This document shows positions 1 through 64,000 of a stretch of 64,000 nt of DNA, piece after piece (position 1 is the first letter of the stretch; each line of letters starts with the position of its first letter). The position numbers were made by a program, and so were the translations under genes. The stretch spans positions 1 to 64,000 of the IMG/VR virus record IMGVR_UViG_3300025929_000016; one strand, 5' to 3'. The stretch comes from a virus. Under the pieces are notes generated by a model. The model was not told the origin of the DNA. It did no database searches and worked only from the letters and a program-made list of their open reading frames with translations.

Positions 1-1
1 T

Positions 2-193
2 TGGTATCCAGGTCAGGTATGGATTGATGACCTAATGTTCCCGGACATCGTAAGCGTGGACTTTCAGACTGCGGCATTGGACACGTTGTCCTTTAATCTG
101 CCGTCCACAAGCGCACCGGCAGAGCTTCCGTTGCCCGGTACGGTATGGCTGTTAGGCGCTGGCCTGTTGGCGCTCTACAGGCGGTCTAAATAG
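2..193 (+). CDS. C-terminal part of a protein with a PEP-CTERM-like sorting tail (partial)
   Basis: The reading frame is open from the left edge and stops at TAG 191-193, so only the last 63 residues are seen. The end reads LPLPGTVWLLGAGLLALYRR followed by SK. This is the PEP-CTERM/VPLPA layout: a Pro-x-Pro box, one hydrophobic helix and a short Arg-rich tail. In known systems exosortase cleaves such tails and the protein goes to the cell surface or extracellular matrix. The part before it (VWIDDLMF, FNLPST) looks like the beta-rich end of such a protein. Whether it is a phage gene or flanking host DNA cannot be decided because the N-terminus is missing. No attachment-site repeat is visible between it and the next gene. 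Confidence 0.7.
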   Translation, partial: WYPGQVWIDDLMFPDIVSVDFQTAALDTLSFNLPSTSAPAELPLPGTVWLLGAGLLALYRRSK

Positions 194-235
194 GCTGCTG
201 TACGGTGCTGGCGTTCTGGTGTATGCTGGCACCTG

Positions 236-264
236 TTTCACCCGTAGTATATACCCTTTATAAT
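236..264 (+). promoter_or_regulatory. sigma70-type promoter
   Basis: TTTCAC (236-241), a 17-base spacer and a perfect TATAAT (259-264) lie 20 bases before the start codon at 285. It is likely to drive the genes from 285 to about 1617. Confidence 0.65.
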
Positions 265-284
265 CTGACAATTGAAAGCGAGCT

Positions 285-839
285 ATGGATACTCAAATCC
301 AATCTAGACTCAGGCTGTACTCCCTCATCGAAACTCACCTGCGCAAGGCAGCGGCTGACGTTAAGCCAATCACAGCCAAGCAATTGCTGTCGATACCCGA
401 GGTCCATCGGGCGGCTAACGGCAACATGAATGAAGTCCTCAATGTCCTGCGCACTTACGACAGCAAAGAAGTTCTAGTCAACTTCAGCGAGGCCAAAACT
501 TCTTTCTCCGCTAGTCAACTTACCTGGAAAGATGACATGCCTACTCCAACATTCCGCGTACAAATACGGCGCACGAAGGCCGAGCGTGAAGCAGAAGCTG
601 CTGGCGTCCACCGTGTGAAGCCTGCTCAAGCAGACCTCTACGCGGCCATGGGGCCAGACCATGTGCTGAACAAGCCCACCGGCCAGGAAGCTGGATACAA
701 ACCGAGCGGCGAGAAGGAGAACACTAAACCTGTACCAACAATCGGTGAACTTTCGGCCATGATTGTGCGACTCGGATATCAAGTCGGCATGCATGTTAAC
801 GAGTTTGACAAGATCACTCTTACTGTGACGGAGCAATAA
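285..839 (+). CDS. hypothetical early-type protein, 184 aa
   Basis: I do not recognise a family. The N-terminal 60 residues are mostly helical in character (YSLIETHLRKAAAD, TAKQLLSIPEVHRAANG, MNEVLNVLRTYDSKEVLV) and could form a winged-helix-like unit. The middle (about residues 95-145) is charged and Pro/Gly-rich, probably a linker. A short C-terminal beta/alpha piece ends at TVTEQ. It is the first gene behind the promoter at 236-264, and its stop TAA abuts the GTG start of the next gene, so the two are probably translationally coupled. Confidence 0.7.
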   Translation: MDTQIQSRLRLYSLIETHLRKAAADVKPITAKQLLSIPEVHRAANGNMNEVLNVLRTYDSKEVLVNFSEAKTSFSASQLTWKDDMPTPTFRVQIRRTKAEREAEAAGVHRVKPAQADLYAAMGPDHVLNKPTGQEAGYKPSGEKENTKPVPTIGELSAMIVRLGYQVGMHVNEFDKITLTVTEQ

Positions 840-1325
840 GTGAACCTGTTCTACTTACACGAGGATCCGCAGATCTGCGCCAGCATGCACTGCGACAAGC
901 ATGTGGTCAAGATGATAATCGAGACTGCGCAACTTCTCAGTACGGCAGTTCGCACCATCGAGCCTAACGCACCGAATGTCTACAAGACAAGCCACCTCAA
1001 CCATCCGTCGGCCAGATGGGTACGGGCGAATGCTCAGAACTATCGATGGGCAACGTTGCTGCTCAAGTTCCTAGGTGAGGAATACGAGCGGCGCTACGGC
1101 AAGCGGCATAAGACGATCCGTGAAGTCTATGGTTCCTTTGCCCAATACGAAGGACGCATGCCAGCGGGCGAGTTCTACCCGCCGCCGCAAGTGGTACCCG
1201 AGCAACACAAGCGTGACGATACGGTGGAAGCCTATCGTTCTTATTACCACGACAAGCTGAGCTTCATCTTCTACAAGAAGGGCGGCTGGCCTGAGTGGTT
1301 GGCTCAACCAGAAAGGGAAATCTAA
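840..1325 (+). CDS. conserved phage protein with DKHVVKMIIE motif
   Basis: The 161-residue protein starts at GTG 840, directly after the preceding stop. The N-terminal motif (MHCDKHVVKMIIETAQLL, residues about 17-34) followed by a HLNHPSARWV segment is typical of a phage/cyanophage family that is sometimes annotated as related to pyrimidine-dimer glycosylases. The catalytic N-terminal Thr of T4 endonuclease V is not present, so I do not assert that activity. It is rich in Tyr, His and Trp towards the C-terminus (YYHDKLSFIFYKKGGWPEW). It sits in a short operon with two membrane or secreted peptides downstream. Confidence 0.75.
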   Translation: MNLFYLHEDPQICASMHCDKHVVKMIIETAQLLSTAVRTIEPNAPNVYKTSHLNHPSARWVRANAQNYRWATLLLKFLGEEYERRYGKRHKTIREVYGSFAQYEGRMPAGEFYPPPQVVPEQHKRDDTVEAYRSYYHDKLSFIFYKKGGWPEWLAQPEREI

Positions 1326-1457
1326 ATGTGTACCCGGTCAGTTGTCGAGATTGAAATGATAATGCAGACACTCGCTATCTTCAGTACGGTGGTACTGATT
1401 GTCTGTTGCCTCGGCATACTGGCCGGGATTCGCAAACACACCAAGAGGGAGTATTGA
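1326..1457 (+). CDS. 43-aa single-span membrane peptide
   Basis: ATG 1326 follows the preceding TAA without a gap. The product has a short polar N-terminus, one hydrophobic helix (TVVLIVCCLGILAGI) and a basic tail (RKHTKREY). Such peptides are common in phage early operons. The function is unknown. The next gene starts two bases after its stop, which supports co-translation. Confidence 0.5.
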   Translation: MCTRSVVEIEMIMQTLAIFSTVVLIVCCLGILAGIRKHTKREY

Positions 1458-1458
1458 A

Positions 1459-1617
1459 ATGTGGCTCTTGACCATCCTCATTTGGAACGTGCATGGGCTG
1501 GACGCGTTCACAAAAGAGTTACCAACCTACGATATCTGTAACGAGGTCGGCCACAGTTACCTCGTCATGGCTGGCAACAAGACCAGCGTCCAGTATCAGT
1601 GCGTCAAAATAAAATAG
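1459..1617 (+). CDS. small exported Cys protein, 52 aa
   Basis: The start ATG 1459 is chosen because GAGGGAG lies just upstream and because it directly follows the previous stop. The N-terminus (MWLLTILIWNVHGLDA) looks like a signal peptide or anchor. The mature part holds two Cys (DICNEVG... and ...YQCVKIK) that could form a disulfide in the periplasm. It resembles a widespread type of short phage protein with a signal sequence and a C...GxxY...C pattern. The role is unknown. Confidence 0.55.
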   Translation: MWLLTILIWNVHGLDAFTKELPTYDICNEVGHSYLVMAGNKTSVQYQCVKIK

Positions 1618-1646
1618 TTGTAATCCTTTCCACTCCGCAGTATAAT
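1618..1646 (+). promoter_or_regulatory. sigma70-type promoter for the GHKL gene
   Basis: TTGTAA (1618-1623), a 17-base spacer and a perfect TATAAT (1641-1646). The -35 overlaps the end of the upstream gene. The predicted transcript starts near 1653 and carries the CTATACAG leader before ATG 1681. Confidence 0.7.
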
Positions 1647-1663
1647 GAAAGTTCACCAACCAA

Positions 1664-1680
1664 CCTATACAGGATATAAC
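1664..1680 (+). promoter_or_regulatory. CTATACAG leader element with RBS
   Basis: CCTATACAGGATATAAC lies directly before ATG 1681. AGGA serves as Shine-Dalgarno. The same element precedes at least seven other start codons in the window, which also supports ATG 1681 over an in-frame ATG at 1645. Confidence 0.65.
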
Positions 1681-2793
1681 ATGAGCAACCTCCAACTGAC
1701 CGTTACCCGCGCCCTGCGCAAGTTCAAAGACCGCACCTTTGAACTGCCTATGACTCGCAACTACGTGGCTGCATGGGGATTTACCGAGGCTATTCGTGAG
1801 ATTCTGCAGAACGCCCTGGACAGCGAGTCGAAGTTCAAGTGGGACTACAGCGATAATGTTCTTCGCGTCATCAGTGAAGACAGTAAGCTAGATCTAAAAT
1901 CCTTGCTCCTGGGCGGTACGACAAAGCAAAACGACGAAAATGCCATCGGCAGCTTCGGCGAAGGCTACAAGCTGGCGCTGCTCGTGCTTACTCGGCTATC
2001 TTACGATGTGAAAGTGTTCAATGCCGGTGTGCTGTGGACGCCATGCTTCAAGAAGTCGACCAAATTCGGCGAAGAAACGCTGCATATCGAAGAAACATGG
2101 GTCGAGAACCCGCCTAAAGGTCTCGTGTTTCAGATTGGCGGTGTGCCTGAATACCGGTACGAAGATATCGTCAAACGCTGCCTACCCATGCAGAACCCTT
2201 CCACCTTCGGCAAAGTACTGCACACCATCATGGGCGATATCCATGTTGACGTACCGGGTTCGCTCTACGTCAACGGACTGTTCGTATGCAAAACGGACAT
2301 GCGCCACAGCTATGACGTGAAGCCTGAGTTTATCACACTGGAACGCGACAGGCAGACCATCAACACATGGGACTTGTACAATCTGTCCAAGGAAATGTGG
2401 TTTCTGACCGAGCGCTTCGATACCATAGCGGATATGATTGAGGCTGGTGCCCGCGATATGGTCTACGCAGAGTACGACACACCGGATGTGCTGAAGGATT
2501 TCTTGTACCAGCACTGGAAGAACAAGAATCCCGGCAAGATCGCAGTCAACAACAGCGAAGAGATGAAGCGTTATATCGAAAACGGTATGACCAACGTGGT
2601 GATTGTCACCCAATCCTACCATAGTATCCTTAACTCCAACGATGAGTACAAGGCTGGCGCTGTTGTGCTAAAGAAGGACACGCCTCAGGAGATCCTTCAG
2701 AAGTGGTACGACAGCATTCCGCAAGGCTTATTGCCTAATGATGTTGATGTAGCATTTGGCAATATCATGCGCAACGCCAGCGCCTGGAGGTAA
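1681..2793 (+). CDS. GHKL-family ATPase (rIIA-like architecture)
   Basis: The 370-residue protein carries the ATP-binding signatures of the GHKL (gyrase/Hsp90/histidine kinase/MutL) fold. There is an N-box EILQNALD (E40, N44, D47), a region LLLGGTTKQ where the second Gly motif is expected, and a Gly-rich lid GSFGEGYKLAL (residues 90-100). A second domain follows with no motif I can name. The best-known phage GHKL protein is T4 rIIA, which affects lysis inhibition and exclusion; a similar protective or membrane-related role here is only inferred. It has its own promoter and leader, and a strong hairpin element follows its stop, so it is probably transcribed alone. Confidence 0.75.
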   Translation: MSNLQLTVTRALRKFKDRTFELPMTRNYVAAWGFTEAIREILQNALDSESKFKWDYSDNVLRVISEDSKLDLKSLLLGGTTKQNDENAIGSFGEGYKLALLVLTRLSYDVKVFNAGVLWTPCFKKSTKFGEETLHIEETWVENPPKGLVFQIGGVPEYRYEDIVKRCLPMQNPSTFGKVLHTIMGDIHVDVPGSLYVNGLFVCKTDMRHSYDVKPEFITLERDRQTINTWDLYNLSKEMWFLTERFDTIADMIEAGARDMVYAEYDTPDVLKDFLYQHWKNKNPGKIAVNNSEEMKRYIENGMTNVVIVTQSYHSILNSNDEYKAGAVVLKKDTPQEILQKWYDSIPQGLLPNDVDVAFGNIMRNASAWR

Positions 2794-2800
2794 ATTTATA

Positions 2801-2885
2801 GCCAGTTGGTACCAGCGTACCAACTGGCCCATTTAAAACGCTTGGCGGGCCTGTCTGATAGCCCTGCTAGGCGTTTTAAATGGGC
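2801..2885 (+). repeat. dispersed hairpin repeat, copy 1
   Basis: An 11-bp perfect stem with a 6-base loop (GCCAGTTGGTA, CCAGCG, TACCAACTGGC; 2801-2828) is followed by a second perfect 15-bp stem (2827-2841 with 2871-2885) enclosing GGGC...GCCC. A smaller GGGC-GCTTT-GCCC hairpin and a short T-run follow to about 2900. It is one of four related copies (with 5035-5087, 24000-24049 and 61139-61183). All lie just after a stop codon and are read in the sense direction, so a 3' end, terminator or RNA-stability element is likely. Confidence 0.7.
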
Positions 2886-2913
2886 GCTTTGCCCGGTTTT
2901 GCGTAGGTGTAGC

Positions 2914-3099
2914 ATGTATGCAATCTTAATTGAGCATGAACCTAAGTCACGGTGGAAGTATCCAAGTGACTGGACAGTAGTCAGCCCGACAAGAGTTGTT
3001 GGCATCGTACCCGATGGGGATTACTGGTACCAACACTGTAAGAGGTTTCCGACAACCGTAGCAATTAAACTGGAGGACTTACGCACTAGTCAACTCTAA
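2914..3099 (+). CDS. hypothetical protein, 61 aa
   Basis: The start ATG 2914 follows a TAGGTG ribosome site; an upstream in-frame ATG would lie in the hairpin repeat. The product (MYAILIEHEPKSRWKYPSDW... LEDLRTSQL) looks like a compact mixed alpha/beta domain with the core VVGIVPDGDYWYQH. No family is recognised. It lies between the hairpin repeat and the promoter at 3119. Confidence 0.5.
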   Translation: MYAILIEHEPKSRWKYPSDWTVVSPTRVVGIVPDGDYWYQHCKRFPTTVAIKLEDLRTSQL

Positions 3100-3118
3100 A
3101 AGAAAATGGAAATTTCGC

Positions 3119-3147
3119 TTTACAGCAAGAATTTTCCTTGCTATAGT
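3119..3147 (+). promoter_or_regulatory. strong extended -10 promoter with dyad in the spacer
   Basis: TTTACA (3119-3124), a 17-base spacer and TATAGT (3142-3147) preceded by TG (extended -10). The spacer itself is an inverted repeat (GCAAG...CTTGC, 3125-3141), which could be an operator. This should be one of the strongest promoters in the window. Confidence 0.75.
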
Positions 3148-3203
3148 ACTGTCTAACGGGATGCACATCCTGTTCAACTCAACCAATTACCGGAGAATCA
3201 ATC

Positions 3204-3695
3204 ATGGCACTCACCGCCGTTCTGAACGCAGCAGATCTGTCCCTCGCAGGCAAAGCAAACACCAAAGCTGAAATCGCCGCCATCGTTGGCGAGCAAGCCG
3301 ACCAGTTCGTTCTGGTTACGCGCAAGGATTTCCAGCCGTCCGACCAGTACGCAACCTTCGACGAAATGCTCGGCAAGGTGCGCAAGGAAAAGCCAGCCGC
3401 TGAGCCGAAGCCAGCCCGCGCCGGCGTGACCCCAATCGAAGGCGAGTACCATCTGGTCAAGCCTTTCCCGGCCACCGCCGATGATCATCCGAAAAAGCCG
3501 ATCTGGAACGCGATCGAAGCCAACACGGATGTCGCCGCAGCTAAGGCAGCATGCCCGGCCGAGAACCCGAAGCGCAAGACCAACGGCGTCTACACCTTCG
3601 CCAGCGAGTTCCGCTACTTCCTGAAAGCGGGATATGTGGCAATGGGCGCTGCTCCTGCCGCAGCCGACGAAGGCAACGAGCAACAAGCAGCCTAA
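3204..3695 (+). CDS. highly expressed hypothetical protein, 163 aa
   Basis: A strong promoter, a good RBS (GGAG) and an immediate terminator make this a monocistronic, probably abundant early protein. It has an N-terminal alpha/beta part (residues 1-55), a charged Pro/Ala linker (KEKPAAEPKPARAG) and a C-terminal unit with IWNAIEANTD, a PAENPKRKTNGVYTF stretch and SEFRYFLKAGYVAMG. The C-terminal unit resembles the C-terminus of the protein at 59943-60551 (SIWQHVF..., KTGRVITAYSEMQWAIKSGWIA), which also stands alone between a leader and a terminator. A winged-helix-like nucleic-acid-binding role is possible but not shown. Confidence 0.75.
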   Translation: MALTAVLNAADLSLAGKANTKAEIAAIVGEQADQFVLVTRKDFQPSDQYATFDEMLGKVRKEKPAAEPKPARAGVTPIEGEYHLVKPFPATADDHPKKPIWNAIEANTDVAAAKAACPAENPKRKTNGVYTFASEFRYFLKAGYVAMGAAPAAADEGNEQQAA

Positions 3696-3713
3696 GTCGA
3701 CGTATTACATAGA

Positions 3714-3738
3714 GGCCTCCTTCGGGAGGCTTTTATTT
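3714..3738 (+). terminator. rho-independent terminator
   Basis: GCCTCC-TTCG-GGAGGC (3715-3730) is followed by TTTTATTTT. The UUCG tetraloop and U-tract are classical. It closes the 3204-3695 gene. Confidence 0.85.
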
Positions 3739-3760
3739 TGCCTGTTACCTTGAGGTCATT

Positions 3761-3997
3761 ATGCCAACGACGGAAAACCAAGAACTAAGGGACGCAGTCA
3801 AGCACATCAGCCACAAGTTCCGCACACCAATGAATGTTATCAGCAGTGCGGGCCAGTTGTTACAGAAGAGCGAGCTGACGGAAAAGCAGAGGGATTATAT
3901 CAACAGGCAGCTACGAGCCATCGACACGATGACCAACGTACTGGATGAACTACTAGATAAGGCCGGTGAACCTACCCGGCATAGTGCAGAAGAATAA
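3761..3997 (+). CDS. stand-alone HisKA (histidine kinase dimerisation/phosphoacceptor) domain
   Basis: All 78 residues match one HisKA/DHp helical hairpin: helix 1 with the H-box ISHKFRTPMNVISSAGQLL (H18), then a turn, then helix 2 (LTEKQRDYINRQL... TNVLDELLDKAGE). No ATPase (HATPase_c) domain, sensor, membrane segment or receiver follows; the gene is closed by a terminator at 4001. In normal kinases the residue after the His is usually Glu or Asp and takes part in autophosphorylation; here it is Lys19. It may therefore act as a decoy or dimerisation partner for host kinases or response regulators. No promoter of its own is clear, so it may depend on read-through past 3738. RBS TTGAGGT lies upstream. 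Confidence 0.8.
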   Translation: MPTTENQELRDAVKHISHKFRTPMNVISSAGQLLQKSELTEKQRDYINRQLRAIDTMTNVLDELLDKAGEPTRHSAEE

Positions 3998-4000
3998 AAT

Positions 4001-4024
4001 AAAGCCCGCAATTGCGGGCTTTTT
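4001..4024. terminator. bidirectional terminator
   Basis: AAAGCCCGCAATTGCGGGCTTT is a perfect palindrome with A- and T-runs on both sides. It separates the plus-strand block from the minus-strand operon that ends at 4046. Confidence 0.85.
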
Positions 4025-4045
4025 AACGGGTCTGGGAGCCGTCTT

Positions 4046-4225
4046 TTACGCGGCCACGGTGCAAGTTGCCAGCAGGGTTGTTAGCCGGTCAAATTCCTTG
4101 GCCGCTGGCTTACCATCAAACATCGCAAGACGGTTGACAGCAGCCGTCGCCGCCTCCATCTCTTCCCACGTTTCGATAGCCTGAATGCTCTTAGCATTGT
4201 TCACGGCATCTTTCTCATTGTCCAT
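4046..4225 (-). CDS. hypothetical protein, 59 aa
   Basis: ATG 4225 starts a small acidic helical protein (MDNEKDAVNNAKSIQAIETW... TLLATCTVAA). It follows the stop of the upstream gene by two bases and is the last gene of the minus-strand operon before the terminator. No family is recognised. Confidence 0.6.
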   Translation of the reverse strand: MDNEKDAVNNAKSIQAIETWEEMEAATAAVNRLAMFDGKPAAKEFDRLTTLLATCTVAA

Positions 4226-4227
4226 AA

Positions 4228-4554
4228 TTATCTCCAGTCAGTTACGGTTATGTTAGTGAGACGACCTCTGGTCTCAAGTTCCTTTGCTACCTCAACAAAG
4301 TTGTCGGCCTCAAAGTAGTTACCTATCTGCACAACGACAGGATCTTTCAGACCGAGCACCTTATCACGCTGATCAGCGAAGACCGCGTCCATTGGTGTAC
4401 GACCAATGACATCCATAAAGTCTTTGAACTGCATCTGGTTCTTTGCCAGTACGACAAAGTTCCTTGGCAGCATCTTACCCAAGCCTTCCATGGCCTTCTC
4501 GCAGACCGGGCCTTCTCTACGCCCCTCCACTGTTATTTGAAAGTTGTTTCGCAT
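4228..4554 (-). CDS. hypothetical protein, 108 aa
   Basis: This is a mixed alpha/beta protein (MRNNFQITVEGRREGPVCEKA...). It has a central segment VVVQIGNYFEADNFVEVAKELETRG and no recognised motif. It starts inside the end of the nuclease-like gene upstream (38-base overlap) and has an AGGG ribosome site. Context suggests an accessory role in nucleic-acid metabolism, but nothing in the protein shows it. Confidence 0.6.
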   Translation of the reverse strand: MRNNFQITVEGRREGPVCEKAMEGLGKMLPRNFVVLAKNQMQFKDFMDVIGRTPMDAVFADQRDKVLGLKDPVVVQIGNYFEADNFVEVAKELETRGRLTNITVTDWR

Positions 4555-4966
4555 GATTGACCCTGAGCATGTGTATGAGTTCAGCCTTCTTCACCTCAAA
4601 CATGGTAAGCCGTTCAAAGGTGAAGGAGTTAAACTGTTGGTAGAATTTTCCTGGAACCAGGAAATATCGTCTCTCGTATGCGACCAATATAGCACATGTT
4701 ACAGATTTTGCAAGCAACCTCGCAAAGAAGTTCTCTTGCTCAGACGATAAGGGATGGTTAAGCGAGGCAAACAATGAGGTATCTGCTTTCTTGGGCAGTA
4801 CCTTCACACTCTTACACTCCACCCAACCTTGATGCCTGTTGGCGTCTTCCGCATACCACACATCCGGCATGCCTGGATTAGTGCTGGACTCAATTGCCTG
4901 AGCAAAAAATCCTGCTTCCTTCAGCAACAACATAAACCTCTGCCGCAATGCGCTTTCACGTGCCAT
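4517..4966 (-). CDS. VRR-NUC/PD-(D/E)xK nuclease-like protein
   Basis: The 149-residue protein starts with a helical segment (MARESALRQRFMLLLKEAGFFA). It then shows the core of a VRR-NUC or resolvase-type nuclease: GMPDVWYAED (Asp of motif II) followed by GWVECKSVKV (the E-x-K motif). The family includes phage-encoded junction-processing nucleases and repair enzymes. The rest (ILVAYERRYFLVPGKF) fits the strand order of such folds. It lies directly after the hairpin repeat 5035-5087 in the minus operon. Substrate and partners are unknown. Confidence 0.7.
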   Translation of the reverse strand: MARESALRQRFMLLLKEAGFFAQAIESSTNPGMPDVWYAEDANRHQGWVECKSVKVLPKKADTSLFASLNHPLSSEQENFFARLLAKSVTCAILVAYERRYFLVPGKFYQQFNSFTFERLTMFEVKKAELIHMLRVNHAKQLSNNSGGA

Positions 4967-5034
4967 GATTTGCTTACCTGTGGGCCAAATAAAGCCCGGT
5001 TTGGGTACCGGGCAAGGTGCCTGCGGCCTAAATT

Positions 5035-5087
5035 ACAGGCCCGCCAAGGCGTTTAATTTACCCGGTTGGTAGGTTGGTACCAACCGG
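5035..5087 (-). repeat. dispersed hairpin repeat, copy 2
   Basis: On the minus strand CCGGTTGGTA-CCAACC-TACCAACCGG (5062-5087) is a 10-bp stem with a 6-base loop. AAATTAAACGCC and TTGGCGGGCCTG follow. It lies 14 bases after the stop of the MazG-like gene, in the sense direction. Confidence 0.65.
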
Positions 5088-5101
5088 CCTTTTTAAATTG
5101 C

Positions 5102-5557
5102 TCAGTTAAGGTTGATAAACGGTTCAAGGTTGGCTGGACTGTAGTGATCCGGCTTAATAATCTTGCCGTTGGCGTCCTTTAGAATCTTGCCGTCCGTGCG
5201 CTTGCTGTCATTGCTACGGATGACTTCTTCCAGACCGTTCTCGACGTCGGCGCCTTGGGACATACCTGCACCTGTGGAAACAACAATCAGGTCAAGGTCG
5301 GCGTCCAGCATTTCCTTGCGGCCTTCCAACGTGGACAAGGCTTTGCCGACGAAGAAATCATGCTTGCCTTGTTTGAACTGCATGCCAAGGTTGTCCAGGA
5401 TTTCAGCAATTTCTACCCGATCAAGAACCTTGAGCTTTTCAGCTAGTTCCTCGCACTGCAAGCCGACGTACATGGCCGACTGGCGCACGTTGACTTCAAA
5501 GGCTGTATTGCCAGCATCAACATTCCAGTTGATAATAGCGTCGATTGGATTCCTCAT
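5102..5557 (-). CDS. MazG-like/phosphoribosyl-ATP pyrophosphohydrolase-type NTP pyrophosphatase
   Basis: The start MRNPIDAIINWN at 5557 is used because it overlaps the upstream stop (ATGA). Residues 15-50 hold the helix with the acidic pair QCEELAEKLKV. Later comes LDADLDLIVVSTGAG, whose Asp residues complete the all-alpha NTP-PPase metal site. The end (EVIRSNDSKR TDGKILKDANGKIIKPDHYSP) is the usual tail of phage MazG-like/HisE-superfamily proteins. Such enzymes cleave NTPs or dNTPs to monophosphates, removing canonical or alarmone nucleotides. Here it could help shape the dNTP pool for modified DNA. Confidence 0.75.
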   Translation of the reverse strand: MRNPIDAIINWNVDAGNTAFEVNVRQSAMYVGLQCEELAEKLKVLDRVEIAEILDNLGMQFKQGKHDFFVGKALSTLEGRKEMLDADLDLIVVSTGAGMSQGADVENGLEEVIRSNDSKRTDGKILKDANGKIIKPDHYSPANLEPFINLN

Positions 5558-5736
5558 TGACCTGCCTCCTCGTTCAGGCGCTGTACGCCGTCTTGGTACG
5601 TTTTCAGGTTGATGTCCGTGGACAACTTGATTTCTGCCGAGCCGTACTTGCCGGTGCAGTAATTGATCTTCATGATAAGCTGTTCCATCAGTTCCAGCTT
5701 CTTCTCCAGATACACGGTCTTTTCCATAGCCATCAT
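5554..5736 (-). CDS. small coiled-coil protein, 60 aa
   Basis: A short protein (MMAMEKTVYLEKKLELMEQLIM... GVQRLNEEAGQ) with heptad-like helix at the start. It overlaps the MazG-like gene downstream (ATGA) and the glycosyltransferase upstream, so it is translationally coupled to both. Function unknown. Confidence 0.55.
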   Translation of the reverse strand: MMAMEKTVYLEKKLELMEQLIMKINYCTGKYGSAEIKLSTDINLKTYQDGVQRLNEEAGQ

Positions 5737-6527
5737 GCTTCCTTTCGTTGTGATGATTCATAAGCCTTTTTCCAGGCCACACGGACGTCGGTACGGGTCA
5801 TCCCGTTCCAACTGGTTTTTGTGGATTTCTCCACGACTGTGACAAAGCCAGGATGCAGACCCGCTAACACATGAGCATCCTCCTTCATCAATTCTAGCGT
5901 GCGGTAGTTGCTGCACCCGCCTGCGGCGTTGCTGCTGCCGTGGTCATTAGCGTACTGATAGAACACAGCGTTTCGGTACCCGGCGCGAAGTATCTGGAGT
6001 GTCATATCCATATCTTCTTTGGTCTTGGTGCGGTCGAACCTGAAGCCGTTACTCCGGACTACGTCCAGGTCCAAGCCAAAGATACGCATGCTCCGACCCA
6101 CCAACTTGACGTTCAGCGGTTCGTTCTGATTGCCTTCCCTGCTGCTGATGCCCACCATTGGGTACATCTCGAGAAATTCCAGCATGTCCTGGAACATTTG
6201 TTCGTGTTCCGCTGGCGTCATCTTGTACAGCTTCTTGGCCCCGGTTTCCTCTTTCCGTGTGAAGAACGTCAGATCGTCGTCCATTATGATCAAGAATCGT
6301 GTCAACACGTTCTCGATGAGCCACTGCCGCGTCGCCGTCAAGTTGGTAATCTCGGTAGGCAGCACTAGAAGCTGATTGGTTGAGAAACCCGCCGTCAGGT
6401 ACTGCGGGTATTCCTGTTGCTGGACACTGAACAACACCATATCGCGTATCGACGGCGGCAGGTTGTTGTAGGTCACTTGCTTGTTGATCCGGCCGAGTGT
6501 GTTTATCACTATTGTTACGTTCTGCAT
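5733..6527 (-). CDS. GT-A glycosyltransferase of the phage DNA-modification (TAGT-like) type
   Basis: The 264-residue protein has a GT-A layout. An N-terminal strand TIVINTLGR is followed by the metal/sugar-nucleotide motif IIMDDDLTFF (D83-D85), VGISSREGN (residues 125-132), and a C-terminal catalytic region KEDMDMTLQILRAGY with GSSNAAGGCSNYRT. The last two blocks are what I recall from TET/JBP-associated glycosyltransferases, which glycosylate hydroxymethylated pyrimidines in phage DNA. No TET/JBP dioxygenase is visible, so hydroxymethyl groups would have to come from the thymidylate synthase homologue at 11619. It could instead modify a protein or glycan; placement among nucleotide genes argues for DNA. 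Confidence 0.7.
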   Translation of the reverse strand: MQNVTIVINTLGRINKQVTYNNLPPSIRDMVLFSVQQQEYPQYLTAGFSTNQLLVLPTEITNLTATRQWLIENVLTRFLIIMDDDLTFFTRKEETGAKKLYKMTPAEHEQMFQDMLEFLEMYPMVGISSREGNQNEPLNVKLVGRSMRIFGLDLDVVRSNGFRFDRTKTKEDMDMTLQILRAGYRNAVFYQYANDHGSSNAAGGCSNYRTLELMKEDAHVLAGLHPGFVTVVEKSTKTSWNGMTRTDVRVAWKKAYESSQRKEA

Positions 6528-6649
6528 CGTACTGCTCCTTAGTTAGTATGGGACGCTGTTCATTTTCTCTGATCCAAGCTTCATCTTCCTCCTCAATGCC
6601 GATTAAAGGACTCCAGGCAAGGTGGCCGCTACACCAATCCCAATGTCCT

Positions 6650-7093
6650 TTAATCTGCGTTCTTCCGCGCTGCAAGATGTTCAAGAGCTTTCCGCTTGGC
6701 GGCTCGTTTGCCGGAACGCGGCGGTCGTACGGGTTCAACCACCGTGCCTTCCCCGCGACGTAGCTCTTCGAGTTGTTCTTTGGTGTATGGTTTGACATAA
6801 GGTACCATTCCTGAATAAATGTTGAATTGTTGACGCGTCCACCCGGTAATGTCCATAATAGACAATATCATACGAGCTGACAGTACTGCATCCCTAGCCC
6901 AGACATGGCTCAATGTTGAGTGGCTTATGTCCAGCAGTTTAGACAATGTTCTGTTGGACACGGTCTGATTTTCTGCTAGGTCAGGATACAGATGTTCTAT
7001 CAGTTTGTTGTGTAACCGCGTCGGTGTGTAAGAAGGACTATTGAGAACTGATTTGTTGTAAGCCTCAATAGTCCTTTTGCGTGGCTGGCTCAT
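6650..7093 (-). CDS. HTH DNA-binding protein, 147 aa
   Basis: The start at 7093 (MSQPRKRT) overlaps the polymerase stop (ATGA). Residues about 45-66 (VSNRTLSKLLDISHSTLSHVW) read as a helix-turn-helix of XRE type, followed by DAVLSARMILSIMDITGW. The tail (residues 110-147) is very basic (PPRSGKRAAKRKALEHLAARK). It may be a phage regulator or polymerase-linked DNA-binding protein. The 122 bases after its stop, before the glycosyltransferase start, hold no convincing gene. Confidence 0.6.
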   Translation of the reverse strand: MSQPRKRTIEAYNKSVLNSPSYTPTRLHNKLIEHLYPDLAENQTVSNRTLSKLLDISHSTLSHVWARDAVLSARMILSIMDITGWTRQQFNIYSGMVPYVKPYTKEQLEELRRGEGTVVEPVRPPRSGKRAAKRKALEHLAARKNAD

Positions 7094-8979
7094 CCTGCTA
7101 ACCCCCAATTGGCCCCACGACCTACGCTAACCAGCACCGGCACGTTGAGCTTATAAGCGTTGATCATGACTTCTTCCATTTCTCGAGCCGCTTCCTCATG
7201 CTGTGGATTACCGGTCTCAATGCTAAATCCAAGTTCATCATGCACCGTAACAAGAGGATAACCCAACACATCGTATATACCACGACGATGACCTTCAACC
7301 ATGGCCCGCTTTGTGATATCTGCGGAGCTGCCTTGTAGAACAGCGTTTGCAGCAGCATGAGTATGAGCGCGCTTAACAGGTCCAAACCGATCGATGGCTT
7401 CCTGTTTATCTTTGAAAGCATATATCTCTCCAGGCTTCTTGTCTTCCTTACGGATGAACTTGGTTGACTCCCAGAAGTCAAAGCGGCGCTTCCGCTTGCC
7501 TATTGTGCGTATATAGCCCCGGTTGCTGGCCCGCTGCATAGCCGCTTCCATGAAGGCTTTGGCGAACGGTGCCTTTTGGTGGTATAGTTCGAAGATCTTC
7601 TTAGCTTCACTCATAGACAGGCCAAGACTAGCAGCGAGCTTAGTAACGCCCATCCCGTACACCAAGCCAAAGTTGATATTCTTTGCCTGCTTCCGAGTGA
7701 CACCTGTGAGTTGCGCACACATTTCATGAAAGTCTGTGGCCGGGTTTTCAATATACTGTTCTCGTGCAACATCTGCAACGCCTCCGGGGAGGGTCGACGC
7801 AAAGTGTACGAGCAATCGGTATTCAATTTGACTGAAATCGTATCGCAACCACTCTTGCCCATGTTCCGGTAAAAACATGCCACGGCACTTTGCGCTGAAG
7901 TACGGATCTTTCTCCGGGTTGGGGATGTTCTGCAAGTTAGGTTTTGATGCACTAAGCCTGCCCGTAACCGTGCCATACTCGTCGCCCTTTAATTGATTAA
8001 ACTGCCCATGCACCCGGCCATTGACGTTGGACTCAACAATGTAGCCCTTGATAAATGTGTTGAGGAAGTGGCTATACTTCTTGGCCTCACCCATGTCGGC
8101 CAGCATAGGGACTTGGTCTACGAACTTCGCTAGGTTCTTGGCGTTAAGGGCCGGGTTTCCTTTAGCAGTTCGAGGATAGACAATTCCAAGTCGGTCAAGC
8201 TCAGCTGCGATCTGCTTACTAGACTTTGGATTAATTCCGGCAAAGTTAGATTGCAGGTCATGGAGCTTGGCTGTCCACTCAATTTCAAGCTGATCTGCAT
8301 ACCCTGCATCAACTCGCACTCCATTGAGATGCATTCGGGCGAGGATAGGGAGTAGATCACTCTCCATTCTCCATAGGTCTGACATTTCATCTGCTTCCAG
8401 CTCCTTTATCTGGCCGTGTATCATTTCCAAGGGTAAAGCGACGTCCTCCTTTGCATACGGTGCAACCACGTGCGCGGGACATTTCCATATGAACGCTTTC
8501 TCTTTGCCCGGCTTGCAACCATAGTTTTGACGGATAAACGCCTCCATCGCTTCATCCTTTTTGCCGCGACCCAACCGCTTTTGAGCGATCGCCTCCAGGG
8601 AGTATTCGAACTGATTTTCATCAAGCAGCGGCTCGGCGACTTGAACGTCCCAGAAAGGCCCGGCAATCTGTATTCCCTCTGTCCACAGATACGCACACTC
8701 GTACTGAAGATTCGCACCCGTTTTAGGTATTTCAGTTGTAAGTTGATCACGCAGATACCTCCATACAGTTGCTCTGTCCAGGTTGCCGCCGCCTTCGTGC
8801 CGCACCGGATAGTACTCAGACCACGTTCTGCCGTCCGGCCACAGTGCGGCCAAAGCCACGCCTACAATGTAGCCGTCTCGCACCGCGCCCATGCCCTTGT
8901 CGATTAGGTCAGGGTCGTAGGTCTCCAAGTCAACGGCGATTAGCTGCGCCTGCTGTAAGTCGGGATAGGTGACTGTCAT
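7090..8979 (-). CDS. family A (PolA-type) replicative DNA polymerase
   Basis: The 629-residue protein has a DnaQ-like 3'-5' exonuclease domain: AVDLETYD (D17, E19), TGANLQYECAYLW, and YAKEDVALPLEM. The polymerase palm and fingers follow with motif A LRYDFSQIEYRLL (D381), motif B RKQAKNINFGLVYG (430-441, Phe437 at the ribose-selecting position) and motif C VTVHDELGF (D581). There is no 5' nuclease domain, as in other phage PolA enzymes. Stop and start overlap with neighbours by ATGA on both sides. It is the obvious replicative polymerase of this phage, acting with the primase at 16100 and helicases nearby. Confidence 0.95.
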   Translation of the reverse strand: MTVTYPDLQQAQLIAVDLETYDPDLIDKGMGAVRDGYIVGVALAALWPDGRTWSEYYPVRHEGGGNLDRATVWRYLRDQLTTEIPKTGANLQYECAYLWTEGIQIAGPFWDVQVAEPLLDENQFEYSLEAIAQKRLGRGKKDEAMEAFIRQNYGCKPGKEKAFIWKCPAHVVAPYAKEDVALPLEMIHGQIKELEADEMSDLWRMESDLLPILARMHLNGVRVDAGYADQLEIEWTAKLHDLQSNFAGINPKSSKQIAAELDRLGIVYPRTAKGNPALNAKNLAKFVDQVPMLADMGEAKKYSHFLNTFIKGYIVESNVNGRVHGQFNQLKGDEYGTVTGRLSASKPNLQNIPNPEKDPYFSAKCRGMFLPEHGQEWLRYDFSQIEYRLLVHFASTLPGGVADVAREQYIENPATDFHEMCAQLTGVTRKQAKNINFGLVYGMGVTKLAASLGLSMSEAKKIFELYHQKAPFAKAFMEAAMQRASNRGYIRTIGKRKRRFDFWESTKFIRKEDKKPGEIYAFKDKQEAIDRFGPVKRAHTHAAANAVLQGSSADITKRAMVEGHRRGIYDVLGYPLVTVHDELGFSIETGNPQHEEAAREMEEVMINAYKLNVPVLVSVGRGANWGLAG

Positions 8980-9170
8980 TGGTAGTGCTCCTCTGGTATG
9001 CCAAGCACTTTACGCACGTACAATACTCGACCTGTCCAACCTTCATACAACAAGGTAAGGCGCTCATTGACTGCGCCGTTGTGCTTATGCCGCCATATGT
9101 GATTTTCGAGATAAACACGGTTGGTGTCCACATGAAAATGCTTGACGAACTTGTCTACTTTGATCATCAT
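8976..9170 (-). CDS. hypothetical protein, 64 aa
   Basis: A small basic protein (MMIKVDKFVKHFHVDTNRVY... GWTGRVLYVRKVLGIPEEHYQ) placed between ligase and polymerase, with ATGA overlaps at both ends. The coupling suggests a role linked to replication. No family is recognised. Confidence 0.65.
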   Translation of the reverse strand: MMIKVDKFVKHFHVDTNRVYLENHIWRHKHNGAVNERLTLLYEGWTGRVLYVRKVLGIPEEHYQ

Positions 9171-10060
9171 GACATATCCTCCTTGCTACGTGTCCACTTG
9201 GCTACTGGATGTCTTGGCGCGTCTTTGACTCCGACGTCAAGATACTTAAAGGTGAGTGTTTTGCCGAGGAACTCAGCTTGATTCTGAAAGATGTACCCGC
9301 GCCAGTAGTCATCGAGACCGATGCCGGTTCCGATTTGGAATCGGATTCCTCCAAAGTCGACAACGAACGCACCCAAGTCTCCTCTGCCGACAAGGTTCGC
9401 TTTGTGGCTTGATCGCTCAGTTCTTCCCAGCTCATTGGTTGTGGCTTCGTTGTCATTCCGCATCCTTTCGACAAATCCGATGATTGTTGCTTCTGCATCC
9501 TTGAACTGCTTGACCTTGAGCAGGATGCCTTCCTTGGCGGTGCTGCGGCCATACTTGTACCGACCATGCGGCGAGCGTATCATGACGCCTTCGTAACCAC
9601 GTTCCAGCATTTCCGTTTCGTAGGTCAGCAGTTCGTCCATGTTCGCCATCAACAGTTGCTCTACCAATCGCACATCGGCGCCGTACTTCCAACCCATTAA
9701 CTGCATCAGCTCGTGCCGAACACTAAAGGTTGCGTCGGGATGCTGCACATGGTCAAACACATAGAACGTTGCGTTTTCGGCAGGCTTGCTATGGGACATT
9801 ACAACGGATGTTGTGCTGCGGAACACATCTGGCGCTGTCGGGTCTCCAACAATCAGCTCGCCGTCAAGATAAGCCAGTTCTGGCCGGTTGAACAGTTGCT
9901 GAATATTGGCGTTAGGTACTTGCTTCAGGCTGCGTGTAACAAAGCCAAGGCCCGGCACGTTGGTTGCGCGGATACCGTCCAGCTTGGGACTGGCAAGCAC
10001 AGGAAATACGATGTTCTCAAGCACCGCATCGGATGCGAGCATAGGTTTGAAATCTGGCAT
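9167..10060 (-). CDS. ATP-dependent DNA ligase
   Basis: ATG 10060 is chosen because the conserved leader ATACAGGATATAAA lies directly before it. The 297 residues hold nucleotidyltransferase motif I SPKLDGIR (Lys26 for adenylation), motif III (YVFDH), motif IV RGYEGVMIRSP and motif V LLKVKQFKDAEATI. A C-terminal OB-fold follows (FEIGTG-like FQIGTG, TLTFKYLDVG, APRHPVAKW). It is the compact two-domain type common in phages. It seals nicks during replication and repair. Confidence 0.9.
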   Translation of the reverse strand: MPDFKPMLASDAVLENIVFPVLASPKLDGIRATNVPGLGFVTRSLKQVPNANIQQLFNRPELAYLDGELIVGDPTAPDVFRSTTSVVMSHSKPAENATFYVFDHVQHPDATFSVRHELMQLMGWKYGADVRLVEQLLMANMDELLTYETEMLERGYEGVMIRSPHGRYKYGRSTAKEGILLKVKQFKDAEATIIGFVERMRNDNEATTNELGRTERSSHKANLVGRGDLGAFVVDFGGIRFQIGTGIGLDDYWRGYIFQNQAEFLGKTLTFKYLDVGVKDAPRHPVAKWTRSKEDMS

Positions 10061-10109
10061 TTTATATCCTGTATGTTGTGTTAGCAAATACTAACAGGGG
10101 CAATTATAC
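10061..10109 (-). promoter_or_regulatory. leader element and -10 box upstream of the ligase
   Basis: On the minus strand TATAAT (10104-10109) is followed by GTTAGTATTTGCTAAC and then CATACAGGATATAAA before ATG 10060. No clear -35 is seen, so promoter activity is tentative; the leader is a variant of the recurrent CTATACAG element. Confidence 0.45.
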
Positions 10110-10159
10110 CGTAGCTGCACGGCAAATTGCCCCTAGTCGAAACAAACTTATTTCGAGCA

Positions 10160-10687
10160 CTACGCCATGTTGCGGTCTTTCATACGTTCCACAATCTTGA
10201 GCATGTGCATCGCCTGGGACTTGGCGTCATCCAGCGCATTGTGGTGCGTACCCTGACGCATGAAGGTTACACGCGGGAACATGTTCTTCATGGTGCGATA
10301 GCAGCGATTGTTGAAGAACTTCCATGGCGTTTCCGAACCCACCTTGCGATACAGTTCTGCGAGCATGGCATTGTCAAAGTCGCTGCCGTTACCCCACAGT
10401 TCCATGTAGTCCGGTGCCCAGATGCTGAACTGCGCCAACGCCTTATCAGCCGCGATGCCGGGTTCCGACAGTACCGTGCGGGCTTCTGAAGACTGATCTG
10501 ACCACCATTTGAGCGTAGCAGGGTCAGACGTGCAGCCAAGGTCAAAGCACGATTGTCGGTCGATGACCACATAGAATTCGCGGCCGAGTGCCAACGAGTC
10601 GAAATCCATCTCCACGGCGCCGATGGAAAGTATGGCACTGTTGGCCCCGGTGCCAAGGGTTTCCAGGTCTAGCATAACGTTATTCAT
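10160..10687 (-). CDS. DnaQ-superfamily 3'-5' exonuclease (DEDDh, Rv2179c/DexA-like)
   Basis: The 175-residue protein begins MNNVMLDLETLGT (D7, E9), then SDFDNAML (second Asp) and finally GTHHNALDDAKSQAMHML (His and Asp of motif III). This is a full DEDDh set. The IGAVEMDF and WWSDQSSEAR segments resemble the Rv2179c-like/DexA branch, which acts on RNA or DNA 3' ends. Its start overlaps the end of the DUF3310-like gene by eight bases. It could recycle host nucleic acid or trim 3' ends during replication. Confidence 0.85.
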   Translation of the reverse strand: MNNVMLDLETLGTGANSAILSIGAVEMDFDSLALGREFYVVIDRQSCFDLGCTSDPATLKWWSDQSSEARTVLSEPGIAADKALAQFSIWAPDYMELWGNGSDFDNAMLAELYRKVGSETPWKFFNNRCYRTMKNMFPRVTFMRQGTHHNALDDAKSQAMHMLKIVERMKDRNMA

Positions 10688-11096
10688 GCTTAATTCCTTG
10701 TTTGGTTTCTTCGTGTTTGATTTGGGCCAGGATGAGATTCTTGGCATATTCCAAGTCGCTGTAGTCTTCCCACATCAAGATAAGATTGCTGACAGCTTGC
10801 TCCCATGGTAGAATCTCTGCTTCTTGGTAATATTTCAGAAGCAGATGTCCATACCCTCTGCAACGTTCTAGCATAGGAGGTCTGTCCAAGTCCAGATAGT
10901 TGCTTGCCAGTCGCTTGTCAATATAGCTAATAGACTTCTGCAAGTCCTGGATACCGTTCTTCTTGTACCAACGGGCAATGTACTTGCTGGCCGCAGATTC
11001 CAGATGTGGGACATCTGCATCATCGCAATAGTCCCAGTGCTGATATCCGCCAGCGTAGTGATTACCACCGACTTGTTCAACGTGTGGCGTAGACAT
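10680..11096 (-). CDS. DUF3310-like protein
   Basis: The start ATG 11096 has a GGAG ribosome site. The 138-residue product shows QVGGNHYAGGYQHWDYCDDA and KYIARWYKKNGIQDLQKSISYIDKRL, the signature of the DUF3310 family, which is widespread in phages and sometimes loosely annotated as nucleotide kinase. No P-loop is present, so I do not assign kinase activity. It sits between the HD phosphohydrolase and the exonuclease. Confidence 0.75.
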   Translation of the reverse strand: MSTPHVEQVGGNHYAGGYQHWDYCDDADVPHLESAASKYIARWYKKNGIQDLQKSISYIDKRLASNYLDLDRPPMLERCRGYGHLLLKYYQEAEILPWEQAVSNLILMWEDYSDLEYAKNLILAQIKHEETKQGIKHE

Positions 11097-11619
11097 ATTG
11101 ATTCTCCAGTCTGTCAAAGATATTGCAAACGACTTGTTCATAGTCGATTGGGCAAGGCAGGGTGCGCAGGAAACCGACGATGTTGTCATACATGTCGATC
11201 ACGTGCTTATTGCCGTACATTAGTTGGTCGATGCAGTAGAAACCAAGCTCCAGGCTGTCGGCCCACTTCAGCAATTGCTGCTCGTCCTTGGTAAGGTCAA
11301 CCAACAGGCCGTGGCGCCGATTAAACGCTTCTTCCATTATCTCCAGCTTCTGCTTGAGCAATGGGCTGCGCCACTTGGTATTGGCGGGCACATCCCCGGT
11401 GCTAGTCTCGGCCAGATCGTGGTAGAGCGCCGCCTTCATCAAGTTCATGCTAGGCTGACCGCCGGTAATTTCCAGCACAAGCATTGCCACGTGGAAGCTA
11501 TGCTCACCTACGGTCTGGTGACCAATGGTAGGCACGGTGTGGCAGCGACGCGTCATCGCAGACTGGCGCAAGTCATACATTTTAGTGTCAACGTAAGAGT
11601 TGAGTTCGGACATGTCCAT
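11077..11619 (-). CDS. HD-domain nucleotide phosphohydrolase (YfbR-like)
   Basis: The 180-residue protein has HTVPTIGHQTVGEHSFHVAML and ALYHDLAETSTGDVP (the HD pair), then KWADSLELGFYC, which supplies the last Asp. This fits 5'-deoxyribonucleotidases of the YfbR type. It starts at ATG 11619, overlapping the stop of the thymidylate synthase homologue by one base (TAATG). Such enzymes are often coupled to modified-base synthesis in phages because they remove canonical dNMPs; that link is inferred here. Confidence 0.8.
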   Translation of the reverse strand: MDMSELNSYVDTKMYDLRQSAMTRRCHTVPTIGHQTVGEHSFHVAMLVLEITGGQPSMNLMKAALYHDLAETSTGDVPANTKWRSPLLKQKLEIMEEAFNRRHGLLVDLTKDEQQLLKWADSLELGFYCIDQLMYGNKHVIDMYDNIVGFLRTLPCPIDYEQVVCNIFDRLENQYVYATR

Positions 11620-12632
11620 TATGCTTTCTCCTTTGCATTGTCCCAACGCTTTTCCAGCCACTGCATCGTTACCAACCGCCAGTCGTCGGCCAGGATATCA
11701 GATGCGTAGTGCTTCGTTGCTTCCCGCTGCGGTTCCAACTTGTTCTTACGCCATGTGACATGGCTATTGAATGTGTTCCACATAGGGTCAACCACATCGC
11801 AGAAGAATGCCGACTTGTAATGCGTGGTTTCGTGACCGGTATCCCAGCGGAAGAAGAACTCTGCCAAGTCCTCATCCCAATGCGGGTCGGCACAGCCCAT
11901 AGGGAAGGCTCGCACACCATCCTCGGCATACGGGTCTTGGAAGTCCCGGTGCTTGACAATGTCAACCCATTGCTGATTGAGGTAGCAGTGGAAGCTGTCC
12001 GTGGTTTGGTGATAATGGCCGAGGGCGACACCGAGCTTGTCAGCGATGTATTCCTGGAGCATGCTGAACTGGCAGACGTTGGTGCCGGTGAGACCCCAGA
12101 TGAAGTCATTGCTGCGATTGATCACGTGCATGTTCAACCGGCCCTGCCGCACCTTGAGCATGACCATCAGGTTGCAGGGTGTGTCCTTGCCTTCGTACCA
12201 CAGGTCATTGCGGTCACGAATGTTGATAACCACCTGCCGGCTGTCCGGGTCTTTTTGCAGACGCTCGATTGCCTTCTGGATCTGGTCATCTCCCATACCC
12301 GGCAGACCGCGCATCCGGCGACCGTAGGCACCGTAATAGGTGGAGCCGTTGTCGCTGTACTTCGCCATGTTGGGCACAAGGTATTGCAAGAAGTCGACGT
12401 CTTCCCGGCCTGCAAGAATCCACAGCGGCTCGAAGAAGTGTAGGAACGGGTTGATGTCCCGTTGTTTGTTGAACAACACGCGCTGGCGCGGGTCTTTGTA
12501 GCAGACGCTGACCGGCTGGTCGATTTCTAGCGTATCGCCGTGCTGACTGGCCTGCTTGACGCCTTGGTTGAGCAACAGATTGATGCCAATGGAATAAACT
12601 TCATTGACGTTGTTTGCCTTGATTGTGATCAT
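11619..12632 (-). CDS. thymidylate synthase family protein (possibly dUMP hydroxymethylase)
   Basis: The 337-residue protein has the family core: catalytic Cys153 in KDTPCNLMVML, the phosphate-binding INRSNDFIWG (R173, S174), GTNVCQFSML with Asn185 at the position that selects uracil over cytosine, and TTDSFHCYL (His215, Tyr217). Family members methylate or hydroxymethylate dUMP with methylene-tetrahydrofolate. The immediate neighbours (HD phosphohydrolase, thymine pyrophosphorylase) favour hydroxymethyl-dUMP as product, but sequence reading alone cannot separate the two reactions. ATGA overlap with the small upstream gene. Confidence 0.85.
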   Translation of the reverse strand: MITIKANNVNEVYSIGINLLLNQGVKQASQHGDTLEIDQPVSVCYKDPRQRVLFNKQRDINPFLHFFEPLWILAGREDVDFLQYLVPNMAKYSDNGSTYYGAYGRRMRGLPGMGDDQIQKAIERLQKDPDSRQVVINIRDRNDLWYEGKDTPCNLMVMLKVRQGRLNMHVINRSNDFIWGLTGTNVCQFSMLQEYIADKLGVALGHYHQTTDSFHCYLNQQWVDIVKHRDFQDPYAEDGVRAFPMGCADPHWDEDLAEFFFRWDTGHETTHYKSAFFCDVVDPMWNTFNSHVTWRKNKLEPQREATKHYASDILADDWRLVTMQWLEKRWDNAKEKA

Positions 12633-12832
12633 TTTCTTCTGCCTTTATTGTCTCGGGATTCGAAACCGCCTGCTGCCGCAAACGCCTTCAACTTGTTGTA
12701 CTGCTGCATTGCCATCTGCGGCGTGGAATACCAGATATGGCTACCCGGCCCACGTACACGATATGCTGGAATGTTCGTGACTTCGCCAAACTTCGTTGCA
12801 ATACCGAAGCCTTCACCTGTAGAACTTGTCAT
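12629..12832 (-). CDS. hypothetical protein, 67 aa
   Basis: A short basic protein (MTSSTGEGFGIATKFGEVTNI... NKLKAFAAAGGFESRDNKGRRK). A leader of the CTATACAG type (TATACAGAGGATAAT) precedes ATG 12832, and its stop overlaps the thymidylate synthase start. It may be a small partner of the modification enzymes. No family is recognised. Confidence 0.6.
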   Translation of the reverse strand: MTSSTGEGFGIATKFGEVTNIPAYRVRGPGSHIWYSTPQMAMQQYNKLKAFAAAGGFESRDNKGRRK

Positions 12833-12850
12833 ATTATCCTCTGTATAAGT
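12833..12850 (-). promoter_or_regulatory. CTATACAG-type leader
   Basis: On the minus strand ACTTATACAGAGGATAAT runs into ATG 12832. AGGA is the ribosome site. The leader abuts the stop of the pyrophosphorylase gene. Confidence 0.5.
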
Positions 12851-13734
12851 TACTTGCCTGGATACCCACTACGAGGCTTACCTTCCCCGAGGCGGACTCT
12901 GCTATGTTTGTCGAATTCGCATAGACAGTTCTGTACGTCATGCACCGGTAATTCTATTCCTGTGCGCTGGCGTATTGCACATTGTAGCACAAGAAGTTCC
13001 TCTTGTACACGGTCCGTTTTGATGCTCGCTTCCAGTGGCCGGGCGAAGTAACGATTCAACCCTCGCCTGCTGCCCGGCCCTATAGGTGCCCAAGTCATCC
13101 AGTCGCTGGCGTTGGCGAGGACGGAAGTGTGCTTCAAGTCAGCTACAACCTGACCGGCCATGAAGCTCCCCATGCCGTCGAACCGTGTGAGTTCGTTGTG
13201 GAAATGGTATAACGATTCCCAAGGTAGACTGTCCATGAAAGCCTTGCTGTCATGTATCGGCTTCACCACACGGTCAAGTATATAGTCAATCTTGTCCATG
13301 CTATGACCGTTGGTGCTCACCAGATAAGCGCCTGTCCAGATCTTGGCTCCTTTGGCACGTGCTTCTTTTAACGCCAAACGGATGGCATGAATATACCCTT
13401 CAAATGAATGCACTTCGCACTCAGGGAACCCAATCAATTGCAACGTGCTTTCCCTGTTGAACAACCGGGCGATGACCATGGCCGTAACCATGTTCGGGTG
13501 CGTATCATACGGGTCACGCCAGTTGCGCTTGATCCACTTGGTGACCTTGTCGTCTTCCCGGCGCACGTTGCAGAAGCGATATTGCTGGATGATAGGGTCG
13601 TGCGTCCACGGCGCAGGGAAGCCACTTTCCCTGCCTACCCGCGCCCGTTCGCGCTCTATGATCCAATGGTAAAAGAAAGCCTGATGGTTCTCCAGGCCAG
13701 CGTAGTCAACGAGTGGTGTGAGTGGTATGTTCAT
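12850..13734 (-). CDS. putative alpha-glutamyl/putrescinyl thymine pyrophosphorylase (aGPT-PPlase)
   Basis: The 294-residue protein has WIIERERARVGRESG (residues 24-38) then PWTHDPIIQQYRFCNVRRED (43-61) and DKVTKWI, the diagnostic block of the aGPT-PPlase family, which has a DNA-glycosylase-like helical fold. Later come YLVSTNGHSMDKIDYI, FDGMGSFMAGQVVADLKH (helix-hairpin-helix-like) and WAPIGPGSRRGLN. In phages such as phiW-14 and ViI these enzymes replace the pyrophosphate on 5-pyrophosphoryl-oxymethyl-uracil in DNA by an amine or amino acid. The matching hmdU DNA kinase is not visible in this window. Confidence 0.8.
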   Translation of the reverse strand: MNIPLTPLVDYAGLENHQAFFYHWIIERERARVGRESGFPAPWTHDPIIQQYRFCNVRREDDKVTKWIKRNWRDPYDTHPNMVTAMVIARLFNRESTLQLIGFPECEVHSFEGYIHAIRLALKEARAKGAKIWTGAYLVSTNGHSMDKIDYILDRVVKPIHDSKAFMDSLPWESLYHFHNELTRFDGMGSFMAGQVVADLKHTSVLANASDWMTWAPIGPGSRRGLNRYFARPLEASIKTDRVQEELLVLQCAIRQRTGIELPVHDVQNCLCEFDKHSRVRLGEGKPRSGYPGK

Positions 13735-14135
13735 AAGTCCTCAGTAACGTGTTTCCACGAAATTTTCCTTTTTATTTGGCTCACAGTGGACTGGGAAACG
13801 CCAAAGTTATCGGCAATTCTTTGCTGCGAACCATATGCTTGGTAAATCAACCTCACCAATTCCTCGTCTATAATCGCATTCAGAACCTGTGAGCCTCTGG
13901 GTTGCCTTCCCTTATTAACCTTATCTTTCATATTATCTTCATGCGTACCTAAGAATAAGTGATCAATGTTATAGCAGTTTCGAACATCACACTTATGCAA
14001 CACCTGAAGACCTTGCGGTATTGGACCATGGTGCTTCTCCCACTCAAGACGATGGACTTTGAATATTTTTCGGTTTATGGTGCGTTGTCCATAGCCGTGG
14101 CTTGATGCTCCTTCCCACAGTATGCATGGTGTCAT
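13731..14135 (-). CDS. HNH homing-type endonuclease with C-terminal HTH
   Basis: The N-terminal half is an HNH_3-type nuclease: KVHRLEWEKHHGPIPQGLQV, LHKCDVRNCYNIDHLFLGT and HEDNMKDKVNKGR. The C-terminal half has a helix-turn-helix (QRIADNFGVSQSTVSQIKR). This is the usual build of free-standing phage homing endonucleases. It overlaps the pyrophosphorylase start by ATGA, and it interrupts the modification/helicase gene order, which suggests insertion by homing. Confidence 0.85.
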   Translation of the reverse strand: MTPCILWEGASSHGYGQRTINRKIFKVHRLEWEKHHGPIPQGLQVLHKCDVRNCYNIDHLFLGTHEDNMKDKVNKGRQPRGSQVLNAIIDEELVRLIYQAYGSQQRIADNFGVSQSTVSQIKRKISWKHVTEDL

Positions 14136-14144
14136 ATCAGTTCC

Positions 14145-15683
14145 TCAATATGGATAATGGTATTTGCCTTGCGGGAGAACGATGGTTATGCGCTCCTTAG
14201 CGCGGGTTAGGGCAACGAAGGCAACGCGATGCTCAGAGTCGCGATCCTTATCCATTTCTACATAAGTCCTTTTAGACATGTCGGACATGATGACTACGTG
14301 GTCAGCTTGCCCACCTTTGACGCCGTGGATCGTATTAACATGGATCTTAGGCGTTGAAGAGATTCTTCGCTTTTCCCTGAGTACAGTGATATAATACTGT
14401 CGCGTTTCGAGAGATATTCCTTCGAGGGCGTCGTGCCAGACAGGGAGAGGGTCTCGAGTAAGTCCAAATCTAACGCGGAGATCATCAAGGGTGAGTGCGA
14501 GGTCAGGGTCTTCAATGCTGTTGAGCGCAGCCTTACCTCCCCTAGCCACAAGTCCTCCAACTCTAAGGTGTTCATACATCTCCTTCGCATTTGCTATGGT
14601 TAAGGCATTGCCCGGTGCTTTACGCAGGTGCTCCCACGCTACTATGGCCTGCACGTGGGCCGGTTTAACGCTGGTAAAACCGTTGCGCCCGGTGTAGGTA
14701 TAGCCCCGCGTATGTAGCAGCTCGTAAATATTATTTAACAGGTAGACATTGCGCACCAGAATCAATGTTTCTTCATCCGGGTTAATGTCAATCTGCTCCA
14801 ACATGGAAACATAGTTTATATCACCCTCGGCATCACGCGGTGTGAACTTCTTGGTGAAACGCTTGCGAACCTGCATTATAACGCTGTTCGCCTTTTCGTA
14901 CACAACTCTGGGAAGACGGTAAGAATGGCTCAATATTTCCCGGTCGCCTTCCAAGGCCAGGAAAGTCTCAAGGTCAGCGCCAGACCATTTGTAGATGGAC
15001 TGATCGTCATCACCAGCAATAATCACCTTCTGCGCACCGCTGAATGCCTTCTGCAAAACCATCCATTGGGCCTTGGACAAATCTTGCGCTTCGTCGATAA
15101 CCACGACCTTGACACGCACCGGGCGACCTTCTTCAACGTACCGGTGCAACAGGTCAGTGAAGTCCATTAACCCATTCTTTTTCTTGTACATTTCGTACCC
15201 GGCACTGAACCGTTCTTGCTCTGCCCATGCTACATCAAAACCTTCGTCTTCCCAAGTTGCCCTTATAGATACACATTTGACGCGGGCAATATTGTCCAGG
15301 AAAAGGAATTTGTCTCCTGGTGCAGCTCCAGTCGGTAGAACCCCGTCGGCCATGTCATACTGTCCAGACATGTCGTATCCAAGCCAATCACCAAGCTCCG
15401 TAAAATTCTGTCTTCCCATGAGGTTTTGTTTGCTACATCCAAGTTCGCGGAAACAGAGGGAGTGCACAGTTTGGAAAAGAGGAAGTCGTTTTCGCTTAAG
15501 ATTAAATTGTGCGCAGGCCCGATCAGCGGCTTCTTGGACTGCTTTTTTCGTGAACGAGACGAAGGCGATTTCTTCTGGTTTGATCCCACGATTAAGTTCC
15601 TCCTGCACCATGTTCAACAAGGTAGTGGTTTTGCCGGTGCCCGGTGGCCCAAGCAATACAAGCTGATTAGGTGCGATCAACAC
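14145..15683 (-). CDS. SF1 DNA helicase (UvrD/Dda-like)
   Basis: The GTG at 15683 is preferred because AGAGG lies upstream and earlier in-frame codons fall inside the neighbouring gene. The 512-residue protein has Walker A LLGPPGTGKTTTLL, motif Ia AFVSFTKKAVQEA, motif II VVVIDEAQDLS, motif III IAGDDDQSIYKWSGA, motif IV SHSYRLP and the C-terminal VNTIHGVKGGQADHVVI and VALTRAKERITIV. It is a 3'-5' or Dda-type superfamily 1 helicase, likely to help replication or repair. Confidence 0.9.
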   Translation of the reverse strand: MLIAPNQLVLLGPPGTGKTTTLLNMVQEELNRGIKPEEIAFVSFTKKAVQEAADRACAQFNLKRKRLPLFQTVHSLCFRELGCSKQNLMGRQNFTELGDWLGYDMSGQYDMADGVLPTGAAPGDKFLFLDNIARVKCVSIRATWEDEGFDVAWAEQERFSAGYEMYKKKNGLMDFTDLLHRYVEEGRPVRVKVVVIDEAQDLSKAQWMVLQKAFSGAQKVIIAGDDDQSIYKWSGADLETFLALEGDREILSHSYRLPRVVYEKANSVIMQVRKRFTKKFTPRDAEGDINYVSMLEQIDINPDEETLILVRNVYLLNNIYELLHTRGYTYTGRNGFTSVKPAHVQAIVAWEHLRKAPGNALTIANAKEMYEHLRVGGLVARGGKAALNSIEDPDLALTLDDLRVRFGLTRDPLPVWHDALEGISLETRQYYITVLREKRRISSTPKIHVNTIHGVKGGQADHVVIMSDMSKRTYVEMDKDRDSEHRVAFVALTRAKERITIVLPQGKYHYPY

Positions 15684-15897
15684 GATTGAACCTCTGTATG
15701 CGTAGGTTAAGGACTTGCAGATAGCCAAGCATGTAGTTCAGTTGCAAGGCAAGGTGTCTGGCATCCGTGGCGTCCAGCGCCTTGTACTGGTCAGTTGCCA
15801 GGAACGCACGAAGCTTTTCACATTTCCTTAACAATTCAAGATGCTCTTCGTACACGCGCTGTTGCCATTCGGTGTACAGCATAGGGATTTCAGGCAT
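15667..15897 (-). CDS. small helical protein, 76 aa
   Basis: A helical protein (MLYTEWQQRVYEEHLELLRKCEKLRAFL... LQVLNLRIQRFNRVDRT) with the general look of short phage proteins sometimes called crAss/gp-type 'YxALxxxDxxxLxxQLxxM' proteins. Its 3' end overlaps the helicase GTG start by 17 bases. It probably belongs to the replication set. Function unknown. Confidence 0.65.
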   Translation of the reverse strand: MPEIPMLYTEWQQRVYEEHLELLRKCEKLRAFLATDQYKALDATDARHLALQLNYMLGYLQVLNLRIQRFNRVDRT

Positions 15898-15967
15898 TTG
15901 GATCTCCTAGAGAGGATATTATCAGAGCAATAAGAATAACCAGCGCCGTACACATGATGACTGTCAT
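15890..15967 (-). CDS. 25-aa membrane peptide
   Basis: MTVIMCTALVILIALIISSL followed by GDPNA is a single hydrophobic helix. The stop TGA overlaps the start of the downstream gene (AATGCCTGA), as with real coupled genes. The ribosome site is weak (GGAG 13 bases upstream), so it is tentative. Confidence 0.35.
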   Translation of the reverse strand: MTVIMCTALVILIALIISSLGDPNA

Positions 15968-15999
15968 GATCTCATTGCTCCGCAAGTTGTGTGCACTTT

Positions 16000-16035
16000 C
16001 AACAAAGACCGCAGTACAGGGTTCCAGCACTGCGG
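16000..16035 (-). terminator. probable terminator after the primase gene
   Basis: CCGCAGT (16009-16015) pairs with ACTGCGG (16029-16035). On the minus strand it is followed by TCTTTGTT. It lies about 65 bases past the primase stop. Confidence 0.5.
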
Positions 16036-16099
16036 CACAGGTGCCGGGTTGACCGCTCTACAAGCAAGCGGACTGCCCGGTGGCGGCATGGGTAGCCGC

Positions 16100-17641
16100 T
16101 TAAAACTGCATGTCGTCGTCATCGGGCAGCTCAAGCTTCACAGACGGTACCAATTCGGCAGGTATGCGCCAAACCTGCACGGTTGTGTTCTTGACCTTGA
16201 TAGTGCCATGTGTGGCACCATTTTCCCTAAGACTTGTCCAGATCTTGCGTGGCTCGGTGCGTATGCCATTATTGTCCAGATACTTCAACAACGAGTTACC
16301 GGCAAAGCATATCATGTCGGACTCTTTGTCGTGCCATGGACGGCCCAGGATAATGTCATCCTTCCTACGTGCCGGTGGCGTCTGTACCAAATACTGGAAG
16401 GCATACTGATTGATGCGGCTGGCCGCACGGCTTTCAACAGGTGCTTCGATAAGCTCAACCGTCTCCAGCTTTTCACGGACAATCTTGTCCCAATCATTGG
16501 CCTTAACCCTTGGCGGCAGCTTGTTGATAGCCATCACACAAGACCGCCTAAACCGCTCCTGAGACATCAAGTCCTCAGTATCCAACTGCACACGCACACC
16601 ATCCACATCCATAATCCAGATAGGCGGCTCTGTGGCAATCTTGATTAACGAGCCTAGGTTCAACGTAAATTCTACGTCGCCCTGCCCAATGCCGAAGGTA
16701 CGCTTGCGGCACAGGTCTTTATTGCAACTGCTGATAAGAGGAGCCTTATTGCACGGATAGAAATACTCCTTGCGCCCCAGACTCTTAACCAGCAACGACA
16801 CTTCTTTGGCACCGAGCGGCGGCGTGATGTACCGTTGGTTCATCTCATCGACCTTCTCCTCCCAGTCATCGTCAAACTTTAACCGAGCATACACGCCAAT
16901 AGCAAACAGGGTGTTGTTCCTCGTACCTTCCGGGATCTTGTTGCGGGTAATCATTTGCAGGCACGGCGGGCCGTCCTCAAAGGCACCCTTAACGTCGACC
17001 TGCACCGCAGACATGGTCGCATGGTCAATGCGAATCATACGGGCCAGTTCAATGAACTGCAAGGCTGACAGCTTTTCACCCTTGAAAATACCGTAGCGTT
17101 CGGTTGCCCTATGCTCAAAGTACGGCATGTTCAACCAGTTGCCGACGTCGTTCTTATTTGCCAGCATGTTCTGCTTAGGGAATATTTCTACGCCGCCATA
17201 GCCCATCGCCAAGGCAAACTCATACAGCTTGGCCCGGACTTCCTTACAAGGCACCGGCTCGCTTAAGAACATCGTTAGGTGTGCGCCGCCGGACTTGGTG
17301 CGGATGGTCAGTAGCGGTAGTCCCAGGGCACGGACTTTTTCCTCGATTGCGTTGAGATCGAGTGGGTATTCATCAATGTCAATGGCACCCCACCAGCAAG
17401 TACCATCGTCTTGGATAGGAACGACCCCGAGAGAAGCATTGCCGTTAAGATGCTGGCTCCACAGTTTAACATTGTAGTCTCCTTTTTCCGTTGTGGCGCG
17501 GCCCTGCACCTTATTATCATCCCGCACCGTGTTGGTAATCTTGAACCGGCCAAATGCCCGGTCCAACCCTTTGTACAGGTCAAAGAACTGATCAGCTAAA
17601 AGTTGCTCTTCTGTCAGGTCTTTATCGGAAGGTTTTGCCAT
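16100..17641 (-). CDS. archaeo-eukaryotic-type primase (AEP) with PriCT-like C-terminus
   Basis: The 513-residue protein shows the AEP catalytic set: WWGAIDIDEYPLD (D88, D90), the TKSGGAHLTMFL motif (His121) and GYGGVEIFPKQ. A PriCT-like helical region follows (TRNNTLFAIGVYARL, MNQRYITPPL, VSLLVKSLGRKEYFYPC) with a Cys cluster CNKAPLISSCNKDLCRKR that may bind zinc. The C-terminal 200 residues resemble the winged parts of phage primases and end in an acidic tail (ELPDDDDMQF). No DnaB-like helicase domain is fused. It probably primes phage replication. Confidence 0.85.
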   Translation of the reverse strand: MAKPSDKDLTEEQLLADQFFDLYKGLDRAFGRFKITNTVRDDNKVQGRATTEKGDYNVKLWSQHLNGNASLGVVPIQDDGTCWWGAIDIDEYPLDLNAIEEKVRALGLPLLTIRTKSGGAHLTMFLSEPVPCKEVRAKLYEFALAMGYGGVEIFPKQNMLANKNDVGNWLNMPYFEHRATERYGIFKGEKLSALQFIELARMIRIDHATMSAVQVDVKGAFEDGPPCLQMITRNKIPEGTRNNTLFAIGVYARLKFDDDWEEKVDEMNQRYITPPLGAKEVSLLVKSLGRKEYFYPCNKAPLISSCNKDLCRKRTFGIGQGDVEFTLNLGSLIKIATEPPIWIMDVDGVRVQLDTEDLMSQERFRRSCVMAINKLPPRVKANDWDKIVREKLETVELIEAPVESRAASRINQYAFQYLVQTPPARRKDDIILGRPWHDKESDMICFAGNSLLKYLDNNGIRTEPRKIWTSLRENGATHGTIKVKNTTVQVWRIPAELVPSVKLELPDDDDMQF

Positions 17642-18317
17642 AATTTTCGCACGTTGTCACACCGCAGTACTTACCGCAAAGGAAGTTAGGCTTCGCGGGC
17701 CAATTGTTCTTTACCAACGATTTCTGGAAAGGCGCTAAACGCTTTTCGAAGTTTTCCCAGTCGGCATCGTAGAACTCACGGTGTACCTTCGCCTTTGTTG
17801 CGTAACCCTTTGCCAACCACTCGTATCGGGTGTCCACTCGTTGTACGTTCGGGAAGTGGGCAAATACCAGTAGAGCGTTATGCTTGAGCTGGGTACTGTA
17901 GGGATCGGGCTTGCCGGTTTTCCAGTCAATAATCGTAGCAACTGTGCCGTCTGCGGAGATATGCAGAAGGTCAAGTTTGCCCCTCGCGTGACCACTGGCA
18001 TCCCACCAGCCAACCGGAACACGATTAATGTCAACGCATAACTCTTTTTCGGCGAAAAACTCACCGCCAAGTGTCTTGAGCTCATCTACGATTTCCTTGA
18101 TTTGCTTCTTGTACTTGTTGTCGAAGTCAGTACCGTTCAGTGCGTACAGTTCTGCTTGCTTGTGGATGCTGTCGCCGTCGTTGGCCGCTTGGTTGAAGGG
18201 TCTTGCAAATTCTTTACTGATGCGCTCGCCAAAATGCTTGCGTGGGCACATTTCGTAACCGGTAAGGGATGAATAGGAGTACGGAAGAATCCGTACCACT
18301 TTAGTTTCGGTTGGCAT
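17622..18317 (-). CDS. Cas4/RecB-like PD-(D/E)xK nuclease with Fe-S cysteines
   Basis: ATG 18317 is used since earlier codons lie inside the neighbouring gene. The 231-residue protein starts SYSSLTGYEMCPRKHF (Cys24) and has DSIHKQAE, then the nuclease core GKLDLLHI (D116) and ATIIDWKTGKPD (D131, K133), then a C-terminal triad FLCGKYCGVTTC (C214, C218, C223). The Cys pattern fits the 4Fe-4S cluster of Cas4/AddB-type exonucleases. In phages such nucleases act in recombination or end processing. It overlaps the primase gene by 20 bases. Confidence 0.85.
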   Translation of the reverse strand: MPTETKVVRILPYSYSSLTGYEMCPRKHFGERISKEFARPFNQAANDGDSIHKQAELYALNGTDFDNKYKKQIKEIVDELKTLGGEFFAEKELCVDINRVPVGWWDASGHARGKLDLLHISADGTVATIIDWKTGKPDPYSTQLKHNALLVFAHFPNVQRVDTRYEWLAKGYATKAKVHREFYDADWENFEKRLAPFQKSLVKNNWPAKPNFLCGKYCGVTTCENYGKTFR

Positions 18318-18504
18318 TGAATCTCTCCCAATCTTTTCGGCAATGTTCGTCACAGAATAGCTGCGCATCAGCGAGCTTATCGTCGCAGTTATAGCATAGG
18401 CCCAAAGGCAGTAGCTCACGCTTTGGGCGCGAGGCGAGGACTCGGCGGGCAAGTTCTATTTCTAGTTCTAAGCGGTCGCCTGTAATGTCAGCATCGTCCG
18501 ACAT
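18301..18504 (-). CDS. small zinc-finger protein, 67 aa
   Basis: An acidic helix (SDDADITGDRLELEIELARRV) is followed by a treble-clef-like Cys cluster LCYNCDDKLADAQLFCDEHC. This is typical of small phage zinc proteins, distantly like DUF2116 or TraR/DksA zinc parts. A CTATACAG leader (18505-18529) precedes it. It overlaps the nuclease start by 17 bases. Confidence 0.65.
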   Translation of the reverse strand: MSDDADITGDRLELEIELARRVLASRPKRELLPLGLCYNCDDKLADAQLFCDEHCRKDWERFNANRN

Positions 18505-18529
18505 AATAGTTCCTTAGTCTGTATAGTTG
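18505..18529 (-). promoter_or_regulatory. CTATACAG leader
   Basis: On the minus strand CAACTATACAGACTAAGGAA and CTATT precede ATG 18504. Here CTATACAG is separate from the ribosome site AAGGAA, showing that the element is not just a Shine-Dalgarno. Confidence 0.55.
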
Positions 18530-18596
18530 CGGGCACTTATTGTAGCCTGCATGCAAGGTTGCTGCACGGCCACTCGGTAAATAAACCCGCCTGTAT

Positions 18597-18630
18597 GCAA
18601 AACGCCCGCCTATGTTACCACAGGAGGGCG
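18597..18630 (-). terminator. rho-independent terminator after the SSB-like gene
   Basis: CGCCCTCCT/AGGCGGGCG forms a stem with one mismatch around TGTGGTAACAT-type loop; TTTTGC follows on the minus strand. It lies 25 bases past the stop at 18656. Confidence 0.65.
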
Positions 18631-18655
18631 CTTCTTTACTACTACAACAGGCCGA

Positions 18656-19450
18656 TTAGAATTCTTCGGCCGTTTCTGCCATGCCTTCTTCAACAGGCAT
18701 TACCGGCTTGGCAGCGCCGGACTTGATTGCATCGCGGAAAGCCTTGGCTTCCACGTATTCAGCGATGTCTTCGACCTTGCCGAGATTTTCAATGGCAAAG
18801 CCAAACCAGGAACCCTTGTCGTTCTTTTCAGGTACCGTGGTGATCTTGTACACGTGAGAGAACATCGGCGCCGTAACGAAGCCGCTGTTGGTTTTCAGCT
18901 TGATGCCGTTCATGAGGGACATCCACTGGCGCGACTTTTTCAGTTGCGTCGAGGACATCGTCAGTTGCGCTGGAGTCAGCGTACCGTCCGCTTTGCGGAT
19001 CATGACGAAGTGGTTGCGTGTGTCGACCAGCGTATTGCCGTTCGGCAGCATGTCGCGACCTTTGTCATCCTTCGTGGTTGGCTGCGACTGCATGTGCTCT
19101 GCCACGAAACCGCCACCATCTTCACGGCGCTTCCATTCGATGAAGCGCTGCGTGTAGTGAACGGGGATGACTTCAATGCCAGCGGTACCGTCGTACAACT
19201 CCTGGGTCACAGTGTTGAACAACATACCTTCTTCGGCGCCCTTGATGTAGGCACCATCCGATTTCTTGCACTGAGGGGATCCAGATTGGAGGATCTGGAG
19301 GAAGGGGATAGCATACGCCGAAGCGCCTGCTTCCTCGAAACCGCCACCAGCGTCTTCTTCCATCGATTGCTGCATCAAGGCAATTTGCTGTGCCTTAACG
19401 GTGTCCAGTTCGGTGGAAGCGCCTTCTGCGGTTTTGTCTTTGGTTGCCAT
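18656..19450 (-). CDS. putative single-stranded-DNA-binding-type protein, 264 aa
   Basis: The protein has a variable N-terminus (MATKDKTAEGASTELDTVKA), a beta-rich core (AIPFLQILQSGSPQCKKSDG, GIEVIPVHYTQRFIEWKRRE, NHFVMIRKADG, SWFGFAIENLG) and an acidic tail ending AETAEEF. An acidic tail with terminal Phe is the hallmark of phage and bacterial SSBs that recruit partner proteins. The core is like a conserved phage family often found beside replication genes. It stands alone between a structured leader (19451-19797) and a terminator, so it is likely abundant and possibly autoregulated. Confidence 0.6.
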   Translation of the reverse strand: MATKDKTAEGASTELDTVKAQQIALMQQSMEEDAGGGFEEAGASAYAIPFLQILQSGSPQCKKSDGAYIKGAEEGMLFNTVTQELYDGTAGIEVIPVHYTQRFIEWKRREDGGGFVAEHMQSQPTTKDDKGRDMLPNGNTLVDTRNHFVMIRKADGTLTPAQLTMSSTQLKKSRQWMSLMNGIKLKTNSGFVTAPMFSHVYKITTVPEKNDKGSWFGFAIENLGKVEDIAEYVEAKAFRDAIKSGAAKPVMPVEEGMAETAEEF

Positions 19451-19535
19451 TTGAAAACTCCAATAATAAAAAGATTAAAAGTGAAAGATGGCTTACCCAT
19501 CAGCATGTTGGGCCAAACGAGACCAATCGATTAAA

Positions 19536-19700
19536 CCAACACGACAGCCGCCTAACAGGATACCCGATACATGGCCTGAACACTCTCGAATAGAGACCCG
19601 TTAGGAGGCTGTCGTGTTGGCCCTACAGTTAAGTAGGGGATTACCGACACGGATTTGTTAGCTCGGTTTACTCCGAGTTACCGTGTGGTGGCGCGACACC
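19536..19700 (-). ncRNA. structured RNA candidate in the leader of the SSB-like gene
   Basis: The 347-base gap 19451-19797 holds no gene but several strong stems. There is a 21-base stem with one mismatch (19536-19556 with 19600-19620; ends CCAACACGACAGCC). A 6-bp hairpin CCCTAC-TTAACT-GTAGGG lies beside it (about 19618-19637). A nested pair follows, ACACGG...CCGTGT outside CTCGG-agtaaa-CCGAG. Inside the long loop is CTCT-ATTC-GAGAG. The stems are read on the minus strand upstream of the SSB-like ATG. A 5' UTR control structure or separate small RNA is possible; no known Rfam family is recognised. The strand is inferred. Confidence 0.5.
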
Positions 19701-19797
19701 TCCTATCACGGAATTATGTACACTTTCGTAGTAGCACGGCCAGTACGTCTACTGGCACCAAACAGAGGATGAATGCGCCCAATTGCGCACCGTTACC

Positions 19798-19983
19798 TCA
19801 ACTCTGTTGTGTTTCTTTGACCGCTGCTTCGTGCACAGCTATCTGAGATGTTATCTGTTGCGTTATTGCCGTAACTAGGCCCGCAACCACATTATAAGGC
19901 TGGGAACTAGCTAGTTGCAATAGCAAATCTACATCTTTTGCTGGCAAATTTAGATTAAATGGAAAGTCGGGTGGCACGTTCAT
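19798..19983 (-). CDS. hypothetical protein, 61 aa
   Basis: A small helical protein (PAKDVDLLLQLASSQPYN, VVAGLVTAITQQITSQIAVH). Its start overlaps the stop of the 54-aa gene upstream (ATGA). It is the last gene before the structured gap. No family is recognised. Confidence 0.55.
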   Translation of the reverse strand: MNVPPDFPFNLNLPAKDVDLLLQLASSQPYNVVAGLVTAITQQITSQIAVHEAAVKETQQS

Positions 19984-20144
19984 AGGTCACCTTCTTCTCT
20001 GAGATAAAACTCAACATTGTCGCCAGTTCGAGTTTCTACGGTTATTTCTGTGTCATCGCCATGGAGTTTGATGAGCGTTTCAACAACAGTCTTCAATGCA
20101 CCAAGACTACCGTCGAAATTTGTCAGTGGATCAACCTTAATCAT
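19980..20144 (-). CDS. hypothetical protein, 54 aa
   Basis: MIKVDPLTNFDGSLGALKTV continues to TEITVETRTGDNVEFYLREE. ATGA overlaps exist with both neighbours, which is strong support for a real gene despite the short length. It probably forms a small alpha/beta fold. Function unknown. Confidence 0.6.
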   Translation of the reverse strand: MIKVDPLTNFDGSLGALKTVVETLIKLHGDDTEITVETRTGDNVEFYLREEGDL

Positions 20145-20734
20145 TTCTTTCCTTTCGATTTTGGAGGTAGGTCAACTTTGCTACGGTCAACAATGAAAGC
20201 GCCGAATGCGGCCAGCGGTACGTTCATCCCTTTTTCCATCACTTCTTTGAGCGTTGCCTTCAACGTCATCGGGTGGATGGTTTCGTTCTGCACTGGTCGC
20301 AGACCCATGTCCGCCAACTTCTTGGCTGTTTCTGCTGCCTTAGCATCTTCGCCACGAGAGAACTCAACCACGACAGTGTTCTTGATGATACCGTCCAGCT
20401 TGTTCTCGCGTAGCCACGTATAGGCCGGGCCGGTATTGTCCTTTGGTATAGAGCAATAGACCTCTGTCTTCACCGATACCTTGCGACCATCAGCCATCGT
20501 GTAGCTGGACAGGCCCGCTTCCTTGATCTTCTCGGGCAGTTCTTTTTCGGCAATGGCTCGCCAGCGGCGCTTACCTTCTTCCATACGAAGTTCTTGCGCT
20601 TCCAGCCAGTTTTCCAGTTCCACCTGCCGGGCCGCTAGGTCTGCCACGGCCTTGAGCAGTTCGTTGCCGGGCATGGCAACTTCAGGATTCTGCGCATCTT
20701 CAGCATCTGCCGCCATTTGGTCTTCGAGGTTCAT
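20141..20734 (-). CDS. conserved phage replication-associated protein, 197 aa
   Basis: The protein has an acidic start (MNLEDQMAADAEDAQNPEVA), a long coiled-coil helix (LLKAVADLAARQVELENWLEAQELRMEEG), a domain AEKELPEKIKEAGLSSYTMADGRKVSV and a C-terminal helix pair ending in a basic tail (PKSKGKK). It resembles a family commonly found beside SSB-like genes in podoviruses and siphoviruses, with no assigned biochemical role. Coupled by ATGA to both neighbours. Confidence 0.7.
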   Translation of the reverse strand: MNLEDQMAADAEDAQNPEVAMPGNELLKAVADLAARQVELENWLEAQELRMEEGKRRWRAIAEKELPEKIKEAGLSSYTMADGRKVSVKTEVYCSIPKDNTGPAYTWLRENKLDGIIKNTVVVEFSRGEDAKAAETAKKLADMGLRPVQNETIHPMTLKATLKEVMEKGMNVPLAAFGAFIVDRSKVDLPPKSKGKK

Positions 20735-20985
20735 ACCTTGGCCTCTCTGTTAATTATCGACTTGACAAAGTCTTCTTGCATGGCGGGTTCGAAGTTCTGA
20801 CAGAACCAGAAGATGTCACGGACACAGAGCTTTCCAGGCTCATTGGCCGGCACATAGGCGACGCCCGTTGTCCATGGCGACTCGGCCATCTTCATGATCA
20901 CGTTGGTCACGGCGACTTGGTAGATGCCGCCCTTCTTCTTATGGCGCACATAGTCGCCGACCTGCGGTTTGATTGCGAGTGTCAT
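20731..20985 (-). CDS. small beta-barrel-like hypothetical protein, 84 aa
   Basis: The N-terminus (IKPQVGDYVRHKKKGGIYQV) reads like a small SH3-type barrel, as in DUF1653-like proteins. The rest is WTTGVAYVPANEPGKLCVRD and a C-terminal helix. ATGA overlaps on both sides place it in the same operon. Function unknown. Confidence 0.6.
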   Translation of the reverse strand: MTLAIKPQVGDYVRHKKKGGIYQVAVTNVIMKMAESPWTTGVAYVPANEPGKLCVRDIFWFCQNFEPAMQEDFVKSIINREAKV

Positions 20986-21215
20986 TTATTTCTCTCCTTT
21001 ATCATCGCGTCAGCGAACAGATAGCATCGATGGGCCACAAATTCTGGAATCTTCATTGCCTTTTCTTCGTCAGTAGGGTCTGCATTGGAAATATCGCTGG
21101 ACAAAATAGCAATCAATGCCTGTCCAGCGAAATGGTCGCGCAGAGTCATTCCTTTAAACACATGCGTACCTGTGCTAAATGGGAATGCGTCTCCTCCAGT
21201 ATCTTTATGGCTCAT
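20982..21215 (-). CDS. conserved phage protein (GMTLRDHFAGQAL motif)
   Basis: The 77-residue protein contains KGMTLRDHFAGQALIAIL and a C-terminal CYLFADAMIKERNK helix. This pattern (MTLRDxFAGxAL...YxxADxMLxxR) is very common in phages of proteobacteria and has no known function. ATGA overlaps with both neighbours. Confidence 0.75.
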   Translation of the reverse strand: MSHKDTGGDAFPFSTGTHVFKGMTLRDHFAGQALIAILSSDISNADPTDEEKAMKIPEFVAHRCYLFADAMIKERNK

Positions 21216-21571
21216 AGCGCCTTCCCATGAACGTCAGTTTGGATGGAGTAGTAGCGCCGTGCCTTCTTATCCCACTTGAGATAGTTCACACGACCGTGGT
21301 TGATGTCTGAAGCGACCATGGCGACCATGGACATCAGCACTGGATCGCCGACAGGCAGAATAAAGTCATCGTCGCCGAAATCGTGCAGCTTGTCGCGCAG
21401 TGTCCGAATCGTCGGCACCGTGGCGAACATTGTCTGGTTGTTTTGCAGGAGAATATGGACGTCGCCATACTCAATCGCAGGCTTGAGGTTGACGCTCTTC
21501 ACCGGCTCGCCGGCAATGATATGAGTAGGTTCGCACACGGCGAATACTCGGGGATGTTTCTTGGTTTCCAT
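21212..21571 (-). CDS. hypothetical protein, 119 aa
   Basis: A mixed alpha/beta protein (RVFAVCEPTHIIAGEPVKSV, FILPVGDPVLMSMVAMVASD, WDKKARRYYSIQTDVHGKAL). The middle (TIRTLRDKLHDFGDDDFILPVGDP) recalls conserved phage proteins of unknown function. It is the first gene of a promoter-leader unit (21572-21652) and so may be expressed with the downstream genes to 19798. Confidence 0.65.
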   Translation of the reverse strand: METKKHPRVFAVCEPTHIIAGEPVKSVNLKPAIEYGDVHILLQNNQTMFATVPTIRTLRDKLHDFGDDDFILPVGDPVLMSMVAMVASDINHGRVNYLKWDKKARRYYSIQTDVHGKAL

Positions 21572-21599
21572 GATCGTGTCCTGTTATAAACTGTATGGG
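21572..21599 (-). promoter_or_regulatory. CTATACAG-type leader
   Basis: On the minus strand CCATACAGTTTATAACAGGA precedes ATG 21571. It is close to the leader at 63698-63725 (CTATACAGTTTATAAAGGG). Confidence 0.55.
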
Positions 21600-21623
21600 T
21601 GTGGCGGGGTTGCCACGGTGCCC

Positions 21624-21652
21624 ATACTACCCAAAACGCTGTGCGATAGCAA
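21624..21652 (-). promoter_or_regulatory. sigma70-type promoter
   Basis: On the minus strand TTGCTA (21647-21652), a 17-base spacer and TAGTAT (21624-21629). It lies about 50 bases before ATG 21571. The -10 surroundings (GGTAGTATGGG) match the promoter at 35924-35951. Confidence 0.6.
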
Positions 21653-21690
21653 CAATTCCCTTGTGAGTTTTACATAACGTTCGTTATCGG

Positions 21691-22269
21691 CTATTTCCTG
21701 CCAACAACATATCGACAGTTTTCATGCTCGCCGACTGCGCATAGATCGCAAAATCCATTTCCCGGTGGCACCTCAAGGCAATTCGGCTTGCGCTTGCCCT
21801 GCTCGGCTGGCGCTGCGACAGGTGCGGCATAGAGCTTTCGCGCCTCATGCGCCCAATCGTTCACGACTGGGGATTTTATGTAGTCCTCATAGGATTCAGG
21901 GCTGCACTTTATCCATTCGCTCCAACCTCTGCGCTCGTCCCATGTCGGACGTGTCCTATACTGGTATTCAACAGGCTCCTGCTGCTGCGCTACGGGTGCC
22001 AGATCACGTTCAGCCGCAACATGCCAATCGATAAGGTTGCTGATTGTCTTGCGCGGGTTTGTTGGCTCATAGCAGCTTTTCACTGACATGCAGTGATCGA
22101 TTGCCGCCTGATGCCATGCATCCTGCTGCGCTACGGGCGCGGCGGCAAGTGCGGCCAGCGCATATTCGATCATTTGCGCAGTCGTATAGCCATCGGTCGG
22201 AAAGCTGTCGCCATTCACATGCGCCCAGGCGCCTGGCTCTGGCAGCGGCGGCAATTTGGTGTCACTCAT
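21691..22269 (-). CDS. conserved phage hypothetical protein, 192 aa
   Basis: The N-terminus (LPPLPEPGAWAHVNGDSFPTDGYT) is a motif common in hypothetical phage proteins, followed by helices (TAQMIEYALAALAAAPVAQQ). The C-terminus has a Cys cluster (NCLEVPPGNGFCDLCAVGEH then ENC) that could bind zinc. Ala/Pro-rich linkers (VAAPAEQGK) join the pieces. Function unknown. Confidence 0.65.
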   Translation of the reverse strand: MSDTKLPPLPEPGAWAHVNGDSFPTDGYTTAQMIEYALAALAAAPVAQQDAWHQAAIDHCMSVKSCYEPTNPRKTISNLIDWHVAAERDLAPVAQQQEPVEYQYRTRPTWDERRGWSEWIKCSPESYEDYIKSPVVNDWAHEARKLYAAPVAAPAEQGKRKPNCLEVPPGNGFCDLCAVGEHENCRYVVGRK

Positions 22270-22302
22270 TTTGTTTTCCTCAGTTTTCGTTCAATCGGCA
22301 GC

Positions 22303-22330
22303 TATTACGATAAGAAGAGTTATCGTAATA
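22303..22330. promoter_or_regulatory. AT-rich perfect inverted repeat
   Basis: TATTACGATAA-GAAGAG-TTATCGTAATA is an 11-bp perfect stem with a 6-base loop in the gap between two minus-strand genes. There is no T-run, so an operator or RNA hairpin is more likely than a terminator. Confidence 0.5.
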
Positions 22331-22333
22331 AAG

Positions 22334-22465
22334 TTATTGGTTTAATTTTGTATCTCTTAGCTCCTTAGCTTTAATCATACGTGGTGAAATAGGGTGTTCC
22401 TTGGCATAGACACTAGACAGCAGCGCCGCTATGACAAGGAACACTAGGATAGTGCGCTGAATCAT
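22334..22465 (-). CDS. 43-aa exported or membrane peptide
   Basis: MIQRTILVFLVIAALLSSVY then AKEHPISPR... is a hydrophobic signal-like helix with a likely cleavage after VYA and a short basic mature part ending LRDTKLNQ. The start overlaps the SNF2 helicase stop (ATGA). Function unknown. Confidence 0.5.
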   Translation of the reverse strand: MIQRTILVFLVIAALLSSVYAKEHPISPRMIKAKELRDTKLNQ

Positions 22466-23964
22466 ATCCATTCCTTGAAGTCGGTCATGTAGTCAGCAAG
22501 GTCCCCTTTATTCCTGAGAGCGGTAATGATCTTGGCGTCCACTGTGTTCTCAGCTTCAAGGTCGACGTAGTTGACATTTCTTTTCTGCCCAATACGATGT
22601 GCACGGTCTTCAGACTGTTTCCGATCTTCGTATGAAAAAGTATTGGAATAGTAGATAACAGTGGATGCGCAAGTAAGGTTAAGACCAATTCCTCCAGTAG
22701 CAACGTTTCCGATGAAAAATTTACGAGTACCACTTGTAAATTCGCGTAAGGCTTGCTCTCGTTCAGCAGTTGACTTTCCACCATAATAGCTAACACAATC
22801 CTCTCCAAGAATTGCCTCGATCTGCTTGATCTCCTCGACGAAGCGACACCATATAATACATTGTCCATCGATATCCTCCACTGTATCAAGCAGCGCCTTA
22901 ATGCGCGGATTGTCCTTCGGGTTGTCGTACAACTGCACCATACCGCCGTCATCGGTCGGCAGATAACCATTTGCCAACTGTTGTAGACGCATGATTAGCG
23001 TCATCTTGTGCATGACAGTCAACGTTTCGTCGTTCAGTTCGGTCTTCATCTTAGTCCGAAGCTGTTCGTACATTTTCCATTGCTTAGGTTCAAGCTGGAA
23101 GTAACGCTTCTGGTAGATCTTCTCAGGCAGCGTCAGACATTCTTCCTTCGTTACCCGCATGCTGTACGGTGCAATGATCGCCTTGAGTTTATCCAGATTT
23201 TTGTAGACCGCTTTCCCGTTAGCGTCAGTCTTGACAAGCATCGGTGCGAACTTGCTGCCGGTCTTGCGCATGATGCCTTGCACCTTCGGATCATTCTTGT
23301 CCAGGATTTCTGCATACTCAGCTTTGAAAGCATAATAGCTCTGGCCGAAGATAGAAGGGTCAAGGAACATGAATTGTGCGTAGTAGTCGAACGGACTGTT
23401 GGAGATTGGCGTACCAGTCAGGATGCGCCGATACTTCGCCAGTTCGCCTAGCTTGCATAGGTTCTTCGTGCGGATAGCATCAGGATTCTTTATGCGACTG
23501 GATTCGTCAACCACCATCATACAGTCAGTGGCCCGCAGGAACTTCTTGGCGAACTCTAGACCTGACTTGTGGCTGAAACCTTCTACGTTCATGCAGCAGA
23601 CTCGCAGTGCGCTGCCCGGTTTCAACAAGTCTTCGCATTCTTGCATGGCCTTCTTGTTACCGGCTTCCCACACTGCCCCTTTCATTTCTGCCCAATCAGG
23701 CCAGGAGAAAGGGAAGTCTTCACGCAGCCACTTCGCATGGACACCGTTCGGCGCAACAAGTAGCAATGAATCAATCCTGCCCAACGAGTGCAGTTTGGCG
23801 GCATTGTCAACAATCACCTTGGATTTGCCTGCACCCATTTCAAACAGGATGGCAAACACTTCCATTGACCAACTGCGCTTCAAACACGCTAGTTGATGGT
23901 CATACGGCGGGCTTTTGAAAATATAGGGCTGTTGGGCCGCAACGGCGGCGGTAGTTTGGGGCAT
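22462..23964 (-). CDS. SNF2-family (SF2) helicase/translocase
   Basis: The start MPQTTAAVAAQQPY at 23964 follows an AAAGGT ribosome site; an earlier in-frame ATG lies within the repeat. The 500-residue protein has DHQLACLKRSWSMEVFAILF and motif I EMGAGKSKVIV, LLLVAPNGVHAKWLREDFP, motif II MVVDESSRIKN, motif III RRILTGTPISNSP. In the second lobe it has CIIWCRFVEEI, FFIGNVATGGIGLNLTCAS and motif VI QSEDRAHRIGQKRNVNYVDL. Phage SNF2 proteins are thought to work in replication or recombination on branched DNA. It is the only SF2 helicase in this set. Confidence 0.9.
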   Translation of the reverse strand: MPQTTAAVAAQQPYIFKSPPYDHQLACLKRSWSMEVFAILFEMGAGKSKVIVDNAAKLHSLGRIDSLLLVAPNGVHAKWLREDFPFSWPDWAEMKGAVWEAGNKKAMQECEDLLKPGSALRVCCMNVEGFSHKSGLEFAKKFLRATDCMMVVDESSRIKNPDAIRTKNLCKLGELAKYRRILTGTPISNSPFDYYAQFMFLDPSIFGQSYYAFKAEYAEILDKNDPKVQGIMRKTGSKFAPMLVKTDANGKAVYKNLDKLKAIIAPYSMRVTKEECLTLPEKIYQKRYFQLEPKQWKMYEQLRTKMKTELNDETLTVMHKMTLIMRLQQLANGYLPTDDGGMVQLYDNPKDNPRIKALLDTVEDIDGQCIIWCRFVEEIKQIEAILGEDCVSYYGGKSTAEREQALREFTSGTRKFFIGNVATGGIGLNLTCASTVIYYSNTFSYEDRKQSEDRAHRIGQKRNVNYVDLEAENTVDAKIITALRNKGDLADYMTDFKEWI

Positions 23965-23999
23965 TTGGGTACCTTTAAAATGGTTTTGGGCTTGCAGGG

Positions 24000-24049
24000 C
24001 AGGCCCGCCACGGCGTTTAAACAAGGTGGTTGGTATGCTGGTACCAACC
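24000..24049 (-). repeat. dispersed hairpin repeat, copy 3
   Basis: On the minus strand GGTTGGTA-CCAGCA-TACCAACC (24028-24049) is followed by TTTAAACGCC and GTGGCGGGCCTG. It lies 16 bases after the stop of the 67-aa gene (24066), in the sense direction, and before the SNF2 helicase start. Confidence 0.65.
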
Positions 24050-24065
24050 GGGTAAATTAAAAAGC

Positions 24066-24269
24066 TCAGCGACCTGCATCGTCCAGCATTTTCAACACTT
24101 CTGGAAGCAATTTTGTGTCCCGCAAGTCATCGTAGAGATTGAGACACATAACAATATGGTTCGCGGCCATCACGTTGGTGAAAGCATTACCTATTGCCGC
24201 TCTTGTCAGCGTGTTGCGAATGAAATACGAAGGACGTTTTCCGTCCTTTACATCCACATAGTAGCTCAT
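24066..24269 (-). CDS. hypothetical protein, 67 aa
   Basis: The first gene of the minus-strand early operon (MSYYVDVKDGKRPSYFIRNT... LLPEVLKMLDDAGR). A full CTATACAGGATATA leader precedes ATG 24269. The protein appears as a short beta part followed by helices. No family is recognised. Confidence 0.65.
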   Translation of the reverse strand: MSYYVDVKDGKRPSYFIRNTLTRAAIGNAFTNVMAANHIVMCLNLYDDLRDTKLLPEVLKMLDDAGR

Positions 24270-24292
24270 GGTTAGATATATCCTGTATAGTT
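24270..24292 (-). promoter_or_regulatory. CTATACAG leader
   Basis: On the minus strand AACTATACAGGATATATC followed by TAACC precedes ATG 24269. It is the closest match to the leaders at 1664 and 59925. Confidence 0.6.
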
Positions 24293-24743
24293 ATGTTGCG
24301 GTGCCAACAGTACGGCAAAACGGCTGTTGTAACAAGTGCCGTTATTTTAGGCCAAACGCTTTACAAATGCTAAAAGTTGTGGTATCGCGCGTCACGTGCG
24401 CGCACAGACAAGGCACTAAAAAATTTTTTAACGGGCATAGGTTTTTACACCTGCTATATGCGCCATTTTTGCGCTAACCCATTGTTTATATTGGCAAAGG
24501 GAAGTGTACACATCTAGGTAACACCCTGTTGCATCTGTTAGCACCTACCTACCAAAACACGGTGTTTCGTTGCCGCAAAGCAAAAGAACTGCCTAAAATT
24601 TAGGCAGTTCCCGTGCATTATTGCTGAGCGTAGTGTTACACCTGTGTGCGTACCTGTAACAAAACTGCCTAAATTTTAAGCAGCATTCACCAAATATTTA
24701 TTTTGAGCATATTCAAACTACTCAAAATGGAGTTTCCAAGTGG
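24293..24743. other. non-coding, iteron-bearing region (origin or control region candidate)
   Basis: No gene is seen here. It holds three copies of a TTACACCTGyTA-type repeat: 24444-24458, 24528-24545 (GTTGCATCTGTTAGCACC) and 24635-24650. It also has two related palindromes (AACTGCCTAAA...) at 24586-24610 and 24663-24683, an AT-rich tract (AAAAAATTTTTT near 24418) and an IR ATTTTGAG/CTCAAAAT at 24700-24728. The same motif families recur at 61791-62244. It separates the end of the structural operon from the start of the early operon. Confidence 0.5.
24586..24610 (-). terminator. 25-base perfect palindrome; possible terminator or operator
   Basis: GAACTGCCTAAA-A-TTTAGGCAGTTC. On the minus strand CTTTTGC follows, so it could terminate the long structural operon that ends at 24744. 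A degenerate second copy lies at 24663-24683 and a third at 61919-61938, which also fits a protein-binding site. Confidence 0.5.
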
Positions 24744-26906
24744 TTACTTTTTGAGCTGGCGGTAGCGTTCCAAGGCACCACCTTCGTCTTGCCTACTTGC
24801 TAAGTTTCCGGCTTCGTAGGGCACTTGGCGACCAACTGCCTTCACACCTGACTTGACAGCTCGCATCGCCTGTGACAGCGGTCCATTGTTGCGCCGTGCG
24901 AAGTCCGCTGCGAATGTCTCAGCCTCCGGTAAATTCATCATGCCCAGACGCGCCAGTTGCTCACCGTACTGTGGAGCCATACGATCGGCTTGTCCAGATA
25001 TGAATCGTGCAGCATTGGCCGCGCCAGCCACGGTACGACCAGCAGCGAAGTTCGCCAGTGCAGCAGGCAATGAAGCCTCACCACCGCTTTCCAGGTAGTC
25101 AGCTTGTTGAACCTTCGGCGCAAGAATCTTGGTCGTATCCTGCATACGTTGTTCAGCAGCCATCTGCTTGGGGAACAGCATCCGCGCACTGTTGTCAGGA
25201 TACACCTGATCCAGCTTGTCGCGAATGTTCTTGTTGCCGAAGACGGTCTTCAGGATAGCTTTGCCGTCAGCCGTGGAGCCGGTTTTGTCGGTCAGGATAC
25301 TGGAGATACCGGCCCGGTAAGCATCGCGTTCAGCATCTGACTTCAGCTTACCGAATTCAATTGCTACATCTTCCGGCCGGGTTTTGATGATGTTGCCGCC
25401 TTTACGGAGTGCATCCAGCACCGAGCTATCGTCAGCGAACACTTTCCGGGCTTGCGCGTAGGAACCATTGCTGCCACCGGTCAGGTTTTCGATTTGTCCA
25501 GTCAGGTCTTCCATCGCCTTGTTGATCCGACTGATGTTGTATTTCTCGCCGCCGATCTTGCCCCAACCGACGTACTTACCAGCGTCGTCATTCCACATGG
25601 ATTGCTTAACATCAGAAAGATGCTTGCGCATTTCATGCAGGTCAGCGATACTTGGCGTTTCAACAATCTTAAATTCTTGCGTCTTTGGGTCGACGACCAT
25701 GCGGCCAGTGAACGGCTCGCCTGCACCACGAGCAGCACCTTCTACATCCTTGAACAGGCTCTTCTTGAGCGGTGTATCAAAGAACGGCAGGATCTGGTCA
25801 GGATGCGGCGTACCTACGGCAAAGGCTTGATCATACAGCGGCTTTGATGCTTGGGCGCGTTCAGTGATAATACGCTCGGCTTCTGCGCTGGCACCAGTAC
25901 GCGGGCTGATGTTAGTGGCGATGTCATTCGCAAGCCGATCAGGAGTCTCTACGGCACGTTGACCCAAGCGACCTTGGATAATCTCCGCCGCACCGGGTTC
26001 TTTACCGGCCTTCTTCAGCATACCAAGAGCCTTAGCTGGTAGAGCATCAGCCAGAACAACAGGCTTGGCCGCGACTTCCATTGGAGGCCCGACAAAGTTA
26101 TCCGCCTGCGGTGCCCATGCACCTTTGTTGGACATATCCTTCATCTTGGCAACAACGCTCTCGATGCTGTGTCCTTCGCCCAACAGTGTTTCCACCATCT
26201 TGCGTTCGGCCCACTTGTTCGGGTCAGTCAGGCCCATAGCCATGAGCGCTTTCTGCACCATCGGCGTAGCCAGATTGATAGCAGCACCGCCAAGTTTCCC
26301 CACACCTTGCAGACCAAGTGTCACACCCGCGCCCATGATAGCGCCGTCCTTGGCACCCTCCAGGGTTTCGCCGGGCTTGGCACTGCCAGCGCCGCCAGCC
26401 GCGCCAAAGGCACCGGCAAGGCCGAGGTTGCCCAATTGACCTACAACCTTGTTGAGTACGCCGCTGCCCGCTGCATATTCAGCAACAGCAGGAGCTACTT
26501 TTGAAAGAGCGCCTTTAGCGAGGCTCGTAACGCCCGCGCCAGTGACAGCACCTGGGAGGCCTTCTGTAATGTAGTGTAGAGACGGGTTTTTGTCATTGAA
26601 ATCTTGGCGTTCTGCCAATACCTTGTTAAGATTGTCATCATATGACTTCCCTCCTGTAACAGTGTTGAATACTGCTCGCGCACGGTCGCCGAGGCCGAAC
26701 AATGCACCGTTGAACACGGACTTATCGATACCCGCAGTGTCAACAGGTTTGCCGTCGTCGCCAACGAATGGCTTCATCTTGGCGTTTGGCGATTCTTCGA
26801 AGACAGGCATCTTAAAGCCCTCAGGCGCGGCCACGGGAGCACTAGCTTCCTTTGGTGTAGCCGCTGCCGGAGCATCGTCAAACGTCGGCATCTTGAAGTC
26901 AGCCAT
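24744..26906 (-). CDS. internal virion/DNA-ejection-type protein, 720 aa
   Basis: ATG 26906 overlaps the upstream stop (TAATG). Two N-terminal repeats (ADFKMPTFDDAP, EGFKMPVFEESP) are followed by Gly/Ala-rich, partly hydrophobic stretches (residues about 115-240), the sort of segments that insert in membranes. The rest is long and helical (SIADLHEMRKHLSDVKQSMW, ISRINKAMEDLTGQIENLTG). Position at the end of the structural operon and composition fit podovirus ejection proteins (P22 gp7/gp16/gp20 or T7 gp14-16 roles). No lysozyme motif is seen. Confidence 0.65.
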   Translation of the reverse strand: MADFKMPTFDDAPAAATPKEASAPVAAPEGFKMPVFEESPNAKMKPFVGDDGKPVDTAGIDKSVFNGALFGLGDRARAVFNTVTGGKSYDDNLNKVLAERQDFNDKNPSLHYITEGLPGAVTGAGVTSLAKGALSKVAPAVAEYAAGSGVLNKVVGQLGNLGLAGAFGAAGGAGSAKPGETLEGAKDGAIMGAGVTLGLQGVGKLGGAAINLATPMVQKALMAMGLTDPNKWAERKMVETLLGEGHSIESVVAKMKDMSNKGAWAPQADNFVGPPMEVAAKPVVLADALPAKALGMLKKAGKEPGAAEIIQGRLGQRAVETPDRLANDIATNISPRTGASAEAERIITERAQASKPLYDQAFAVGTPHPDQILPFFDTPLKKSLFKDVEGAARGAGEPFTGRMVVDPKTQEFKIVETPSIADLHEMRKHLSDVKQSMWNDDAGKYVGWGKIGGEKYNISRINKAMEDLTGQIENLTGGSNGSYAQARKVFADDSSVLDALRKGGNIIKTRPEDVAIEFGKLKSDAERDAYRAGISSILTDKTGSTADGKAILKTVFGNKNIRDKLDQVYPDNSARMLFPKQMAAEQRMQDTTKILAPKVQQADYLESGGEASLPAALANFAAGRTVAGAANAARFISGQADRMAPQYGEQLARLGMMNLPEAETFAADFARRNNGPLSQAMRAVKSGVKAVGRQVPYEAGNLASRQDEGGALERYRQLKK

Positions 26907-28891
26907 TATTTCTTCCCTTTCGGTTGGGAGATTTGCAACCATGCTTGAGCGGCAGCTTTCTCGGCTTCTTTCGGATCCATGTCAGCGTTCTGCGCAACAG
27001 CCTGCTTGATAAATTCGTTGCGGAACACTGGACGGTTCTGGTACGATGCTACCGAAGGTCCAAGTGTTTGTTCGCTATAGGCGAGCCATTCCTTGCGGAT
27101 GTCCTTCTTGGTAACGTCGCCTTGAAGTTCCATTTGCTTGACGAACGAGCTACGCTCAATCTTGCGCTTGGCACTTTCTTCCATCTGGTTAAGCGAGAAC
27201 TGCCAGGACTTAGCCGGGTCGGTGATCTTGGCACCCTCTTCAGCTTGCCGCGCAACGTCGCTGTCAGTCTGCACACCTACCTCAGCCTTGACCTTGGCAT
27301 TGACTTCTTGAGCAAGGATCTTAGAAGCGTTAGTGATGTTACCAGCTTCCGTCACCAGCGAACCCTTGATGCCGATTGCTTCCAGCACGTTACCGATGGT
27401 CTTTTTCTGGTTGGCAAAGGCACCGGAGTTAAACGGCACCGACCGCAGTTGGTTGACTGTGGACAGCGTAGATTCAGCCGCTGCCGCAGGACGATGGTAG
27501 AACTCATCGTTGTACTTAGTGACTGTTGTCGCTTGCGCATCAGCGGTCTTGTTCTCCCTGATGTTATCCGCTTGCGACTTCATAGCTACACCCGGCATTG
27601 CCGCTGAAGGTGCAGCCGGTGCCGGAGCAGCAGTGGCCGCTGGCGCAGGACGGTGTCCCACATTACCGATATCAGCTTTCATTGCTGCCAGATTTGCCGC
27701 CGTAGCTGCATCCAGCCGCTGTTGGGCCTTCATCTTGTCTTGCGTCGATGCGGCAGGATCAGCCAGAATTGCCTTCTGTTGTTCCATGATTGCCACATTT
27801 TCCTTGACCATATCGCTGACCGCAGGGATACCCGGCAGTGACGGAGGATCACCATCTTTAGGATTGCCGAGAGCAGCAATGCCCGATGCCATACGGCGCT
27901 CACCAGCGTTGGTCGGGCCGACAGGCTGTCCATTGTACTTGACCGGTGGCTGACCGGCTGGCGCACCAGCGGGGGCACCACCAGGAGGCGGCGAGCTGAA
28001 TATGCCTTGGAAATCAGGCTTCATTTGCGGATCAACAAGTCCCATCAGCGATTGCTGCGTGATCTCGTTGGTGCGCTCACGAATCCAAGCATTCTTCTTA
28101 GCCAAGCTCGGCTTGCCGTCCTCACCCAAGAAGTCCATAGGATTCTTCTCGCTCTCAGCTTCCTTGCTGGCGCGTTCGAATGCCTTTTGTGTCATTTGTG
28201 CAATCTGTGGGCCTTTGACAACAACTTCAGGCTTGGACTTACCAGTTTCAGGATCGATTGCCCATGTGTCCACAAGGCCGACGCCTGCAACAGTTTTCCA
28301 GCGCGTACCCATGCCGCCTGCGCCGCCTTTGGCGTTGATCGCATTGATGCGGCTTTGAGCATTTGCCATGGAAGTCAGGTCTTCCAGCGACTTGCCTTCA
28401 ACCTTGTCGTCAATCTTTTCTTCGTTGTTCTCGAAGTCCAGGCCGAGCTTGCCGTTATCCACACCAGCTTTGTATTTCTTGCCCTGCTTGAGCAGGTCGG
28501 CTTCCATGGCCGCAGCAATGCCGCCGCGCACACCGTTGGTCACGTCCCAAGGCTTGTCGTTCTTCGCCATGCCGTAGGCGATGTAACGGTCGGGCGTCCA
28601 GTCGCTATCCGGCGCAAGGTTGGCTTGCTGCAAGGCAGACAGGGCACCACGCCGATTTTCCTTGGATGCAGCCAGATCTTCCGGGCTACGCACACGGCTG
28701 AACAAGGTGTCCTTGACTTCGTCGATGCTGTCTTGATCCATCATCGGTTGGGAAGCACGATACAGCGCACCTTGCAAGGCGCCGATGTTTCCATTGGCCG
28801 CAGTCATCGGCCCGCCACCGGGCAAGGCACCGTATGGGTTCGGTGTCGCCGGAGCGGCTATGTACTCGTTTGCTGAGGTGATGTCGGCCAT
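26906..28891 (-). CDS. internal virion/DNA-ejection-type protein, 661 aa
   Basis: A low-complexity protein rich in Ala, Pro and Gly (residues 305-330 and 420-450), with coiled helices (MVKENVAIMEQQKAILADPA, STQDKMKAQQRLDAATAANL). The C-terminal third is helical and charged (KSWQFSLNQMEESAKRKIER, EWLAYSEQTLGP) and ends in QPKGKK. It lies between two other internal-type proteins, coupled to the downstream gene by TAATG. It is probably an ejected or core protein; there is no enzymatic motif. Confidence 0.6.
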   Translation of the reverse strand: MADITSANEYIAAPATPNPYGALPGGGPMTAANGNIGALQGALYRASQPMMDQDSIDEVKDTLFSRVRSPEDLAASKENRRGALSALQQANLAPDSDWTPDRYIAYGMAKNDKPWDVTNGVRGGIAAAMEADLLKQGKKYKAGVDNGKLGLDFENNEEKIDDKVEGKSLEDLTSMANAQSRINAINAKGGAGGMGTRWKTVAGVGLVDTWAIDPETGKSKPEVVVKGPQIAQMTQKAFERASKEAESEKNPMDFLGEDGKPSLAKKNAWIRERTNEITQQSLMGLVDPQMKPDFQGIFSSPPPGGAPAGAPAGQPPVKYNGQPVGPTNAGERRMASGIAALGNPKDGDPPSLPGIPAVSDMVKENVAIMEQQKAILADPAASTQDKMKAQQRLDAATAANLAAMKADIGNVGHRPAPAATAAPAPAAPSAAMPGVAMKSQADNIRENKTADAQATTVTKYNDEFYHRPAAAAESTLSTVNQLRSVPFNSGAFANQKKTIGNVLEAIGIKGSLVTEAGNITNASKILAQEVNAKVKAEVGVQTDSDVARQAEEGAKITDPAKSWQFSLNQMEESAKRKIERSSFVKQMELQGDVTKKDIRKEWLAYSEQTLGPSVASYQNRPVFRNEFIKQAVAQNADMDPKEAEKAAAQAWLQISQPKGKK

Positions 28892-28893
28892 AT

Positions 28894-30030
28894 TTATTTC
28901 GCGTTGATGAGGTTGACGAGGTCAGACCAGTTCTGCAACGAGTCCGTAGTCGGTGCTTGTGTGACAGACGTAGCCTGCGTGTTTGGCGTGATGCGACCAG
29001 ACACATTCGGCAGGATCTGCGACAGACCACCAAGAGCAGCCAGCGGATAGTCACGTTGATCCAGGAAGTCCTGGTACTGTGCATCCAGCGCCTTCTGGTT
29101 AGTGTTCTGGTTCAGACCACCGACGGTGAGCAGTGAATTCGCATCATTGATACCGAGTGCTTGGCCGGTCGTTGCCAGACCCCCGAGCGTAGTTCCAACC
29201 CCGGCCTGTGCTTGGCCGTTAGCTGTAAGAGCCTGACCAATCTGAGATTGGATCTGCGCCTGATTGCCGTAGCCCTGCGCAACGTTGGTCGCAGCCGAGC
29301 TGAGCGCGCCAATGCCTTGACCTGAAGCAAGTTGCCGTTGTTTTTCCGCAGCATATTGACTGTTCGCTTCCGTTTGTGCATTCATCAGTGCCGTGGCTTG
29401 CGCACCGCTGACAGCATCTTGGTTATCGCGCATGGCGCGGAGGGTGAAGTCGCCGTTACGAGTCGAGCCAAACTGACCAGCGCCAGTGAAGGTACTGTTG
29501 ATGCCCGGCAGAACATTCTCGGTCAGATTGCGATTGCCGAGGACGCCAATACGATCCACTACGTTGTTCACGTAGGGATTCATGTAAGCCTGAGCTTCGC
29601 TGGCGTTGTAGGTCTGACCACCAGCCGACAGGTTCTGCAGAGCAGGGTTCAGATACGAGGTTGCCTGCGCCAGCGGATTGTTCATCCCTGCCAGCGGAGT
29701 CTGTGCGCCGGAAGTTACTCCTGCACCTGCCTGCATCTGTTGGAGACCGCCTTGTGCAGCGCCAACACCCGCTTGCAGCGTGGGCATGAACTGCCCCTGT
29801 TGGTTCTGCACCTGTTGCGTTGCCTGAGCCTGTGAAGGATCAAGTCCGGCGACCCGCTGTAGGGGATTACCGGCTGCATCAACAGCGCCCTTATACCCAT
29901 TGACACCCGGCAGCATATTGAGACCGGCACCTGTGAGCGCTTGACCATATTGTTCATACCAGTCCGGGAGCGAGTTCAGTTGCGCGCTGGAAGTTGTTCC
30001 AGGAGTCAGCGCAGTGGTTGCAGTTGCCAT
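28894..30030 (-). CDS. internal virion-type protein, 378 aa, Gln/Ala/Gly-rich
   Basis: The sequence is rich in Gln, Asn, Gly and Ala (TQQVQNQQGQF, GAAQGGLQQMQAGAGVT, GQALTANGQAQAGVGTTLGG). It contains TYNASEAQAYMNPYVNNVVD and NRNLTENVLPGINSTFTGAG, a block typical of podovirus internal or injection proteins. The C-terminus is DSLQNWSDLVNLINAK. Probably part of the particle and delivered with DNA. Confidence 0.6.
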   Translation of the reverse strand: MATATTALTPGTTSSAQLNSLPDWYEQYGQALTGAGLNMLPGVNGYKGAVDAAGNPLQRVAGLDPSQAQATQQVQNQQGQFMPTLQAGVGAAQGGLQQMQAGAGVTSGAQTPLAGMNNPLAQATSYLNPALQNLSAGGQTYNASEAQAYMNPYVNNVVDRIGVLGNRNLTENVLPGINSTFTGAGQFGSTRNGDFTLRAMRDNQDAVSGAQATALMNAQTEANSQYAAEKQRQLASGQGIGALSSAATNVAQGYGNQAQIQSQIGQALTANGQAQAGVGTTLGGLATTGQALGINDANSLLTVGGLNQNTNQKALDAQYQDFLDQRDYPLAALGGLSQILPNVSGRITPNTQATSVTQAPTTDSLQNWSDLVNLINAK

Positions 30031-30031
30031 G

Positions 30032-30646
30032 TTATACCTTTCGGATTGCGGTCAGTGCGCCCGTAGGAGCAACAAAGGATGCAGCAGGCCGCGCAGCGAT
30101 AGGCGCACGTGCTTGAATTGTGTTCGCCGCCTTGTAGGGGCTGGCCTTGCCTTGGTCAAACAACGCCTGGACTTTGCCCATGTCGCTAGGCGCATGCCCG
30201 GTAGCATTGCGAACCAGACCGAGCGCACCAATCAGCTTGACGACAGAAGATAGCGGGTCATTCTTGTTGATCAGCTTGTCGCCAACCTTGCCGAGCATAT
30301 CGCTCCAATCGCCACCAGAACCTCCTAAGGCTCCAGAAGAACTGGGAGAGTAACCAAGGGCATCGCCCATCCCAGAGCCAACATTTGAGTTCGTATTGAA
30401 AATGTCACCCATGCTTGTAGCATCGAGACCGAACATTCCAGAACCAGCATCTCCATAGGAGCCTCCTGCGTTGTTGCCGAAATAGGAAGCAGCGTCATTC
30501 GTGGCACCCGTACGGAAGCCAGTCATGTCTACGTTACCAGTGGAAGATACAGCGTCGCCGGTGGAGGCCATATCAGGAGCTGCGGAGGCCGCATCAGCGA
30601 CGTTAGATTCATCCCAGCTATTAAGAGCATCAAGCCAATCGAACAT
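30032..30646 (-). CDS. Gly/Ser/Ala-rich structural-type protein, 204 aa
   Basis: A low-complexity protein (MFDWLDALNSWDESNVADAA, SPSSSGALGGSGGDW), with one defined helical segment (DMLGKVGDKLINKNDPLSSVVKLIGALGLV). The C-terminus is Ala/Pro-rich with basic residues. It is adjacent to the other internal-type genes, and likely belongs to the same ejection set. Confidence 0.55.
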   Translation of the reverse strand: MFDWLDALNSWDESNVADAASAAPDMASTGDAVSSTGNVDMTGFRTGATNDAASYFGNNAGGSYGDAGSGMFGLDATSMGDIFNTNSNVGSGMGDALGYSPSSSGALGGSGGDWSDMLGKVGDKLINKNDPLSSVVKLIGALGLVRNATGHAPSDMGKVQALFDQGKASPYKAANTIQARAPIAARPAASFVAPTGALTAIRKV

Positions 30647-30694
30647 TTCAGTCCTCGTTAAAGTTGTTAGGGAACAGTCTGTTGTTCAACAGGC

Positions 30695-31807
30695 TTAGAG
30701 GCTAGACAGAGCGCCTAGCTTAGACCTGTTAATCATAGCACTGTCCTTGCCCTGCGGCAAGTTATTATTGGTCTGTTGTGGTACTGGCATTTGAGGATTC
30801 AGCATTGGGATTTGCCCAATCTCACTTGTCATATCCGTATATTCGGCCTCGCCGGGCGCTCGGGTTTTTACACCGGCTGCCGCAGCCAGAGCTTGCGCTA
30901 AACCGCCAGTACCCAACGTACCACCATAGCTTGCAAAACCGCCTGACGGCCCGCCTGCGGCCCCGGCACCGCCTTGCTGCGGCGGGTTTAAGGCGTTAAG
31001 CAGGTTGTTTGCCGTGCTGCCGTATTTGTAGACCTGTTGTGCTGTTTTGAAAGCGTCGCCCAAAGACATTCCACCAGCGGCACCACCAAGCATGTCACTA
31101 GCTCCGCCGGCTAGACCAGCCCATCCACCGCCAGCGCCAGCCCAGACGCCACCGTCAGCAGCGATGCCAGAACCGATACCACTGCCCAAGCCTACACCGG
31201 TATCAGCCGTCGTACCGAACAGACCGGCCATGCTACCAGGATCCGTACCGTATAACCCAGAACCAAGTTCCGTGCCGCCAGCTTGTGACCATGCAGGAGC
31301 CGAGTTACCATAGGTGAATGTTGGAGCAGCTTCAGCACCCTGACCGGCAGAGCCAGCCGCCGCGCCAGCTTCACCGCCGCCCATAGCGCCGCCAATGGCG
31401 GCACCGCCAGCATAGGCAGTGATAGCAGCCACGGCCAGAGGCATGACGGTATCCATGAACTTGTCCATGCCCGTATCACGGTTGTCGATCTCGACTTGCC
31501 CTTGATACACGCCCGTACCATCTTGATTGCCGGTACCGTTGTCGTGGATAACGTTGACGTTCTGCAATGCGCCCGGTTGCCACGCACCACCTTCAGGCAG
31601 CATGAACTGGTTGCCGGAGGCATCCCAAGTCCAGTTGCCTTCTTGACCGGGCAGCTTGAAGGTCACATCGTTGAAGTACGTGTCAGGACGGATCGGACCC
31701 CATCCAGCGTCGCCGCCAGCATTGTTCGCATTTTGCAAGGCTTGCTGATACCAGTCATCATAAGATTGGCTGGCCTGCGCACCGTTTTGAAATTGTTCCC
31801 AATCCAT
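30695..31807 (-). CDS. Gly/Ala-rich internal virion-type protein, 370 aa
   Basis: The start MDWEQFQNGAQASQ at 31807 follows an AGGAG site. N-terminal residues 1-120 are mixed (SYDDWYQQALQNANNAGGDA, GNWTWDASGNQFMLPEGGAW). From about 125 on the chain is Gly/Ala-rich with hydrophobic runs (MPLAVAAITAYAGGAAIGGA), suitable for membrane passage. It starts two bases before the end of the tail protein upstream. A DNA-ejection role is inferred. Confidence 0.6.
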   Translation of the reverse strand: MDWEQFQNGAQASQSYDDWYQQALQNANNAGGDAGWGPIRPDTYFNDVTFKLPGQEGNWTWDASGNQFMLPEGGAWQPGALQNVNVIHDNGTGNQDGTGVYQGQVEIDNRDTGMDKFMDTVMPLAVAAITAYAGGAAIGGAMGGGEAGAAAGSAGQGAEAAPTFTYGNSAPAWSQAGGTELGSGLYGTDPGSMAGLFGTTADTGVGLGSGIGSGIAADGGVWAGAGGGWAGLAGGASDMLGGAAGGMSLGDAFKTAQQVYKYGSTANNLLNALNPPQQGGAGAAGGPSGGFASYGGTLGTGGLAQALAAAAGVKTRAPGEAEYTDMTSEIGQIPMLNPQMPVPQQTNNNLPQGKDSAMINRSKLGALSSL

Positions 31808-31808
31808 G

Positions 31809-33536
31809 TTAACTCCTGTTGTCGCCGGGTTCAATGTGCATCAGCACTCGACCCATTGTGTAATTGCCGTGGATATCATTGCTTGTGAAACGCAAGCGGA
31901 TGGTGCGCCGCTGCTCACGCATATCAATCTTATCGGTTTCGCCGTCGAACACATATGCTTGCTTGCTGGACACCTTGCCTTGAGCAGTCTCACTGCCGAC
32001 CACTTCCAAGGACATCTTGCCGACCATGGCAAAGTCAGGTTCTACACGCAGCAGCCGCGTAGCAATGTTCTCGCCCATCGGCGCCTCTTGCATAGCGCCA
32101 CCGGTTGGGAAACCAAAGTCCGAAGTTTCAAAGAAACTAGGGATTGCCAGTTGGTTATCACCCTGCACCTTGTTCTCGCCTACCTCATGCAGCCACATAC
32201 TATGGAAGGACATGGCAAACGGAACAGTGGAAATAACGCCCGTACCGTTGGCATCCGTAGTGATAGTCTGGTTGATAACGAAAGCATTCTTGTCCAGCTT
32301 TTCCACGAACAATGTCTGACCCTGCACCTTGCGGATAACACCACGCGCACCGGCCACGGTCGTAATGACTTGACCAGACAGGTAGTTGCCTACCATGTTG
32401 TTCAGGCTGAACTTGATCAACGCCTTGTTAGCTGCGGCATCCGCAAGTACCGGATATCGGAAGACTTTGGCTGGCTCTCCCGCAGATCGACCAAGGGGAG
32501 TATCATACCAGCATTTCTCGCGAACGTTGTAGATAATAGCATGAGTACATTCGGTCGCGTCACCACGAGGATAATGCCACCAGATTTCACCAGCCGACGG
32601 AACCTTGGTCGCGAATACCTTCTGCCGTTGATCGTAATTAAGGTTCTCGAAGAAGTCTTCTCGATTGGTGTCATTGGGTACCTCCTGGATGTTGCCCGTA
32701 TAGGCCAGGAAGCGGTCAATGCCGATCCAATAGAAAACACCATCGTATTCGATTACACTGCTGGACGACAGGATACTAGCTGCATTGGAAACGGGATCGA
32801 ACTTAAACACTGCTTGTCCACCGATGTACACCATTCGGATGACAGAATCCAGAGACCACAATAGACCCGACGGCGACTGACCTTGTCCACGAACTGGGAG
32901 ACCTTTGACGATCTTGCTACCGGTCGCTCGGTTGGTGCCAGCATCCCCTGTCGTAAAGTTCCTAGGTTCGTTTTGGTTGCTCCACGAAACGAGACCGTCG
33001 GATCCATAACGAACGAGATAAGGGTGCAGCACGACAATGCCGCCACTGACAGCAGTATTATTTCCGATAGGGACCAGTTTGTCAACGCTGTTCGTATCAC
33101 CGTAGTAAATCTCACCGTCGACTCCCGCGTCAATGTTAGACAGGTTGGGTGCAGCATGAGCAAGAATCAAAGACTTGTTGCTACCCGCCGCCGCATCGAA
33201 CATTGTATCCACTTGCCAGAGGGCTTGCGGGTCGTTGACCCATGTGGCTGGAGTGCGATCTAGGATGTTGGCGCCGATACCGTTCTTATCCACCTGCACA
33301 GCTTCAATGCCGGAGGCGGAGAACGTGTTGATCTGCGTCATATCCTGACGGTTCCATACAAACATGGCCCTGACCGGGCCGTTGATGTTTGGAGTGATTT
33401 CGCGGTAGCCCTTCATCTTCTTGGGCTTGCCACGCTGAAAGCGTACCCAGAGGCCGTCAACATATCGGGGGCTGTCGAAGTTGGTGCCGTCGCGCTGGAT
33501 ACCCGGCTGCGTCGTAAGTGTGAAGACCTTGGACAT
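31809..33536 (-). CDS. conserved podovirus tail/stabilisation-type protein, 575 aa
   Basis: Starts VFTLTTQPGIQRDGTNFDSP then YVDGLWVRFQRGKPKKMKGY. Inside are repeated beta blades (GIGANILDRTPATWVNDPQA, SGLLWSLDSVIRMVYIGGQA, SSSVIEYDGVFYWIGIDRFL, PSAGEIWWHYPRGDATECTH), suggesting a beta-propeller. This family is frequent in podoviruses next to tail connector genes; a P22 gp10-like role (closing and stabilising the packaged head) is plausible but not proven from sequence. TAATG overlap with the adaptor gene upstream. Confidence 0.65.
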   Translation of the reverse strand: MSKVFTLTTQPGIQRDGTNFDSPRYVDGLWVRFQRGKPKKMKGYREITPNINGPVRAMFVWNRQDMTQINTFSASGIEAVQVDKNGIGANILDRTPATWVNDPQALWQVDTMFDAAAGSNKSLILAHAAPNLSNIDAGVDGEIYYGDTNSVDKLVPIGNNTAVSGGIVVLHPYLVRYGSDGLVSWSNQNEPRNFTTGDAGTNRATGSKIVKGLPVRGQGQSPSGLLWSLDSVIRMVYIGGQAVFKFDPVSNAASILSSSSVIEYDGVFYWIGIDRFLAYTGNIQEVPNDTNREDFFENLNYDQRQKVFATKVPSAGEIWWHYPRGDATECTHAIIYNVREKCWYDTPLGRSAGEPAKVFRYPVLADAAANKALIKFSLNNMVGNYLSGQVITTVAGARGVIRKVQGQTLFVEKLDKNAFVINQTITTDANGTGVISTVPFAMSFHSMWLHEVGENKVQGDNQLAIPSFFETSDFGFPTGGAMQEAPMGENIATRLLRVEPDFAMVGKMSLEVVGSETAQGKVSSKQAYVFDGETDKIDMREQRRTIRLRFTSNDIHGNYTMGRVLMHIEPGDNRS

Positions 33537-34171
33537 TAAGCCTCCCGCAGACCGGCCGACGCATCAAAGGTGCGGCGTTGTGCTTCTGCGGCCAGCGCAG
33601 CTACGATCTCATCGTACATGCTCTTGTAGAGGGCCACACGTGCGTCGTTCTTCAGCCACGGTTGCGCTTGCAGCAGGGTAGCGTACAGGATAAGTTGCGG
33701 CGCGTTCTGAGTCGTCCAGTTGACTTGGTCAGAAGGACTCAGCGGGCTTGGCCGCTCATAGTAGCGCAGCTCAAATGGATAAGCGTCTGCCGGTGCCGGG
33801 GCAATAAGGAAATGTTCCGCCGTATAGTCAGCATAGTAGCGCGGCTCGCCCTGGGAAGTGTCATCCGGAGAAAGACGACGGCAGAACTCGTAAGTGCGCA
33901 GGAACGCATGCGCCCGCTTGCGGCCATTGGAGTAATTGAAGCTGACGGACTCGCGCCAGCGGATAGGCTTCTGGAAGGCAGATTCGCCCTTGGTCATCTT
34001 GCCGGACACAACCTTAATCATGCCCAGACCGCGCACCTTGGTCGCTATATCATTCTCGGCAAGCATGATGAACCGTGGAATCTGGTTGACGAACTCTTCG
34101 TCATCCCGCTCTGCGTAGAGAACTACATCCTTGCAGAGGCTGTCATAGGTCATTGCGGCAGCGTTATTCAT
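33536..34171 (-). CDS. head-tail connector/adaptor protein, 211 aa
   Basis: The N-terminal helices (MTYDSLCKDVVLYAERDDEE, FVNQIPRFIMLAENDIATKV) followed by a beta part (SVSFNYSNGRKRAHAFLRTY, LRYYERPSPL) and C-terminal helices (LILYATLLQAQPWLKNDARV) match the layout of podovirus adaptors such as tail tubular protein A. It should sit under the portal ring. It is coupled by ATGA and TAATG to its neighbours. Confidence 0.7.
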   Translation of the reverse strand: MNNAAAMTYDSLCKDVVLYAERDDEEFVNQIPRFIMLAENDIATKVRGLGMIKVVSGKMTKGESAFQKPIRWRESVSFNYSNGRKRAHAFLRTYEFCRRLSPDDTSQGEPRYYADYTAEHFLIAPAPADAYPFELRYYERPSPLSPSDQVNWTTQNAPQLILYATLLQAQPWLKNDARVALYKSMYDEIVAALAAEAQRRTFDASAGLREA

Positions 34172-34491
34172 AGCGGAATGTATCCTCCAGGTATTGACTT
34201 TAGACGGTTGCTTTTGCCCAAGTCTACCACGGAAATGTTGCCTGCACCAAACATTTTATCGGTGCCGCTGAACTGGATAGTCAGGGTATTGGCCGCAGCG
34301 CCTTTTACAATGATGAACTCTTTACCATTCCTTGCAGCAGGTAAGGTAACAGTGATATTGCCTGATGCAGTATCAGCGAGAATAATATTATCATTGTAAT
34401 TAGCAGAATACGATTGGCTAACCCGCCTGACCTGCATGCTCGCCTGGATCTGGTCAATCGTGTCTTGGGTGACGAGTTGTTCATTATCCAC
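34168..34491 (-). CDS. small beta-structured virion-type protein, 107 aa
   Basis: After a short helix (QLVTQDTIDQIQASMQVRRV) the chain is beta-rich: ILADTASGNITVTLPAARNG and LTIQFSGTDKMFGAGNIS. The phrase TITVTLPAAxxxGK is common in phage fibre and head-fibre modules and also appears in the fibre gene at 36636. Probably a minor structural protein near the tail. No exact role is assigned. Confidence 0.55.
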   Translation of the reverse strand: MDNEQLVTQDTIDQIQASMQVRRVSQSYSANYNDNIILADTASGNITVTLPAARNGKEFIIVKGAAANTLTIQFSGTDKMFGAGNISVVDLGKSNRLKSIPGGYIPL

Positions 34492-35002
34492 TATTCTTCT
34501 CGCCTAGCAGTTCGGTTTTCCGGGCGCTGCCTTTCGTGGAGCCAAAGTAGTAGGCACAGATCTGCTCAGCCTTTGCCGACAAGTAACCAACCAGAGTGCC
34601 AGTAAGCGCAGAGTCAACAGTAGCATACCCGAGCAGAGAAGCGGCCACCATAACAAGGAAACCGCCAACGATACTATAAGCGAGAACAGTGTTGGTTGAG
34701 TCCTTGACCTGTATCTGGCGATTGCGAGCTGAATCGACGTCTTTGACATACAGAGCCTCCATTGCTTCAGCGTTGGCAAAACCAAGCTCCTGCATTTTGG
34801 CAGAGAAGTTTTGGTCAGCCAGTTTCATCGCCATCATTTGGTCAGGTGTCACTCCTTGCAGTGCGGCTTTGATGCCAGCTTCCGTCTTGTCAGACAGGCC
34901 GAGGGCGTCTGCAATGGCCCCAACAGCCGCGCCACCTAGCGGGCCACCAAGGGCCGTGCCGAGCCATGGAGCGACCGTGGCAACAACATTCTTCCAGTCC
35001 AT
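34484..35002 (-). CDS. holin-like membrane protein (GTA_holin_3TM type)
   Basis: The 172-residue protein has an amphipathic Gly/Ala-rich N-terminus (WLGTALGGPLGGAAVGAIAD ALG), a soluble helical middle ending DVDSARNRQIQVKD, then hydrophobic segments (AYSIVGGFLVMVAASLLGYA and LTGTLVGYLSAKAEQICAYY). This layout is that of the GTA/3TM holin family. It overlaps the lysozyme gene by one base, which supports a lysis cassette. An alternative is a generic tail-associated membrane protein. Confidence 0.65.
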   Translation of the reverse strand: MDWKNVVATVAPWLGTALGGPLGGAAVGAIADALGLSDKTEAGIKAALQGVTPDQMMAMKLADQNFSAKMQELGFANAEAMEALYVKDVDSARNRQIQVKDSTNTVLAYSIVGGFLVMVAASLLGYATVDSALTGTLVGYLSAKAEQICAYYFGSTKGSARKTELLGEKNSG

Positions 35003-35490
35003 TATTTCAGCTCCTCGATAAAGCGGGTAGTCACGTCAAACAACCGTGCGCCCCAACCATTCTTGGAGTTCTCATAGGCGGGCGCTTCAGCCATGGTTTT
35101 AAACCGGCTGACGAAAACTAAACGAGCTATATCTTTTGATGGTCGGGCCGCAATAAGGGCCAAGGTCTTGGGACCGATGATACCGTCAGGCAGGGCGCCG
35201 ACAGCTTTCTGCATTGCTTTGGCTGCTGCACCTACACCACTGTTGACGCCGAAGTCGAACACAAATTCAGCCAGTGCTGGATCCAGCTTGTCACACTTCA
35301 GGTAGCACCAGAAGTCTTTGAAGTATATGTCTTCCGCACGTTCGCGGGTCAGGTTCTTGATGTCTTCGCCAGGATAAGAACGCTTGCTGATACCGTACTT
35401 AGTCTCACCGCCTGGATCGGCCGGATTGTTGACATATCCTCCTTCAATACCAATTACGTTAGCGAAAACTTGTTGAAAGAGGCTTGGCAT
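35002..35490 (-). CDS. endolysin, GH108-type lysozyme with peptidoglycan-binding tail
   Basis: ATG 35490 with AGGA upstream is the true start; an earlier in-frame codon lies in the neighbouring gene. The catalytic motif IEGGYVNNPADPGGETKYGI (Glu in EGG) is diagnostic for GH108 muramidases. The rest (DIYFKDFWCYLKCDKLDPAL, FVFDFGVNSG..A, LPDGIIGPKTLALI) includes the PG_binding_3 region. There is no signal peptide, so a holin is needed for release. It sits between the holin-like and coiled-coil membrane genes. Confidence 0.9.
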   Translation of the reverse strand: MPSLFQQVFANVIGIEGGYVNNPADPGGETKYGISKRSYPGEDIKNLTRERAEDIYFKDFWCYLKCDKLDPALAEFVFDFGVNSGVGAAAKAMQKAVGALPDGIIGPKTLALIAARPSKDIARLVFVSRFKTMAEAPAYENSKNGWGARLFDVTTRFIEELK

Positions 35491-35492
35491 CG

Positions 35493-35879
35493 TTAATGTC
35501 CTATAATGTTTCGCACCGAGTTGGTGGCTGACAGTGCGTATTGTATGATTCCACCCATTGCGACAACCGCAACGACGATGGTTGTTATCCGTACCCACAT
35601 TGTGTCGACCTTGTGAGACAGTCTTTCTATTTCAATCTTTGTTGCAAATTCTTTTGACAGTTCGGCTTTATGTGCTTCACGCCGGGCTTCTTCCGCTGAC
35701 AGTTGCTTTTCAACAGCAGAGGCCAATGAGTTGATTTGCAGCTTTATGTCACTGAAGCCTTCCTTCGTTGCGCGTTCCGTACTTTCTATTCGGTTCGCCA
35801 TAGCGTCGATCTTTTGATTCATGGTGGCCCTATCCGCCATCAGCATCGCTTCGGCTTCAGTGTACAATTTTTCGGTCAT
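35493..35879 (-). CDS. coiled-coil protein with C-terminal membrane anchor (XhlA-like)
   Basis: ATG 35879 is used (MTEKLYTEAEAMLMADRATM). The 128-residue protein has a long coiled coil (KIDAMANRIESTERATKEGF, LASAVEKQLSAEEARREAHK) and one transmembrane helix near the end (ITTIVVAVVAMGGIIQYAL). This resembles XhlA-type lysis accessory proteins. It lies just behind the late promoter at 35924 and ahead of the lysozyme, so it is probably part of the lysis cassette. Confidence 0.6.
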   Translation of the reverse strand: MTEKLYTEAEAMLMADRATMNQKIDAMANRIESTERATKEGFSDIKLQINSLASAVEKQLSAEEARREAHKAELSKEFATKIEIERLSHKVDTMWVRITTIVVAVVAMGGIIQYALSATNSVRNIIGH

Positions 35880-35923
35880 TTGGTGTCCCGGAGGTGGTAG
35901 TTTGGCATCGGAAAATATGACCC

Positions 35924-35951
35924 ATACTACCATAAGTTTGCCTGTAGGCAA
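35924..35951 (-). promoter_or_regulatory. late promoter, TTGC...GCAA family
   Basis: On the minus strand TTGCCT (35946-35951), 16 bases and TAGTAT (35924-35929), with GCAA inside the spacer forming a dyad TTGCCTACAGGCAA. AGTATTTGC lies just upstream, as in the promoters at 49385 and 56992. It drives the lysis and tail genes below 35879. Confidence 0.65.
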
Positions 35952-35985
35952 ATACTTACATTGTTTGTAAGCAACCGCCTACAAA

Positions 35986-36636
35986 TCAATCGCCGCCAGT
36001 CCCTCCTCCTGGATTAATGCCATTCTGCGAATTGCAAGAAGGCGAGTTGTATTCCATCTCCTGCGTATAATTTCCACCGCTGCCATTAGCGAAAACGCCC
36101 ATGAGCGAGTAGAAAGATATGCTTCCGTCACCGCCTGCGCTGATCGGTTGGCAGTACGTATAGAGCAGTGTCCCGTAGGCTGGATATGGCACAAATCCAC
36201 ACTGAGTACTGTTGTAAGCGAGTGGTGAAGCAAACTCGCCACGATTACCATCTGCGAATACGCCAACGAGAGTAGTTCCATCGCAATACTGCCGCAACAG
36301 GGTTCCGTAGGGCGTCGGTGCTACGTATCCGCACGTTGGACTATTGAATTCGATAACGTTAGAATACGAACCGCCGTAGCCGTCCGCGTAGGTCTCAAAC
36401 AAGTTGACATCATTGCAGTAGCGGCCAAGCGGCGTCCCACGTGCCGGGTAGACCGGCGGAGGAGGCGGTGGTGGCGTCACAGCAACGGACTTACCCCGCA
36501 GTTGCCCAAGGGTAATAGGGCCACTCGGGACGCCAGCCAAGGCTCGGCAACGGGCATCGCCGATGGTCAGCGGCAGACCGATACCTAGCTCGGTCGCCAC
36601 ATTCCCTAACGTGATGTTACCGGTTGGCGTAGTCAT
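35986..36636 (-). CDS. tail adhesin with three Cys-containing repeats, 216 aa
   Basis: Residues 1-50 form a common phage N-terminal module (ITLGNVATELGIGLPLTIGD, LRGKS). After a Pro-rich linker come three repeats of about 43 residues of the form YGTLLxxYCxGxxLxGVFADGxxGxY...YNSxxCGY (starting near residues 64, 108 and 151). This type of repeat occurs in tail fibre and adhesin tips. It probably contacts the host surface. It ends with a Gly-rich tail. Confidence 0.7.
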   Translation of the reverse strand: MTTPTGNITLGNVATELGIGLPLTIGDARCRALAGVPSGPITLGQLRGKSVAVTPPPPPPPVYPARGTPLGRYCNDVNLFETYADGYGGSYSNVIEFNSPTCGYVAPTPYGTLLRQYCDGTTLVGVFADGNRGEFASPLAYNSTQCGFVPYPAYGTLLYTYCQPISAGGDGSISFYSLMGVFANGSGGNYTQEMEYNSPSCNSQNGINPGGGTGGD

Positions 36637-38603
36637 TACTCGAGTTCCTTAATACGAGCTTCCAGTTGCAGGATGCGCTTTGCCAGCTCCACAACAGAAA
36701 CAGCCGCAAAACCGCCATGATGTACAGTGTAGAACCTATCGTCATCCACATGCACAGCACGAGGAAGAAACTTGGCAAGCGACTGAGCGCCAACACCAAG
36801 ACCGTGACCGCCATCGATCCAGTCAAACATGCCGTACTTCTCGATGCCTGCAAGCGACTCGACATAGTTCTCTGGCAACTGCGACCAGTTCTTTTTCTGC
36901 CTTTCATCTGACATTTCCATCACAACAGAAGCACGGAATGGGCCGTAGTTGTCGCCGCCTGCATTCGTTACTTCCATCCAGTTGTCAGCAGCAAGACGGA
37001 TCTGCGCGGCGACGCGACCTGCCCAATGGAACGCCAGCGATGGAGGGACACCTGCTTGCGCTCCCGCGAAATCGCCTTCACGAATCTGGATACGTTCAGT
37101 GTACGCCAGTGTGGTATTACCACCGGCCAATGCCCATTGACCTGGGACACCGGTCTTTACCGATTGATCGTTACGTGCTGGAGTGTACCCCAGAGCATTC
37201 GTCACCATACTACCGTTGATGCCAGTGATGAAACCGGCAGGATTGCTGGCGTTGTAAGGTGTGAAGTTCAGCTTCGGCTGCGCACCCAGAGCAGTGAGTG
37301 CATCCGCTGCCGTAGTAGCGCCCGTACCACCAGCAGCGATAGCCAATGGGCCAGTAGGCGCAGGAGTTGTCGGACCACCAGTGCCTTCAAAGGTACCAAT
37401 GAACTTTGTCGCCCGCACCACACCACGGAAGTTAGCTTCGTCAGGCGAGACAGTAAGACCAGGAAAGCCTCCAGTGGCGATACCTACCGTATTCGTGCCG
37501 GCCCGATACAGACCAGTGTCGCTGTCGCTGGAGAAGTTGATGGAAGGCGCACCAGCAGAGCCGTCGATGATGGACACGTTGCTGCCGATAGAGGCAGATT
37601 GCGCGGCGACCACGTTCACACCGTCGCAGTACGTGATAACACGGTCGGTATTGTTGAACACGACGCCGGTACCGTCAACAGTCTTTAGAGTCAACGTGCG
37701 CTGGCCGTTGTAGCTGTTCTGCAGATAGTAGATCGCCACGACCGATGGAACAATGACGGTCACGTTGGTAGCCGGAGTGCCGGTGAACTGGAGCAGCTTG
37801 CTGGAAGCTTCTGCCGCTGTCAGCGTGAAGGTGCCGCCAGCCGATACATCCTTGACCAGCTTGGTAAATTGGAATTGAGTGCTGCGACCATAGCCAATGG
37901 TGTAGAAGGCATCACCAGAACAGAACACAAAGACAGACTCGTTCGGCGAGAGCGCCAGAGAAGCGAGGCCATCAATCTTTTCGTTCGACTGCGGTTGGAG
38001 CGTGACGGTGCCTTCTCCGCTGTTGCGTTGAGCGTAGAAGAAGTTGTTGCCGAGACTGTCAGCAGCCGGAAGATTGATAACAGTGCTGCCGCCAATGTTC
38101 GTAATGACCTGTGCGCGGTTATCTTTGGTGATGTTGTAGTTGCTGGAGTTAACCGTAACCCGCAGCCCGAGGTTTAGCACGTTGTTGCCTGCTACCAACC
38201 CCCTACCCGCCAGCGCCGCAGCGTCTGCGCCCGAGGTACCAGCGCCGAATGTAATGCTGCGCCACATGCCGCCAGTCGTCCCATTGTCGATCAGCCACAC
38301 ATATTTAGCCGCGCCGGGTAGAACAGTGGTGATTTCATTGCCAGCCGTATCAGCAATTGCAAAGGCTCGCGTGCCCGTATTGTGGAACAGTGCATCCATG
38401 CCAAGCGATACCTGAGCAGCAGCCGGGAGCCGCATCTGCAGATTGTCTGCGAGGGCTTCGACCGAGTTGATTGCCGCGATGTAGTTGTCGCCTTGATAGT
38501 TGCTAGGCCAAGCGAATTGCGTGGTCGCATTCAGGGTGATGTAGCGGTAGGACTCCCCTGCCGGTGCGACTGTCTTGTTGCCGAGTACGTTGCTGTAGTT
38601 CAT
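36636..38603 (-). CDS. tail fibre with C-terminal S74 intramolecular chaperone
   Basis: The 655-residue protein has a long beta-structured shaft (VTITxxGGSTVINLPAADSL-type repeats) and ends in a Peptidase_S74 domain. It begins around MSDERQKKNWSQLPENYVES (catalytic Ser/Asp and Lys region), with YGMFDWIDGGHGLGVGAQSL and a terminal coiled coil (VVELAKRILQLEARIKELE). Such domains trimerise the fibre and cut themselves off. The start MNYSNVLGNKTVAPAG is coupled to the preceding gene (ATGA). Confidence 0.8.
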   Translation of the reverse strand: MNYSNVLGNKTVAPAGESYRYITLNATTQFAWPSNYQGDNYIAAINSVEALADNLQMRLPAAAQVSLGMDALFHNTGTRAFAIADTAGNEITTVLPGAAKYVWLIDNGTTGGMWRSITFGAGTSGADAAALAGRGLVAGNNVLNLGLRVTVNSSNYNITKDNRAQVITNIGGSTVINLPAADSLGNNFFYAQRNSGEGTVTLQPQSNEKIDGLASLALSPNESVFVFCSGDAFYTIGYGRSTQFQFTKLVKDVSAGGTFTLTAAEASSKLLQFTGTPATNVTVIVPSVVAIYYLQNSYNGQRTLTLKTVDGTGVVFNNTDRVITYCDGVNVVAAQSASIGSNVSIIDGSAGAPSINFSSDSDTGLYRAGTNTVGIATGGFPGLTVSPDEANFRGVVRATKFIGTFEGTGGPTTPAPTGPLAIAAGGTGATTAADALTALGAQPKLNFTPYNASNPAGFITGINGSMVTNALGYTPARNDQSVKTGVPGQWALAGGNTTLAYTERIQIREGDFAGAQAGVPPSLAFHWAGRVAAQIRLAADNWMEVTNAGGDNYGPFRASVVMEMSDERQKKNWSQLPENYVESLAGIEKYGMFDWIDGGHGLGVGAQSLAKFLPRAVHVDDDRFYTVHHGGFAAVSVVELAKRILQLEARIKELE

Positions 38604-38824
38604 TGTAGATCCTCTTCCGGTCGTGGGTACCGCAATGTTATGATTTCAGTTTTCCGTGGTGGCAGGTCATGCGGGCTACGCATGTCTTGATCCGCTTTGC
38701 ACACGCGCAAGGCCGGATTCTGGCGATCCACGACCAGTTCGTCGTATGGGAACTTCATATGACAACGGTCGCATATTGCGACCGCTGCTGTACGATTCCC
38801 TCTTGTATCGAGGAAGAGTGGCAT
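38600..38824 (-). CDS. small Cys-rich phage protein, 74 aa
   Basis: It has an AICDRCHMKFPYDELVVDRQ segment and RVCKADQDMRSPHDLPPRK, so a CxxC and a third Cys that could hold zinc. The end TLRYPRPEEDLQ is conserved-looking. The pattern CDRCxxxxPYxEL...L.VC..D.D is common in small podovirus proteins beside tail completion genes. It is coupled on both sides. Function unknown. Confidence 0.7.
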   Translation of the reverse strand: MPLFLDTRGNRTAAVAICDRCHMKFPYDELVVDRQNPALRVCKADQDMRSPHDLPPRKTEIITLRYPRPEEDLQ

Positions 38825-39918
38825 TAGCGTGTGTACCCTGAAATGTTGGGAAGAATCCGCAACGGTGCGCCGTCAGATTCACCAAGTTCAGCTTCCCTAA
38901 GCGCAGTGTCGGCTTGGCTTGAACATAGAGCGATGCGGTTGTCCTGGATGCCTGGGAGTTCGAATGCCATGTTCTTTGCCAGCATCCAGATGATACATTC
39001 AAACCATCGCTCCGGAATTTCCAGCTTAGAAAGCAGACTACCTACGTCCTGGACTTGGCGCTGCCGAGTAAGAACCAATACGTCTCTCGTATTGCTCGGT
39101 ACGGGCCACAAGGTCATTATAGGGTTTATCTGCTTCTCATACAAGTAATTAAGTGGCCTGCCGGCAATATTTTTGTTGCCTATAGCCACGTAATCATCTC
39201 GGTTGTACGGTTGCATGGTCTGTTCGCTGTAGTCAGCCGCCAGCACGTACTGCTCGCTGTAGAACGCCACGCCACCAAGTTCACGCAGACGGTATTCCGT
39301 AGCCTCAACCGGGCGCTCAATATCTTGCCAGACCCACATGCCAATGGAACCAACAACGTTGAAACGCTTCAGTTCATTCCAAGCACCAGCAGCGTTCTTG
39401 TACTCAAAAGCCACGCTGAAATTGCCAGGAACACGGAGCAGGAAACCAACGCTGCGCACCGTGGCCGGTTGCGGCAGAACAGCAGCTTTGAGAGCTGCGA
39501 CGTTCGTCCAGACCGGAGCCAATGGTTCGTTGGAACGATACCGGGCTTCGATAATACCAACCGTGCCAGCAGGCATGCGGTACTGCGCCTGATTCAAGTA
39601 CAGTGGCACGATGACTTGTTCCAGGCACCACAGATTAACACCACGATTGATCATGGATGCAAGAATGAGGTACAGGTTATCGTAGGCGGAGTCCAGTTGC
39701 TCAGGCGTCAGGGTTGACGCACTGGCACCGGCCCGGCGCACGGCATGCTCGATGACCTTGATGGTATCGATAACAGTGAAGCCCACCGTACCACTGTTGG
39801 GTACGATGTCAATAGGTGATGGAGTGACCGTACCGCCGGAACCCGGCGGAGGATTCACTACGGTACCACCGCCCGAAGGCGGAGGAGTGGTCGTATCAAG
39901 TTTTGCAACGACGGTCAT
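38824..39918 (-). CDS. head-completion/tail accessory protein (P22 gp4-like layout), 364 aa
   Basis: After a Pro/Gly-rich N-terminus (TTTPPPSGGGTVVNPPPGSG) comes TIKVIEHAVRRAGASASTLT and TPEQLDSAYDNLYLILASMI then NRGVNLWCLEQVIVPLYLNQ, the helical head of P22 gp4-type adaptors. The middle is a beta domain (VGFLLRVPGNFSVAFEYKNA), and the C-terminus again helical (LEIPERWFECIIWMLAKNMA, SSQADTALREAELGE). It probably docks under the portal. The 40-residue low-complexity N-terminus is unusual. Confidence 0.6.
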   Translation of the reverse strand: MTVVAKLDTTTPPPSGGGTVVNPPPGSGGTVTPSPIDIVPNSGTVGFTVIDTIKVIEHAVRRAGASASTLTPEQLDSAYDNLYLILASMINRGVNLWCLEQVIVPLYLNQAQYRMPAGTVGIIEARYRSNEPLAPVWTNVAALKAAVLPQPATVRSVGFLLRVPGNFSVAFEYKNAAGAWNELKRFNVVGSIGMWVWQDIERPVEATEYRLRELGGVAFYSEQYVLAADYSEQTMQPYNRDDYVAIGNKNIAGRPLNYLYEKQINPIMTLWPVPSNTRDVLVLTRQRQVQDVGSLLSKLEIPERWFECIIWMLAKNMAFELPGIQDNRIALCSSQADTALREAELGESDGAPLRILPNISGYTR

Positions 39919-39927
39919 GGTTTTCCT

Positions 39928-42900
39928 TTAGATTGGCAAGATGCCGGTGCCATTGAGAGTCAATGTTTCGACTTCGCCGGTGCTTTGGGTGACGCTGGAG
40001 CCATTGGCTGTTGCAATGAAGCGGTACTTCACTTTGCCGATGGTCGCTGGCCGCTGCATCGTCATCGTGCCGTTTTTCTGTGGCATGTTGAATGGGCCTT
40101 GTGAATTGCCGCTTGGCTGCGGGTCGATATAGTACACGACCGTCGCTGCGACGTCATTCTGCGTGTTGGCGTTGACCGTTACTTTGGCAACGTTGCCAGA
40201 CAGGATGCTTTCGTTCGGCGTAGCAATGCTGAGGGTTGGCGGTGGGAACGGGTTGTTCTCCGTTGGCGGAGGCGTATCGCTCGCGTTGCCCACACCACCA
40301 GTATCGTACAGTAGACCACCAGCGCCAGCAATTTCAAACGACGCCATGCCGGGGATCGGATTTGTACCACCGCCGTTCGTTAGCGTACCTGTGGCGTTGT
40401 ATTTGCCGGGGAAGATACGGTCAATGTCCAGCGTAGCCAGTCCAGGACTGAGTACAAGGGGAACCGGTCCGACTGCCTGCGCACCAGTAGATCCTTCTTG
40501 CGGCGTTAGCGTAACCATGCCCGACGTTGGGCTATTGGTAGTGGTGATGGAGTAGCGGCGAGTTGCACCGTCAGTTTCCTGGACAGTGATGGTACCAGTT
40601 GCCAGCGGAGTAGCCGGAGTGCGTTGGAATGCACCAGCATCAGGCATCGTTCCACGGTTGTTACCGTTCGCATCGTTCCGGGAGATCGAGAACTGCGACG
40701 CACCGTTGATCATCTTCGACCCTGCCGCAGGACGAGCGTCGTTGGCCGATTCGAAGAACTGACCTGGCGAGTAGATAATCTTCGCGCCCTCATCGAACGT
40801 CGTTGGTGTGTCGGTGTAGTTGTGATCGCCACCACCGCCAGCAGTCGACGGAGTGCCGCCGCATTGCGAGAAGATGTTATCCTGGATGAACGCACCGTTG
40901 CCGGTGATTGCCGCATTGCCAGCACCCGCACCGCGACGCTTGAACGTGTTGCGTTTGACATTACCGCTGAAGCTGTTGAGGATACCGCCAGCATCTGCTC
41001 CGTCGTGGATAACAAGATTGTCTTCCATAACGAAACCGTTGGCGTATTCACCAGTAACAATCGGCTTGACGCTCGAAGTGGACAGCATCCGGTTTGCACG
41101 GATACCGCAGGCATCACCACCTTGGCCCCAACCGTCGCGACGGAAGACCCAACTACCCGCCGTTTGGATAACGTTGAAGCCTTCGATATACAGTCCAACC
41201 TTGACGCGAGAGTCGCCATTCAGCAAGATTTTGATGCCTTGGCTGATTGCGGTCACGTTGCCTGGAGCGTTGTCAGCTTCGATATCGCTGTAGCCCATGC
41301 CTGGATATGGACGCATGTAACCGACATTGTTCGTGTCCGACCAGCCGGGGCCGATCTGCTGATTGGTCAGGTCGATGTCCTTACGGCACAGAACGACGAA
41401 TGGGCCGTTGTCCGTAAGCAACGTGCTTTGACTTCCTGTCCATGCAGCAACTTGCGTTGCATTGGTGAAATCGTCGCCCGGTTGGTCACCGTAGATCATC
41501 ACACGGTATCCTGGGATAACCGGCTTAGGCTGTGCGCCAGCGGCCAGCGGCGTAACCGGGGCCGAGGCAGACGATGGATCAGACGAGTTGATAACGTTAC
41601 GAGCGCGCACCGTGTACGTGACAGGTGAGCCGTTGGTTGCCGCCAGCGTAGCAGGAGGCGCAGCGACCGTGACCGTATGGCCGTCGGAACCGAGAACAGT
41701 GTAGTCCAGGATTGGCTTGCCGCCATCGCTGGAAGGCGCAGACCAGTTGACAGACACAGTACCATCGCCCGCCGTAGCAACAACGTTGCCCGGTGGATTC
41801 GGCTTTGTTGAAGCATCCACAATCGGTGCCGTGCCGGACGCTTGCGTAGTGAACACAAACGGTTGGGACATCGGGCCGAAACCGATCTGGCTGTAGGCAC
41901 GAGCAGTGAGCGTGTACGTGGTATTCGGATTCAGATTGACCAGCTTGGCACCGTCGACGCTAACGTCAAAGAACTGACCTACGTCCTGGGCCGTGCCTGG
42001 AGTGATATTAAATTCTATACTCTCAGTCGTACCACCATTCGCCGCTGGCACTTGATAGTTGACTTGATAGGTATCTTGTGACGTGCTGGCTTTCACAATG
42101 CTGGTAATCACAACCGGGCCGGGAGCTTGTGCAACTGGAGCAGAGTAGGTGCGAACGATCTGGTAAGGTGCGCCAGAGAGCGAAGCCAGCGTGGATGCCG
42201 ACACAGAGCTTGTGGAGTGTGCGTACATTTCCAGCAGCAGACCCTGTTGCCAGTCGCCACGGAATTGCTCACAACCAAGCATTTCACCACCAGCAAAGCT
42301 GATTTCTTGCGAGTTCATTGAAACCGCAGCATTGCCGTTGACCGAAATAGCCGACGTACCGTCTTGATAGCGAGTAACCGCAATGACGTTCTTGCCGAAA
42401 GAAATCTGGTTTTCGATCAGTGCCAACTGTATGATGTTCGGCACTGCAACGTCGACCTTCAGTTGCGGAGTGATTGTTATCTTGAGGCCTTCTTTGACAT
42501 AACCGCTTTGCGAGTTAGCTGAGGCTGACCAGATATGCATGTTGTTGCCGATATCTGAAGGCACTTCGAAAGCAAACACTCGCGTGAACGTGGGATTGTT
42601 CAACCCGTTCTGCGAAGCATCTGCCGTGAACCGTGCAGAGGTTGTGCTGTACAAGATATTCCACGAATCGGAATCTTCCGACAACAGACCCGCGTCGCCG
42701 TTGTAGACGAGATCTTGTTGCGCACGGCCGAAGCTCGTGTGGCCCATGCCGGTAGATCCCAACACCCAGACCATCGGGCTTGGAAGCAATGTGTTTGTGG
42801 TATCGATGGCAATAGGTGTCTCTGGGCGACCGGCACTGTCTGCACCATCACCATCAAAGTGGTACAGAGCGAGTAGATTCGGTGCGCTGCTGCTGACCGG

Positions 42901-43449
42901 TGCGGTAGGCGGTGTGAAGTTGCTCGACCCGTATTTGTCGCCGCGAGTGAAAACAACCTCGTCCATTTCGCCGTCGAAGACTGCTGACCCATCTGCTTTG
43001 GCGCCGATGAAAAATGGTGTATCTTCGTAGTTGGCGTTGCCCCATGCCGAGCTGTAGGGCCAACTGGTTCCTGACAACAAGACACCGTCGATAAAGAACC
43101 GCTGAGCGCCGGCCATCTGACCATTGACACCGTCTAGATAGACAGCCACATGGTGCCATTGACCATCGCGCTTATCATAGCTGGAACCATTAAAGCCTTC
43201 ATTACCGGCTTTACCGGTCACCCATCCATTCTCCATGAACAACTGAAGACCTTGCTGTTGGAACAGCATGTGTCCACCAACAGACCCAGGAGCGGCTTTG
43301 AACCACAGCTCCATTGTGAAGGAGATGTAATTTCCCGGCTTGCCTGTGATCGGCGGCGTGGAGGCTTGACCGTAGCCTCCGCTACGGCTTTTGCCGAACT
43401 TGCCGCTGTTATTGAACGCAGCATTGGTCAATGTTAATTTGTGCGACAT
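39928..43449 (-). CDS. large modular tail spike/fibre: LamG, FN3 and beta-helix domains, 1173 aa
   Basis: The start (LTLTNAAFNNSGKFGKS) and YISFTMELWFKAAPGSVGGH...FNGSSYDKRDGQWHHVAVYL form a LamG/concanavalin-like domain (residues 1-230). A second LamG-like part spans about 240-430. Two fibronectin type III domains follow (TYQVNYQVPAANGGTTESIE; PPGNVVATAGDGTVSVNWSA), then a right-handed beta-helix (about 650-950; VEGFNVIQTAG-like, NTFKRRGAGAGNAAITGNGA). The end has Ig-like strands. It should be a glycan-binding or glycan-cutting receptor protein. No catalytic residues can be assigned from reading alone. Confidence 0.75.
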   Translation of the reverse strand: MSHKLTLTNAAFNNSGKFGKSRSGGYGQASTPPITGKPGNYISFTMELWFKAAPGSVGGHMLFQQQGLQLFMENGWVTGKAGNEGFNGSSYDKRDGQWHHVAVYLDGVNGQMAGAQRFFIDGVLLSGTSWPYSSAWGNANYEDTPFFIGAKADGSAVFDGEMDEVVFTRGDKYGSSNFTPPTAPVSSSAPNLLALYHFDGDGADSAGRPETPIAIDTTNTLLPSPMVWVLGSTGMGHTSFGRAQQDLVYNGDAGLLSEDSDSWNILYSTTSARFTADASQNGLNNPTFTRVFAFEVPSDIGNNMHIWSASANSQSGYVKEGLKITITPQLKVDVAVPNIIQLALIENQISFGKNVIAVTRYQDGTSAISVNGNAAVSMNSQEISFAGGEMLGCEQFRGDWQQGLLLEMYAHSTSSVSASTLASLSGAPYQIVRTYSAPVAQAPGPVVITSIVKASTSQDTYQVNYQVPAANGGTTESIEFNITPGTAQDVGQFFDVSVDGAKLVNLNPNTTYTLTARAYSQIGFGPMSQPFVFTTQASGTAPIVDASTKPNPPGNVVATAGDGTVSVNWSAPSSDGGKPILDYTVLGSDGHTVTVAAPPATLAATNGSPVTYTVRARNVINSSDPSSASAPVTPLAAGAQPKPVIPGYRVMIYGDQPGDDFTNATQVAAWTGSQSTLLTDNGPFVVLCRKDIDLTNQQIGPGWSDTNNVGYMRPYPGMGYSDIEADNAPGNVTAISQGIKILLNGDSRVKVGLYIEGFNVIQTAGSWVFRRDGWGQGGDACGIRANRMLSTSSVKPIVTGEYANGFVMEDNLVIHDGADAGGILNSFSGNVKRNTFKRRGAGAGNAAITGNGAFIQDNIFSQCGGTPSTAGGGGDHNYTDTPTTFDEGAKIIYSPGQFFESANDARPAAGSKMINGASQFSISRNDANGNNRGTMPDAGAFQRTPATPLATGTITVQETDGATRRYSITTTNSPTSGMVTLTPQEGSTGAQAVGPVPLVLSPGLATLDIDRIFPGKYNATGTLTNGGGTNPIPGMASFEIAGAGGLLYDTGGVGNASDTPPPTENNPFPPPTLSIATPNESILSGNVAKVTVNANTQNDVAATVVYYIDPQPSGNSQGPFNMPQKNGTMTMQRPATIGKVKYRFIATANGSSVTQSTGEVETLTLNGTGILPI

Positions 43450-43464
43450 GTAATTATTCCTTTA

Positions 43465-46053
43465 TTAGGCTGGACCAAGTACGAGTGGAGGCTTGATCTG
43501 GGCAACGCCTGGATAGCCAAAAATGTGATCACGATCACGTTGAGTTGCAGGATCACCCGCTGCTGCTACGTAGTCGGCAATGGCACCGTATTCGTAGTCC
43601 AGTACAGCACATGCAGCTTGAATATCCGGGTTGACAAACTCTGGGAAGTAGTCCCGACGGATATACGGGTACATGGCACGAGGATGGAAGTTAACTTCAC
43701 GGTCATTGGTCAAGCTGCCGTCAGCATTGTGGAACATGCCGGTCTGACCAACTTTCTGCTCGTGGCGATTACCGTAGTCCGTCCAGTCATTGGGCACACC
43801 TAACGATGTTCCCCAATTTTCGTAGGCGATGTAGCAGCCTGTTTTGAGGATCTTGCCGCAGCACTGTTTGTCCATGCCTTGAATCTGCATATCCATCACA
43901 GCCTTGCACTGACCGCCTTTCGCGTACATAACGCTCCAGATGCCGGTCTGTTTCATGAGGGCCAGGACACCGGCCATGTAGAAGCCGAGACCACCGCCTT
44001 GAATGAAAGAACCTTGACCGTCGTCGGTGTGAGCAACTGGAACGCCAAGATTGCGCATACCTTTGTAGAAGTCATCTTGGTTGTTGTCAATGAAAGCAGG
44101 TACGTAGATATCACGGTAGATACCTGACATGTGATTGACGAACATTTCTTCAATCTTTGCCCGGCTGATGCCCAAACGGTGCGAGGAAGCCAGCTTCCAG
44201 GCAATGGTGAAGCAGAGCCAGTACCATGCTTGCGAGCGAACCATGTAGTCGCCACGATTCAGACCGCCGCCACCTGCCAGTTGATATAGCGCATCCCACT
44301 TGGAGGCGATTGCAGAGCGAACGCTGTTCGTGAAGATTGCACCCCATCCTGCGTTACCGTAGGAGTGCAGACCGTCGCGGCTCCAGCCAGACCACACGAA
44401 GCGACCATTCTTGTCGCGATGGGAGTCGTTGTCACCGTCGCGCATGTCGCCGAGTAGGCTGATTTTCTTCGGGCCGAACGATGGGCGGCTGTCGTAGTAC
44501 GTGCGGGTGAAACCCCAGTCACGGAACAGTTCGTCGTTATCGGCGGCGAGTTGCAGCGTGTTCGGGTTCTTGCACCAGTGATTACTGTGGTTGTGGTAAG
44601 CCTTGATGGAGGCGCGGGCCATGCTCTTCCAAGGCACGTTGCCAGCCAGACGAGAGCCGTTAGGGTCGGAACCCCACAGAGCCAGAATCGACGGAATTGG
44701 CGCACGGTCAAAGCGAGGACCACCGGGGCCGGTGTACCAGTTGTGACCGGAGAACGAACCCGGCTCGTAGTCCCAGCCGTCGCGCCATGGGCCACTGTCG
44801 GCCGAGCCGTCGTTCTGGTAGAAGTTGCCGGACAGCCATGGATCTCCAGGAGAGAACGATGGACGATCCTTGTAAGCGCGGGGCCACTGAGTCTGCGCCC
44901 AGAGGGTGTGCAGGCCATTCTTGCTGTTGCCTTGATAGCCGCCGGTCAGCATTGGCTCGACACCGTTGACCGTGTAGTGCGACTTGGCACGGGAAGGACG
45001 CTTGGCACCGTCGACCATACCAGCATACATCGTGCTTAGGATAGGCGACATGACCTGCGGCGTGTTTTCCCATGTCAGTTGCATACCGGTGTTCCAGTAC
45101 GGACGGACAGGAGTAGATGTGTCACTACCGAGGACGTATGGTTGACCATTGATAGGCAAACCGTCTTGCATTTGGAACGTGTACAGCGGGACACCAGCAG
45201 CGTTCTTCATGATGACTTTGAACGGTGCAGGGAAGGTATTGTGCGTGGACTGATCGTACGTATCGGAGCCAGGATAGCTCGTCCAGGTCGGGTGACGAAC
45301 AGCAGCGGCGCCGATAACTTCGTACAGCGGCAGGTTGCCCGCTTCCGTATTGCCTTGGTGCGATGCCAGCAGTGTAAAGCCGAACTCGACTTTGTCGTTG
45401 CCGTTACCGTGCAGAACGCCGGTGGTAGATTGATACACGGCACAGTCGCCGTTCACAAGCGCCATGGCTGCATCTTCGTAGACCCAGTCGTCGTCACGGC
45501 TATCGATGATCGTGCTGCCCGACATGAATGGGTTGGCCGGATCGGTGAAGTTCCAGACTTCGAAAATGTGCGGCGCATTTGCATCCAGAGCAGGAGCAGC
45601 CGGGCCGGTGCCGGAAGGCTTAAACCGCTTGCCGGAGATGGAAAAGTCCGACGTAACCGACAGACCATTCGTGGTCGTGAATGGTGCGGTTGCTTTCCAG
45701 TCGCCGTTAGGTCCGAGGGAACCTTGAATCCAGCGGCTACCATCGGCGCTTTGCATGCGCAGGACTGACTTGCCGACCGATGTGTCGGCTGCAAGTTGAA
45801 CAGTCGTGCCTTTCAAAATACCGAGGTCTTTGATCCGACCAGACTGAATCTTGAGCGGACCATTGGAGCCAACGTTGCGGAAAATAGCGCCTGTCGACCA
45901 CGCATCCGTTGCATTTGGATTTGGGTCGTTCTTGCAGATGATCCGACGACCTGAGTTGCCGAGCGCCGCTTGAATAACAGCGGCGTCCTGCAACTTGTTG
46001 GGAGAAGCATCCAACTCAAGACGAGTTTGGGGATCGCATTTAAAGTCTGACAT
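43465..46053 (-). CDS. large Trp/Tyr/His-rich tail spike of unknown type, 862 aa
   Basis: The N-terminus (CDPQTRLELDASPNKLQDAA) and KIQSGRIKDLGILKGTTVQL resemble a fibre attachment/beta segment. The rest is rich in Trp, Tyr, His and Asp (HTLWAQTQWPRAYKD, YYDSRPSFGPKKISLLGDMR, HNHSNHW). Helical repeats such as SQAWYWLCFTIAWKLASSHR and ISRAKIEEMFVNHMSGIYRD suggest an (alpha/alpha) toroid, a fold used by several glycan-degrading enzymes. It sits in the receptor-binding cluster, so a capsule or exopolysaccharide depolymerase is inferred. No family is recognised with confidence. Confidence 0.6.
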   Translation of the reverse strand: MSDFKCDPQTRLELDASPNKLQDAAVIQAALGNSGRRIICKNDPNPNATDAWSTGAIFRNVGSNGPLKIQSGRIKDLGILKGTTVQLAADTSVGKSVLRMQSADGSRWIQGSLGPNGDWKATAPFTTTNGLSVTSDFSISGKRFKPSGTGPAAPALDANAPHIFEVWNFTDPANPFMSGSTIIDSRDDDWVYEDAAMALVNGDCAVYQSTTGVLHGNGNDKVEFGFTLLASHQGNTEAGNLPLYEVIGAAAVRHPTWTSYPGSDTYDQSTHNTFPAPFKVIMKNAAGVPLYTFQMQDGLPINGQPYVLGSDTSTPVRPYWNTGMQLTWENTPQVMSPILSTMYAGMVDGAKRPSRAKSHYTVNGVEPMLTGGYQGNSKNGLHTLWAQTQWPRAYKDRPSFSPGDPWLSGNFYQNDGSADSGPWRDGWDYEPGSFSGHNWYTGPGGPRFDRAPIPSILALWGSDPNGSRLAGNVPWKSMARASIKAYHNHSNHWCKNPNTLQLAADNDELFRDWGFTRTYYDSRPSFGPKKISLLGDMRDGDNDSHRDKNGRFVWSGWSRDGLHSYGNAGWGAIFTNSVRSAIASKWDALYQLAGGGGLNRGDYMVRSQAWYWLCFTIAWKLASSHRLGISRAKIEEMFVNHMSGIYRDIYVPAFIDNNQDDFYKGMRNLGVPVAHTDDGQGSFIQGGGLGFYMAGVLALMKQTGIWSVMYAKGGQCKAVMDMQIQGMDKQCCGKILKTGCYIAYENWGTSLGVPNDWTDYGNRHEQKVGQTGMFHNADGSLTNDREVNFHPRAMYPYIRRDYFPEFVNPDIQAACAVLDYEYGAIADYVAAAGDPATQRDRDHIFGYPGVAQIKPPLVLGPA

Positions 46054-46062
46054 TGTTTTCCC

Positions 46063-48039
46063 TTAGACAGGAGTTACGGCCATTGGCTGAACACCAATCA
46101 AGCCTTGTGGACCTTGAGGACCGGAAGTGTAACGAACAATCACACGCCCGCGCATGCCGTTCGCATCGCTACCAGCCCACTGATGACCAGGAGCATTTGG
46201 CGACTCGAATGTGCAATCTTCGCAAATGACATCGACATCTGGATCTTCGTTCCAGATGAAGGAAGACTGATTAGCGCCACCTTTTTCATTATAGAAGTGC
46301 CAACGCTTGAAGATGTATTCACGAGGGCGGCTGGTATCCACACCCTCGTCGGCGATACGCACCATGTCGTTCTGGGCAGCATTCGCATACTTGTTGCTGC
46401 GACCATCAGTGAAGTAACCACGGCCACCGTTCGGCAGCTCGATCTCACGACCGGTTTCCGAGTTGTCAGTGATAACACGAGTCAGACGAGTGACAGCAGC
46501 GCGGGACTTGACATTGTGGCCGAGCTTGTTGCCACGGAATGTAGTCTGCGTCGCATCCCAATCTGCATTGGAGTGGCCCATGTAGATACCATGCGTCAGT
46601 CCATCGTCGCCCACCGCGTTCGCATAGACGTCGCAGTTGAACATGTGGATCGTGCCGGTATAGTCATCAGCCGGGTTCGCGTTGCCGAGGTTGCCGGACA
46701 AGCAACCATTCTCGTTATCCGTAAGGACGACGTTGTTGAGCCAGACTTCCGAGTTGCCGGTCAGCGAAAGACCTTGCGCAGCGTGGGCACCGCCAGATTG
46801 CTCGCGAGCACCTGACAGAATCAAGTCCTGAATGGTTACTTTGGCATTCCGGCCAACCGCGATAACACCACGGTCAAACGCTGCGCGGATGCCGGGGCCG
46901 GTACGCAGTTCTGCCCGCTTACCGTTCGGCAATGCGCCGGAGACAGTAATCATAGCTCCTGGAGCAGCTTGCTCGATACCGCCGTAGGCTTCTACACCAA
47001 GGCCGTTACGCAGGATCTTGAGCGTTTGGCCGTTCTGCAGTTCTGTCATACCAGCAGGGCCAGTCGGTCCACGAAGGATGTAGTAGCCGGTGCCAGTCGT
47101 GAGGTTGCGGGCGATGAACGAAGGTACGCCGTAGCCGGTGGCCGAACCTGGAGGCGTAACATCAGTTTCCCAGCATTCAGGGAAGCCGACGCCGAGGGAA
47201 CCTGTGTAGTCCGCGCTGAGTTTTGTCAGTCCACCGGGCTGCGTAGCCAGCGTGGGAACGGCACGATTCGGGTGCGCCCAAGCGAGATCCCACTCCATCG
47301 TAAATGGGCCTTGCTCACCTTGCCAGATAGAACACTTGATGGTCTGGCCGAAGTTGTAGCCCTGCGGTGCCAGGAATTTACCGTTCCGCACCAGCTTGAC
47401 ACGGAACCGAGTGCCTTGCACAGCATTGAACGTAACCGTGCCGTCCGAGGCTTGCTGAATCTCGACTTCCGGCGAGAAGGCCTCGCCAGTGCCGTTGCCA
47501 GAAGCTTGATTTCCCCAACCGGCTGCACCGTCAGCGGTGCCGGTCTTGACCACAACTTGACCGATCTGACCACCGGGAGGCAGGCCAGAACCGCTGCCGC
47601 CGCCATTCGCAGGCCACTTGAAGTTCAACTTGCGGTCAGTGGACGGACCTGTCATGCTGATTTGCAGGGGCTGATCAGCCGCCACAATTTCCACCGTACC
47701 AAGGGAGATGTTTGCCGCCGCGCCTGGAGTTCCGCTGCCACCGCCACCGCCACCGACAAGGTTGTTCAGCGGCATTTCCCACACATCGGCCGCAGCATTG
47801 AACATCAGCAAGACGAAGCGGTTCACACCCGATAGGGTGAGGGTTGGGCCAGTGGAACCATCCGGCTGGCGGAACGTACCGGTCGTAGAGCTGATGACGT
47901 AGCTGCCTTCTTGCAATACGAAGAAGCCTACGTCAAACGCATTGGAGTTCGGCGTAAAGTTCAGGACAGGCTGCATATCGCCGTGGAGACCATGGATCTC
48001 TCCGGCGTTAGCGGCTGTGATATTCAGTTCATTAGACAT
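46063..48039 (-). CDS. tail fibre/spike with beta-helix and collagen-like stretches, 658 aa
   Basis: An N-terminal beta domain (GEIHGLHGDMQPVLNF, FVLLMFNAAADVWEMPLN) is followed by Gly-rich linkers. GPTGPAG and, near the end, GPQGPQGLIG look collagen-like. Residues about 385-560 read as a right-handed beta-helix (AKVTIQDLILSGAREQSGGA, NSEVWLNNVVLTDNENGCLS, GTIHMFNCDVYANAV, DATQTTFRGNKLGHNV). It is probably a trimeric receptor-binding protein. The next gene starts close behind. Confidence 0.7.
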   Translation of the reverse strand: MSNELNITAANAGEIHGLHGDMQPVLNFTPNSNAFDVGFFVLQEGSYVISSTTGTFRQPDGSTGPTLTLSGVNRFVLLMFNAAADVWEMPLNNLVGGGGGGSGTPGAAANISLGTVEIVAADQPLQISMTGPSTDRKLNFKWPANGGGSGSGLPPGGQIGQVVVKTGTADGAAGWGNQASGNGTGEAFSPEVEIQQASDGTVTFNAVQGTRFRVKLVRNGKFLAPQGYNFGQTIKCSIWQGEQGPFTMEWDLAWAHPNRAVPTLATQPGGLTKLSADYTGSLGVGFPECWETDVTPPGSATGYGVPSFIARNLTTGTGYYILRGPTGPAGMTELQNGQTLKILRNGLGVEAYGGIEQAAPGAMITVSGALPNGKRAELRTGPGIRAAFDRGVIAVGRNAKVTIQDLILSGAREQSGGAHAAQGLSLTGNSEVWLNNVVLTDNENGCLSGNLGNANPADDYTGTIHMFNCDVYANAVGDDGLTHGIYMGHSNADWDATQTTFRGNKLGHNVKSRAAVTRLTRVITDNSETGREIELPNGGRGYFTDGRSNKYANAAQNDMVRIADEGVDTSRPREYIFKRWHFYNEKGGANQSSFIWNEDPDVDVICEDCTFESPNAPGHQWAGSDANGMRGRVIVRYTSGPQGPQGLIGVQPMAVTPV

Positions 48040-48047
48040 GTTGCTCC

Positions 48048-49349
48048 TTACAGAAGGCCGTCGATAGAGCGTTGGGTGAGCAGCGAAAGAGCAGGTACAA
48101 TTCCCTTGCCGACTGCCGTATCATTGTTCAGGATCAGCATCTTGCCGGAGCCGCTTGGCCCTGCTTCGATGGTGCAAGAACGATCTGCCGAGGTAAGGAC
48201 AGCAGTCCAGACACCAGTATCGATATCGGCGGCCACCATGGTGGAGGCATCCTGCTCGGTAGACAGACCAACTCCTAGGTCTTGACCAGAAATAACGTTG
48301 GTCAGTTGGCCGGTGTAGTTGATCGCAACGATGCTGACACCGTCCCGTTTGAGCGTCAAAACTTGGCTCGTACCAAAGGCAGTTTTTAAGGCCGATATAT
48401 AAGCGGCCCGCTTGCTACCCAACCCTGCCCCCGCTACGGCGGCGCGCACCTGCGCAAGCGTGGCGCTGTCTAGCAGCACTGCCGCCACCGGCGCAACCCC
48501 ACCGTCCCATGGGTACACGGTAACAAGTTTGAACGCAAAACCGCCACCGTTGTTCGTAGGTGCGGGAATGTTCGTACTGTCACCATTGTACTGTATAATG
48601 AATGGTGTGATGACCCAAACACCGCCTTTGATCAAGTCCAAATCGAGACGGTAGATCGCGCCCGGCTGAACAGAGAAGGCAGGTGTGGTATTGCCGGAAT
48701 ACTGGAATCCTGGACCGAAGGTGAGTGTGCGACCGCCTTGGCTGTCTTGTTGGAAGATCAGGCGAATACGGTCACCTGCTTGATAGCCGGTCGGCGTGTC
48801 GATGGTGACATTGCGCGTCATCAGCAGTAGGAAGTTGTTGCTGTTCGCGTTGTTCATCAGCGCGTGACCGTCGGCGCCAATCGGCAGGTCGACTTCCGGG
48901 CGGAAGCCTGTCGCTACAGATTGGTCACCCCAAGCGATATCGTAATCGTTATTGCTCAGCTTTTTGGGAATCTGGCCGGCGCTACCGCCTTTCGGCAGAC
49001 CAGCACCTGGAGCACCTGGAGCGCCTGCACTGAGGTTCAGACGGAGCAGTGCTGCTGTGATTTTCGCGTCAATCAGTGCTTCTTCAGCTGTGTCGTCAAC
49101 GATTTCAACGTCGGGAATGGTCAGGTCAACGTAGCCGTCCTTGTGGAAGGATAGCGTATAGCGACCGTCCATCACATAGAACGAGTAGAAACCTAGAGCA
49201 TCGGTACGGACAGGGTTGGAAATCTGATTGGCCGTAGAATTAGCGCCGTAGAGCGTGGCAAGAGAGCCGTTCGGGTTGGAGACGGTGACGAAAGCACCTT
49301 CAATCGCATCACCGTGGGGATCTTGATAGTTATCGAAATATTTCTTCAC
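48048..49349 (-). CDS. tail fibre with N-terminal Ig/carboxypeptidase-like module, 433 aa
   Basis: Starts at GTG 49349 (AAAGGATTTTGTGTG). The N-terminal 85 residues (IEGAFVTVSNPNGSLATLYG, NPVRTDALGFYSFYVMDGRY TLSF) form the carboxypeptidase-regulatory-like module often used to attach fibres. A collagen-like linker (GAPGAPGAG) and beta domains follow, with a C-terminal region (ATLAQVRAAVAGAGLGSKRA, TIEAGPSGSGKMLILNND). It is the first fibre gene behind the late promoter at 49385 and may be the particle-proximal part. Confidence 0.7.
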   Translation of the reverse strand: MKKYFDNYQDPHGDAIEGAFVTVSNPNGSLATLYGANSTANQISNPVRTDALGFYSFYVMDGRYTLSFHKDGYVDLTIPDVEIVDDTAEEALIDAKITAALLRLNLSAGAPGAPGAGLPKGGSAGQIPKKLSNNDYDIAWGDQSVATGFRPEVDLPIGADGHALMNNANSNNFLLLMTRNVTIDTPTGYQAGDRIRLIFQQDSQGGRTLTFGPGFQYSGNTTPAFSVQPGAIYRLDLDLIKGGVWVITPFIIQYNGDSTNIPAPTNNGGGFAFKLVTVYPWDGGVAPVAAVLLDSATLAQVRAAVAGAGLGSKRAAYISALKTAFGTSQVLTLKRDGVSIVAINYTGQLTNVISGQDLGVGLSTEQDASTMVAADIDTGVWTAVLTSADRSCTIEAGPSGSGKMLILNNDTAVGKGIVPALSLLTQRSIDGLL

Positions 49350-49384
49350 ACAAAATCCTTTAGTTTAGCGGTGGATTATGTGTG

Positions 49385-49413
49385 AGTATAGCACGAGGGC
49401 AACTTGCTGGCAA
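49385..49413 (-). promoter_or_regulatory. late promoter, TTGC...GCAA family, extended -10
   Basis: On the minus strand TTGCCA (49408-49413), 17 bases and TATACT (49385-49390) preceded by TGC. TTGCCAGCAA forms the dyad; AGTATTTGC lies upstream. It drives the fibre cluster from 49349. Confidence 0.75.
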
Positions 49414-49440
49414 GCAAATACTTGCCAGCGGGCCATGGGA

Positions 49441-49773
49441 TTACAGCGCGACTAGATAGGCATTTATCTTTGCACCGGTGCCAGAAATGGTCACCACACG
49501 ACAGCGAACATAGGCCCATGCATCGGCATTGAGATCGCCGCCCATGACATGATCGTTACCGGAGAGGTTGATTGTATTGAGAATAATCCAGTCACGTGGG
49601 TCTAGATTATTGGTGCCTTCAAACACGATCTGTGTGGCTAATGCGCCAGTACCGTCGATCGTAACTTGGAGGTTCTTGGTCAGTCCGGGAGGGACGAAAT
49701 ATTCGCCTGCGCCGACCGTCGTTTGGTCTTTGAGCATGCGGGTAACGCCAAGGCGTTGATTGCAACCGGTCAT
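49441..49773 (-). CDS. small virion-type protein, 110 aa
   Basis: The protein begins MTGCNQRLGVTRMLKDQTTV with an AGGAG site. It is beta-rich (NLQVTIDGTGALATQIVFEG, DWIILNTINLSGNDHV, AWAYVRCRVVTISGTGAKIN). This type of small beta sandwich follows coat genes in many phages and may decorate the head. It is separated from the coat gene by a terminator. Confidence 0.6.
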   Translation of the reverse strand: MTGCNQRLGVTRMLKDQTTVGAGEYFVPPGLTKNLQVTIDGTGALATQIVFEGTNNLDPRDWIILNTINLSGNDHVMGGDLNADAWAYVRCRVVTISGTGAKINAYLVAL

Positions 49774-49790
49774 ATCAAACTCCTATCTGT

Positions 49791-49827
49791 AAAAATGCCC
49801 CGGAACCTTTGCAGGAACCGGGGCTAA
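49791..49827 (-). terminator. rho-independent terminator after the coat gene
   Basis: GCCCCGG (49797-49803) pairs with CCGGGGC (49818-49824), with an extra CCT/AGG pair inside. On the minus strand ATTTTT follows. It lets coat protein be made in excess of downstream genes. Confidence 0.8.
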
Positions 49828-49868
49828 AATCCCAGGGCAGGGAGGAGACTCAGTGAGGCTCTACAGAC

Positions 49869-50786
49869 TTACGCGCCTGGAGTGCCGTACAGGGTGCGCC
49901 AGTTGGTCCAGCCGGTCGCATAGCGCTCGGTGGCCTTGTAGCGGATGGAGTCAGTCTCGAAGTCGCCTTCCATCGATTTTTCCAGCTTGCGACGCATCTT
50001 GACCTTGAGGCCTTCGCTTTCGTCGGTCTGGATGAACCATGCCGTCGGCGACGTAAGGCGCGAGATCACGACCGATTGGTCGGCGGACAGGATGCCCATC
50101 GATTTCACGGCGTTGATGTCGTTGTTGTTGGTGCCCGAACGCAGAACCGATTTCAGGAGAACTTCGGCCTGGAAAATGTTCGACGGATGGATCACCAGCT
50201 TTTGCGGCGACAGGCGGATCTTCTTGCCGTTGTTGTCCTGGGCCAGACGGATCTGGATCAGCATCTGTTCCAGGGAGGTCTGGGACAGCGCAGCGGCGGT
50301 GCCGAGCAGGTTGGATTGCGTACCGCCGACAACCGGATGGGCATTGGAGATCAGCTCCTTGCCGTCGCCGCCGACGTACGAACCGTTGAAGGCACGGTTC
50401 AGTTCGTTGGCGCACTTGGTTTCCTTGGTTTCCACCAGAGCTTGGGCCAGAGCCTTCGCAAACATGGAACCCAGACGGATGTGTTCGCCGTCTTCGACCA
50501 GTATCTTGGTCAGCGCGTAGGCCAGACCGTACACCTGATAGGTGTAGCGCTTGTTGAACAGCACACCGCCGGAGGTGTAGGTGACCGGTTGGCCGTCCTT
50601 GATTTCCGGCGCCGCGCCGAAGTTGAACAGGACGCTTTCTTCGTCGAAGGAACGGGCCATGCCGTTTTCTTCCTTGAAGATCGGTTTCCACTCGTCCTTG
50701 CGTTGGTCATAAACGCCGTCGAAGACGGTATTCAGGATTGGTTCGACAACCGCACGGAAGTCGGTACTGCGCATGATGTTAGGCAT
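49869..50786 (-). CDS. major capsid (coat) protein
   Basis: The 305-residue protein lies behind the scaffold-like and decoration-type genes and before a strong terminator, the usual place for a coat gene. It begins MPNIMRSTDFRAVVEPILNT, has a long helix (FAKALAQALVETKETKCANE) and AHPVVGGTQSNLLGTAAALS then LSPQKLVIHPSNIFQAEVLL. The C-terminus is basic then ends WTNWRTLYGTPGA. These fit an HK97-fold coat of the Mu T-like kind. No protease or pro-domain is fused. Confidence 0.8.
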   Translation of the reverse strand: MPNIMRSTDFRAVVEPILNTVFDGVYDQRKDEWKPIFKEENGMARSFDEESVLFNFGAAPEIKDGQPVTYTSGGVLFNKRYTYQVYGLAYALTKILVEDGEHIRLGSMFAKALAQALVETKETKCANELNRAFNGSYVGGDGKELISNAHPVVGGTQSNLLGTAAALSQTSLEQMLIQIRLAQDNNGKKIRLSPQKLVIHPSNIFQAEVLLKSVLRSGTNNNDINAVKSMGILSADQSVVISRLTSPTAWFIQTDESEGLKVKMRRKLEKSMEGDFETDSIRYKATERYATGWTNWRTLYGTPGA

Positions 50787-50815
50787 CTTAAGGCTCCTTG
50801 ATTACGGTTGTCGGA

Positions 50816-51376
50816 TTAGATCGCGACCTTGTTGGCGACGTACTGATGACGAGCGATCTTGACGCGGACGCGGGTGAAAGCGTCGCCAGGAGCGTTGTCC
50901 ACAGCATTTTCGATGTCCAGGATACGGAACTGGCCTTGGGCAGCAGCCGCCACGACAGCCGAGGCCAGCGTAGCTTGCGACAGACCCAGGAAGGTCGAGC
51001 CGGCGTTCGGGTTGGTGATGTCGGCTTGGGCGCCGATGGCGGTCTGTGCGACTGGACCGTCAGCTTGCACCAGATATTCCTGCTCGGGATCGTCGATCAC
51101 GTAGGCCAGAACGTTGGTCGCGCCGGCAACGCCACCAGCAGGCCAGTTGTTCCGGGTTTGTGGACGACCGTCTGCATCGATGTATTCCACACCAACGAAG
51201 ACACCCAGGATGTCGGTTGCAGCCGCAGCCGCTTGGATCACGCCAGCCGTGTCAAGGACGACGACTTGATTTTTGAAGATCTGCGTGGCATAGCCGGGCG
51301 CGATCGGGTAAGGACGAGCAGGCTCATCGGCGCTTTTGGCCGGAATGAAACCGAATGGTGCGGAAGTTGCCGACAT
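50816..51376 (-). CDS. structural protein, probable head decoration, 186 aa
   Basis: It begins SATSAPFGFIPAKSADEPAR and is Ala/beta-rich with QNNW-like segment PQTRNNWPAGGVAGATNVLA and VIDDPEQEYLVQADGPV. The end is GDAFTRVRVKIARHQYVANK. This family is regularly found directly upstream of coat genes in phages and is thought to decorate or stabilise heads. 29 bases from the coat gene. Confidence 0.65.
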   Translation of the reverse strand: MSATSAPFGFIPAKSADEPARPYPIAPGYATQIFKNQVVVLDTAGVIQAAAAATDILGVFVGVEYIDADGRPQTRNNWPAGGVAGATNVLAYVIDDPEQEYLVQADGPVAQTAIGAQADITNPNAGSTFLGLSQATLASAVVAAAAQGQFRILDIENAVDNAPGDAFTRVRVKIARHQYVANKVAI

Positions 51377-51390
51377 GTGTTTCTCCTAAG

Positions 51391-51954
51391 TCAGTTGAAT
51401 ACAGGAGCGTGACGCGACTTAGCCAGAGTACCGAAGCCATCGGCATCGTCTTTAGCGTCCTCGAGCTTGCGCGTGTTCGCATCCTGGAATGCAGGGTTAT
51501 TGTCTTTCAACATCTGCTCTTCTTCCATAGGCTTCTCGTGGTGGAAATAGGCCATCATTTCCTGGTAGAGTGCCATTGGAACTTTGAACAGAATCATTTC
51601 ATTCACTGCAATAAAGCCCTCGAATTCACCCGACTTCATCTTATAGTGCTCGAAACCCGGCACTTCGTCGACTTCGACCCGCTCGTACCCCATCCGCATG
51701 CGCTTGTGAATGGGATCCGAACTTGATGTCGAAGACAACCAGCAAGTATGGAAACCGGCAATTGCCGGTGGGTTAGGGAGTGCGTTAGCAGTCCATTCAT
51801 CGCGGAAATTGGTACGCCGTTCGGCTGCACTGAAACCAGTGCCGTCCTTCTGGGTACGCTCGCTATCCGCAGAGGCACGCGAGTCACGACCAGCACCGTC
51901 GTCACGCTTGAGTCGGTCGTCGCCGCCCACGATTGCGTTGTTGGTAGTAGTCAT
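51391..51954 (-). CDS. conserved head-assembly-region protein, 187 aa
   Basis: A charged N-terminus (MTTTNNAIVGGDDRLKRDDG) is followed by AIAGFHTCWLSSTSSSDPIH and RMRMGYERVEVDEVPGFEHY, then FIAVNEMILFKVPMALYQEM and HHEKPMEEEQM. These blocks are conserved in phages between scaffold and coat genes. The exact function is unknown; a role in head assembly is inferred from place. Confidence 0.65.
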   Translation of the reverse strand: MTTTNNAIVGGDDRLKRDDGAGRDSRASADSERTQKDGTGFSAAERRTNFRDEWTANALPNPPAIAGFHTCWLSSTSSSDPIHKRMRMGYERVEVDEVPGFEHYKMKSGEFEGFIAVNEMILFKVPMALYQEMMAYFHHEKPMEEEQMLKDNNPAFQDANTRKLEDAKDDADGFGTLAKSRHAPVFN

Positions 51955-51958
51955 GATC

Positions 51959-52966
51959 TTATGCCTTTCCGTTTTGTTTGTCGTAAGCCCGATAGCTCTG
52001 TATCATCTTTTCCCGCGCCTGTGGGTTATCCCACACACCGGCGTCCTTCATTGCTTGGACCCGATCTGCAGACAACTTGAAGGTGGCTTTCGCCCCGCCT
52101 GGAGCAGAACTATCGCGCCCCGAACCAGAAACTACCGACTTCGGCTTGTCTTTAGTAGCACCAGCCGCCGTTGATGTCTCAGCAGTAGTTACTTTACCAC
52201 CGGCAACTCGGTGTGGCAAGTACTTTTTAACGCGGGCGGACAATTCGTCCCAATATTCCTCGGTGCGAGGGTCAAAACCTTCGGCAACCAGACTATTGTC
52301 CAGTGCGCGAGTGACCTGGGAGTCTGGGTCGGTGCCTTCTTGCTTGTACCACGCGTTCTGGGACATGAAGCGTTGAGCATTTTCCTGGAGCTTGGTGTCC
52401 AGCGGCTTTGGCGCCGATTGGCGTTGTTGGAACGCCTGCTTGACGTTGGTCAGCTGATCGTGCTTCTGACGCATCGAGATCATTTTCTCGACGGCATCCG
52501 CTGCACTTTCGGCATCGCCATTCTGCAGCGCGGTGATCTGACGCTGCTTCTGGAAGTTGTAGCCTTGGGCCGCTTGCTTGATGCTTTCATCGATCTGTGC
52601 CAGCTCGCCGCCTTCTGCACGGCGTTCGATGACTGCCAGACGCTGTTCCAGGGATTGACGAGCGCTGCGTTCGGAGGCAAGCTCACGACGCATGCGGTCT
52701 TCTTTTTCCTGGCGACGGCGTTTCTGTTCGGCGCGCTCTTCGCGACGGCGGGCTTGCTTCGCAACCGTTTCGTCGTCTACCTGAGTTTCGCCTTCTGCAT
52801 TGCCTTCAGCAGCAGTCTTTTCGTCGAGTTCGATAACGACGCTGCCGTCGTCTTGATCGCCGAGCTTAACTGCATTAGCTTGATCATCACCAGCAGCGCC
52901 TTCACTGCCAGTATCTTCATGATCAAGATCAAGATTGTCTTCGTGGTCTTCATTTTCGATTGCCAT
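51959..52966 (-). CDS. scaffold-like protein, 335 aa
   Basis: A very acidic N-terminus (MAIENEDHEDNLDLDHEDTG), a long charged coiled coil (AKQARRREERAEQKRRRQEK, ERSARQSLEQRLAVIERRAE) and a basic C-terminal part with RVQAMKDAGVWDNPQAREKM, typical of internal scaffolds that hold coat proteins during assembly. The gene lies directly upstream of decoration and coat genes. No protease domain is seen. Confidence 0.75.
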   Translation of the reverse strand: MAIENEDHEDNLDLDHEDTGSEGAAGDDQANAVKLGDQDDGSVVIELDEKTAAEGNAEGETQVDDETVAKQARRREERAEQKRRRQEKEDRMRRELASERSARQSLEQRLAVIERRAEGGELAQIDESIKQAAQGYNFQKQRQITALQNGDAESAADAVEKMISMRQKHDQLTNVKQAFQQRQSAPKPLDTKLQENAQRFMSQNAWYKQEGTDPDSQVTRALDNSLVAEGFDPRTEEYWDELSARVKKYLPHRVAGGKVTTAETSTAAGATKDKPKSVVSGSGRDSSAPGGAKATFKLSADRVQAMKDAGVWDNPQAREKMIQSYRAYDKQNGKA

Positions 52967-52967
52967 G

Positions 52968-53219
52968 TCATGCTCCAGTTATTTCGTACCAGTCGTCGGT
53001 CAAGACGTCCGCTTGTTTGAGTGCCCAGAAGACCACCGTGCCGTCCGTGTTGTACAGATACAACGATGGTACCTTGAGGGTAGAGTGGGCGATCGGCTTT
53101 TGCAGCACGATGTAGGAACCAACCCGGTTCCAACCGCGCCGGGCCACTTTACCGCCTGCTTCCAGGCAGCGTATGGCACGACCGATGTCCCAGTCACCGA
53201 TAGGTTGGGCGATGGTCAC
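52968..53219 (-). CDS. DUF2829/Tad2-like protein (possible anti-Thoeris)
   Basis: The 83-residue protein follows the family layout: DIGRAIRCLEAGGKVARRGW N, then SYIVLQKP, VPSLYLYNTDGTVVFWALKQ and ADVLTDDWYEI. Proteins of this fold include Tad2, which binds the signalling molecule made by Thoeris ThsB and blocks defence. Whether this one binds such a ligand cannot be read from sequence. It is odd in being inside the head operon, coupled to the co-chaperonin gene (ATGA) rather than among early genes. Confidence 0.75.
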   Translation of the reverse strand: MTIAQPIGDWDIGRAIRCLEAGGKVARRGWNRVGSYIVLQKPIAHSTLKVPSLYLYNTDGTVVFWALKQADVLTDDWYEITGA

Positions 53220-53668
53220 AGGATGTAGGTGTCGAGTTTCAGGGGATTGCCGTACACACGTTCGATGACCTCGTGATCATTGACGGTGGCAAAGTACACT
53301 TCCTGACCATCCTTGCCCTTGACGGTGCGACGGTTGCCGCCCCAACGAGGAACGATGACGAAGTCGCCCGGCTCGCACCACGTACCTTCGAGCCACGGCA
53401 GGCCGGTGTCACGATTGCAGAAGGCGAGGTCGCCGACAGCAATGACGCGGGCCACTTGCATATTCCATTTCTCGGTTTCTTTGGTCTCTTCGACCAGGAC
53501 GATGCCGCTGGCAGTCTTCGTATTGTGCGACATCAGTTGCACCAGGATACGAGCGCCGGTAGGAATAACTTCAGGGGATACTTCGGGGAAACGGGACAGA
53601 ACTTCAGGGTCAGTGCGGAAGTCGGCAGCCGCTTTCATGGCGGTGACGATGTAAGGCAGGGCTTTCAT
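53216..53668 (-). CDS. GroES-like (Cpn10) co-chaperonin
   Basis: The 150-residue protein has VIPTGARILVQLMSHNTKTA SGIVLVEE (mobile-loop-like region after SGIVL), a core WNMQVARVIAVGDLAFCNRD, and GTWCEPGDFVIVPRWGGNRR then EVYFATVNDHEVIERV. This fits phage GroES homologues, which work with host GroEL to fold coat protein (T4 gp31 role). Position next to scaffold and coat genes agrees. It is longer than bacterial GroES because of an N-terminal helix (residues 1-35). Confidence 0.85.
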   Translation of the reverse strand: MKALPYIVTAMKAAADFRTDPEVLSRFPEVSPEVIPTGARILVQLMSHNTKTASGIVLVEETKETEKWNMQVARVIAVGDLAFCNRDTGLPWLEGTWCEPGDFVIVPRWGGNRRTVKGKDGQEVYFATVNDHEVIERVYGNPLKLDTYIL

Positions 53669-53696
53669 AAAATCTCCGATAGATTTTTCCGGTGGC

Positions 53697-53762
53697 GCTG
53701 ACCGCCTTCAGATAGAACCGGAGAGTCTTTCTTACCCCCTGCGCAGGAGGTCGGCGGTCAGC
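53697..53762. promoter_or_regulatory. 10-bp inverted repeat around a 46-base loop
   Basis: GCTGACCGCC (53697-53706) pairs with GGCGGTCAGC (53753-53762) in the gap between the co-chaperonin and the 56-aa gene. No T-run is present. It may be an RNA stem that sets expression between the portal and head genes. Confidence 0.4.
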
Positions 53763-53805
53763 ACAAGCACTATACATGCAGACCTGCCGTAAAGCAACAA
53801 ATAAA

Positions 53806-53976
53806 TTAATCGTCGGCAATATTTTGGGCGAAGATATCCAATGCTTCGCGCAGCCCACGAATGCGGCCGACAACCTCGCGATATTTTTCAAGGCTATCGC
53901 TTGGCTGAGTGACAAGACCTTCAAGCAGTTCTGCTTCCTGGTCTTTTAGAGCTTTTACAAAACGGTCGACGTTCAT
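53806..53976 (-). CDS. helical protein, 56 aa
   Basis: MNVDRFVKALKDQEAELLEG followed by a second helix (YREVVGRIRGLREALDIFAQ) makes a small two-helix protein. An AGGA site lies upstream, and its ATG follows directly on the preceding TAA. Similar short proteins often lie between portal and scaffold genes in podoviruses. Function unknown. Confidence 0.65.
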   Translation of the reverse strand: MNVDRFVKALKDQEAELLEGLVTQPSDSLEKYREVVGRIRGLREALDIFAQNIADD

Positions 53977-54063
53977 TTATAGTCCTGAGGCGTACCACGT
54001 GGCAATAATGATCAGCCACAGAATCACAATGGATTTACTGATGCTGATCATTATTGATTTCAT
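53977..54063 (-). CDS. 28-aa membrane peptide
   Basis: MKSIMISISKSIVILWLIII followed by ATWYASGL is one hydrophobic helix. ATGA overlap with the upstream gene and TAAATG contact with the next one strongly suggest that it is translated. Function unknown; superinfection or lysis timing are guesses I do not adopt. Confidence 0.5.
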   Translation of the reverse strand: MKSIMISISKSIVILWLIIIATWYASGL

Positions 54064-54248
54064 TTTACTTCTGCCGCTTTTGGCTCAGCTGCGGGCTTGT
54101 GAGCACCATGGATGGAAATCACCATGTTTTTTGACGCCGGATCGACTGAACCGAACTTCCGATTAGCATATTCAGCAATAGATTTGCAGTCGGAGACGTT
54201 TTCGCGGCTGATTTCTTTGCCATCTTGCTTAATAATGAAGGTTTTCAT
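54060..54248 (-). CDS. hypothetical protein, 62 aa
   Basis: A short protein (MKTFIIKQDGKEISRENVSD) with the segment CKSIAEYANRKFGSVDPASK and a Lys/Ala-rich tail (KPAAEPKAAEVK). It probably forms a small beta-alpha unit. It is located 45 bases after the portal gene stop (54294). No family is recognised. Confidence 0.6.
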   Translation of the reverse strand: MKTFIIKQDGKEISRENVSDCKSIAEYANRKFGSVDPASKNMVISIHGAHKPAAEPKAAEVK

Positions 54249-54293
54249 AAAATTTCCGTAAAATTGAACGTTTTAATGGACGTATGCGTCGTT

Positions 54294-56957
54294 TTATTGT
54301 GCTGCCGGTGCCTGTGGTGCAGGGGCTAACTCGGCCTGCTGCTCGTTTTGCTCCATTTGGTGCCCATGCTGCTGCTGCGCCAGTGCCAAGGACGCTTGAC
54401 CATCAATTGTTGCCATTACTTTCGCGTGATTTTGCTCATTTTGCAGCCGATCAGCATCCAGTTGGGATTGGAATGCGGCCATGAGCTTCTCGTTGTTCGC
54501 GTTAAGTGCTGCAATGAACTGGTCGGTCTGGTTATCGCCTTGATTTTTGAGGAGTTCGGTCTGCATGTGCATCTCGTTGTCCTGTTGATTCTTGGCGAGC
54601 GCGACCTGAGCGTCCAACTGTTCGCCCTGCGGCTTGAGTTGGGTAACTTCAAGCTGCTTGAGGCCGATGTTCGCTTGATCCAGTTGCTTCTTGCGCTCGA
54701 CTTCTTGCATGGCGACTTGCATCGTGGCCTGGACTGCTGGATCCATCTGTGGCTTCGGTGCGTACTGTGCGGCCAGTTCCTGGACTTTCGCCAGCATCTT
54801 CATCGGCTCGGCCAATTCCTGATTTATAATCGCCAACACTTTGTCGGACGCGGCAACCATCGCCTGTTCAACCTGCACGGTCGGCATGTGGTCGGCCAGT
54901 TGGCTGAATTGCGTCGCTGCTTCCATGCCGTCAGCGTACAAGAAGCTGATATGCTGCGCCACGTGTTCCAGTTGCACGGCCATCATTTTGGTGCCGATTG
55001 CAGGATTGCTGAAAACCGGGTCGGTGGCGAACTTCAGGTGCAACATGATGTGCGCCATGTGGTTCTGCTTCGGCAGCGCCAGCAACGGAGTACCATGCAG
55101 CGAAGCCATATTCTCAGCGACCGGGTTGAGGTTCTTCGGCTTTTCCGGCTGCGGCAGGATACGGGCAGCTTCGGCAGTTGACAGACGCATACGCGTCAAC
55201 ATCATTTGTGCGAGCTGATTGAAATCCCACTTCAACATCGGGAACATGGCGACCAGTTGCTGAACACCTTGCATCTGAGCGAAGCGTTGCGTCTCGCTGA
55301 AGATGTTCGGGTCGGACACTGGCACGATGTCCATGTTCTTCTGGAAGTCGGCGCGGCCAATCACCAGCTCGCCAAGCTCTTCCACTGTGACTTGCTCGTC
55401 CAGGTAGGTAGCGTTGATGCGATGCAGGATCTCGAGCGACTTCGCCTGCGAGTGGTGCATGCGGGCGTGGATGCTGGAGTACGTTGCCGCACCTTGCTCC
55501 ACCAGCGCCATCGTCGTGCCAACCGGCGTACGATCGCCGACCTGGGACAGTGCCTCGCTAGTCGTGGACAGCACACCTTTACCAGCGTTCGTAAGCCAAT
55601 CCAGCAACTGGAAAAGCACCGTCGACGGCTGATTGTAGGGCATTGCCATGATGGTCTTGCGGATGTCGTCAACGCCCGCGACCTGATCGATCTCCATGAT
55701 CTCGCCAGGATTGATGGTCAGGTTGCCGCCGTTGCCCTTACCGGACTTCAGCTTAACCAGCGCCTGCGAGTTGTTGATGTGTGCAGCGTCTAGAAGCGCA
55801 CGGAGAGCACCAGTGAGGCTACCAGAGAGACCACCAATAAGATGAGGCAGGCCAATGCCATACGCTCCTCGCCACGGAATGAGTTTGTACTCCGCGATCC
55901 AGTCGAGTTTCTTGTAGAGCCGGTCTTCTTCATCCCAATTCCTGTAGAAGCCAACGACTTCTTCGGTGTGTTCATCGATGGTGATGATGTACGGTGCCAG
56001 ATCGCCACCGGTACGGTCATCGCTGTCTACCGTGCGCCACGTGTAGACTTCGTAGAGTTGACGGACTCCATCTTCGTTGTAGCCCGTTCCCGTTTTGCCT
56101 TCAATTTTTTCGTTCGCGCCCGCTGTTGCCGACTGGTCTGGATGGCTACCCAACGTGCTGAGGTTGTCTGGTTCTTTATATAGGCCAGATGCGACGCGGC
56201 GGTCGAACTCTTGCTCGGTGAGCATCTGGCGATGTGTTGCGCGGCCAGCAGTGTAGAAATCGGTGCAGGAATATGGGAGGAACAAATCATCAACCGGAAC
56301 AAACTCGCAACGTGCACGGCCATACTGTTCATCGTACCACCATTTGATGTATTGACTGCCGCCCATGGGCAGTTGAGTGAGTAGAACTTCCAGTTCACTA
56401 CGGTACTCGCTGATGTTCTTCGTGGTCTGCCAGTTCATGAAGCGGACCTTGCGATCAGCGACTTCCAGCTTGGCATCCGTCTCCGCACCAACAATGTGAG
56501 CCTTGACCGGGCCGCTTGGCGGGAAGATCTCTTTCATGGCGCGGCTGGCAAAGTCCACGCAGCTTTCGGCCAGGATCGGGTGAACGACTCGGCTGGCACC
56601 TTCGAACTCGGCGCCGCCCGGTGCATCTTCGCCCAGACCAGTGCGACGCAGACCTTCCTGATACTGCTTGTCGCGGTTGGAGCGAGCTTCCTTGTCCTTC
56701 TCGACGAGGTCAATCAGTTCCCGAGCAATCGTGCGCAGTTCCTGCGGGTCAATCGTCTCAGCGAGGTTGTCCAGAAAGCCAGATGCTACCGGATCATTCG
56801 CAGAATCTTCATCTTCGAAATGCACGACTGCGCCGCCGTCTTCGGTCTCCTCGATAGAAGTGCTGTCGTCCATCGGTTCAGCGGGTGTTGCTGACAGTGC
56901 CGGGTCGCTGATACCTTTGATGTGACGCCGCGCTTCGTCGTTCGGGAGGGTTGCCAT
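54294..56957 (-). CDS. portal protein, 887 aa
   Basis: A large podovirus-type portal. After an acidic start come LRTIARELIDLVEKDKEARS and GASRVVHPILAESCVDFASR, then IFPPSGPVKAHIVG, VLLTQLPMGGSQYIKWWYDE, IPWRGAYGIGLPHLIGGLSG and NNSQALVKLKSGKGNGGNLT. The C-terminal 170 residues are Gln-rich and coiled (VEQAMVAASDKVLAIINQEL, NNEKLMAAFQSQLDADRLQN), as in the barrel of large portals. It lies directly behind the terminase genes in the transcript. Its start is preceded by the promoter-like element at 56992. Confidence 0.85.
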   Translation of the reverse strand: MATLPNDEARRHIKGISDPALSATPAEPMDDSTSIEETEDGGAVVHFEDEDSANDPVASGFLDNLAETIDPQELRTIARELIDLVEKDKEARSNRDKQYQEGLRRTGLGEDAPGGAEFEGASRVVHPILAESCVDFASRAMKEIFPPSGPVKAHIVGAETDAKLEVADRKVRFMNWQTTKNISEYRSELEVLLTQLPMGGSQYIKWWYDEQYGRARCEFVPVDDLFLPYSCTDFYTAGRATHRQMLTEQEFDRRVASGLYKEPDNLSTLGSHPDQSATAGANEKIEGKTGTGYNEDGVRQLYEVYTWRTVDSDDRTGGDLAPYIITIDEHTEEVVGFYRNWDEEDRLYKKLDWIAEYKLIPWRGAYGIGLPHLIGGLSGSLTGALRALLDAAHINNSQALVKLKSGKGNGGNLTINPGEIMEIDQVAGVDDIRKTIMAMPYNQPSTVLFQLLDWLTNAGKGVLSTTSEALSQVGDRTPVGTTMALVEQGAATYSSIHARMHHSQAKSLEILHRINATYLDEQVTVEELGELVIGRADFQKNMDIVPVSDPNIFSETQRFAQMQGVQQLVAMFPMLKWDFNQLAQMMLTRMRLSTAEAARILPQPEKPKNLNPVAENMASLHGTPLLALPKQNHMAHIMLHLKFATDPVFSNPAIGTKMMAVQLEHVAQHISFLYADGMEAATQFSQLADHMPTVQVEQAMVAASDKVLAIINQELAEPMKMLAKVQELAAQYAPKPQMDPAVQATMQVAMQEVERKKQLDQANIGLKQLEVTQLKPQGEQLDAQVALAKNQQDNEMHMQTELLKNQGDNQTDQFIAALNANNEKLMAAFQSQLDADRLQNEQNHAKVMATIDGQASLALAQQQHGHQMEQNEQQAELAPAPQAPAAQ

Positions 56958-56991
56958 GTGCAGCCTTAATAGAGGTTATTTACTAGCGGCA

Positions 56992-57020
56992 AGCCTACCA
57001 TAGAAATTGCCTAGCTGCAA
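56992..57020 (-). promoter_or_regulatory. late promoter, TTGC...GCAA family (weak -10)
   Basis: On the minus strand TTGCAG (57015-57020), 17 bases and TAGGCT. TTGCAGCTAGGCAA forms the dyad and AGTATTTGC lies upstream. The -10 is poor, so it may need an activator or be inactive. Confidence 0.45.
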
Positions 57021-57032
57021 GCAAATACTCGG

Positions 57033-57281
57033 TCAATGAAACGGATTGTCAAAGTGCCATTCTCGATTATCCAGCGCTTTATGGAGGTACATATCTTCCT
57101 CGTGGTCATTTGTGGGATGGCACCAGCAGTCGACCACATCGTGAGGCCGCAGGTCGTCCAGTGGATACATGTGCGCCGTGGTCACGCCCTGATGTGTGTA
57201 GTCTATGGAGGCCCATCCCACAGACCCTTCACGCAGCGTAAGGGTTGCCGGCTCGTCGCTTACTGTCTTCTCGGTCGGCAT
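57033..57281 (-). CDS. hypothetical protein, 82 aa
   Basis: The start MPTEKTVSDEPATLTLREGS at 57281 has a GGAAGAGG site and lies inside the end of the terminase gene (53-base overlap). The protein has VGWASIDYTHQGVTTAHMYP, LDDLRPHDVVDCWCHPTNDH and EWHFDNPFH. This pattern occurs in small phage proteins beside terminases. Function unknown. Confidence 0.6.
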   Translation of the reverse strand: MPTEKTVSDEPATLTLREGSVGWASIDYTHQGVTTAHMYPLDDLRPHDVVDCWCHPTNDHEEDMYLHKALDNREWHFDNPFH

Positions 57282-58701
57282 ACTCTTCCTCTTCTTCCCG
57301 TGGGTCAACACTAATCCAGTTCTGGTCGCGCAGCAGGGCCAGCGTCTGGCTGAACGTGTCCGTGTAGTCGTCGTGCAGGCTGAGTGGGAACACGCAGACT
57401 TCGGTGAGGAAGTCCGTTGCCCATGTTACAGGCTCGCCCGGCACCTTCTTGCTTTCCAGCAGATAGCAACGTCCGTTCATAACAAGGTGAGACACAGCGT
57501 GAAGCCGCTGCACCTTGTCCATCTTGCCTGGATTGTAGGCGCGGGTCGGCACGTTCGTACGATTCAAGTCCTGAATCAGTGTGATACCAGAACCCTTTTC
57601 CTCGATCAGGACGATGTCTGCACACTGTCCCGGCTTGGACATATCGTTAACATCGCCTCCATACTTGGCCTTGTATTCGTCCACGACTCGCTTACGCAAG
57701 GTGGGATACTGCATGTGTTCGGTCCAGGCATCAAGAAGCATAGCGCAAAACACACCATCTTCATTCTCGAAGACTCCCCAGACCGTGCAGGCCGTGGGAT
57801 CGTTATGGGTCTTTTCCGTGTAAGCGGTATCATACGACTGAATAATGTAGAGAAAGTACGGCAGAGGCTTGTTCGCAGGCCAGAGCTTGAACCAGCTTCG
57901 CTTGACAATGCCTTGGTCTTCAAGGTCGAGTACTTCAGCATGGATTTCTTGTCGGCCGAGCGCTGTGCCCTCATACTGAGTGACCTGGTTGAAGAAGGAC
58001 TGCGCAAGATTGGATTTGTTTTCATACGTCGAGCCTGTCGTGATCTTCATGCCCTTGGCAGGGTCTTTGCTCCACTTGATAAACATCTGCACCAGCGGGA
58101 TCGGCTTAGGCGTCGTGGTAATGCAGACCTGTGGCCGCTTGCCAAGGCGCAGACCGAACATCGCCATATCCCACGTCCGCTGGATAGTCTCAGCGTTACC
58201 GTTCGCCCAACCGGCGATCTCGTCCATCCAGATAGCATCATGTTGAGGTCCGCGCAGCCGTTCCGGTTCCTCAGCGGAATATAGCGTTGCTATCGCGCCA
58301 TTCGGCCAAGTCAGCCTCCGCTTGGTCGGCTCGAATAGGGGCATGTCGTCCGGACTGCACACGCTTAGGATGCCTGACTCGCCTTCCACGATAACATCTC
58401 GGGCATCCGCACTCGTCGGAGCAATAATCCCGATCCTTCGGCTTCCGTTCTTTACCTGATCCCGTACCCATTCTGCACCTGTTCGTGTTTTACCAAATCC
58501 CCGACCGGCCAGGATTAGCCAGTAGTTCCAGTCTCTATCAACAAAGCCCTCGAGTTGTTTCGGCCGGGCATTGAACTCCCAGTCATACAGGAGTTCCTTC
58601 GCTTCTTCTTCGGATAATGAGTGGAGGAACTCGTCCTGCTCCGCTTGGGGCAACAGGGCGAATTGTTCCTTCTGACTCAGCGCGTAATTTACAGTAGACA
58701 T
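57229..58701 (-). CDS. terL: terminase large subunit
   Basis: Start ATG 58701 overlaps the upstream stop (TGATG). The ATPase has Walker A ILAGRGFGKTRTGAEWV (about 63-79), GIIAPTSADARDVI, and Walker B HDAIWMDEIAGW (D160, E161), then CITTTPKPIPLVQMF. The nuclease domain begins IIQSYDTAYTEKTHNDPTAC, with DIVLIEEKGSG. The 490-residue length fits. It packages DNA with the small subunit encoded 2.5 kb away at 61188. Confidence 0.95.
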   Translation of the reverse strand: MSTVNYALSQKEQFALLPQAEQDEFLHSLSEEEAKELLYDWEFNARPKQLEGFVDRDWNYWLILAGRGFGKTRTGAEWVRDQVKNGSRRIGIIAPTSADARDVIVEGESGILSVCSPDDMPLFEPTKRRLTWPNGAIATLYSAEEPERLRGPQHDAIWMDEIAGWANGNAETIQRTWDMAMFGLRLGKRPQVCITTTPKPIPLVQMFIKWSKDPAKGMKITTGSTYENKSNLAQSFFNQVTQYEGTALGRQEIHAEVLDLEDQGIVKRSWFKLWPANKPLPYFLYIIQSYDTAYTEKTHNDPTACTVWGVFENEDGVFCAMLLDAWTEHMQYPTLRKRVVDEYKAKYGGDVNDMSKPGQCADIVLIEEKGSGITLIQDLNRTNVPTRAYNPGKMDKVQRLHAVSHLVMNGRCYLLESKKVPGEPVTWATDFLTEVCVFPLSLHDDYTDTFSQTLALLRDQNWISVDPREEEEEYADREDSKRRAGNPYAA

Positions 58702-58910
58702 CACAGATCCAGGAGATAGGCATTTGCTTTTTGGAGCAGATACACTGACTCGGCCACTCGGCCGTTATCGGATGCGACGTAGAGTTCTCCGTCATTGTCC
58801 AGCCCTATCACCAGTACGGTCGTGAGATCCTTGCCCTTGGCTGCGTCCAGTACTTGAACAACAGGTAGGTCATGAAGAGTGGTACCGTTGAATTGTAGAA
58901 TGTCAGCCAT
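58701..58910 (-). CDS. conserved small phage protein, 69 aa
   Basis: A beta/alpha protein (ADILQFNGTTLHDLPVVQVL, AAKGKDLTTVLVIGLDNDGE, LYVASDNGRVAESVYLLQKA). This is a common short phage family whose role is unknown. It is the first gene of the late operon and sits right behind the promoter at 58955. The stop overlaps the terminase start. Confidence 0.75.
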   Translation of the reverse strand: MADILQFNGTTLHDLPVVQVLDAAKGKDLTTVLVIGLDNDGELYVASDNGRVAESVYLLQKANAYLLDL

Positions 58911-58954
58911 GAGTTATCCGGTGTGAGTGAACGCTTAATCCTAGGCGTTGCCTC

Positions 58955-58983
58955 ATGGTAACACGATGGTTGCTGGTAGGCAA
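58955..58983 (-). promoter_or_regulatory. late promoter, TTGC...GCAA family
   Basis: On the minus strand TTGCCT (58978-58983), 17 bases and TACCAT preceded by TG. TTGCCTACCAGCAA is the dyad. It lies 45 bases before ATG 58910 and would start the terminase/head operon. Confidence 0.6.
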
Positions 58984-59645
58984 GCGGTGATTAGTGTTGC
59001 AGGATGGGCAATAGCAAAATGACAACTAGTCTAAAATTTTCAACAGGCTGCGAGTGGGCCATAGTCCAGAATTCTTTCTCCTCCTGGGGTGCGACCGATG
59101 CCCATGAGCAACTGATATCCTACGAGCAAGAGTTGCCACCAAGCACTCTTTCCTGATCACAACATTACTGACAAGCAACTGTTGCCGAGTGACAATGTTG
59201 CATACACACAACGTTACCTATCAGCAACTCATGCCTAGTAGCAAGCCATTGCCTAGCCAGGTTCATGCTCGATAGTAATAGTTGCAAATAATAAATATAT
59301 ATTTCCTGTAGGATACTGGCATGAATTAGCTCCCAGCAAGTACCGTGCCATGGTGCAGATAGGAAAGATTTGCTGGCACACTTCTTGTCTAGCATGAACC
59401 ATGCCTGCTATCCTTGCCGACAAGCAATTGTTAATTCCAATTGTTAAATGCACGGTTCCACAGCGTCCTCAGATGGACGCGTATTCCATTTAATTTTCGG
59501 TGCAGACTACCACAGACGCACCCTAAAAATAATGGAATTGCATTTTCTGGCATGGATTGTGCTTAGAATGCCCATGGGCAATGGAACGCTGGCATGGTTC
59601 ATGCTACGTGTACGCGCCCACGCATCGCGCCTTACATTAGGCTAA

Positions 59646-59675
59646 GGTTGGCACTGCTAACAGGCAGTGCCAACC
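59646..59675. promoter_or_regulatory. 12-bp perfect stem-loop
   Basis: GGTTGGCACTGC-TAACAG-GCAGTGCCAACC. The 6-base loop and GGTTGG start recall the dispersed hairpin repeat, but the arms differ. No T-run follows. Confidence 0.55.
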
Positions 59676-59924
59676 AAAGCAAACAGGCACGGCAACGGCA
59701 CAGCCTGGACGCCTAGGCAGCGCTACAGGCTGGCGCATAACATAGGCGCACCGGCAGCATGCGCGGCGCACAGGCCCGCTAAAGCCGTATAGGTTTTAAC
59801 TATCAACATTCCATTTCCCATTAAAACGTTTTTACACAAACCTTTGAAAATGCCCTATTATTCTTCCATGGCAGCAGCAAACAGCAACTCGCAGCAGCCT
59901 AGGCCAAACGGGCCGACCTAACCC

Positions 59925-59942
59925 AACTATACAGGATATATC
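59925..59942 (+). promoter_or_regulatory. CTATACAG leader
   Basis: AACTATACAGGATATATC runs into ATG 59943. A possible TTTACA with TATTAT 19 bases on lies about 110 bases upstream (near 59829-59858), so the promoter is less clear than the leader. Confidence 0.6.
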
Positions 59943-60551
59943 ATGCAAATCGTTAAAATCTCCTCCGCCTTCATCTTCTCGGCCGCTTGCACCAAGGAAA
60001 TGCTGTTTGAGCTGGCACAACATGCATTCGTTGGCTATAGCCTGGAGGCAACTGAGAAACTTGCATCGCAGCAACTGTCCAAGTCTAGCGGTGGCAAGGG
60101 CGGCAAAAGTGCTGGCGTGGGCGACTTGCCCATGGGCAAGCTCCGTACCTGCGTGGTTAATAAGCTGGACAACAATCCCGATGTCGCGGACGTGTTCAAG
60201 TCGGGCGAAATGGAGTTTGAGTTTAACTGCATGCCGGACCTGGACATGGGCACCGCTGGCGCAAATAAGTCCAAGCGGCAACAGTCCGGCCCACGCGCTA
60301 CGGCAAGCAAGGGCACTATGACCGGCGCATACACCACCGGCCCTAAGAAGTGTGGCCTTAAGGCAACGGCCGAGACCGACGAGGGCAAACATTCCATCTG
60401 GCAACATGTGTTTGCTTGCAGCACTTTTGAGGAATATTTCCAAAAGGCACCGGCCAAAGCCGTAACCAAAACCGGTCGCGTGATTACCGCGTACAGCGAA
60501 ATGCAGTGGGCAATCAAGTCCGGCTGGATTGCACCGGTTGCCGCTCAGTAA
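59943..60551 (+). CDS. hypothetical protein, 202 aa, monocistronic
   Basis: The N-terminus (IVKISSAFIFSAACTKEMLF, ELAQHAFVGYSLEATEKLA) is alpha/beta. The middle is Gly/Lys/Ser-rich (SGGKGGKSAGVGDLPMGKLR), the C-terminus holds SIWQHVFACSTFEEYFQKAP and KTGRVITAYSEMQWAIKSGW. The last piece resembles the C-terminus of the protein at 3204-3695. Leader in front and terminator behind suggest an abundant early protein. No family is recognised. Confidence 0.7.
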   Translation: MQIVKISSAFIFSAACTKEMLFELAQHAFVGYSLEATEKLASQQLSKSSGGKGGKSAGVGDLPMGKLRTCVVNKLDNNPDVADVFKSGEMEFEFNCMPDLDMGTAGANKSKRQQSGPRATASKGTMTGAYTTGPKKCGLKATAETDEGKHSIWQHVFACSTFEEYFQKAPAKAVTKTGRVITAYSEMQWAIKSGWIAPVAAQ

Positions 60552-60559
60552 TAGCACAC

Positions 60560-60583
60560 GGCCCGGCGAAAGCCGGGCCTTTC
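60560..60583 (+). terminator. rho-independent terminator
   Basis: GGCCCGGC-GAAA-GCCGGGCC (60560-60579) with a GNRA loop, then TTTC. It follows the stop of the 202-aa gene by about 10 bases. Confidence 0.75.
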
Positions 60584-60606
60584 CCAAATGCAATAGGAGA
60601 TTGACC

Positions 60607-60858
60607 ATGGAAACGATTATCCAGGCCCGCGACCGCCAGTACGCTGAGGACATGGCAAAGAAACGTGCGAGGCGCGAGGCTGAGGACGAGCTGTATCGTC
60701 GGGCGAGCCAGATGCCTGAGAACAAGGACGTGCCGCATACATACGAGCAGCCTGCTCGCCGCACGGTCTACAGTCGCGATCCGCGCATCTGCAAGCATCA
60801 GTTCGCTAATGGTCGCAAGGTTTGCCCATATTGCGCGACAACCAATCCGGAGGCATGA
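60607..60858 (+). CDS. small Cys-containing protein, 83 aa
   Basis: ATG 60607 with AGGAG upstream. A basic helix (ARDRQYAEDMAKKRARREAE) is followed by a region with RICKHQFANGRKVCPYCATT, a likely zinc site (C-x-H...CxxC). Possibly a nucleic-acid-binding protein. It is coupled to the next gene by ATGA. Function unknown. Confidence 0.6.
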   Translation: METIIQARDRQYAEDMAKKRARREAEDELYRRASQMPENKDVPHTYEQPARRTVYSRDPRICKHQFANGRKVCPYCATTNPEA

Positions 60859-60932
60859 TGCGTGATTGGCTGATAGGAGTTGGTATCTTCCTCTGTATTC
60901 TAATCGTTGGCTATGTGGAGAATGTGCTATGA
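60855..60932 (+). CDS. 25-aa membrane peptide
   Basis: MMRDWLIGVGIFLCILIVGY then VENVL is a single hydrophobic helix. ATGA overlaps connect it to both neighbours, which is good support for such a short gene. Function unknown. Confidence 0.5.
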   Translation: MMRDWLIGVGIFLCILIVGYVENVL

Positions 60933-61102
60933 GGTATGAAAGAATTGTGAGCATCAGCCTGCAAGAGTCATGGGCCGTGCGGAAGTGCAGAGCTAAGGAC
61001 CACCTATGGCAGACGGTCTGTGAGAGTGCAACGCCTCAAAGTTCTGTCTTGTTTCTGGCGTGCTCACGTTGTGGTAGAACGTTGTTCCATCGCCACTATT
61101 AA
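60929..61102 (+). CDS. small Cys protein, 57 aa
   Basis: MRYERIVSISLQESWAVRKC continues to VCESATPQSSVLFLACSRCG, with CSRC and two more Cys that may bind metal. The start overlaps the stop of the membrane peptide. It is the last plus-strand gene before the bidirectional terminator. Function unknown. Confidence 0.55.
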   Translation: MRYERIVSISLQESWAVRKCRAKDHLWQTVCESATPQSSVLFLACSRCGRTLFHRHY

Positions 61103-61106
61103 ATCA

Positions 61107-61131
61107 AAAGCCCGCCAAGAGCGGGCTTTTT
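61107..61131. terminator. bidirectional terminator between converging genes
   Basis: AAAAGCCCGC-CAAGA-GCGGGCTTTT. It ends both the plus-strand block and the minus-strand small terminase gene. Confidence 0.85.
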
Positions 61132-61138
61132 AACGTCT

Positions 61139-61183
61139 GTTGGTACCAGCATACCAACTAGGCCAATTAAACGCCGTCAGCGT
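61139..61183 (+). repeat. dispersed hairpin repeat, copy 4
   Basis: GTTGGTACCAGCATACCAAC (61139-61158), 7-bp stem with 6-base loop, then AATTAAACGCC. The GGCGGGCCTG part seen in the other copies is missing. It lies 36 bases after the stop of the plus-strand gene, past the terminator. Confidence 0.6.
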
Positions 61184-61187
61184 CCAT

Positions 61188-61727
61188 CTATGCGTCGCCA
61201 GCTACCTTTGCCGGTGCCACGCCCGCCCCACTTACAGCAGCCTGCGCCGCCAGTGCTTGCTTCAGCCTATCCTTCGCGGTAACAGTCTCCATCGGCCCAC
61301 CATCCTTGCCAGTCAGTTCCACGGCAGCAGTCTCCTTCCACTTCGCACGTGTCTTGAGCCAGAACTTTGTCATGTCAGGTGACTGACCGCTCATCGCCAT
61401 CTGCAACGCAACCTTTGCCACCATGACATTCGGCAGATGCTGGCTGACAGTCAGCTCTTTCACATAGTACTTCTTCAGCAGCTTGAGTTCGATATTGAGC
61501 GCAAGGGCAATGTCCTTTGGCTCCAGGCCCATGCATGTGAGTACGGATACCTCTCGTGCTTGTGCTGGCGTTGGATTGAAGCCCGGTGAGTTATGACCGG
61601 GCTTTAGTTCAATACCTTTCTCCTTCAGGAGTTCAACATGTAGTTCTCGCAGGCGAGCTTCGGCGTCCTTCGGATCCTCGTATTCGCCGAGTCCCAATGA
61701 ATCCCAATCTATGGCTTTAAAGGACAT
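61188..61727 (-). CDS. terS: terminase small subunit (putative)
   Basis: The 179-residue protein has PTPAQAREVSVLTCMGLEPK DIALALNIELKLLKKYY, an HTH with the usual terminase sequence, then LPNVMVAKVALQMAMSGQSP, TKFWLKTRAKWKETAAVEL. This block (HTH, oligomerisation helices, FWLKTRAxWKE) is typical of phage small terminases. The Ala-rich tail would contact the large subunit. Its gene is unusually separated from terL by 2.5 kb that includes plus-strand genes. Confidence 0.8.
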   Translation of the reverse strand: MSFKAIDWDSLGLGEYEDPKDAEARLRELHVELLKEKGIELKPGHNSPGFNPTPAQAREVSVLTCMGLEPKDIALALNIELKLLKKYYVKELTVSQHLPNVMVAKVALQMAMSGQSPDMTKFWLKTRAKWKETAAVELTGKDGGPMETVTAKDRLKQALAAQAAVSGAGVAPAKVAGDA

Positions 61728-61761
61728 TTTGTTACTCCTGGTTTAGCAATAATATGAGTGC

Positions 61762-61790
61762 ATATTAGCATGAGAATTGCTGGACGGCAA
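61762..61790 (-). promoter_or_regulatory. late promoter, TTGC...GCAA family, extended -10
   Basis: On the minus strand TTGCCG (61785-61790), 17 bases and TAATAT (61762-61767) preceded by TGC. TTGCCGTCCAGCAA is the dyad. It lies 35 bases before ATG 61727 of the small terminase. Confidence 0.7.
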
Positions 61791-62244
61791 GCAGGTTTTA
61801 TCGTGAAAAAGTGTTAGGTGTTACCCTGTCGTTACATCTGTTAGCACCTCCCACGCAAAACCAATATTTGGCGCGTGGCTAAGTCAAAACACGACGTTTT
61901 GCTGGCACGCTTTTTGCCAACTGCCTATTTTTTAAGCATCCGGTACATGTTACCCTTGTTACACCTGTTACCACACCACGGCGCGATGACACCAATATAA
62001 ACAAGCACTTAACAACCAATCACGTCCAAATGTTACCGACTTGGCATACACCCGCCATAGGGGACGCAGATGCAATTGCAAAAACCGTTTCTGATTTTGT
62101 TTTGTTTGCCCTACTTTATTGCACCTGCTACCACTGCAAAACGCCCTTGTTACAGGCCCACGGCAACCTCTTAATGTACCACTTGCAGGAGCCAGCCCGC
62201 ACCCGTTAAACTGGCAACCTTTACGTAACAAAATAGGAGGAACC
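61791..62244. other. non-coding divergent region with iteron-like repeats (second origin-like region)
   Basis: No gene is seen between the small terminase promoter and the HNH gene. Repeats of GTTACACCTGTTAGCACC type lie at 61831-61848, 61958-61975 and 62118-62134. AACTGCCTATTTTTTAAGCA (61919-61938) matches the palindromes at 24586 and 24663. A TGGCACG-CTTT-TTGCC element (61903-61918) looks like a sigma54 promoter. The region parallels 24293-24743. Confidence 0.5.
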
Positions 62245-62922
62245 ATGAAGGGCGATCGGGATATACAGGCCGATTACATGCGGGTAATGAACAAAGCCCA
62301 TGCGATAGGTGAGCATGTCTTTATGACAGGACACGGTGACCAACTCGGCAATGTCAGTATCCGTTGCAGCGATGGCAAGATACGACGCGGTCATGTCATA
62401 GTGTGGGAAATGCATGCCAACCGAGAAGCGCCTATCGGCATGTATGTAGTGCGTAAGTGTGAGACTCAGGGATGCATACGCCACGAACACCTGGAGCTTA
62501 TCACACCTCAGGAGCGTGAGAACAGGAAGAAAAAGAAGTTTGCCGAGATGTCCCAGCTCGAAAGGGAAGTACGCGAAGCCAACCGCATACGAGTAGAGCA
62601 CGATGGCCTAGGCCCGGACGAAGTGCGAGGCATCTACTTCGACCCACGCAGCTATAACAAGCTGGCCGAAGCATATGGCATCAGCCGAACTACCGTGTAC
62701 AAGATCAAGAAAGGTAAGATCTGGGCACATACCACCGGCCACGTACAAGAAGGTGAAGTGGAGCCGAGACGCGACCACCGTCAAAAGCTGACGGATGAAC
62801 AGGTTATAGCGATACGCGAAGACACAAGACCGGCGCGGAAAGTAGCTGCTGATTACGGAGTATCGCATGTGACTGTGTACCGCATCAAGAACTTCCTCGA
62901 ACGTATCAACGTAAGCTACTAG
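62245..62922 (+). CDS. HNH-type endonuclease with two C-terminal HTH motifs, 225 aa
   Basis: ATG 62245 follows a perfect TAGGAGG. The N-terminal part contains RGHVIVWEMHANREAPIGMY, VRKCETQGCIRHEHLELITP and ENRKKKKF, which is an HNH-like fold with C-x4-C and H-x-x-L. Two HTH units follow: SYNKLAEAYGISRTTVYKIK and ARKVAADYGVSHVTVYRIKN. This is the build of homing endonucleases, but the first catalytic His is less clear, so it may be a regulator derived from one. Confidence 0.7.
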   Translation: MKGDRDIQADYMRVMNKAHAIGEHVFMTGHGDQLGNVSIRCSDGKIRRGHVIVWEMHANREAPIGMYVVRKCETQGCIRHEHLELITPQERENRKKKKFAEMSQLEREVREANRIRVEHDGLGPDEVRGIYFDPRSYNKLAEAYGISRTTVYKIKKGKIWAHTTGHVQEGEVEPRRDHRQKLTDEQVIAIREDTRPARKVAADYGVSHVTVYRIKNFLERINVSY

Positions 62923-62931
62923 GAGAATAAC

Positions 62932-63354
62932 ATGGCAAGACAATTAGACCAGATGCAGCGAGGATACATGGCCCTGGGATGTCCACGCTGTGGCTTCTTC
63001 GGCACCCAAGGATGTCCACGAGGAGATGCTGATTGCCCGATGGGTAGATACATCCCTCCCAAGACACCGGAGCAGTTGCTGGAGGAAGAGGTCAATAAGC
63101 TCCTGCCAGTAAAGAACTTCCGTGTGCACATAAAGAAGACTGAGAACTCTACCATGTGCCGCGTATCCATGTCAATCATAAACGAGCGGATGCATGACAT
63201 CGGCGCCATGCCAGCGGACACGGAACCAGTCGTTATCATGCGCATGGTAGAGGCTTACCGGGCAGGGTTGGAACGTGGTAAAGAAGATGGCAAACAGCAG
63301 TTCCAGAAAGAGTTCAGGGACTTTATCGGCGCAGCTAAGGACATGGGAGACTGA
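62932..63354 (+). CDS. Cys-rich hypothetical protein, 140 aa
   Basis: The N-terminus has ALGCPRCGFFGTQGCPRGDA and DCPMGRYIPP, three or more Cys pairs likely to bind zinc. Then comes a long helical part (TPEQLLEEEVNKLLPVKNF, MVEAYRAGLERGKEDGKQQF). It follows the HNH gene by nine bases and precedes the HTH gene by one base. No family is recognised. Confidence 0.65.
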   Translation: MARQLDQMQRGYMALGCPRCGFFGTQGCPRGDADCPMGRYIPPKTPEQLLEEEVNKLLPVKNFRVHIKKTENSTMCRVSMSIINERMHDIGAMPADTEPVVIMRMVEAYRAGLERGKEDGKQQFQKEFRDFIGAAKDMGD

Positions 63355-63355
63355 C

Positions 63356-63649
63356 ATGACGAGTCGATTATTGCGCAACTATCAGCTATCACTGGACTAT
63401 GCTCACGGCGCGACGCTAGAACAATTAGCTTTCAAGTACGACGTCTCACCTGGACGCATACACCAGATATATGTGGAAACGATGGCTAAGTGTGCCCTCA
63501 TAAGGTTCGACAAGCCTACACAGGCGATTAAGCTGCTAGAACACTTAAGATACTGGGAGGCGAAGAATAACGCGAAACGAGACACTCCTGAATACCATTA
63601 CATGTTTGAACGTGGTGAACTAGACTACAGCTCTTTCTACTCACAATAA
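63356..63649 (+). CDS. HTH protein, 97 aa (sigma-factor region 4-like)
   Basis: ATG 63356 starts one base after the preceding stop. The core (YAHGATLEQLAFKYDVSPGR IHQIYVETM) is a helix-turn-helix of the kind seen in sigma region 4 and small phage regulators. The C-terminus (AIKLLEHLRYWEAKNNAKRD) is helical. It is a candidate transcription regulator of this phage, possibly acting on the late promoters; that link is inferred. Confidence 0.65.
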   Translation: MTSRLLRNYQLSLDYAHGATLEQLAFKYDVSPGRIHQIYVETMAKCALIRFDKPTQAIKLLEHLRYWEAKNNAKRDTPEYHYMFERGELDYSSFYSQ

Positions 63650-63678
63650 ACCTGTGGCAATTGATAGTTCCACAGTGC

Positions 63679-63684
63679 TATAAT
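63679..63684 (+). promoter_or_regulatory. extended -10 promoter
   Basis: TGCTATAAT (TATAAT 63679-63684) with TG one base before. A -35 is not clear (TGGCAA 18 bases upstream is the best). It precedes the CTATACAG leader. Confidence 0.5.
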
Positions 63685-63697
63685 AAACGTGCAGTCC

Positions 63698-63725
63698 TCC
63701 TATACAGTTTATAAAGGGTCATATC
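63698..63725 (+). promoter_or_regulatory. CTATACAG leader
   Basis: CTATACAGTTTATAAAGGG followed by TCATATC precedes ATG 63726. CTATACAG and the AAAGGG ribosome site are separate here. Confidence 0.55.
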
Positions 63726-64000
63726 ATGAACGAAGAGATAGTAGCCAAGAACGTTGGCCGCTTGTTGATACTGTATGTTATCTACAATACGGAAGACGAG
63801 TTTGACTTTGATAAGATAGACACAGTGGCGGCAGCGGTGCATAAGGCGTATGAGCATGATTATGAACCACTGTTGCGTCTGGACAACTGGTTATCGCAAG
63901 AATATGACCATGTCCTGTCCGCACTGAATGTCCTTGTTAAGCTGGAAGATATCCGCTTGTCCGGCGTGGTTTCACCCATCCACTTTGCCTGCGGCCCAAC
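63726..64000 (+). CDS. hypothetical protein, cut by the window end
   Basis: The first 91 residues are visible (MNEEIVAKNVGRLLILYVIY, FDFDKIDTVAAAVHKAYEHD). It is acidic and helical. No motif is recognised. It has its own promoter and leader, so it may start the next early-type transcription unit. Confidence 0.65.
   Translation, partial: MNEEIVAKNVGRLLILYVIYNTEDEFDFDKIDTVAAAVHKAYEHDYEPLLRLDNWLSQEYDHVLSALNVLVKLEDIRLSGVVSPIHFACGP

Follow-up and report, generated by a model that had tools for sequence, protein, structure and literature searches.

A dyad-symmetric repeat next to stop codons in a tailed phage genome: a putative protein-binding site at transcription-unit ends

A sequence with dyad symmetry, GTTGGTACCARCNTACCAAC, was found in exactly four copies in a phage record of 69,251 bp (both strands, up to three mismatches), of which 64,000 nucleotides, here called the window, are the whole stretch of DNA that was analysed. 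All four copies are intergenic and lie beside stop codons; new here is an orthologous copy in a relative, contig L029, at the junction matching that of copy 4. Our tentative preference is for a symmetric sequence-specific site, putatively bound by a dimeric protein, which may act at the ends of transcription units.

The virus carrying the repeat, which is uncultivated, looks like a tailed, lytic, DNA-modifying phage, judging from its protein family matches, which comprised terminase large subunit, portal, head protein, DNA polymerase, helicases and primase, and further thymidylate synthase, a MazG-like protein, the glucosyl-HMC glucosyltransferase family and 5-hmdU DNA kinase. Given this gene content, the thymines of the phage DNA are probably modified. 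Neither integrase nor transposase was found among the proteins scanned, a subset of the open frames. Proteins with helix-turn-helix domains are encoded at 62119-62922, 63275-63649, 13731-14135 and 6650-7108; in the first and third of these an HNH endonuclease domain is joined to the helix-turn-helix domains. Two other products were recorded: in a frame of 78 amino acids (3761-3997) the sole match was to the HisKA dimerisation/phospho-acceptor domain (E 5e-13), a kinase catalytic domain being absent, and a protein of 150 amino acids in the structural gene block (53216-53668) matched chaperonin 10 of the GroES type (E 5e-8).

Sequence of the repeat

The four copies, two on each strand (Table 1), agree with those listed in an initial annotation of this DNA, which had also proposed a search for more; in the full 69,251 bp no fifth copy was present at up to three mismatches. 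Arms GTTGGTA and TACCAAC surround a 6-nt centre in every copy. Alignment of the cores yielded an invariant GTTGGTACCA, followed by R-C-N and then TACCAAC, the centre being conserved as well as the arms. The consensus of the whole element is a TTGGTAC-YA-RC-N-TACCAA core, 8 unconserved bases and then a box, TTAAACGCC or a variant of it, whose distance from the core is constant in all four copies. Dispersed dyad repeats of phages are short inverted motifs at several sites of one genome, and four such sites are present here. Since the 20-nt core is 93% and the TTAAACGCC box, at its fixed distance, 83% identical among the four copies, as against 35% for the 8 nt between them, both sequence and spacing appear to have been kept; the thresholds of the patterns were set after the copies had been seen. 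The 12 nt after the box are 65% identical among all copies and 94% among copies 1-3, and beyond about 10 nt outside the element the identity is 30-39%.

Two properties of the repeat had been described in a more uniform manner than was found. The shared tail is present as exact TTTAAACGCC in copy 3 only, with TTTAAAACGC in copy 1 and ATTAAACGCC in copies 2 and 4, and a second tail, TGGCGGGCCTG, is restricted to copies 1-3. The constant 6-base loop holds as a 6-nt centre in all copies, but copy 1 pairs further, to a stem of 12 bp with a loop of 4 nt.

In the window, a second exact occurrence on either strand was seen for only two 20-mers, GTTGGTACCAGCATACCAAC and TACCAACCGGGTAAATTAAA; six third-order Markov sequences contained none. 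GTTGGTACCAGCATACCAAC is the core of copies 3 and 4. TACCAACCGGGTAAATTAAA forms the right arm in copy 2 and recurs on the other strand as the left arm in copy 3. Because these two copies have it in common in inverted orientation, arms were apparently exchanged between copies. Copies 2 and 3 share 77% identity along 70 nt and look like portions of a larger palindrome, TTTAA-N8-core-N8-TTAAA.

Table 1. Positions of the repeat copies, their downstream boxes and adjacent terminator-like hairpins in the window
Feature	Positions	Strand	Remarks
Copy 1, core dyad GTTGGTACCAGCGTACCAAC	2805..2824	+	stem extends to 2801-2828, 12 bp, 4-nt loop
Copy 1, downstream box TTAAAACGC-TTGGCGGGCCTG	2833..2853	+	8 nt past core; within long inverted repeat 2827-2885
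Copy 2, core dyad GTTGGTACCAACCTACCAAC	5065..5084	-	17 nt past stop 5102
Copy 2, downstream box TTAAACGCC-TTGGCGGGCCTG	5036..5056	-	
Intrinsic-terminator-like hairpin GCCCGGTACCCAAACCGGGC + TTTATTT	4994..5013	-	51 nt past copy 2 core
Copy 3, core dyad GTTGGTACCAGCATACCAAC	24029..24048	-	17 nt past stop 24066
Copy 3, downstream box TTAAACGCC-GTGGCGGGCCTG	24000..24020	-	
Bidirectional intrinsic-terminator-like hairpin AAAAGCCCGCCAAGAGCGGGCTTTT	61106..61130	.	adjoins copy 4
Copy 4, core dyad GTTGGTACCAGCATACCAAC	61139..61158	+	convergent-gene junction; orthologous copy L029 2428-2447 (-)
Copy 4, downstream box TTAAACGCC	61167..61175	+	without second half KTGGCGGGCCTG

Several other repeats were noted in the window. 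Directly past copy 1, positions 2827-2885 form a near-perfect inverted repeat with two arms of 29 nt, which includes an inverted TTTAAAACGC box. Repeats are shared by two non-coding regions that precede leftward units (24528-24558 and 61831-61861, 84% over 31 nt), and the wider regions, 24280-24690 and 61730-61950, also share AACTGCCTAaaTTTTAAGCA-like stretches; these paired regions are possible promoter or origin regions. Their counterparts in the related genome G002 (L018 5045-5100, L020 1395-1445) share a repeat with each other which is of different sequence. A leader motif, (CT)ATACAGGATATA, stands just before start codons at 1665-1678, 24277-24290 (-), 59927-59940 and 10063-10074 (-) and is likely an extended ribosome-binding motif; its counterpart in G002 is TACAGGAGATA, at three sites. 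A perfect 12-bp inverted repeat, GGTTGGCACTGC-N6-GCAGTGCCAACC, lies at 59646-59675, within about 1 kb of non-coding DNA that also contains other short repeats, e.g., 59390-59413 and 59583-59606.

Position at gene ends, RNA folding and terminators

Fully non-coding DNA makes up 8.7% of the 20-mer positions, so that four intergenic copies out of four would be expected by chance with a probability of about 6e-5; the distances from core start to nearest stop are 11, 17, 17 and 29 nt for copies 1-4. Among 5570 fully non-coding 20-mers, 1033 (18.5%) have a stop within 36 nt and 548 (9.8%) have one within 17 nt. All of these percentages move with the gene calls, which stem from a list made by hand with a few short frames guessed. 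The copies are nearer to stops than the non-coding space predicts.

Upstream of copy 1 is a gene on the plus strand (stop 2793), upstream of copy 2 a MazG-like one on the minus strand (stop 5102) and upstream of copy 3 a small minus-strand frame (stop 24066); a SNF2-type helicase gene starts 64 nt after copy 3 (ATG 23964). Copy 4 is situated between a plus-strand frame, 36 nt past its stop (61102), and a convergent minus-strand gene (61188-61727), 29 nt past its stop (61188); the product of the latter gave a weak match to small terminases. The copies had been thought to lie always in the sense of the upstream gene, with copies inside genes or in antisense named as evidence to the contrary. For copies 1-3, where both neighbouring genes run in the direction of the element, this was confirmed, and no copy is inside a gene; copy 4, however, is antisense to its nearer gene. 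It is in sense to the plus-strand gene, yet the intrinsic-terminator hairpin at 61106-61130 separates the two. The orientation rule is thus based on three cases, and three out of three is weak evidence.

Stem lengths are 12, 10, 8 and 7 bp in copies 1-4 and about 5 bp in L029. Compared with 200 shuffles, the predicted RNA folds of copy 1 (z -7.0, 2794-2900) and copy 2 (z -3.1) were not equalled by any shuffle, and additional hairpins follow in both; for copy 4 z was -6.0 and -4.0 on the two strands. Nothing remarkable was seen in the region of copy 3 (z -0.96), whose fold was equalled by 34 of 200 shuffles. Covariation was assessed for 11 pairs in five sequences, which gives low power: five pairs were invariant and one had changed on both sides, vs. 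a mean of 1.7 such changes in shuffled data, where 460 of 500 shuffles were as high. Since the stems shorten and an excess of covariation is lacking, the sequence, including the centre, appears to be conserved more than the pairing, a weak indication with five sequences.

When a stem containing G+C with a U-tract in sense was taken as the mark of an intrinsic terminator, a terminator scan did not flag copies 1, 2 and 4; on the sense strand only copy 3 was flagged, its 8 bp stem having the tail ACCTTGTTTA, and the flag on copy 2 was solely on the antisense (+) strand, with a 10 bp stem and then CCTTTTTAAA. Intrinsic termination in sense by copies 1, 2 and 4 is unlikely. Separate hairpins resembling intrinsic terminators are present near copies 2 and 4, in L029 and, in a weak form, near copy 1; near copy 3 no canonical terminator was found. 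A comparison with Rfam yielded no match above gathering score in the window, and two far below it on the four loci; tRNAs were absent at the copies. A promoter scan detected no sigma-70-like promoter beside any copy, and the element is therefore not considered to be a classical operator.

Relatives and searches beyond the record

L029, a contig of 6,397 bp, was found by terminase searches (TerL 76%, TerS 55% identical); its homologue of the convergent gene 61188-61727 is 44% identical. Between the same two genes as copy 4 it contains TGTGGTACTAGCATACCAAC, in the same orientation and beside a terminator hairpin. The core bases are equal to those of copy 4 in 17 of 20 positions (three mismatches). 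In 5000 shuffles of the 159-nt junction no match with four or fewer mismatches arose, the best having five, twice. The outer stem pairs are broken in L029 and the inner sequence is retained; the adjacent terminator hairpin has the same position as in the window and a different stem sequence. Its retention by a relative at this junction suggests that the element is a functional site at the ends of genes.

Of the relatives examined at the copy 4 junction, one in four (L029) has kept the element, the 6.4-kb contig covering this junction only. The same junction in L031, G001 and G002 is devoid of it, the best matches showing 9, 10 and 6 mismatches, respectively; that of G002, within a long inverted repeat, is given no weight, and L031 and G001, which came from one sample and look near-identical at the junction, are not independent. 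Two further contigs, L028 and L030, do not extend as far as the junction and were left out. Terminator-like hairpins are present there in all four relatives. Apart from G001 and G002, searches for close relatives by polymerase, helicase and TerL brought up no more than one distant contig and some short ones, and a search with one structural-block protein yielded none. Among named phage records the TerL relatives were below 60% identity, and TerS gave two weak matches.

Viral contigs contained no match to two composite patterns. Genome contigs contained two single matches to an 18-base pattern, which were rejected, as chance alone would give 7-8 by our own estimate. A looser pattern, TGGTACYARCNTACCAAC, retrieved 22 stretches in the contig search: 16 were in open frames of at least 150 codons, two more represented one coding sequence at contig ends, one was the L029 contig itself, two were the two ends of the 18-kb contig G003, and one (L111) was not placed. 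A stretch of 19 bases identical to the core in G003, an unrelated contig, was taken as chance. Runs of TACCAA half-sites, partly in 8-bp steps, were observed near both ends of G003 (18,254 bp), which are L006 (270-315) and L025 (215-285); the runs lie in sequence which is inverted between the two ends, and one of them holds the 19-base identity. From its translation alone, a protein of 588 amino acids in G003 looks like a protein-primed DNA polymerase. Comparison with phage records by blastn covered copies 1 and 3; copy 1 had no match, and 25-nt matches of copy 3 to Vibrio phages (E 0.5) were judged to be chance. Among the papers searched, none was found to report the motif or to contain the string GTTGGTACCAGC.

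Comparison with known systems and possible functions

Cluster O mycobacteriophages contain 17-bp dyad repeats, TGTTCGG-NNN-CCGAACA, with 34 copies in Corndog; their function is unknown, and binding of dimeric proteins was predicted by the authors (PMC4351075). Among the systems compared, they are the closest precedent for the element. Both have 7-bp inverted motifs with a short centre and are dispersed in phages without obvious lysogeny; the Cluster O repeats are mostly not at promoters and are absent from other mycobacteriophages, according to the available parts of that paper, which we count as a likeness (PMC4351075). The sequences differ. About a third of the Cluster O copies are inside genes, the centre is 3 bp, and neither a tie to stop codons nor a fixed second box is reported in the parts available (PMC4351075), whereas the element described here has four copies, all intergenic and by stops, a 6 bp centre and a box 8 bp further on. 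Stoperators of Cluster A phages are also repeated short sites, at which RNA polymerase is proposed to stop when a phage protein is bound; they lack symmetry, point in the direction of transcription, and serve temperate phages as binding sites of the immunity repressor (PMC4351075, PMC9283540, as far as available). The present element is likewise repeated over a phage genome, but its core is nearly symmetric, copy 4 is in antisense to its nearer neighbour, and a repressor was not found. ESAS of Cluster K, start-associated sequences with 17 bp inverted repeats and of unknown function, similarly combine repeated boxes and an imperfect inverted repeat in intergenic phage DNA; they are described, in the part of the source at hand, at gene starts (PMC3203893), in contrast to the gene ends here. 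With intrinsic terminators the element has in common a hairpin near gene ends, and terminator-like hairpins adjoin copies 2 and 4, but it does not possess a consistent U-tract in sense, and stem sequence and centre are conserved. By these comparisons it would represent a small new family within a kind already known, unusual in its tie to stop codons.

The favoured explanation is that a dimeric DNA-binding protein of phage or host would recognise the dyad and, bound at the ends of transcription units, block or slow RNA polymerase; this could reinforce termination or insulate adjacent units, the site acting like a symmetric stoperator. Between the conserved boxes the 8-nt spacer is scrambled, which together with the older copy 4 points to selection on sequence. 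The notion of one functional element at 3' ends, put forward in the initial annotation, is well supported by the second box at fixed distance, the placement next to stops and the orthologous copy in L029. A binding site is further favoured by the terminator-like hairpins near several copies and by the presence of helix-turn-helix proteins in the phage. Counting against it are the HNH-endonuclease-like nature of two of these proteins, the absence of a canonical terminator near copy 3, the absence of a listed sigma-70-like promoter, the small number of sequences (five in all) and the junctions of L031, G001 and G002, which do without the motif. Placement at 3' ends is accounted for just as simply by a hairpin-forming RNA, which would either protect the upstream mRNA from exonucleases or be cut by an RNase III-type enzyme so that transcripts are separated. 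Such an RNA, or the processing site proposed earlier, is favoured by the positions 11-29 nt past stops, the strong folds of copies 1, 2 and 4 and the further hairpins after copies 1 and 2; it is disfavoured by the unremarkable fold of copy 3, the stems, which shorten from 12 bp in copy 1 until about 5 bp are left in L029, the low number of two-sided pair changes (1 vs. 1.7), and the location of copy 4, in sense, behind a terminator hairpin, where it may be untranscribed from that side. We regard the RNA hairpin as doubtful but a close rival, and a symmetric binding site at gene ends as only somewhat more likely.

A small palindromic repeat, spread in the phage by recombination or transposition and tolerated only between genes, without present function, would explain the similarity of copies 2 and 3 over 70 nt, their inverted TACCAACCGGGTAAATTAAA, which points to exchange, and the intergenic location of every copy, as expected if insertions into genes were lost. 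This mobile palindrome, also among the earlier proposals, seems unlikely in view of the unconserved spacer between conserved boxes, the older copy 4 retained by L029 at the same junction, the lack of a transposase among the proteins scanned and a clustering at stops beyond non-coding expectation. Plain intrinsic (Rho-independent) terminators sharing their stem by chance are very unlikely: the scan flagged copy 2 on the plus and copy 3 on the minus strand, and all four relatives have terminator-like hairpins at the copy 4 junction, but copies 1, 2 and 4 were not flagged in sense, separate hairpins stand alongside copies 2 and 4, and an invariant stem sequence is not required for termination. 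The unusual terminator considered previously is less well supported than a functional element as such, with the U-tract mostly absent in sense and copy 3 alone flagged. Extremely improbable is a DNA-processing site of the phage, for packaging (pac-like) or recombination; the copy conserved in L029 adjoins a gene with a weak match to small terminases, and arms of 7-11 bp around a 6-bp centre resemble what we take to be the geometry of tyrosine-recombinase sites, but four copies at gene ends across the genome, and no integrase among the proteins scanned, speak against it.

For the protein-binding site, the most specific version, i.e., a stop-linked symmetric site which ends or insulates units in a DNA-hypermodifying phage, a counterpart of the stoperator for lytic growth with its own putative binder, is quite unlikely when taken with all its parts. 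The small family, right at gene ends and with an orthologous copy, makes the four sites individually testable. Should the element not be a marker of transcript ends, it would be a modest case of a selfish or structural repeat; if it is such a marker, bound by protein, it would set borders of transcription units that are overlooked by searches for hairpins and U-tracts.

Follow-up and report, generated by a model that had tools for sequence, protein, structure and literature searches.

Can a virus glycosylate the thymine of its DNA with no oxygenase to oxidise the base? The question is raised by one gene in the window, by which we mean the whole 64,000-nucleotide stretch that was analysed (bases 1-64000 of a virus record; the full record has 69,251 bases). 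The record is linear and end repeats are absent, so it may be incomplete. A first-pass annotation had described the gene as a TAGT-like glycosyltransferase without the TET/JBP partner that such enzymes accompany in phages, and had proposed a route to a glycosylated base from 5-hydroxymethyl-dU (hmdU) made at the nucleotide level. Our analysis indicates that the phage DNA probably carries glycosylated hmdU, and that the window encodes a probable thymine-glycosylation cassette without an oxygenase. The genes concerned are listed in Table 1.

Table 1. Genes and other open reading frames of the window considered in the analysis.
Feature	Coordinates	Strand	Size and evidence
Pyr_excise (pyrimidine dimer DNA glycosylase) candidate, weak match	840..1325	+	E = 0.0018, under cut-off
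TAGT-family (PF20691) GT-A glycosyltransferase	5733..6527	-	264 aa, ATG start; Pfam, PHROG, AlphaFold2, conserved residues
Family A DNA polymerase	7090..8979	-	Pfam DNA_pol_A, E = 1.6e-64
YfbR-like HD 5'-deoxynucleotidase	11077..11661	-	Pfam YfbR-like, E = 1e-13
Thymidylate synthase family protein, predicted dUMP-hydroxymethylase type	11619..12632	-	337 aa; Pfam PF00303, E = 7e-20; PHROG 5131, E = 2.5e-94
Stand-alone HMUDK_hel (PF18723, aGPT-Pplase1 type)	12850..13734	-	294 aa; Pfam, E = 4e-44
HNH endonuclease-type ORF	13731..14135	-	

Across the glycosyltransferase gene the minus strand is open, and the plus strand contains 6 stops. The minus-strand translation contains all three motifs on which the first-pass annotation had relied (MDDDLTFF, VGISSREGN and NAAGGCSNYRT). 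The TAGT profile search that it had proposed gave a match of 70.2 bits to Pfam PF20691 (cut-off 27.5, E = 3e-19), and residues 2-262 were matched by PHROG 842 (E = 1e-46), a family named beta-glucosyl-HMC-alpha-glucosyltransferase. The sequence does not fall in a capsule or protein glycosyltransferase family; the runner-up in Pfam, Glyco_trans_2_3, reached 15.6 bits, under its 27-bit cut-off. The protein retains residues that are invariant over 40 relatives (e.g., R67, D83, D84, R145, D172, G203, G204, R209 and W252), and within the acidic metal-binding motif D83-D84 is invariant and D85 almost invariant. The AlphaFold2 model (pLDDT 94.4) has a GT-A fold, in agreement with the published modelling of T6 TAGT (PMC13216743). 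Its best structural matches are GT-A/GT2-type enzymes, with GalNAc-transferases at the top (Z 14.7) and TarP also among them; no relative with a solved structure was found by sequence. The gene is real and a member of the TAGT family, and its product is predicted to transfer a sugar onto 5-hydroxymethyl-dU in DNA.

A screen of the whole record for Tet_JBP (PF12851), of the kind that the first-pass annotation had proposed, gave no match within a record that may be incomplete. A hidden TET/JBP partner was rejected because of this absence. The P-loop 5-hmdU DNA kinase (PF18748) and the amino acid:DNA transferase (ADDT, PF18724) also had no match in the whole record, and alpha-GT (PF11440) and beta-GT (PF09198) had none among the ORFs scanned. 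The premise that the TAGT family is tied to TET/JBP did not hold. The T2/T6 TAGT lies beside a dCMP hydroxymethylase, and TAGT occurs alone in 288 of the 753 phage genomes that have a glucosyltransferase homologue (PMC13216743).

The thymidylate synthase (TS) homologue reported at first pass is present, and its sequence is that of a dUMP-hydroxymethylase-type enzyme predicted to make hm-dUMP. Among solved structures the nearest is that of the CMP hydroxymethylase MilA (E = 1e-27); the best thymidylate synthase follows at 3e-13. In the TS family, the residue at the position of E. coli TS N177 governs the choice between uracil and cytosine. We aligned 68 sequences, near-identical loci among them, with E. 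coli TS and found Asn at this position in 67/68, the exception being T4 gp42. The Asn-bearing rows include SPO1 gp29 (annotated as a dUMP hydroxymethylase), M6, Sonora, Pam3 and all 61 distinct TAGT-linked enzymes. T4 and T6 gp42 read RNDYAW there, where the Asp was assigned by inspection and the program had set a gap beside it. The catalytic Cys is followed by Asn (PCN, not PCH), including in the window enzyme, SPO1 gp29 and phage M6, and by Thr in L058 and T4; Trp80 of TS is lost in all rows but T4. The window enzyme keeps the catalytic Cys and has lost the TS-specific Trp80 and His147. Cytosine specificity is disfavoured by the Asn at the base-selecting position.

The five genes of interest are all on the minus strand, in the order HMUDK_hel - hydroxymethylase - HD, polymerase, then TAGT. 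The HD nucleotidase gene overlaps the hydroxymethylase gene, and the two genes stand in this order at most TAGT loci too, as well as in M6 and Pam3. The gene that had been called a pyrophosphorylase exists, but it is now assigned to HMUDK_hel, the helical protein that partners the 5-hmdU-DNA kinase; the PF18723 family was formerly named alpha-glutamyl/putrescinyl-thymine pyrophosphorylase clade 1. In M6-type phages HMUDK_hel acts with a P-loop 5-hmdU-DNA kinase and an amino-acid transferase. The HNH-type ORF, possibly a homing gene, lies directly upstream of HMUDK_hel, at the position of the kinase gene in M6-type phages. A short protein resembling the Pyr_excise candidate recurs near many cassettes (16 loci).

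We then examined how widely this arrangement occurs. The window TAGT protein was matched by 4 records (3 phages) in a phage collection, and an alignment search in viral contigs gave 130 relatives, of which 80 were kept. The gene set recurs in >100 viral sequences. By profile searches the typical locus, seen in many, is a same-strand TAGT - HMUDK_hel - hydroxymethylase - HD operon, and a Methylobacter-binned contig has the four consecutively. TAGT and HMUDK_hel shared a strand at all 57 non-redundant TAGT loci and were at most 3 kb apart at 55; the gap of 6.3 kb in the window is the widest of the 57. The combination had been thought new at first pass, but it is a widespread operon, and the co-location has been noted once, in pelagiphages (PMC9599517). 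When 48 TAGT records were searched whole, HMUDK_hel was found in 40, TET/JBP in 3 and the kinase in none, shares that are not valid for all TAGTs because the seed alignment was drawn from this TAGT clade. HMUDK_hel and TS-family genes are both missing from the 3 records with TET/JBP.

The cassette is also carried by Brevibacterium phage LuckyBarnes, cultured on Brevibacterium iodinum. The published description of this phage predicts a dCMP hydroxymethylase and lists two glycosyltransferases (PMC6588365), a reading that is changed by the presence of an HMUDK_hel gene and the uracil-type Asn. Two tandem TAGT genes lie between its hydroxymethylase and HMUDK_hel genes (L010:11157-12768), perhaps for a disaccharide.

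To avoid bias from the TAGT seed, a second survey began at HMUDK_hel, with M6 as the first sequence. Among the 80 viral HMUDK_hel loci obtained, 40 had the kinase (32 of them also ADDT), 32 had TAGT, 8 had neither and 0 had both. Whole records (42 of these loci and control records) contained TAGT in 17 cases, the kinase in 20 and both in 0. For all 163 fetched HMUDK_hel loci, near-copies included, the counts were 107 with TAGT, 45 with the kinase, 11 with neither and 0 with both, although the zero is not a count of independent events, since partner labels are clustered on the HMUDK_hel tree. At 80% identity the non-redundant set held 57 TAGT, 29 kinase and 5 loci with neither. The tree requires at least two partner changes, and L144 (TAGT type) falls among kinase-type rows; to judge from this tree, the pattern is not one single split either. 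The kinase was absent from 40/40 and 17/17 whole records with TAGT and HMUDK_hel in the two sets, and ADDT from 44/44 TAGT records tested. Small P-loop ORFs were found near HMUDK_hel at 26/29 kinase-type loci vs. 2/57 TAGT-type loci (both weak), so a diverged kinase is unlikely at the latter. It was rejected for the window as well, where the sole P-loop ORF, a UvrD-type helicase, is not of the small kind.

Other enzymes were found beside HMUDK_hel or TAGT. At two loci (L150:8764-10011 and L158:8731-9990) a group 1 GT4-family (GT-B) glycosyltransferase lies directly upstream of HMUDK_hel, without TAGT or kinase. L123, also with neither partner, has a weak Glyco_transf_4 match and a weak PIG-L (deacetylase) match. 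At another locus with neither (L146:596-2414), a PIG-L deacetylase-like protein, HMUDK_hel and an APS-kinase-like P-loop protein are in a row, perhaps for another hmdU modification. A MobA-like/sugar-type nucleotidyltransferase is present between TAGT and HMUDK_hel in L071 (11532-12266), L076, L089 and L003. A radical SAM/SPASM enzyme adjoins TAGT in L032, L045, L046, L050, L061, L072, L097, L100 and L144, and in L073 (3324-5063) such a domain is fused to TAGT. This long ORF consists of TAGT and the radical SAM domain, and no fusion of HMUDK_hel with TAGT was seen among the loci. In the window, no counterpart of these nucleotidyltransferase or radical SAM genes was found. The radical SAM/SPASM enzymes suggest more chemistry on the sugar or the base, and the added nucleotidyltransferase, GT4 and radical SAM genes, whose functions we infer, point to sugar chemistry.

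What could HMUDK_hel do beside a glycosyltransferase? Its AlphaFold2 model has a pLDDT of 92.8. Foldseek gave no significant match for this model (E above 0.3), with DNA glycosylases at the top of the list. A second aligner placed the PaMx11 5-PmdU glycinyltransferase (PDB 8z2n) first with Z 11.5, followed by HhH DNA glycosylases and queuosine salvage enzymes (Z 9-10). These matches are modest (Z 9-11.5 at 4-6 A), and the likeness of fold is suggestive only because helical proteins easily give such Z values. Conservation of at least 90% is reached at 21 HMUDK_hel positions whether the partner is the kinase or TAGT; 23 positions are conserved with the kinase only, and none with TAGT only. This conservation fits a common core for handling hmdU-DNA from which kinase-specific contacts have been lost. 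HMUDK_hel is predicted to be the partner that recognises hmdU-DNA or presents the base, a role that we regard as likely, somewhat less so than the glycosylated product itself. One locus (ctUhy936, L009:19998-22296, MW202897.1) has TAGT, hydroxymethylase and HD without HMUDK_hel, so HMUDK_hel may not always be needed for the sugar step.

A TAGT, no TET/JBP and a nucleotide-level hydroxymethylase together would give a route to glycosylated thymine. These three elements of the route proposed at first pass are supported, and from the genes and their sequences we infer the rest, namely the catalytic specificities, the role of HMUDK_hel in presenting the base, and the sugar and product. The hydroxymethylase would convert dUMP to 5-hydroxymethyl-dUMP, and the HD nucleotidase probably lowers competing dTMP/dTTP. 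The phage family A polymerase would incorporate hmdUTP, so that hmdU replaces part or all of T. After replication, HMUDK_hel, with its DNA-glycosylase-like fold, would bind and present hmdU in the DNA, and TAGT would move a sugar from a sugar nucleotide onto the hydroxymethyl group. The product would be 5-glycosyloxymethyl-dU, a base-J-like nucleoside made without a TET/JBP oxygenase. In related phages HMUDK_hel pairs instead with the P-loop kinase that phosphorylates hmdU.

Other explanations must be weighed against this one. The phage might follow the standard hypermodification of M6 and ViI, in which hmdU is phosphorylated by the DNA kinase and then receives an amino group, with TAGT acting elsewhere. 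M6, Pam3 and Sonora do encode close relatives of the hydroxymethylase, HMUDK_hel and HD proteins. However, the kinase and ADDT are both missing from this record and from the TAGT records surveyed, and the P-loop counts argue against a diverged kinase, which makes this explanation very improbable. We give just as little credence to a cytosine route like that of T2/T6, in which the TS-family enzyme would make hm-dCMP and TAGT would glycosylate hmC DNA. It could be supported by the T6 TAGT gene, which adjoins a dCMP hydroxymethylase gene with no TET (PMC13216743), by the HMC-related name of the PHROG family and by the annotation of LuckyBarnes (PMC6588365). However, all TAGT-linked hydroxymethylases examined have Asn and not Asp at the base-selecting position and PCN (PCT in one) after the manner of the SPO1 and M6 dUMP enzymes; they also sit with HMUDK_hel, known from thymidine pathways, and the T6 TAGT is far from the window clade (branch 3.45).

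It is slightly less probable still that the substrate of TAGT is not DNA but a polysaccharide, protein or small molecule. The fold of TAGT is like those of TarP, GalNAc-transferases and other GT2/GT27-type enzymes, and surface-modifying glycosyltransferases occur in phages, but the sequence assigns the protein to TAGT and not to a capsule or protein family, and TAGT lies in an operon with DNA-base genes across dozens of phages. More weight, though still well on the unlikely side, belongs to the idea that HMUDK_hel is itself an enzyme (e.g., a base-flipping transferase or glycosylase), with TAGT acting on its product and a final base beyond a simple glycoside. The glycinyltransferase and DNA glycosylases among its structural matches, polar residues (e.g., D199, D211, C272, E273 and K276) conserved with both partner types, and the radical SAM or PIG-L genes added at some loci are in line with this idea. 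However, Pfam calls HMUDK_hel a domain of the 5-hmdU DNA kinase. That these residues persist beside partners of different chemistry is also easier to reconcile with a role in handling the substrate than with a single fixed reaction.

Glycosylation of hmdU in DNA by TAGT is therefore the explanation that we prefer. If it is true, glycosylated thymine can arise in a second way, without an oxygenase, and thymine hypermodification has a new branch at hmdU, which is either phosphorylated or glycosylated. The helical "pyrophosphorylase/kinase" domain would gain a testable role apart from phosphorylation. In phages with the cassette, glycosylated thymine should have consequences for restriction, CRISPR and sequencing, and the cassette enzymes could label hmdU in DNA. 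A broader proposal, to which we give about an even chance, is that HMUDK_hel does not belong to the kinase in particular but serves generally to read and present 5-hmdU in DNA, and can be combined with exchangeable enzymes: the kinase, TAGT of the GT-A type, a glycosyltransferase of the GT-B type and possibly more. The TAGT version would then serve a large phage group, most of it uncultured, to make a base-J-like thymine from the nucleotide pool, and some lineages would elaborate it through radical SAM enzymes.

In the literature covered, with several founding papers (Iyer 2013, Lee 2018/2022, Pyle 2024 and Wen 2024) outside it, we found no report of a swap of kinase for glycosyltransferase. 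As far as this literature shows, three points are new: TAGT and the 5-hmdU kinase exclude each other as partners of HMUDK_hel, uracil-type specificity runs through the whole set, and GT4 enzymes stand in for TAGT in some cases. A precedent is the pelagiphage cluster of TS, aGPT-Pplase1, 5'-deoxynucleotidase and beta-glucosyl-HMC-alpha-GT, apparently the same four families; that paper regarded the glycosyltransferase as something added to an M6-type system, and its accessible part mentions no missing kinase and proposes no glycosyl-hmdU product (PMC9599517).

Among known systems, the order in M6 is ADDT - threonine-dehydratase-annotated gene - photolyase-annotated gene - kinase - HMUDK_hel - hydroxymethylase - HD - polymerase. 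The threonine-dehydratase-annotated gene is of the PLP type and the photolyase-annotated gene of the radical-SAM type. M6 DNA contains aminoethyl-dU (PMC6449724). The hydroxymethylase, HMUDK_hel and HD of the window recur in M6, ViI and PaMx11, arranged in the same order close to PolA and with hmdU as the shared intermediate (PMC6449724). In contrast to these phages, the window lacks the P-loop kinase and ADDT and has a glycosyltransferase in their place; it also lacks a radical SAM gene of the kind that adjoins TAGT elsewhere.

In the gentiobiosyl-hmC system of T2/T6, TAGT likewise lies beside a TS-family hydroxymethylase with no TET (PMC13216743). That pathway consists of dCMP hydroxymethylase, alpha-GT and TAGT, and the T6 TAGT adds the second glucose to glucosyl-hmC, whereas the precursor in the window is predicted to be hmdU, HMUDK_hel is nearby, and the hydroxymethylase has Asn and not the dCMP-type Asp. 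The phage TET/JBP-TAGT systems (e.g., DLP_6) have the TAGT family in common with the window, but DLP_6 and two further genomes (G006 and G027) carry TET/JBP without HMUDK_hel and TS-family genes. SP-15 has sugar-bearing thymine derivatives in its DNA and YerA41 probably has a sugar-bearing base; the SP-15 base is 4,5-dihydroxypentyl and comes from another gene cluster, and the YerA41 structure is unsolved. In base J of kinetoplastids (JBP1/2 and JGT), T is oxidised in the DNA, whereas in the window no JBP oxygenase was matched and hmdU formation is predicted at the nucleotide level; the predicted type of product, a glycosylated 5-hydroxymethyluracil, is the same in both.

Follow-up and report, generated by a model that had tools for sequence, protein, structure and literature searches.

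The closest described systems are the M6/YuA-type cassettes of Pseudomonas phages M6, SN1 and YuA, Pseudanabaena phage Pam3 and Stenotrophomonas phage Sonora. Near PolA they carry, in order, aGPT1 (the HMUDK_hel / aGPT-PPlase clade 1 protein), a thymidylate synthase (TS) homologue, an HD-domain protein and a small protein, and in Pam3 a MazG gene is found further along. The same order is present in the window, which is the whole 64,000-nt stretch analysed here. In the M6/YuA-type cassettes, however, a kinase is located directly before aGPT1 and aGPT-PPlase2 and Nmad5 are also present, and YuA, SN1 and Pam3 additionally encode a PLP enzyme and one of the radical SAM type; in the record of the window none of these was detected, and a TAGT-family glycosyltransferase is present.

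A second related group is that of the HTVC023P-type pelagiphages, for which co-location of TS, aG/PT-PPlase1, a 5'-deoxynucleotidase and a beta-glucosyl-HMC-alpha-glucosyltransferase near PolA was reported in 2022 (PMC9599517). According to the accessible part of that paper, its authors interpreted the group as M6-like but broader in function, and they do not state that the glycosyltransferase excludes the kinase. One operon of the cultured Brevibacterium phage LuckyBarnes combines a TS homologue with two TAGTs and a gene for an HMUDK_hel protein; the annotation is dCMP hydroxymethylase plus glycosyltransferases (PMC6588365). No kinase was found in the whole LuckyBarnes record. Its aGPT1 and TS are very diverged, and a scan with its aGPT1 matched only LuckyBarnes itself.

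Glycosyl transfer onto a hydroxymethyl-pyrimidine in DNA is also known from the T4 alpha- and beta-glucosyltransferases and from the T2/T6 TAGT on 5-hmC, the latter being of the same Pfam family as the TAGT of the window (PMC13216743). In contrast to these phages, the base in the window is predicted to be 5-hmdU, and an aGPT1 partner is present. The predicted end product, an O-glycosylated 5-hmdU, would be of the same type as kinetoplastid base J. Base J arises through oxidation of T in DNA, whereas in the present system hydroxymethylation would happen at the nucleotide level.

Gene content of the locus

The genes assigned to the thymine cassette were the following.

12850..13734, minus strand: aGPT1, HMUDK_hel / aGPT-PPlase clade 1 protein of 294 aa (PF18723 4e-44, phrog_2396 4e-58)
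12629..12832, minus strand: 67-aa ORF between aGPT1 and TS, with a good ribosome-binding site
11619..12632, minus strand: thymidylate synthase superfamily protein resembling dUMP 5-hydroxymethylases (PF00303 7e-20, phrog_5131 2.5e-94)
11077..11619, minus strand: HD-domain YfbR-like 5'-deoxynucleotidase (PF12917 1e-13, phrog_6047 5e-39)
10680..11096, minus strand: small DUF3310/phrog_5839 protein after HD (phrog_5839 3e-21)
5733..6527, minus strand: TAGT-family glycosyltransferase with DDD motif (PF20691 3e-19, phrog_842 1e-46)
5102..5557, minus strand: MazG-like nucleotide pyrophosphohydrolase (phrog_671 1.7e-25; weak similarity to Pam3 MazG)

A preliminary description of the sequence had proposed a contiguous TS homologue with Asn185, HD phosphohydrolase and aGPT-PPlase candidate as a gene set for hypermodified thymine. 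All three genes were recovered by profile matches, the HD protein as YfbR-like, which supported a gene set of the dUMP-hydroxymethylase type for modified thymine. They lie next to each other on a single strand, but aGPT1 is separated from TS by the 67-aa ORF, for which no relatives were found by profile and relative-loci searches. The HD ORF opens at 11661, and the ATG at 11619, which has a good ribosome-binding site and overlaps the TS stop by 1 base, is the likelier start. The DUF3310/phrog_5839 ORF opens at 11189, with ATG 11096 the likelier start judging from the ribosome-binding site; a relative of this protein was present in 60 of 80 loci, at the same place in most relatives. The MazG-like ORF opens at 5782, and its conserved portion starts at ∼5557.

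It was found that the catalytic Cys153 and the uracil-selecting Asn185 of the TS homologue, which align with Cys146 and Asn177 of E. coli ThyA, were conserved without exception in 100 phage relatives. Inspection of the sequence suggested a dUMP hydroxymethylase of the TS superfamily, as in amine-type hypermodification, rather than a canonical thymidylate synthase. Ordinary nucleotide metabolism, with the enzyme making dTMP and the phage DNA carrying plain T, would agree with membership of this superfamily, but was considered extremely unlikely: the scores were far below the NCBIfam thymidylate synthase equivalog cut-offs (76 bits against 174.55, and 62 against 327), the best PDB match was CMP 5-hydroxymethylase, E. 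coli ThyA Trp80 had no counterpart and an Asn stood in place of His147, both in this protein and in its aligned relatives, and the homologue was constantly accompanied by aGPT1.

Kinase and amine-route enzymes

Searches for absent genes covered the full 69,251-base record, beyond the window. Because both ends of the record meet in one reading frame, through one PEP-CTERM-type gene, it is probably complete, and incompleteness is an unlikely cause of the absences. No 5-hmdU DNA kinase was detected in the record by tblastn with three phage kinases, by PF18748, or by a sensitive 25-sequence kinase profile (positive controls of 4e-60 and 2e-71), and the only matches of a P-loop motif scan were in a UvrD helicase, a terminase and two unrelated ORFs. 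A kinase hidden in the record was rejected on these grounds. Over the same record, aGPT-PPlase2 was not detected by tblastn with three relatives (best E of 0.014 over 41 residues) or by HMM, nor was any Nmad5, PLP enzyme or viral radical-SAM enzyme. The absence of the kinase noted earlier for the window was therefore confirmed and extended to the whole record, and the search for PLP and radical-SAM enzymes that had been suggested with it was negative.

These results left unsupported the route, considered in the preliminary description, in which phosphorylation of 5-hmdU in DNA is followed by substitution with an amine or amino acid. A canonical amine pathway like that of M6, ViI and phiW-14 would require that the kinase and later enzymes be host-encoded, diverged or outside the record. 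The homology of aGPT1, TS and HD to the M6-type genes of YuA, Pam3 and Sonora is in its favour. Nevertheless, with these enzymes undetected in a record whose ends join, and with aGPT-PPlase2 present in 21 of 44 kinase cassettes against 0 of 51 glycosyltransferase cassettes, it was judged very unlikely.

Mutual exclusion of kinase and glycosyltransferase in relatives

The glycosyltransferase noted earlier was confirmed, as the protein at 5733-6527 scored 70 bits against PF20691 (cut-off 27.5); D82 and D83 (alignment A2 numbering) were invariant in the TAGT alignment. The gene is situated ∼6.3 kb from aGPT1, beyond PolA, and its link with the cassette therefore rests on relatives. The nearest of these (52-55% identity) showed the same layout, with a TAGT or other glycosyltransferase 4.5-7 kb downstream, and in relatives generally the kinase or TAGT was mostly within 400 bases of aGPT1.

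Among 112 non-redundant aGPT1 loci, 102 had a TS homologue; 44 of the latter carried a kinase, 51 a glycosyltransferase of three families, 6 a fourth family, and 1 neither. Kinase and glycosyltransferase were together in none of the 102 loci, against 22 expected, and in none of 185 loci overall. Whole-record searches gave the same result: TAGT was found in 0 of 46 kinase-type records, and a profile that did detect its positive controls found no kinase in any of the 45 records of glycosyltransferase type. The preliminary description had viewed the glycosyltransferase as an unusual mix with the thymine genes; the lack of co-occurrence indicates instead that it replaces the kinase.

The aGPT1 tree required at least 15 switches between kinase and glycosyltransferase, several of them forced by supported branches. 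By independent pairs, 0 changed in the same direction, 6 in opposite directions and 2 showed no difference (p of 0.03). The exclusion test became weaker once clusters were merged at 50-70% identity, because the merged clusters already held both kinds, which shows recent swapping. Families C and D gave no usable sequence match in Pfam, PHROGs, NCBIfam or PDB. The fourth family, C, served as a test of the replacement idea and was placed by fold, its best PDB match being T4 DNA alpha-glucosyltransferase with hydroxymethyluracil DNA; family D rests on a motif reading (GG..T...L...L...GH.V and DGGGTQY.F.E..DAG) and one sub-threshold Glyco_transf_4 hint. A single-protein TAGT search of viral contigs yielded 6 loci. 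The co-location of the genes is known from the pelagiphages (PMC9599517), and no prior report of the kinase/glycosyltransferase exchange was found in the part of the literature that the search covered.

It was also considered that the TAGT might modify something else, such as 5-hmC or a surface glycan, with the phage DNA carrying 5-hmdU alone. T-even TAGTs act on 5-hmC that is already glucosylated (PMC13216743), so the substrate here is deduced from Asn185, and the distance between TAGT and cassette in this genome would also fit such a target. The uracil type of the TS homologue, with Asn185 in all 100 relatives, the mutual exclusion of TAGT and kinase, and the fact that in most relatives TAGT neighbours aGPT1 and TS make it quite unlikely.

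The role of aGPT1 and the proposed pathway

The match of aGPT1 to PF18723 (151 bits, cut-off 25) covered model positions 5-278 of 281, in agreement with the candidate assignment made before any database search; the refuting outcome named with that assignment, a protein failing to match this profile, did not arise. The AF2 model was all-helical with a pLDDT of 93.5. At least 95% conservation in both partner classes, kinase and glycosyltransferase, was observed at 22 positions; the invariant residues were identical whichever the partner, and no position was class-specific. Since aGPT1 accompanies kinase and glycosyltransferase systems alike with the same invariant residues, the name aGPT-PPlase is misleading. 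The genomic context argues against a kinase-pathway-specific role, and aGPT1 is probably a shared helper, perhaps base-flipping, and not a pyrophosphorylase. In Bacillus phage SBSphiC it forms a natural fusion with the kinase, the sole kind of fusion seen; TAGT-aGPT1 fusion proteins were searched for and none were found. It was reported that T4 beta-glucosyltransferase glucosylates 5hmU in duplex only if mispaired with G (PMC4111573), which implies that a base-presenting helper would be useful. In vitro, 5hmU DNA can be phosphorylated with a commercial 5-hmdU DNA kinase (PMC7653180, PMC6457204), which would speak against a helper if that preparation is free of an aGPT1 domain.

If the base is glycosylated as proposed, aGPT1 could still be an enzyme in its own right, such as a DNA-glycosylase-like protein removing undecorated 5-hmdU or host bases, and be selected for this activity whichever decoration is used. 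Its top fold matches were the HhH DNA glycosylases EndoIII, MutY and OGG1, an invariant Asp (D211) comes after a G-x-G-x-F-M-A motif, and lone aGPT1, without TS, occurs in giant-phage contigs. But the fold matches were non-significant (E of 0.36 and above, TM ∼0.28), and the kinase fusion and the close spacing between aGPT1 and the gene of the decorating enzyme suit a partner better; an independent enzyme was thus regarded as rather unlikely. The lone occurrences and the lack of significance of the fold matches also count against the helper reading. Profile searches of aGPT1 or TAGT against PDB returned nothing.

Conserved residues, gene content, repeated switching and mutual exclusion were observed in the sequences, whereas we infer the chemistry, a sugar as the decoration and a helper function for aGPT1, as follows. 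The TS homologue would make 5-hydroxymethyl-dUMP from dUMP, and the HD nucleotidase and MazG would favour its use over dTMP. The hydroxymethylated base would then enter DNA, replacing part of thymine, and TAGT would add a sugar to the hydroxymethyl group in DNA, giving a base-J-like glycosyl-5-hmdU. In this step aGPT1 would serve as a shared, probably DNA-binding, base-presenting helper of the decorating enzyme, which in relatives would pair with the P-loop 5-hmdU DNA kinase instead. This reading was given a probability of about 0.6. Because the glycosyltransferase replaces the kinase, and 102 non-redundant relatives show the same either/or choice, it is probable that thymines in the DNA of this phage are decorated with sugars and not with amines. 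The chances are about even that aGPT1/HMUDK_hel is a general 5-hmdU-presenting subunit, serving interchangeably enzymes that decorate DNA but are not related to each other, among them a single kinase fold, one GT-A family and as many as three GT-B families of glycosyltransferases; phages would thereby exchange, time and again, a phosphate or amine on thymine for a sugar.

If this is true, there would be a large phage class whose glycosylated thymine arises independently of TET/JBP enzymes, and glycosylated 5-hmdU DNA would be predicted in many uncultivated phages and at least one cultured phage, LuckyBarnes. The aGPT1 family, now named after a reaction that it probably does not perform, would be reassigned, and its role would become directly testable by biochemistry. 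Switching between phosphate or amine and sugar on one base would then clearly be a trait of the arms race with modification-dependent restriction and with glycosylases that remove hmU.

Gene chain and completeness of the record

The window comprises bases 1-64,000 of a 69,251-base virus record. The three adjacent genes named in the preliminary description were found to be real and to lie on the minus strand, and the profile match of 12850-13734 bore out its aGPT-PPlase assignment.

12850-13734, minus strand: aGPT1, PF18723 HMUDK_hel (aGPT-PPlase clade 1), 151 bits against a cut-off of 25
Between aGPT1 and the next gene: 67-residue open reading frame, no assigned function
11619-12632, minus strand: thymidylate synthase (TS) superfamily protein, by sequence and profile matches
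11077-11661, minus strand: YfbR-like HD nucleotidase (HD), by profile match
5733-6527, further along the same chain: TET-associated glycosyltransferase (TAGT)

After HD, the chain continued with a DUF3310-like protein, an exonuclease, a ligase, DNA polymerase I, an HTH protein, TAGT and a MazG-like protein. An HNH endonuclease with a C-terminal helix-turn-helix (13731-14135) overlapped the aGPT1 start by 4 bases; HNH genes also flanked or interrupted some related cassettes (loci L030, L079 and L085). A SNF2-type helicase was encoded at 22462-24024, and a similar protein lay upstream of the cassette in ∼45 of 80 relatives, more commonly than expected of an unrelated gene. Positions 840-1325 matched pyrimidine dimer DNA glycosylase at a score under the threshold (PF03013, E = 0.002).

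The record end (68960-69251; about 18961-19252 in locus L002) and window positions 1-193 formed one reading frame. Since the ends join in frame, this is probably a whole, circularly permuted genome, and pathway genes not found in it are probably truly absent. The protein across the joined ends had a signal peptide and a PEP-CTERM-like tail (LPLPGTVWLLGAGLLALYRRSK); such a predicted phage-encoded exported or sorted protein hints at a PEP-CTERM host.

The preliminary description had proposed an amine or amino-acid route to hypermodified thymine. The cassettes of YuA, Pam3 and SN1, in which the amine pathway is known or presumed, contain PLP, radical SAM, aGPT-PPlase2, kinase, aGPT1, Nmad5 and TS genes, with HD additionally in YuA and Pam3; that of Sonora contains aGPT-PPlase2, kinase, aGPT1, Nmad5 and TS. 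When proteins of these cassettes were searched against the record by tblastn, only aGPT1, TS, HD and MazG matched. The 5-hydroxymethyl-dU (5-hmdU) DNA kinase, already reported missing from the window, was found nowhere in the 69,251 bases by tblastn, by PF18748 or by a 25-sequence kinase profile (positive controls, 2e-71 and 4e-60). With the kinase and the enzymes that follow it in the amine route not found in the record, the amine pathway is unlikely in this phage.

Kinase and glycosyltransferase in related cassettes

The aGPT1 relatives came from contigs of viruses and of bacterial genomes and from annotated phages, and every open reading frame of their loci was searched with profiles for the kinase, TAGT, other glycosyltransferases, aGPT-PPlase2, TS and HD. 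TS was encoded alongside aGPT1 in 102 of the 112 representatives (90% identity). These 102 carried a kinase in 44 cases, a glycosyltransferase (TAGT, group-1 glycosyltransferase or the unnamed family D) in 51, the unnamed family C in six and neither in one; both occurred together in none, against 22 expected by chance. The raw contingency-table probability of 7.5e-22 ignores relatedness, and the tree test below is the honest one. No single locus among 185 held both enzymes, TAGT was absent from all 46 whole kinase-type records, and the whole glycosyltransferase-type records searched yielded no kinase; a 30-residue P-loop match of 14 bits in the latter was rejected as a kinase. The kinase lay ≤400 bases from aGPT1 in 27 of the 32 representatives having it, and TAGT in 26 of 37. 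aGPT-PPlase2 accompanied 21/44 kinase cassettes and 0/51 glycosyltransferase cassettes.

On the aGPT1 tree, at least 15 changes between the two types were counted, and on the well supported branches alone each label had to be gained or lost 8 to 9 times. In independent pairs differing in kinase, the glycosyltransferase differed in the opposite direction in ∼6 of 8 and in the same direction in none (p = 0.03). Judged from these tree-based results, the exclusion is not explained by common descent alone. In the window's own clade (aGPT1 52-55% identical), TAGT or another glycosyltransferase lay several kb downstream of TS, the layout also seen in the window. Loci L073, L062 and L054 formed one aGPT1 cluster at 70% identity, with a kinase in one and family D in the others, apparently a recent exchange.

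A radical SAM/SPASM protein, which may further alter the sugar or base, was observed with 9/51 glycosyltransferase-type cassettes and no kinase-type ones (L038:8992-9966, L009:8970-10028, L036:8098-9072). One cassette (L169:5155-10430) combined TAGT, a family D glycosyltransferase, radical SAM, aGPT1, TS and HD; a disaccharide or further modified sugar is a possible product.

No named family matched family C in sequence. On the premise that a hydroxymethyl-decorating enzyme always occupies the position next to aGPT1, family C should be a kinase or a glycosyltransferase. The best PDB match of its predicted structure (pLDDT 73, pTM 0.74) was T4 DNA alpha-glucosyltransferase with UDP and hydroxymethyluracil DNA (E = 3e-4, probability 1.00), followed by thirteen further matches that were all glycosyltransferases. 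As the TM scores were moderate (about 0.4-0.5), the model identifies the fold class, a predicted glycosyltransferase, and not the substrate. Family D, with GT-B sequence features and a sub-threshold Glyco_transf_4 match, was counted as a glycosyltransferase less certainly.

The synthase and the putative role of aGPT1

The closest solved relative of the TS homologue was CMP 5-hydroxymethylase, not thymidylate synthase, and its scores were far under the thymidylate synthase equivalog cut-offs. In this superfamily, Asn at the base-reading position specifies uracil rather than cytosine. The uracil-selective Asn185 of the preliminary description indeed aligned with E. coli Asn177 and, like the catalytic Cys153, was invariant in 100/100 aligned phage relatives. 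In the same relatives, the E. coli His147 position was Asn in 100/100; the Trp80 position was missing in nearly all and Trp in none, a loss that would fit a hydroxymethylase.

The aGPT1 model was all-helical (pLDDT 93.5), with HhH DNA glycosylases as closest fold neighbours at a similarity under significance. Because 22 positions were ≥95% conserved in the kinase-type as well as the glycosyltransferase-type proteins, and none was found that told the two classes apart, aGPT1 seems to do the same job with either enzyme. In Bacillus phage SBSphiC, kinase (35-193) and HMUDK_hel (312-597) form one polypeptide. The simplest reading is that aGPT1 is a putative DNA-handling partner which would select or present 5-hmdU. 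T4 beta-glucosyltransferase glucosylates duplex 5hmU only in a mispair with G (PMC4111573), a restriction that would account for a base-presenting helper. On the other side, a commercial 5-hmdU DNA kinase, which may or may not include the helical domain, is active in vitro on 5hmU DNA (PMC7653180, PMC6457204). Giant-phage contigs (L011, L018, L025 and L056; about 100-463 kb) carried aGPT1 without TS, kinase or glycosyltransferase nearby; the gene directly upstream in L018 encoded an inosine-uridine nucleoside hydrolase (PF01156).

The combination with a glycosyltransferase had been considered an unusual mix. Since co-location of TS, aGPT-PPlase1, 5'-deoxynucleotidase and glucosyltransferase is noted for pelagiphages (PMC9599517), this mix of genes was known before. 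In the literature that could be read, no statement was found of the mutual exclusion, the repeated exchange, the constancy of the aGPT1 residues or the genome lacking a kinase. By its gene content, the window is predicted to hold a sugar-type thymine-modification cassette.
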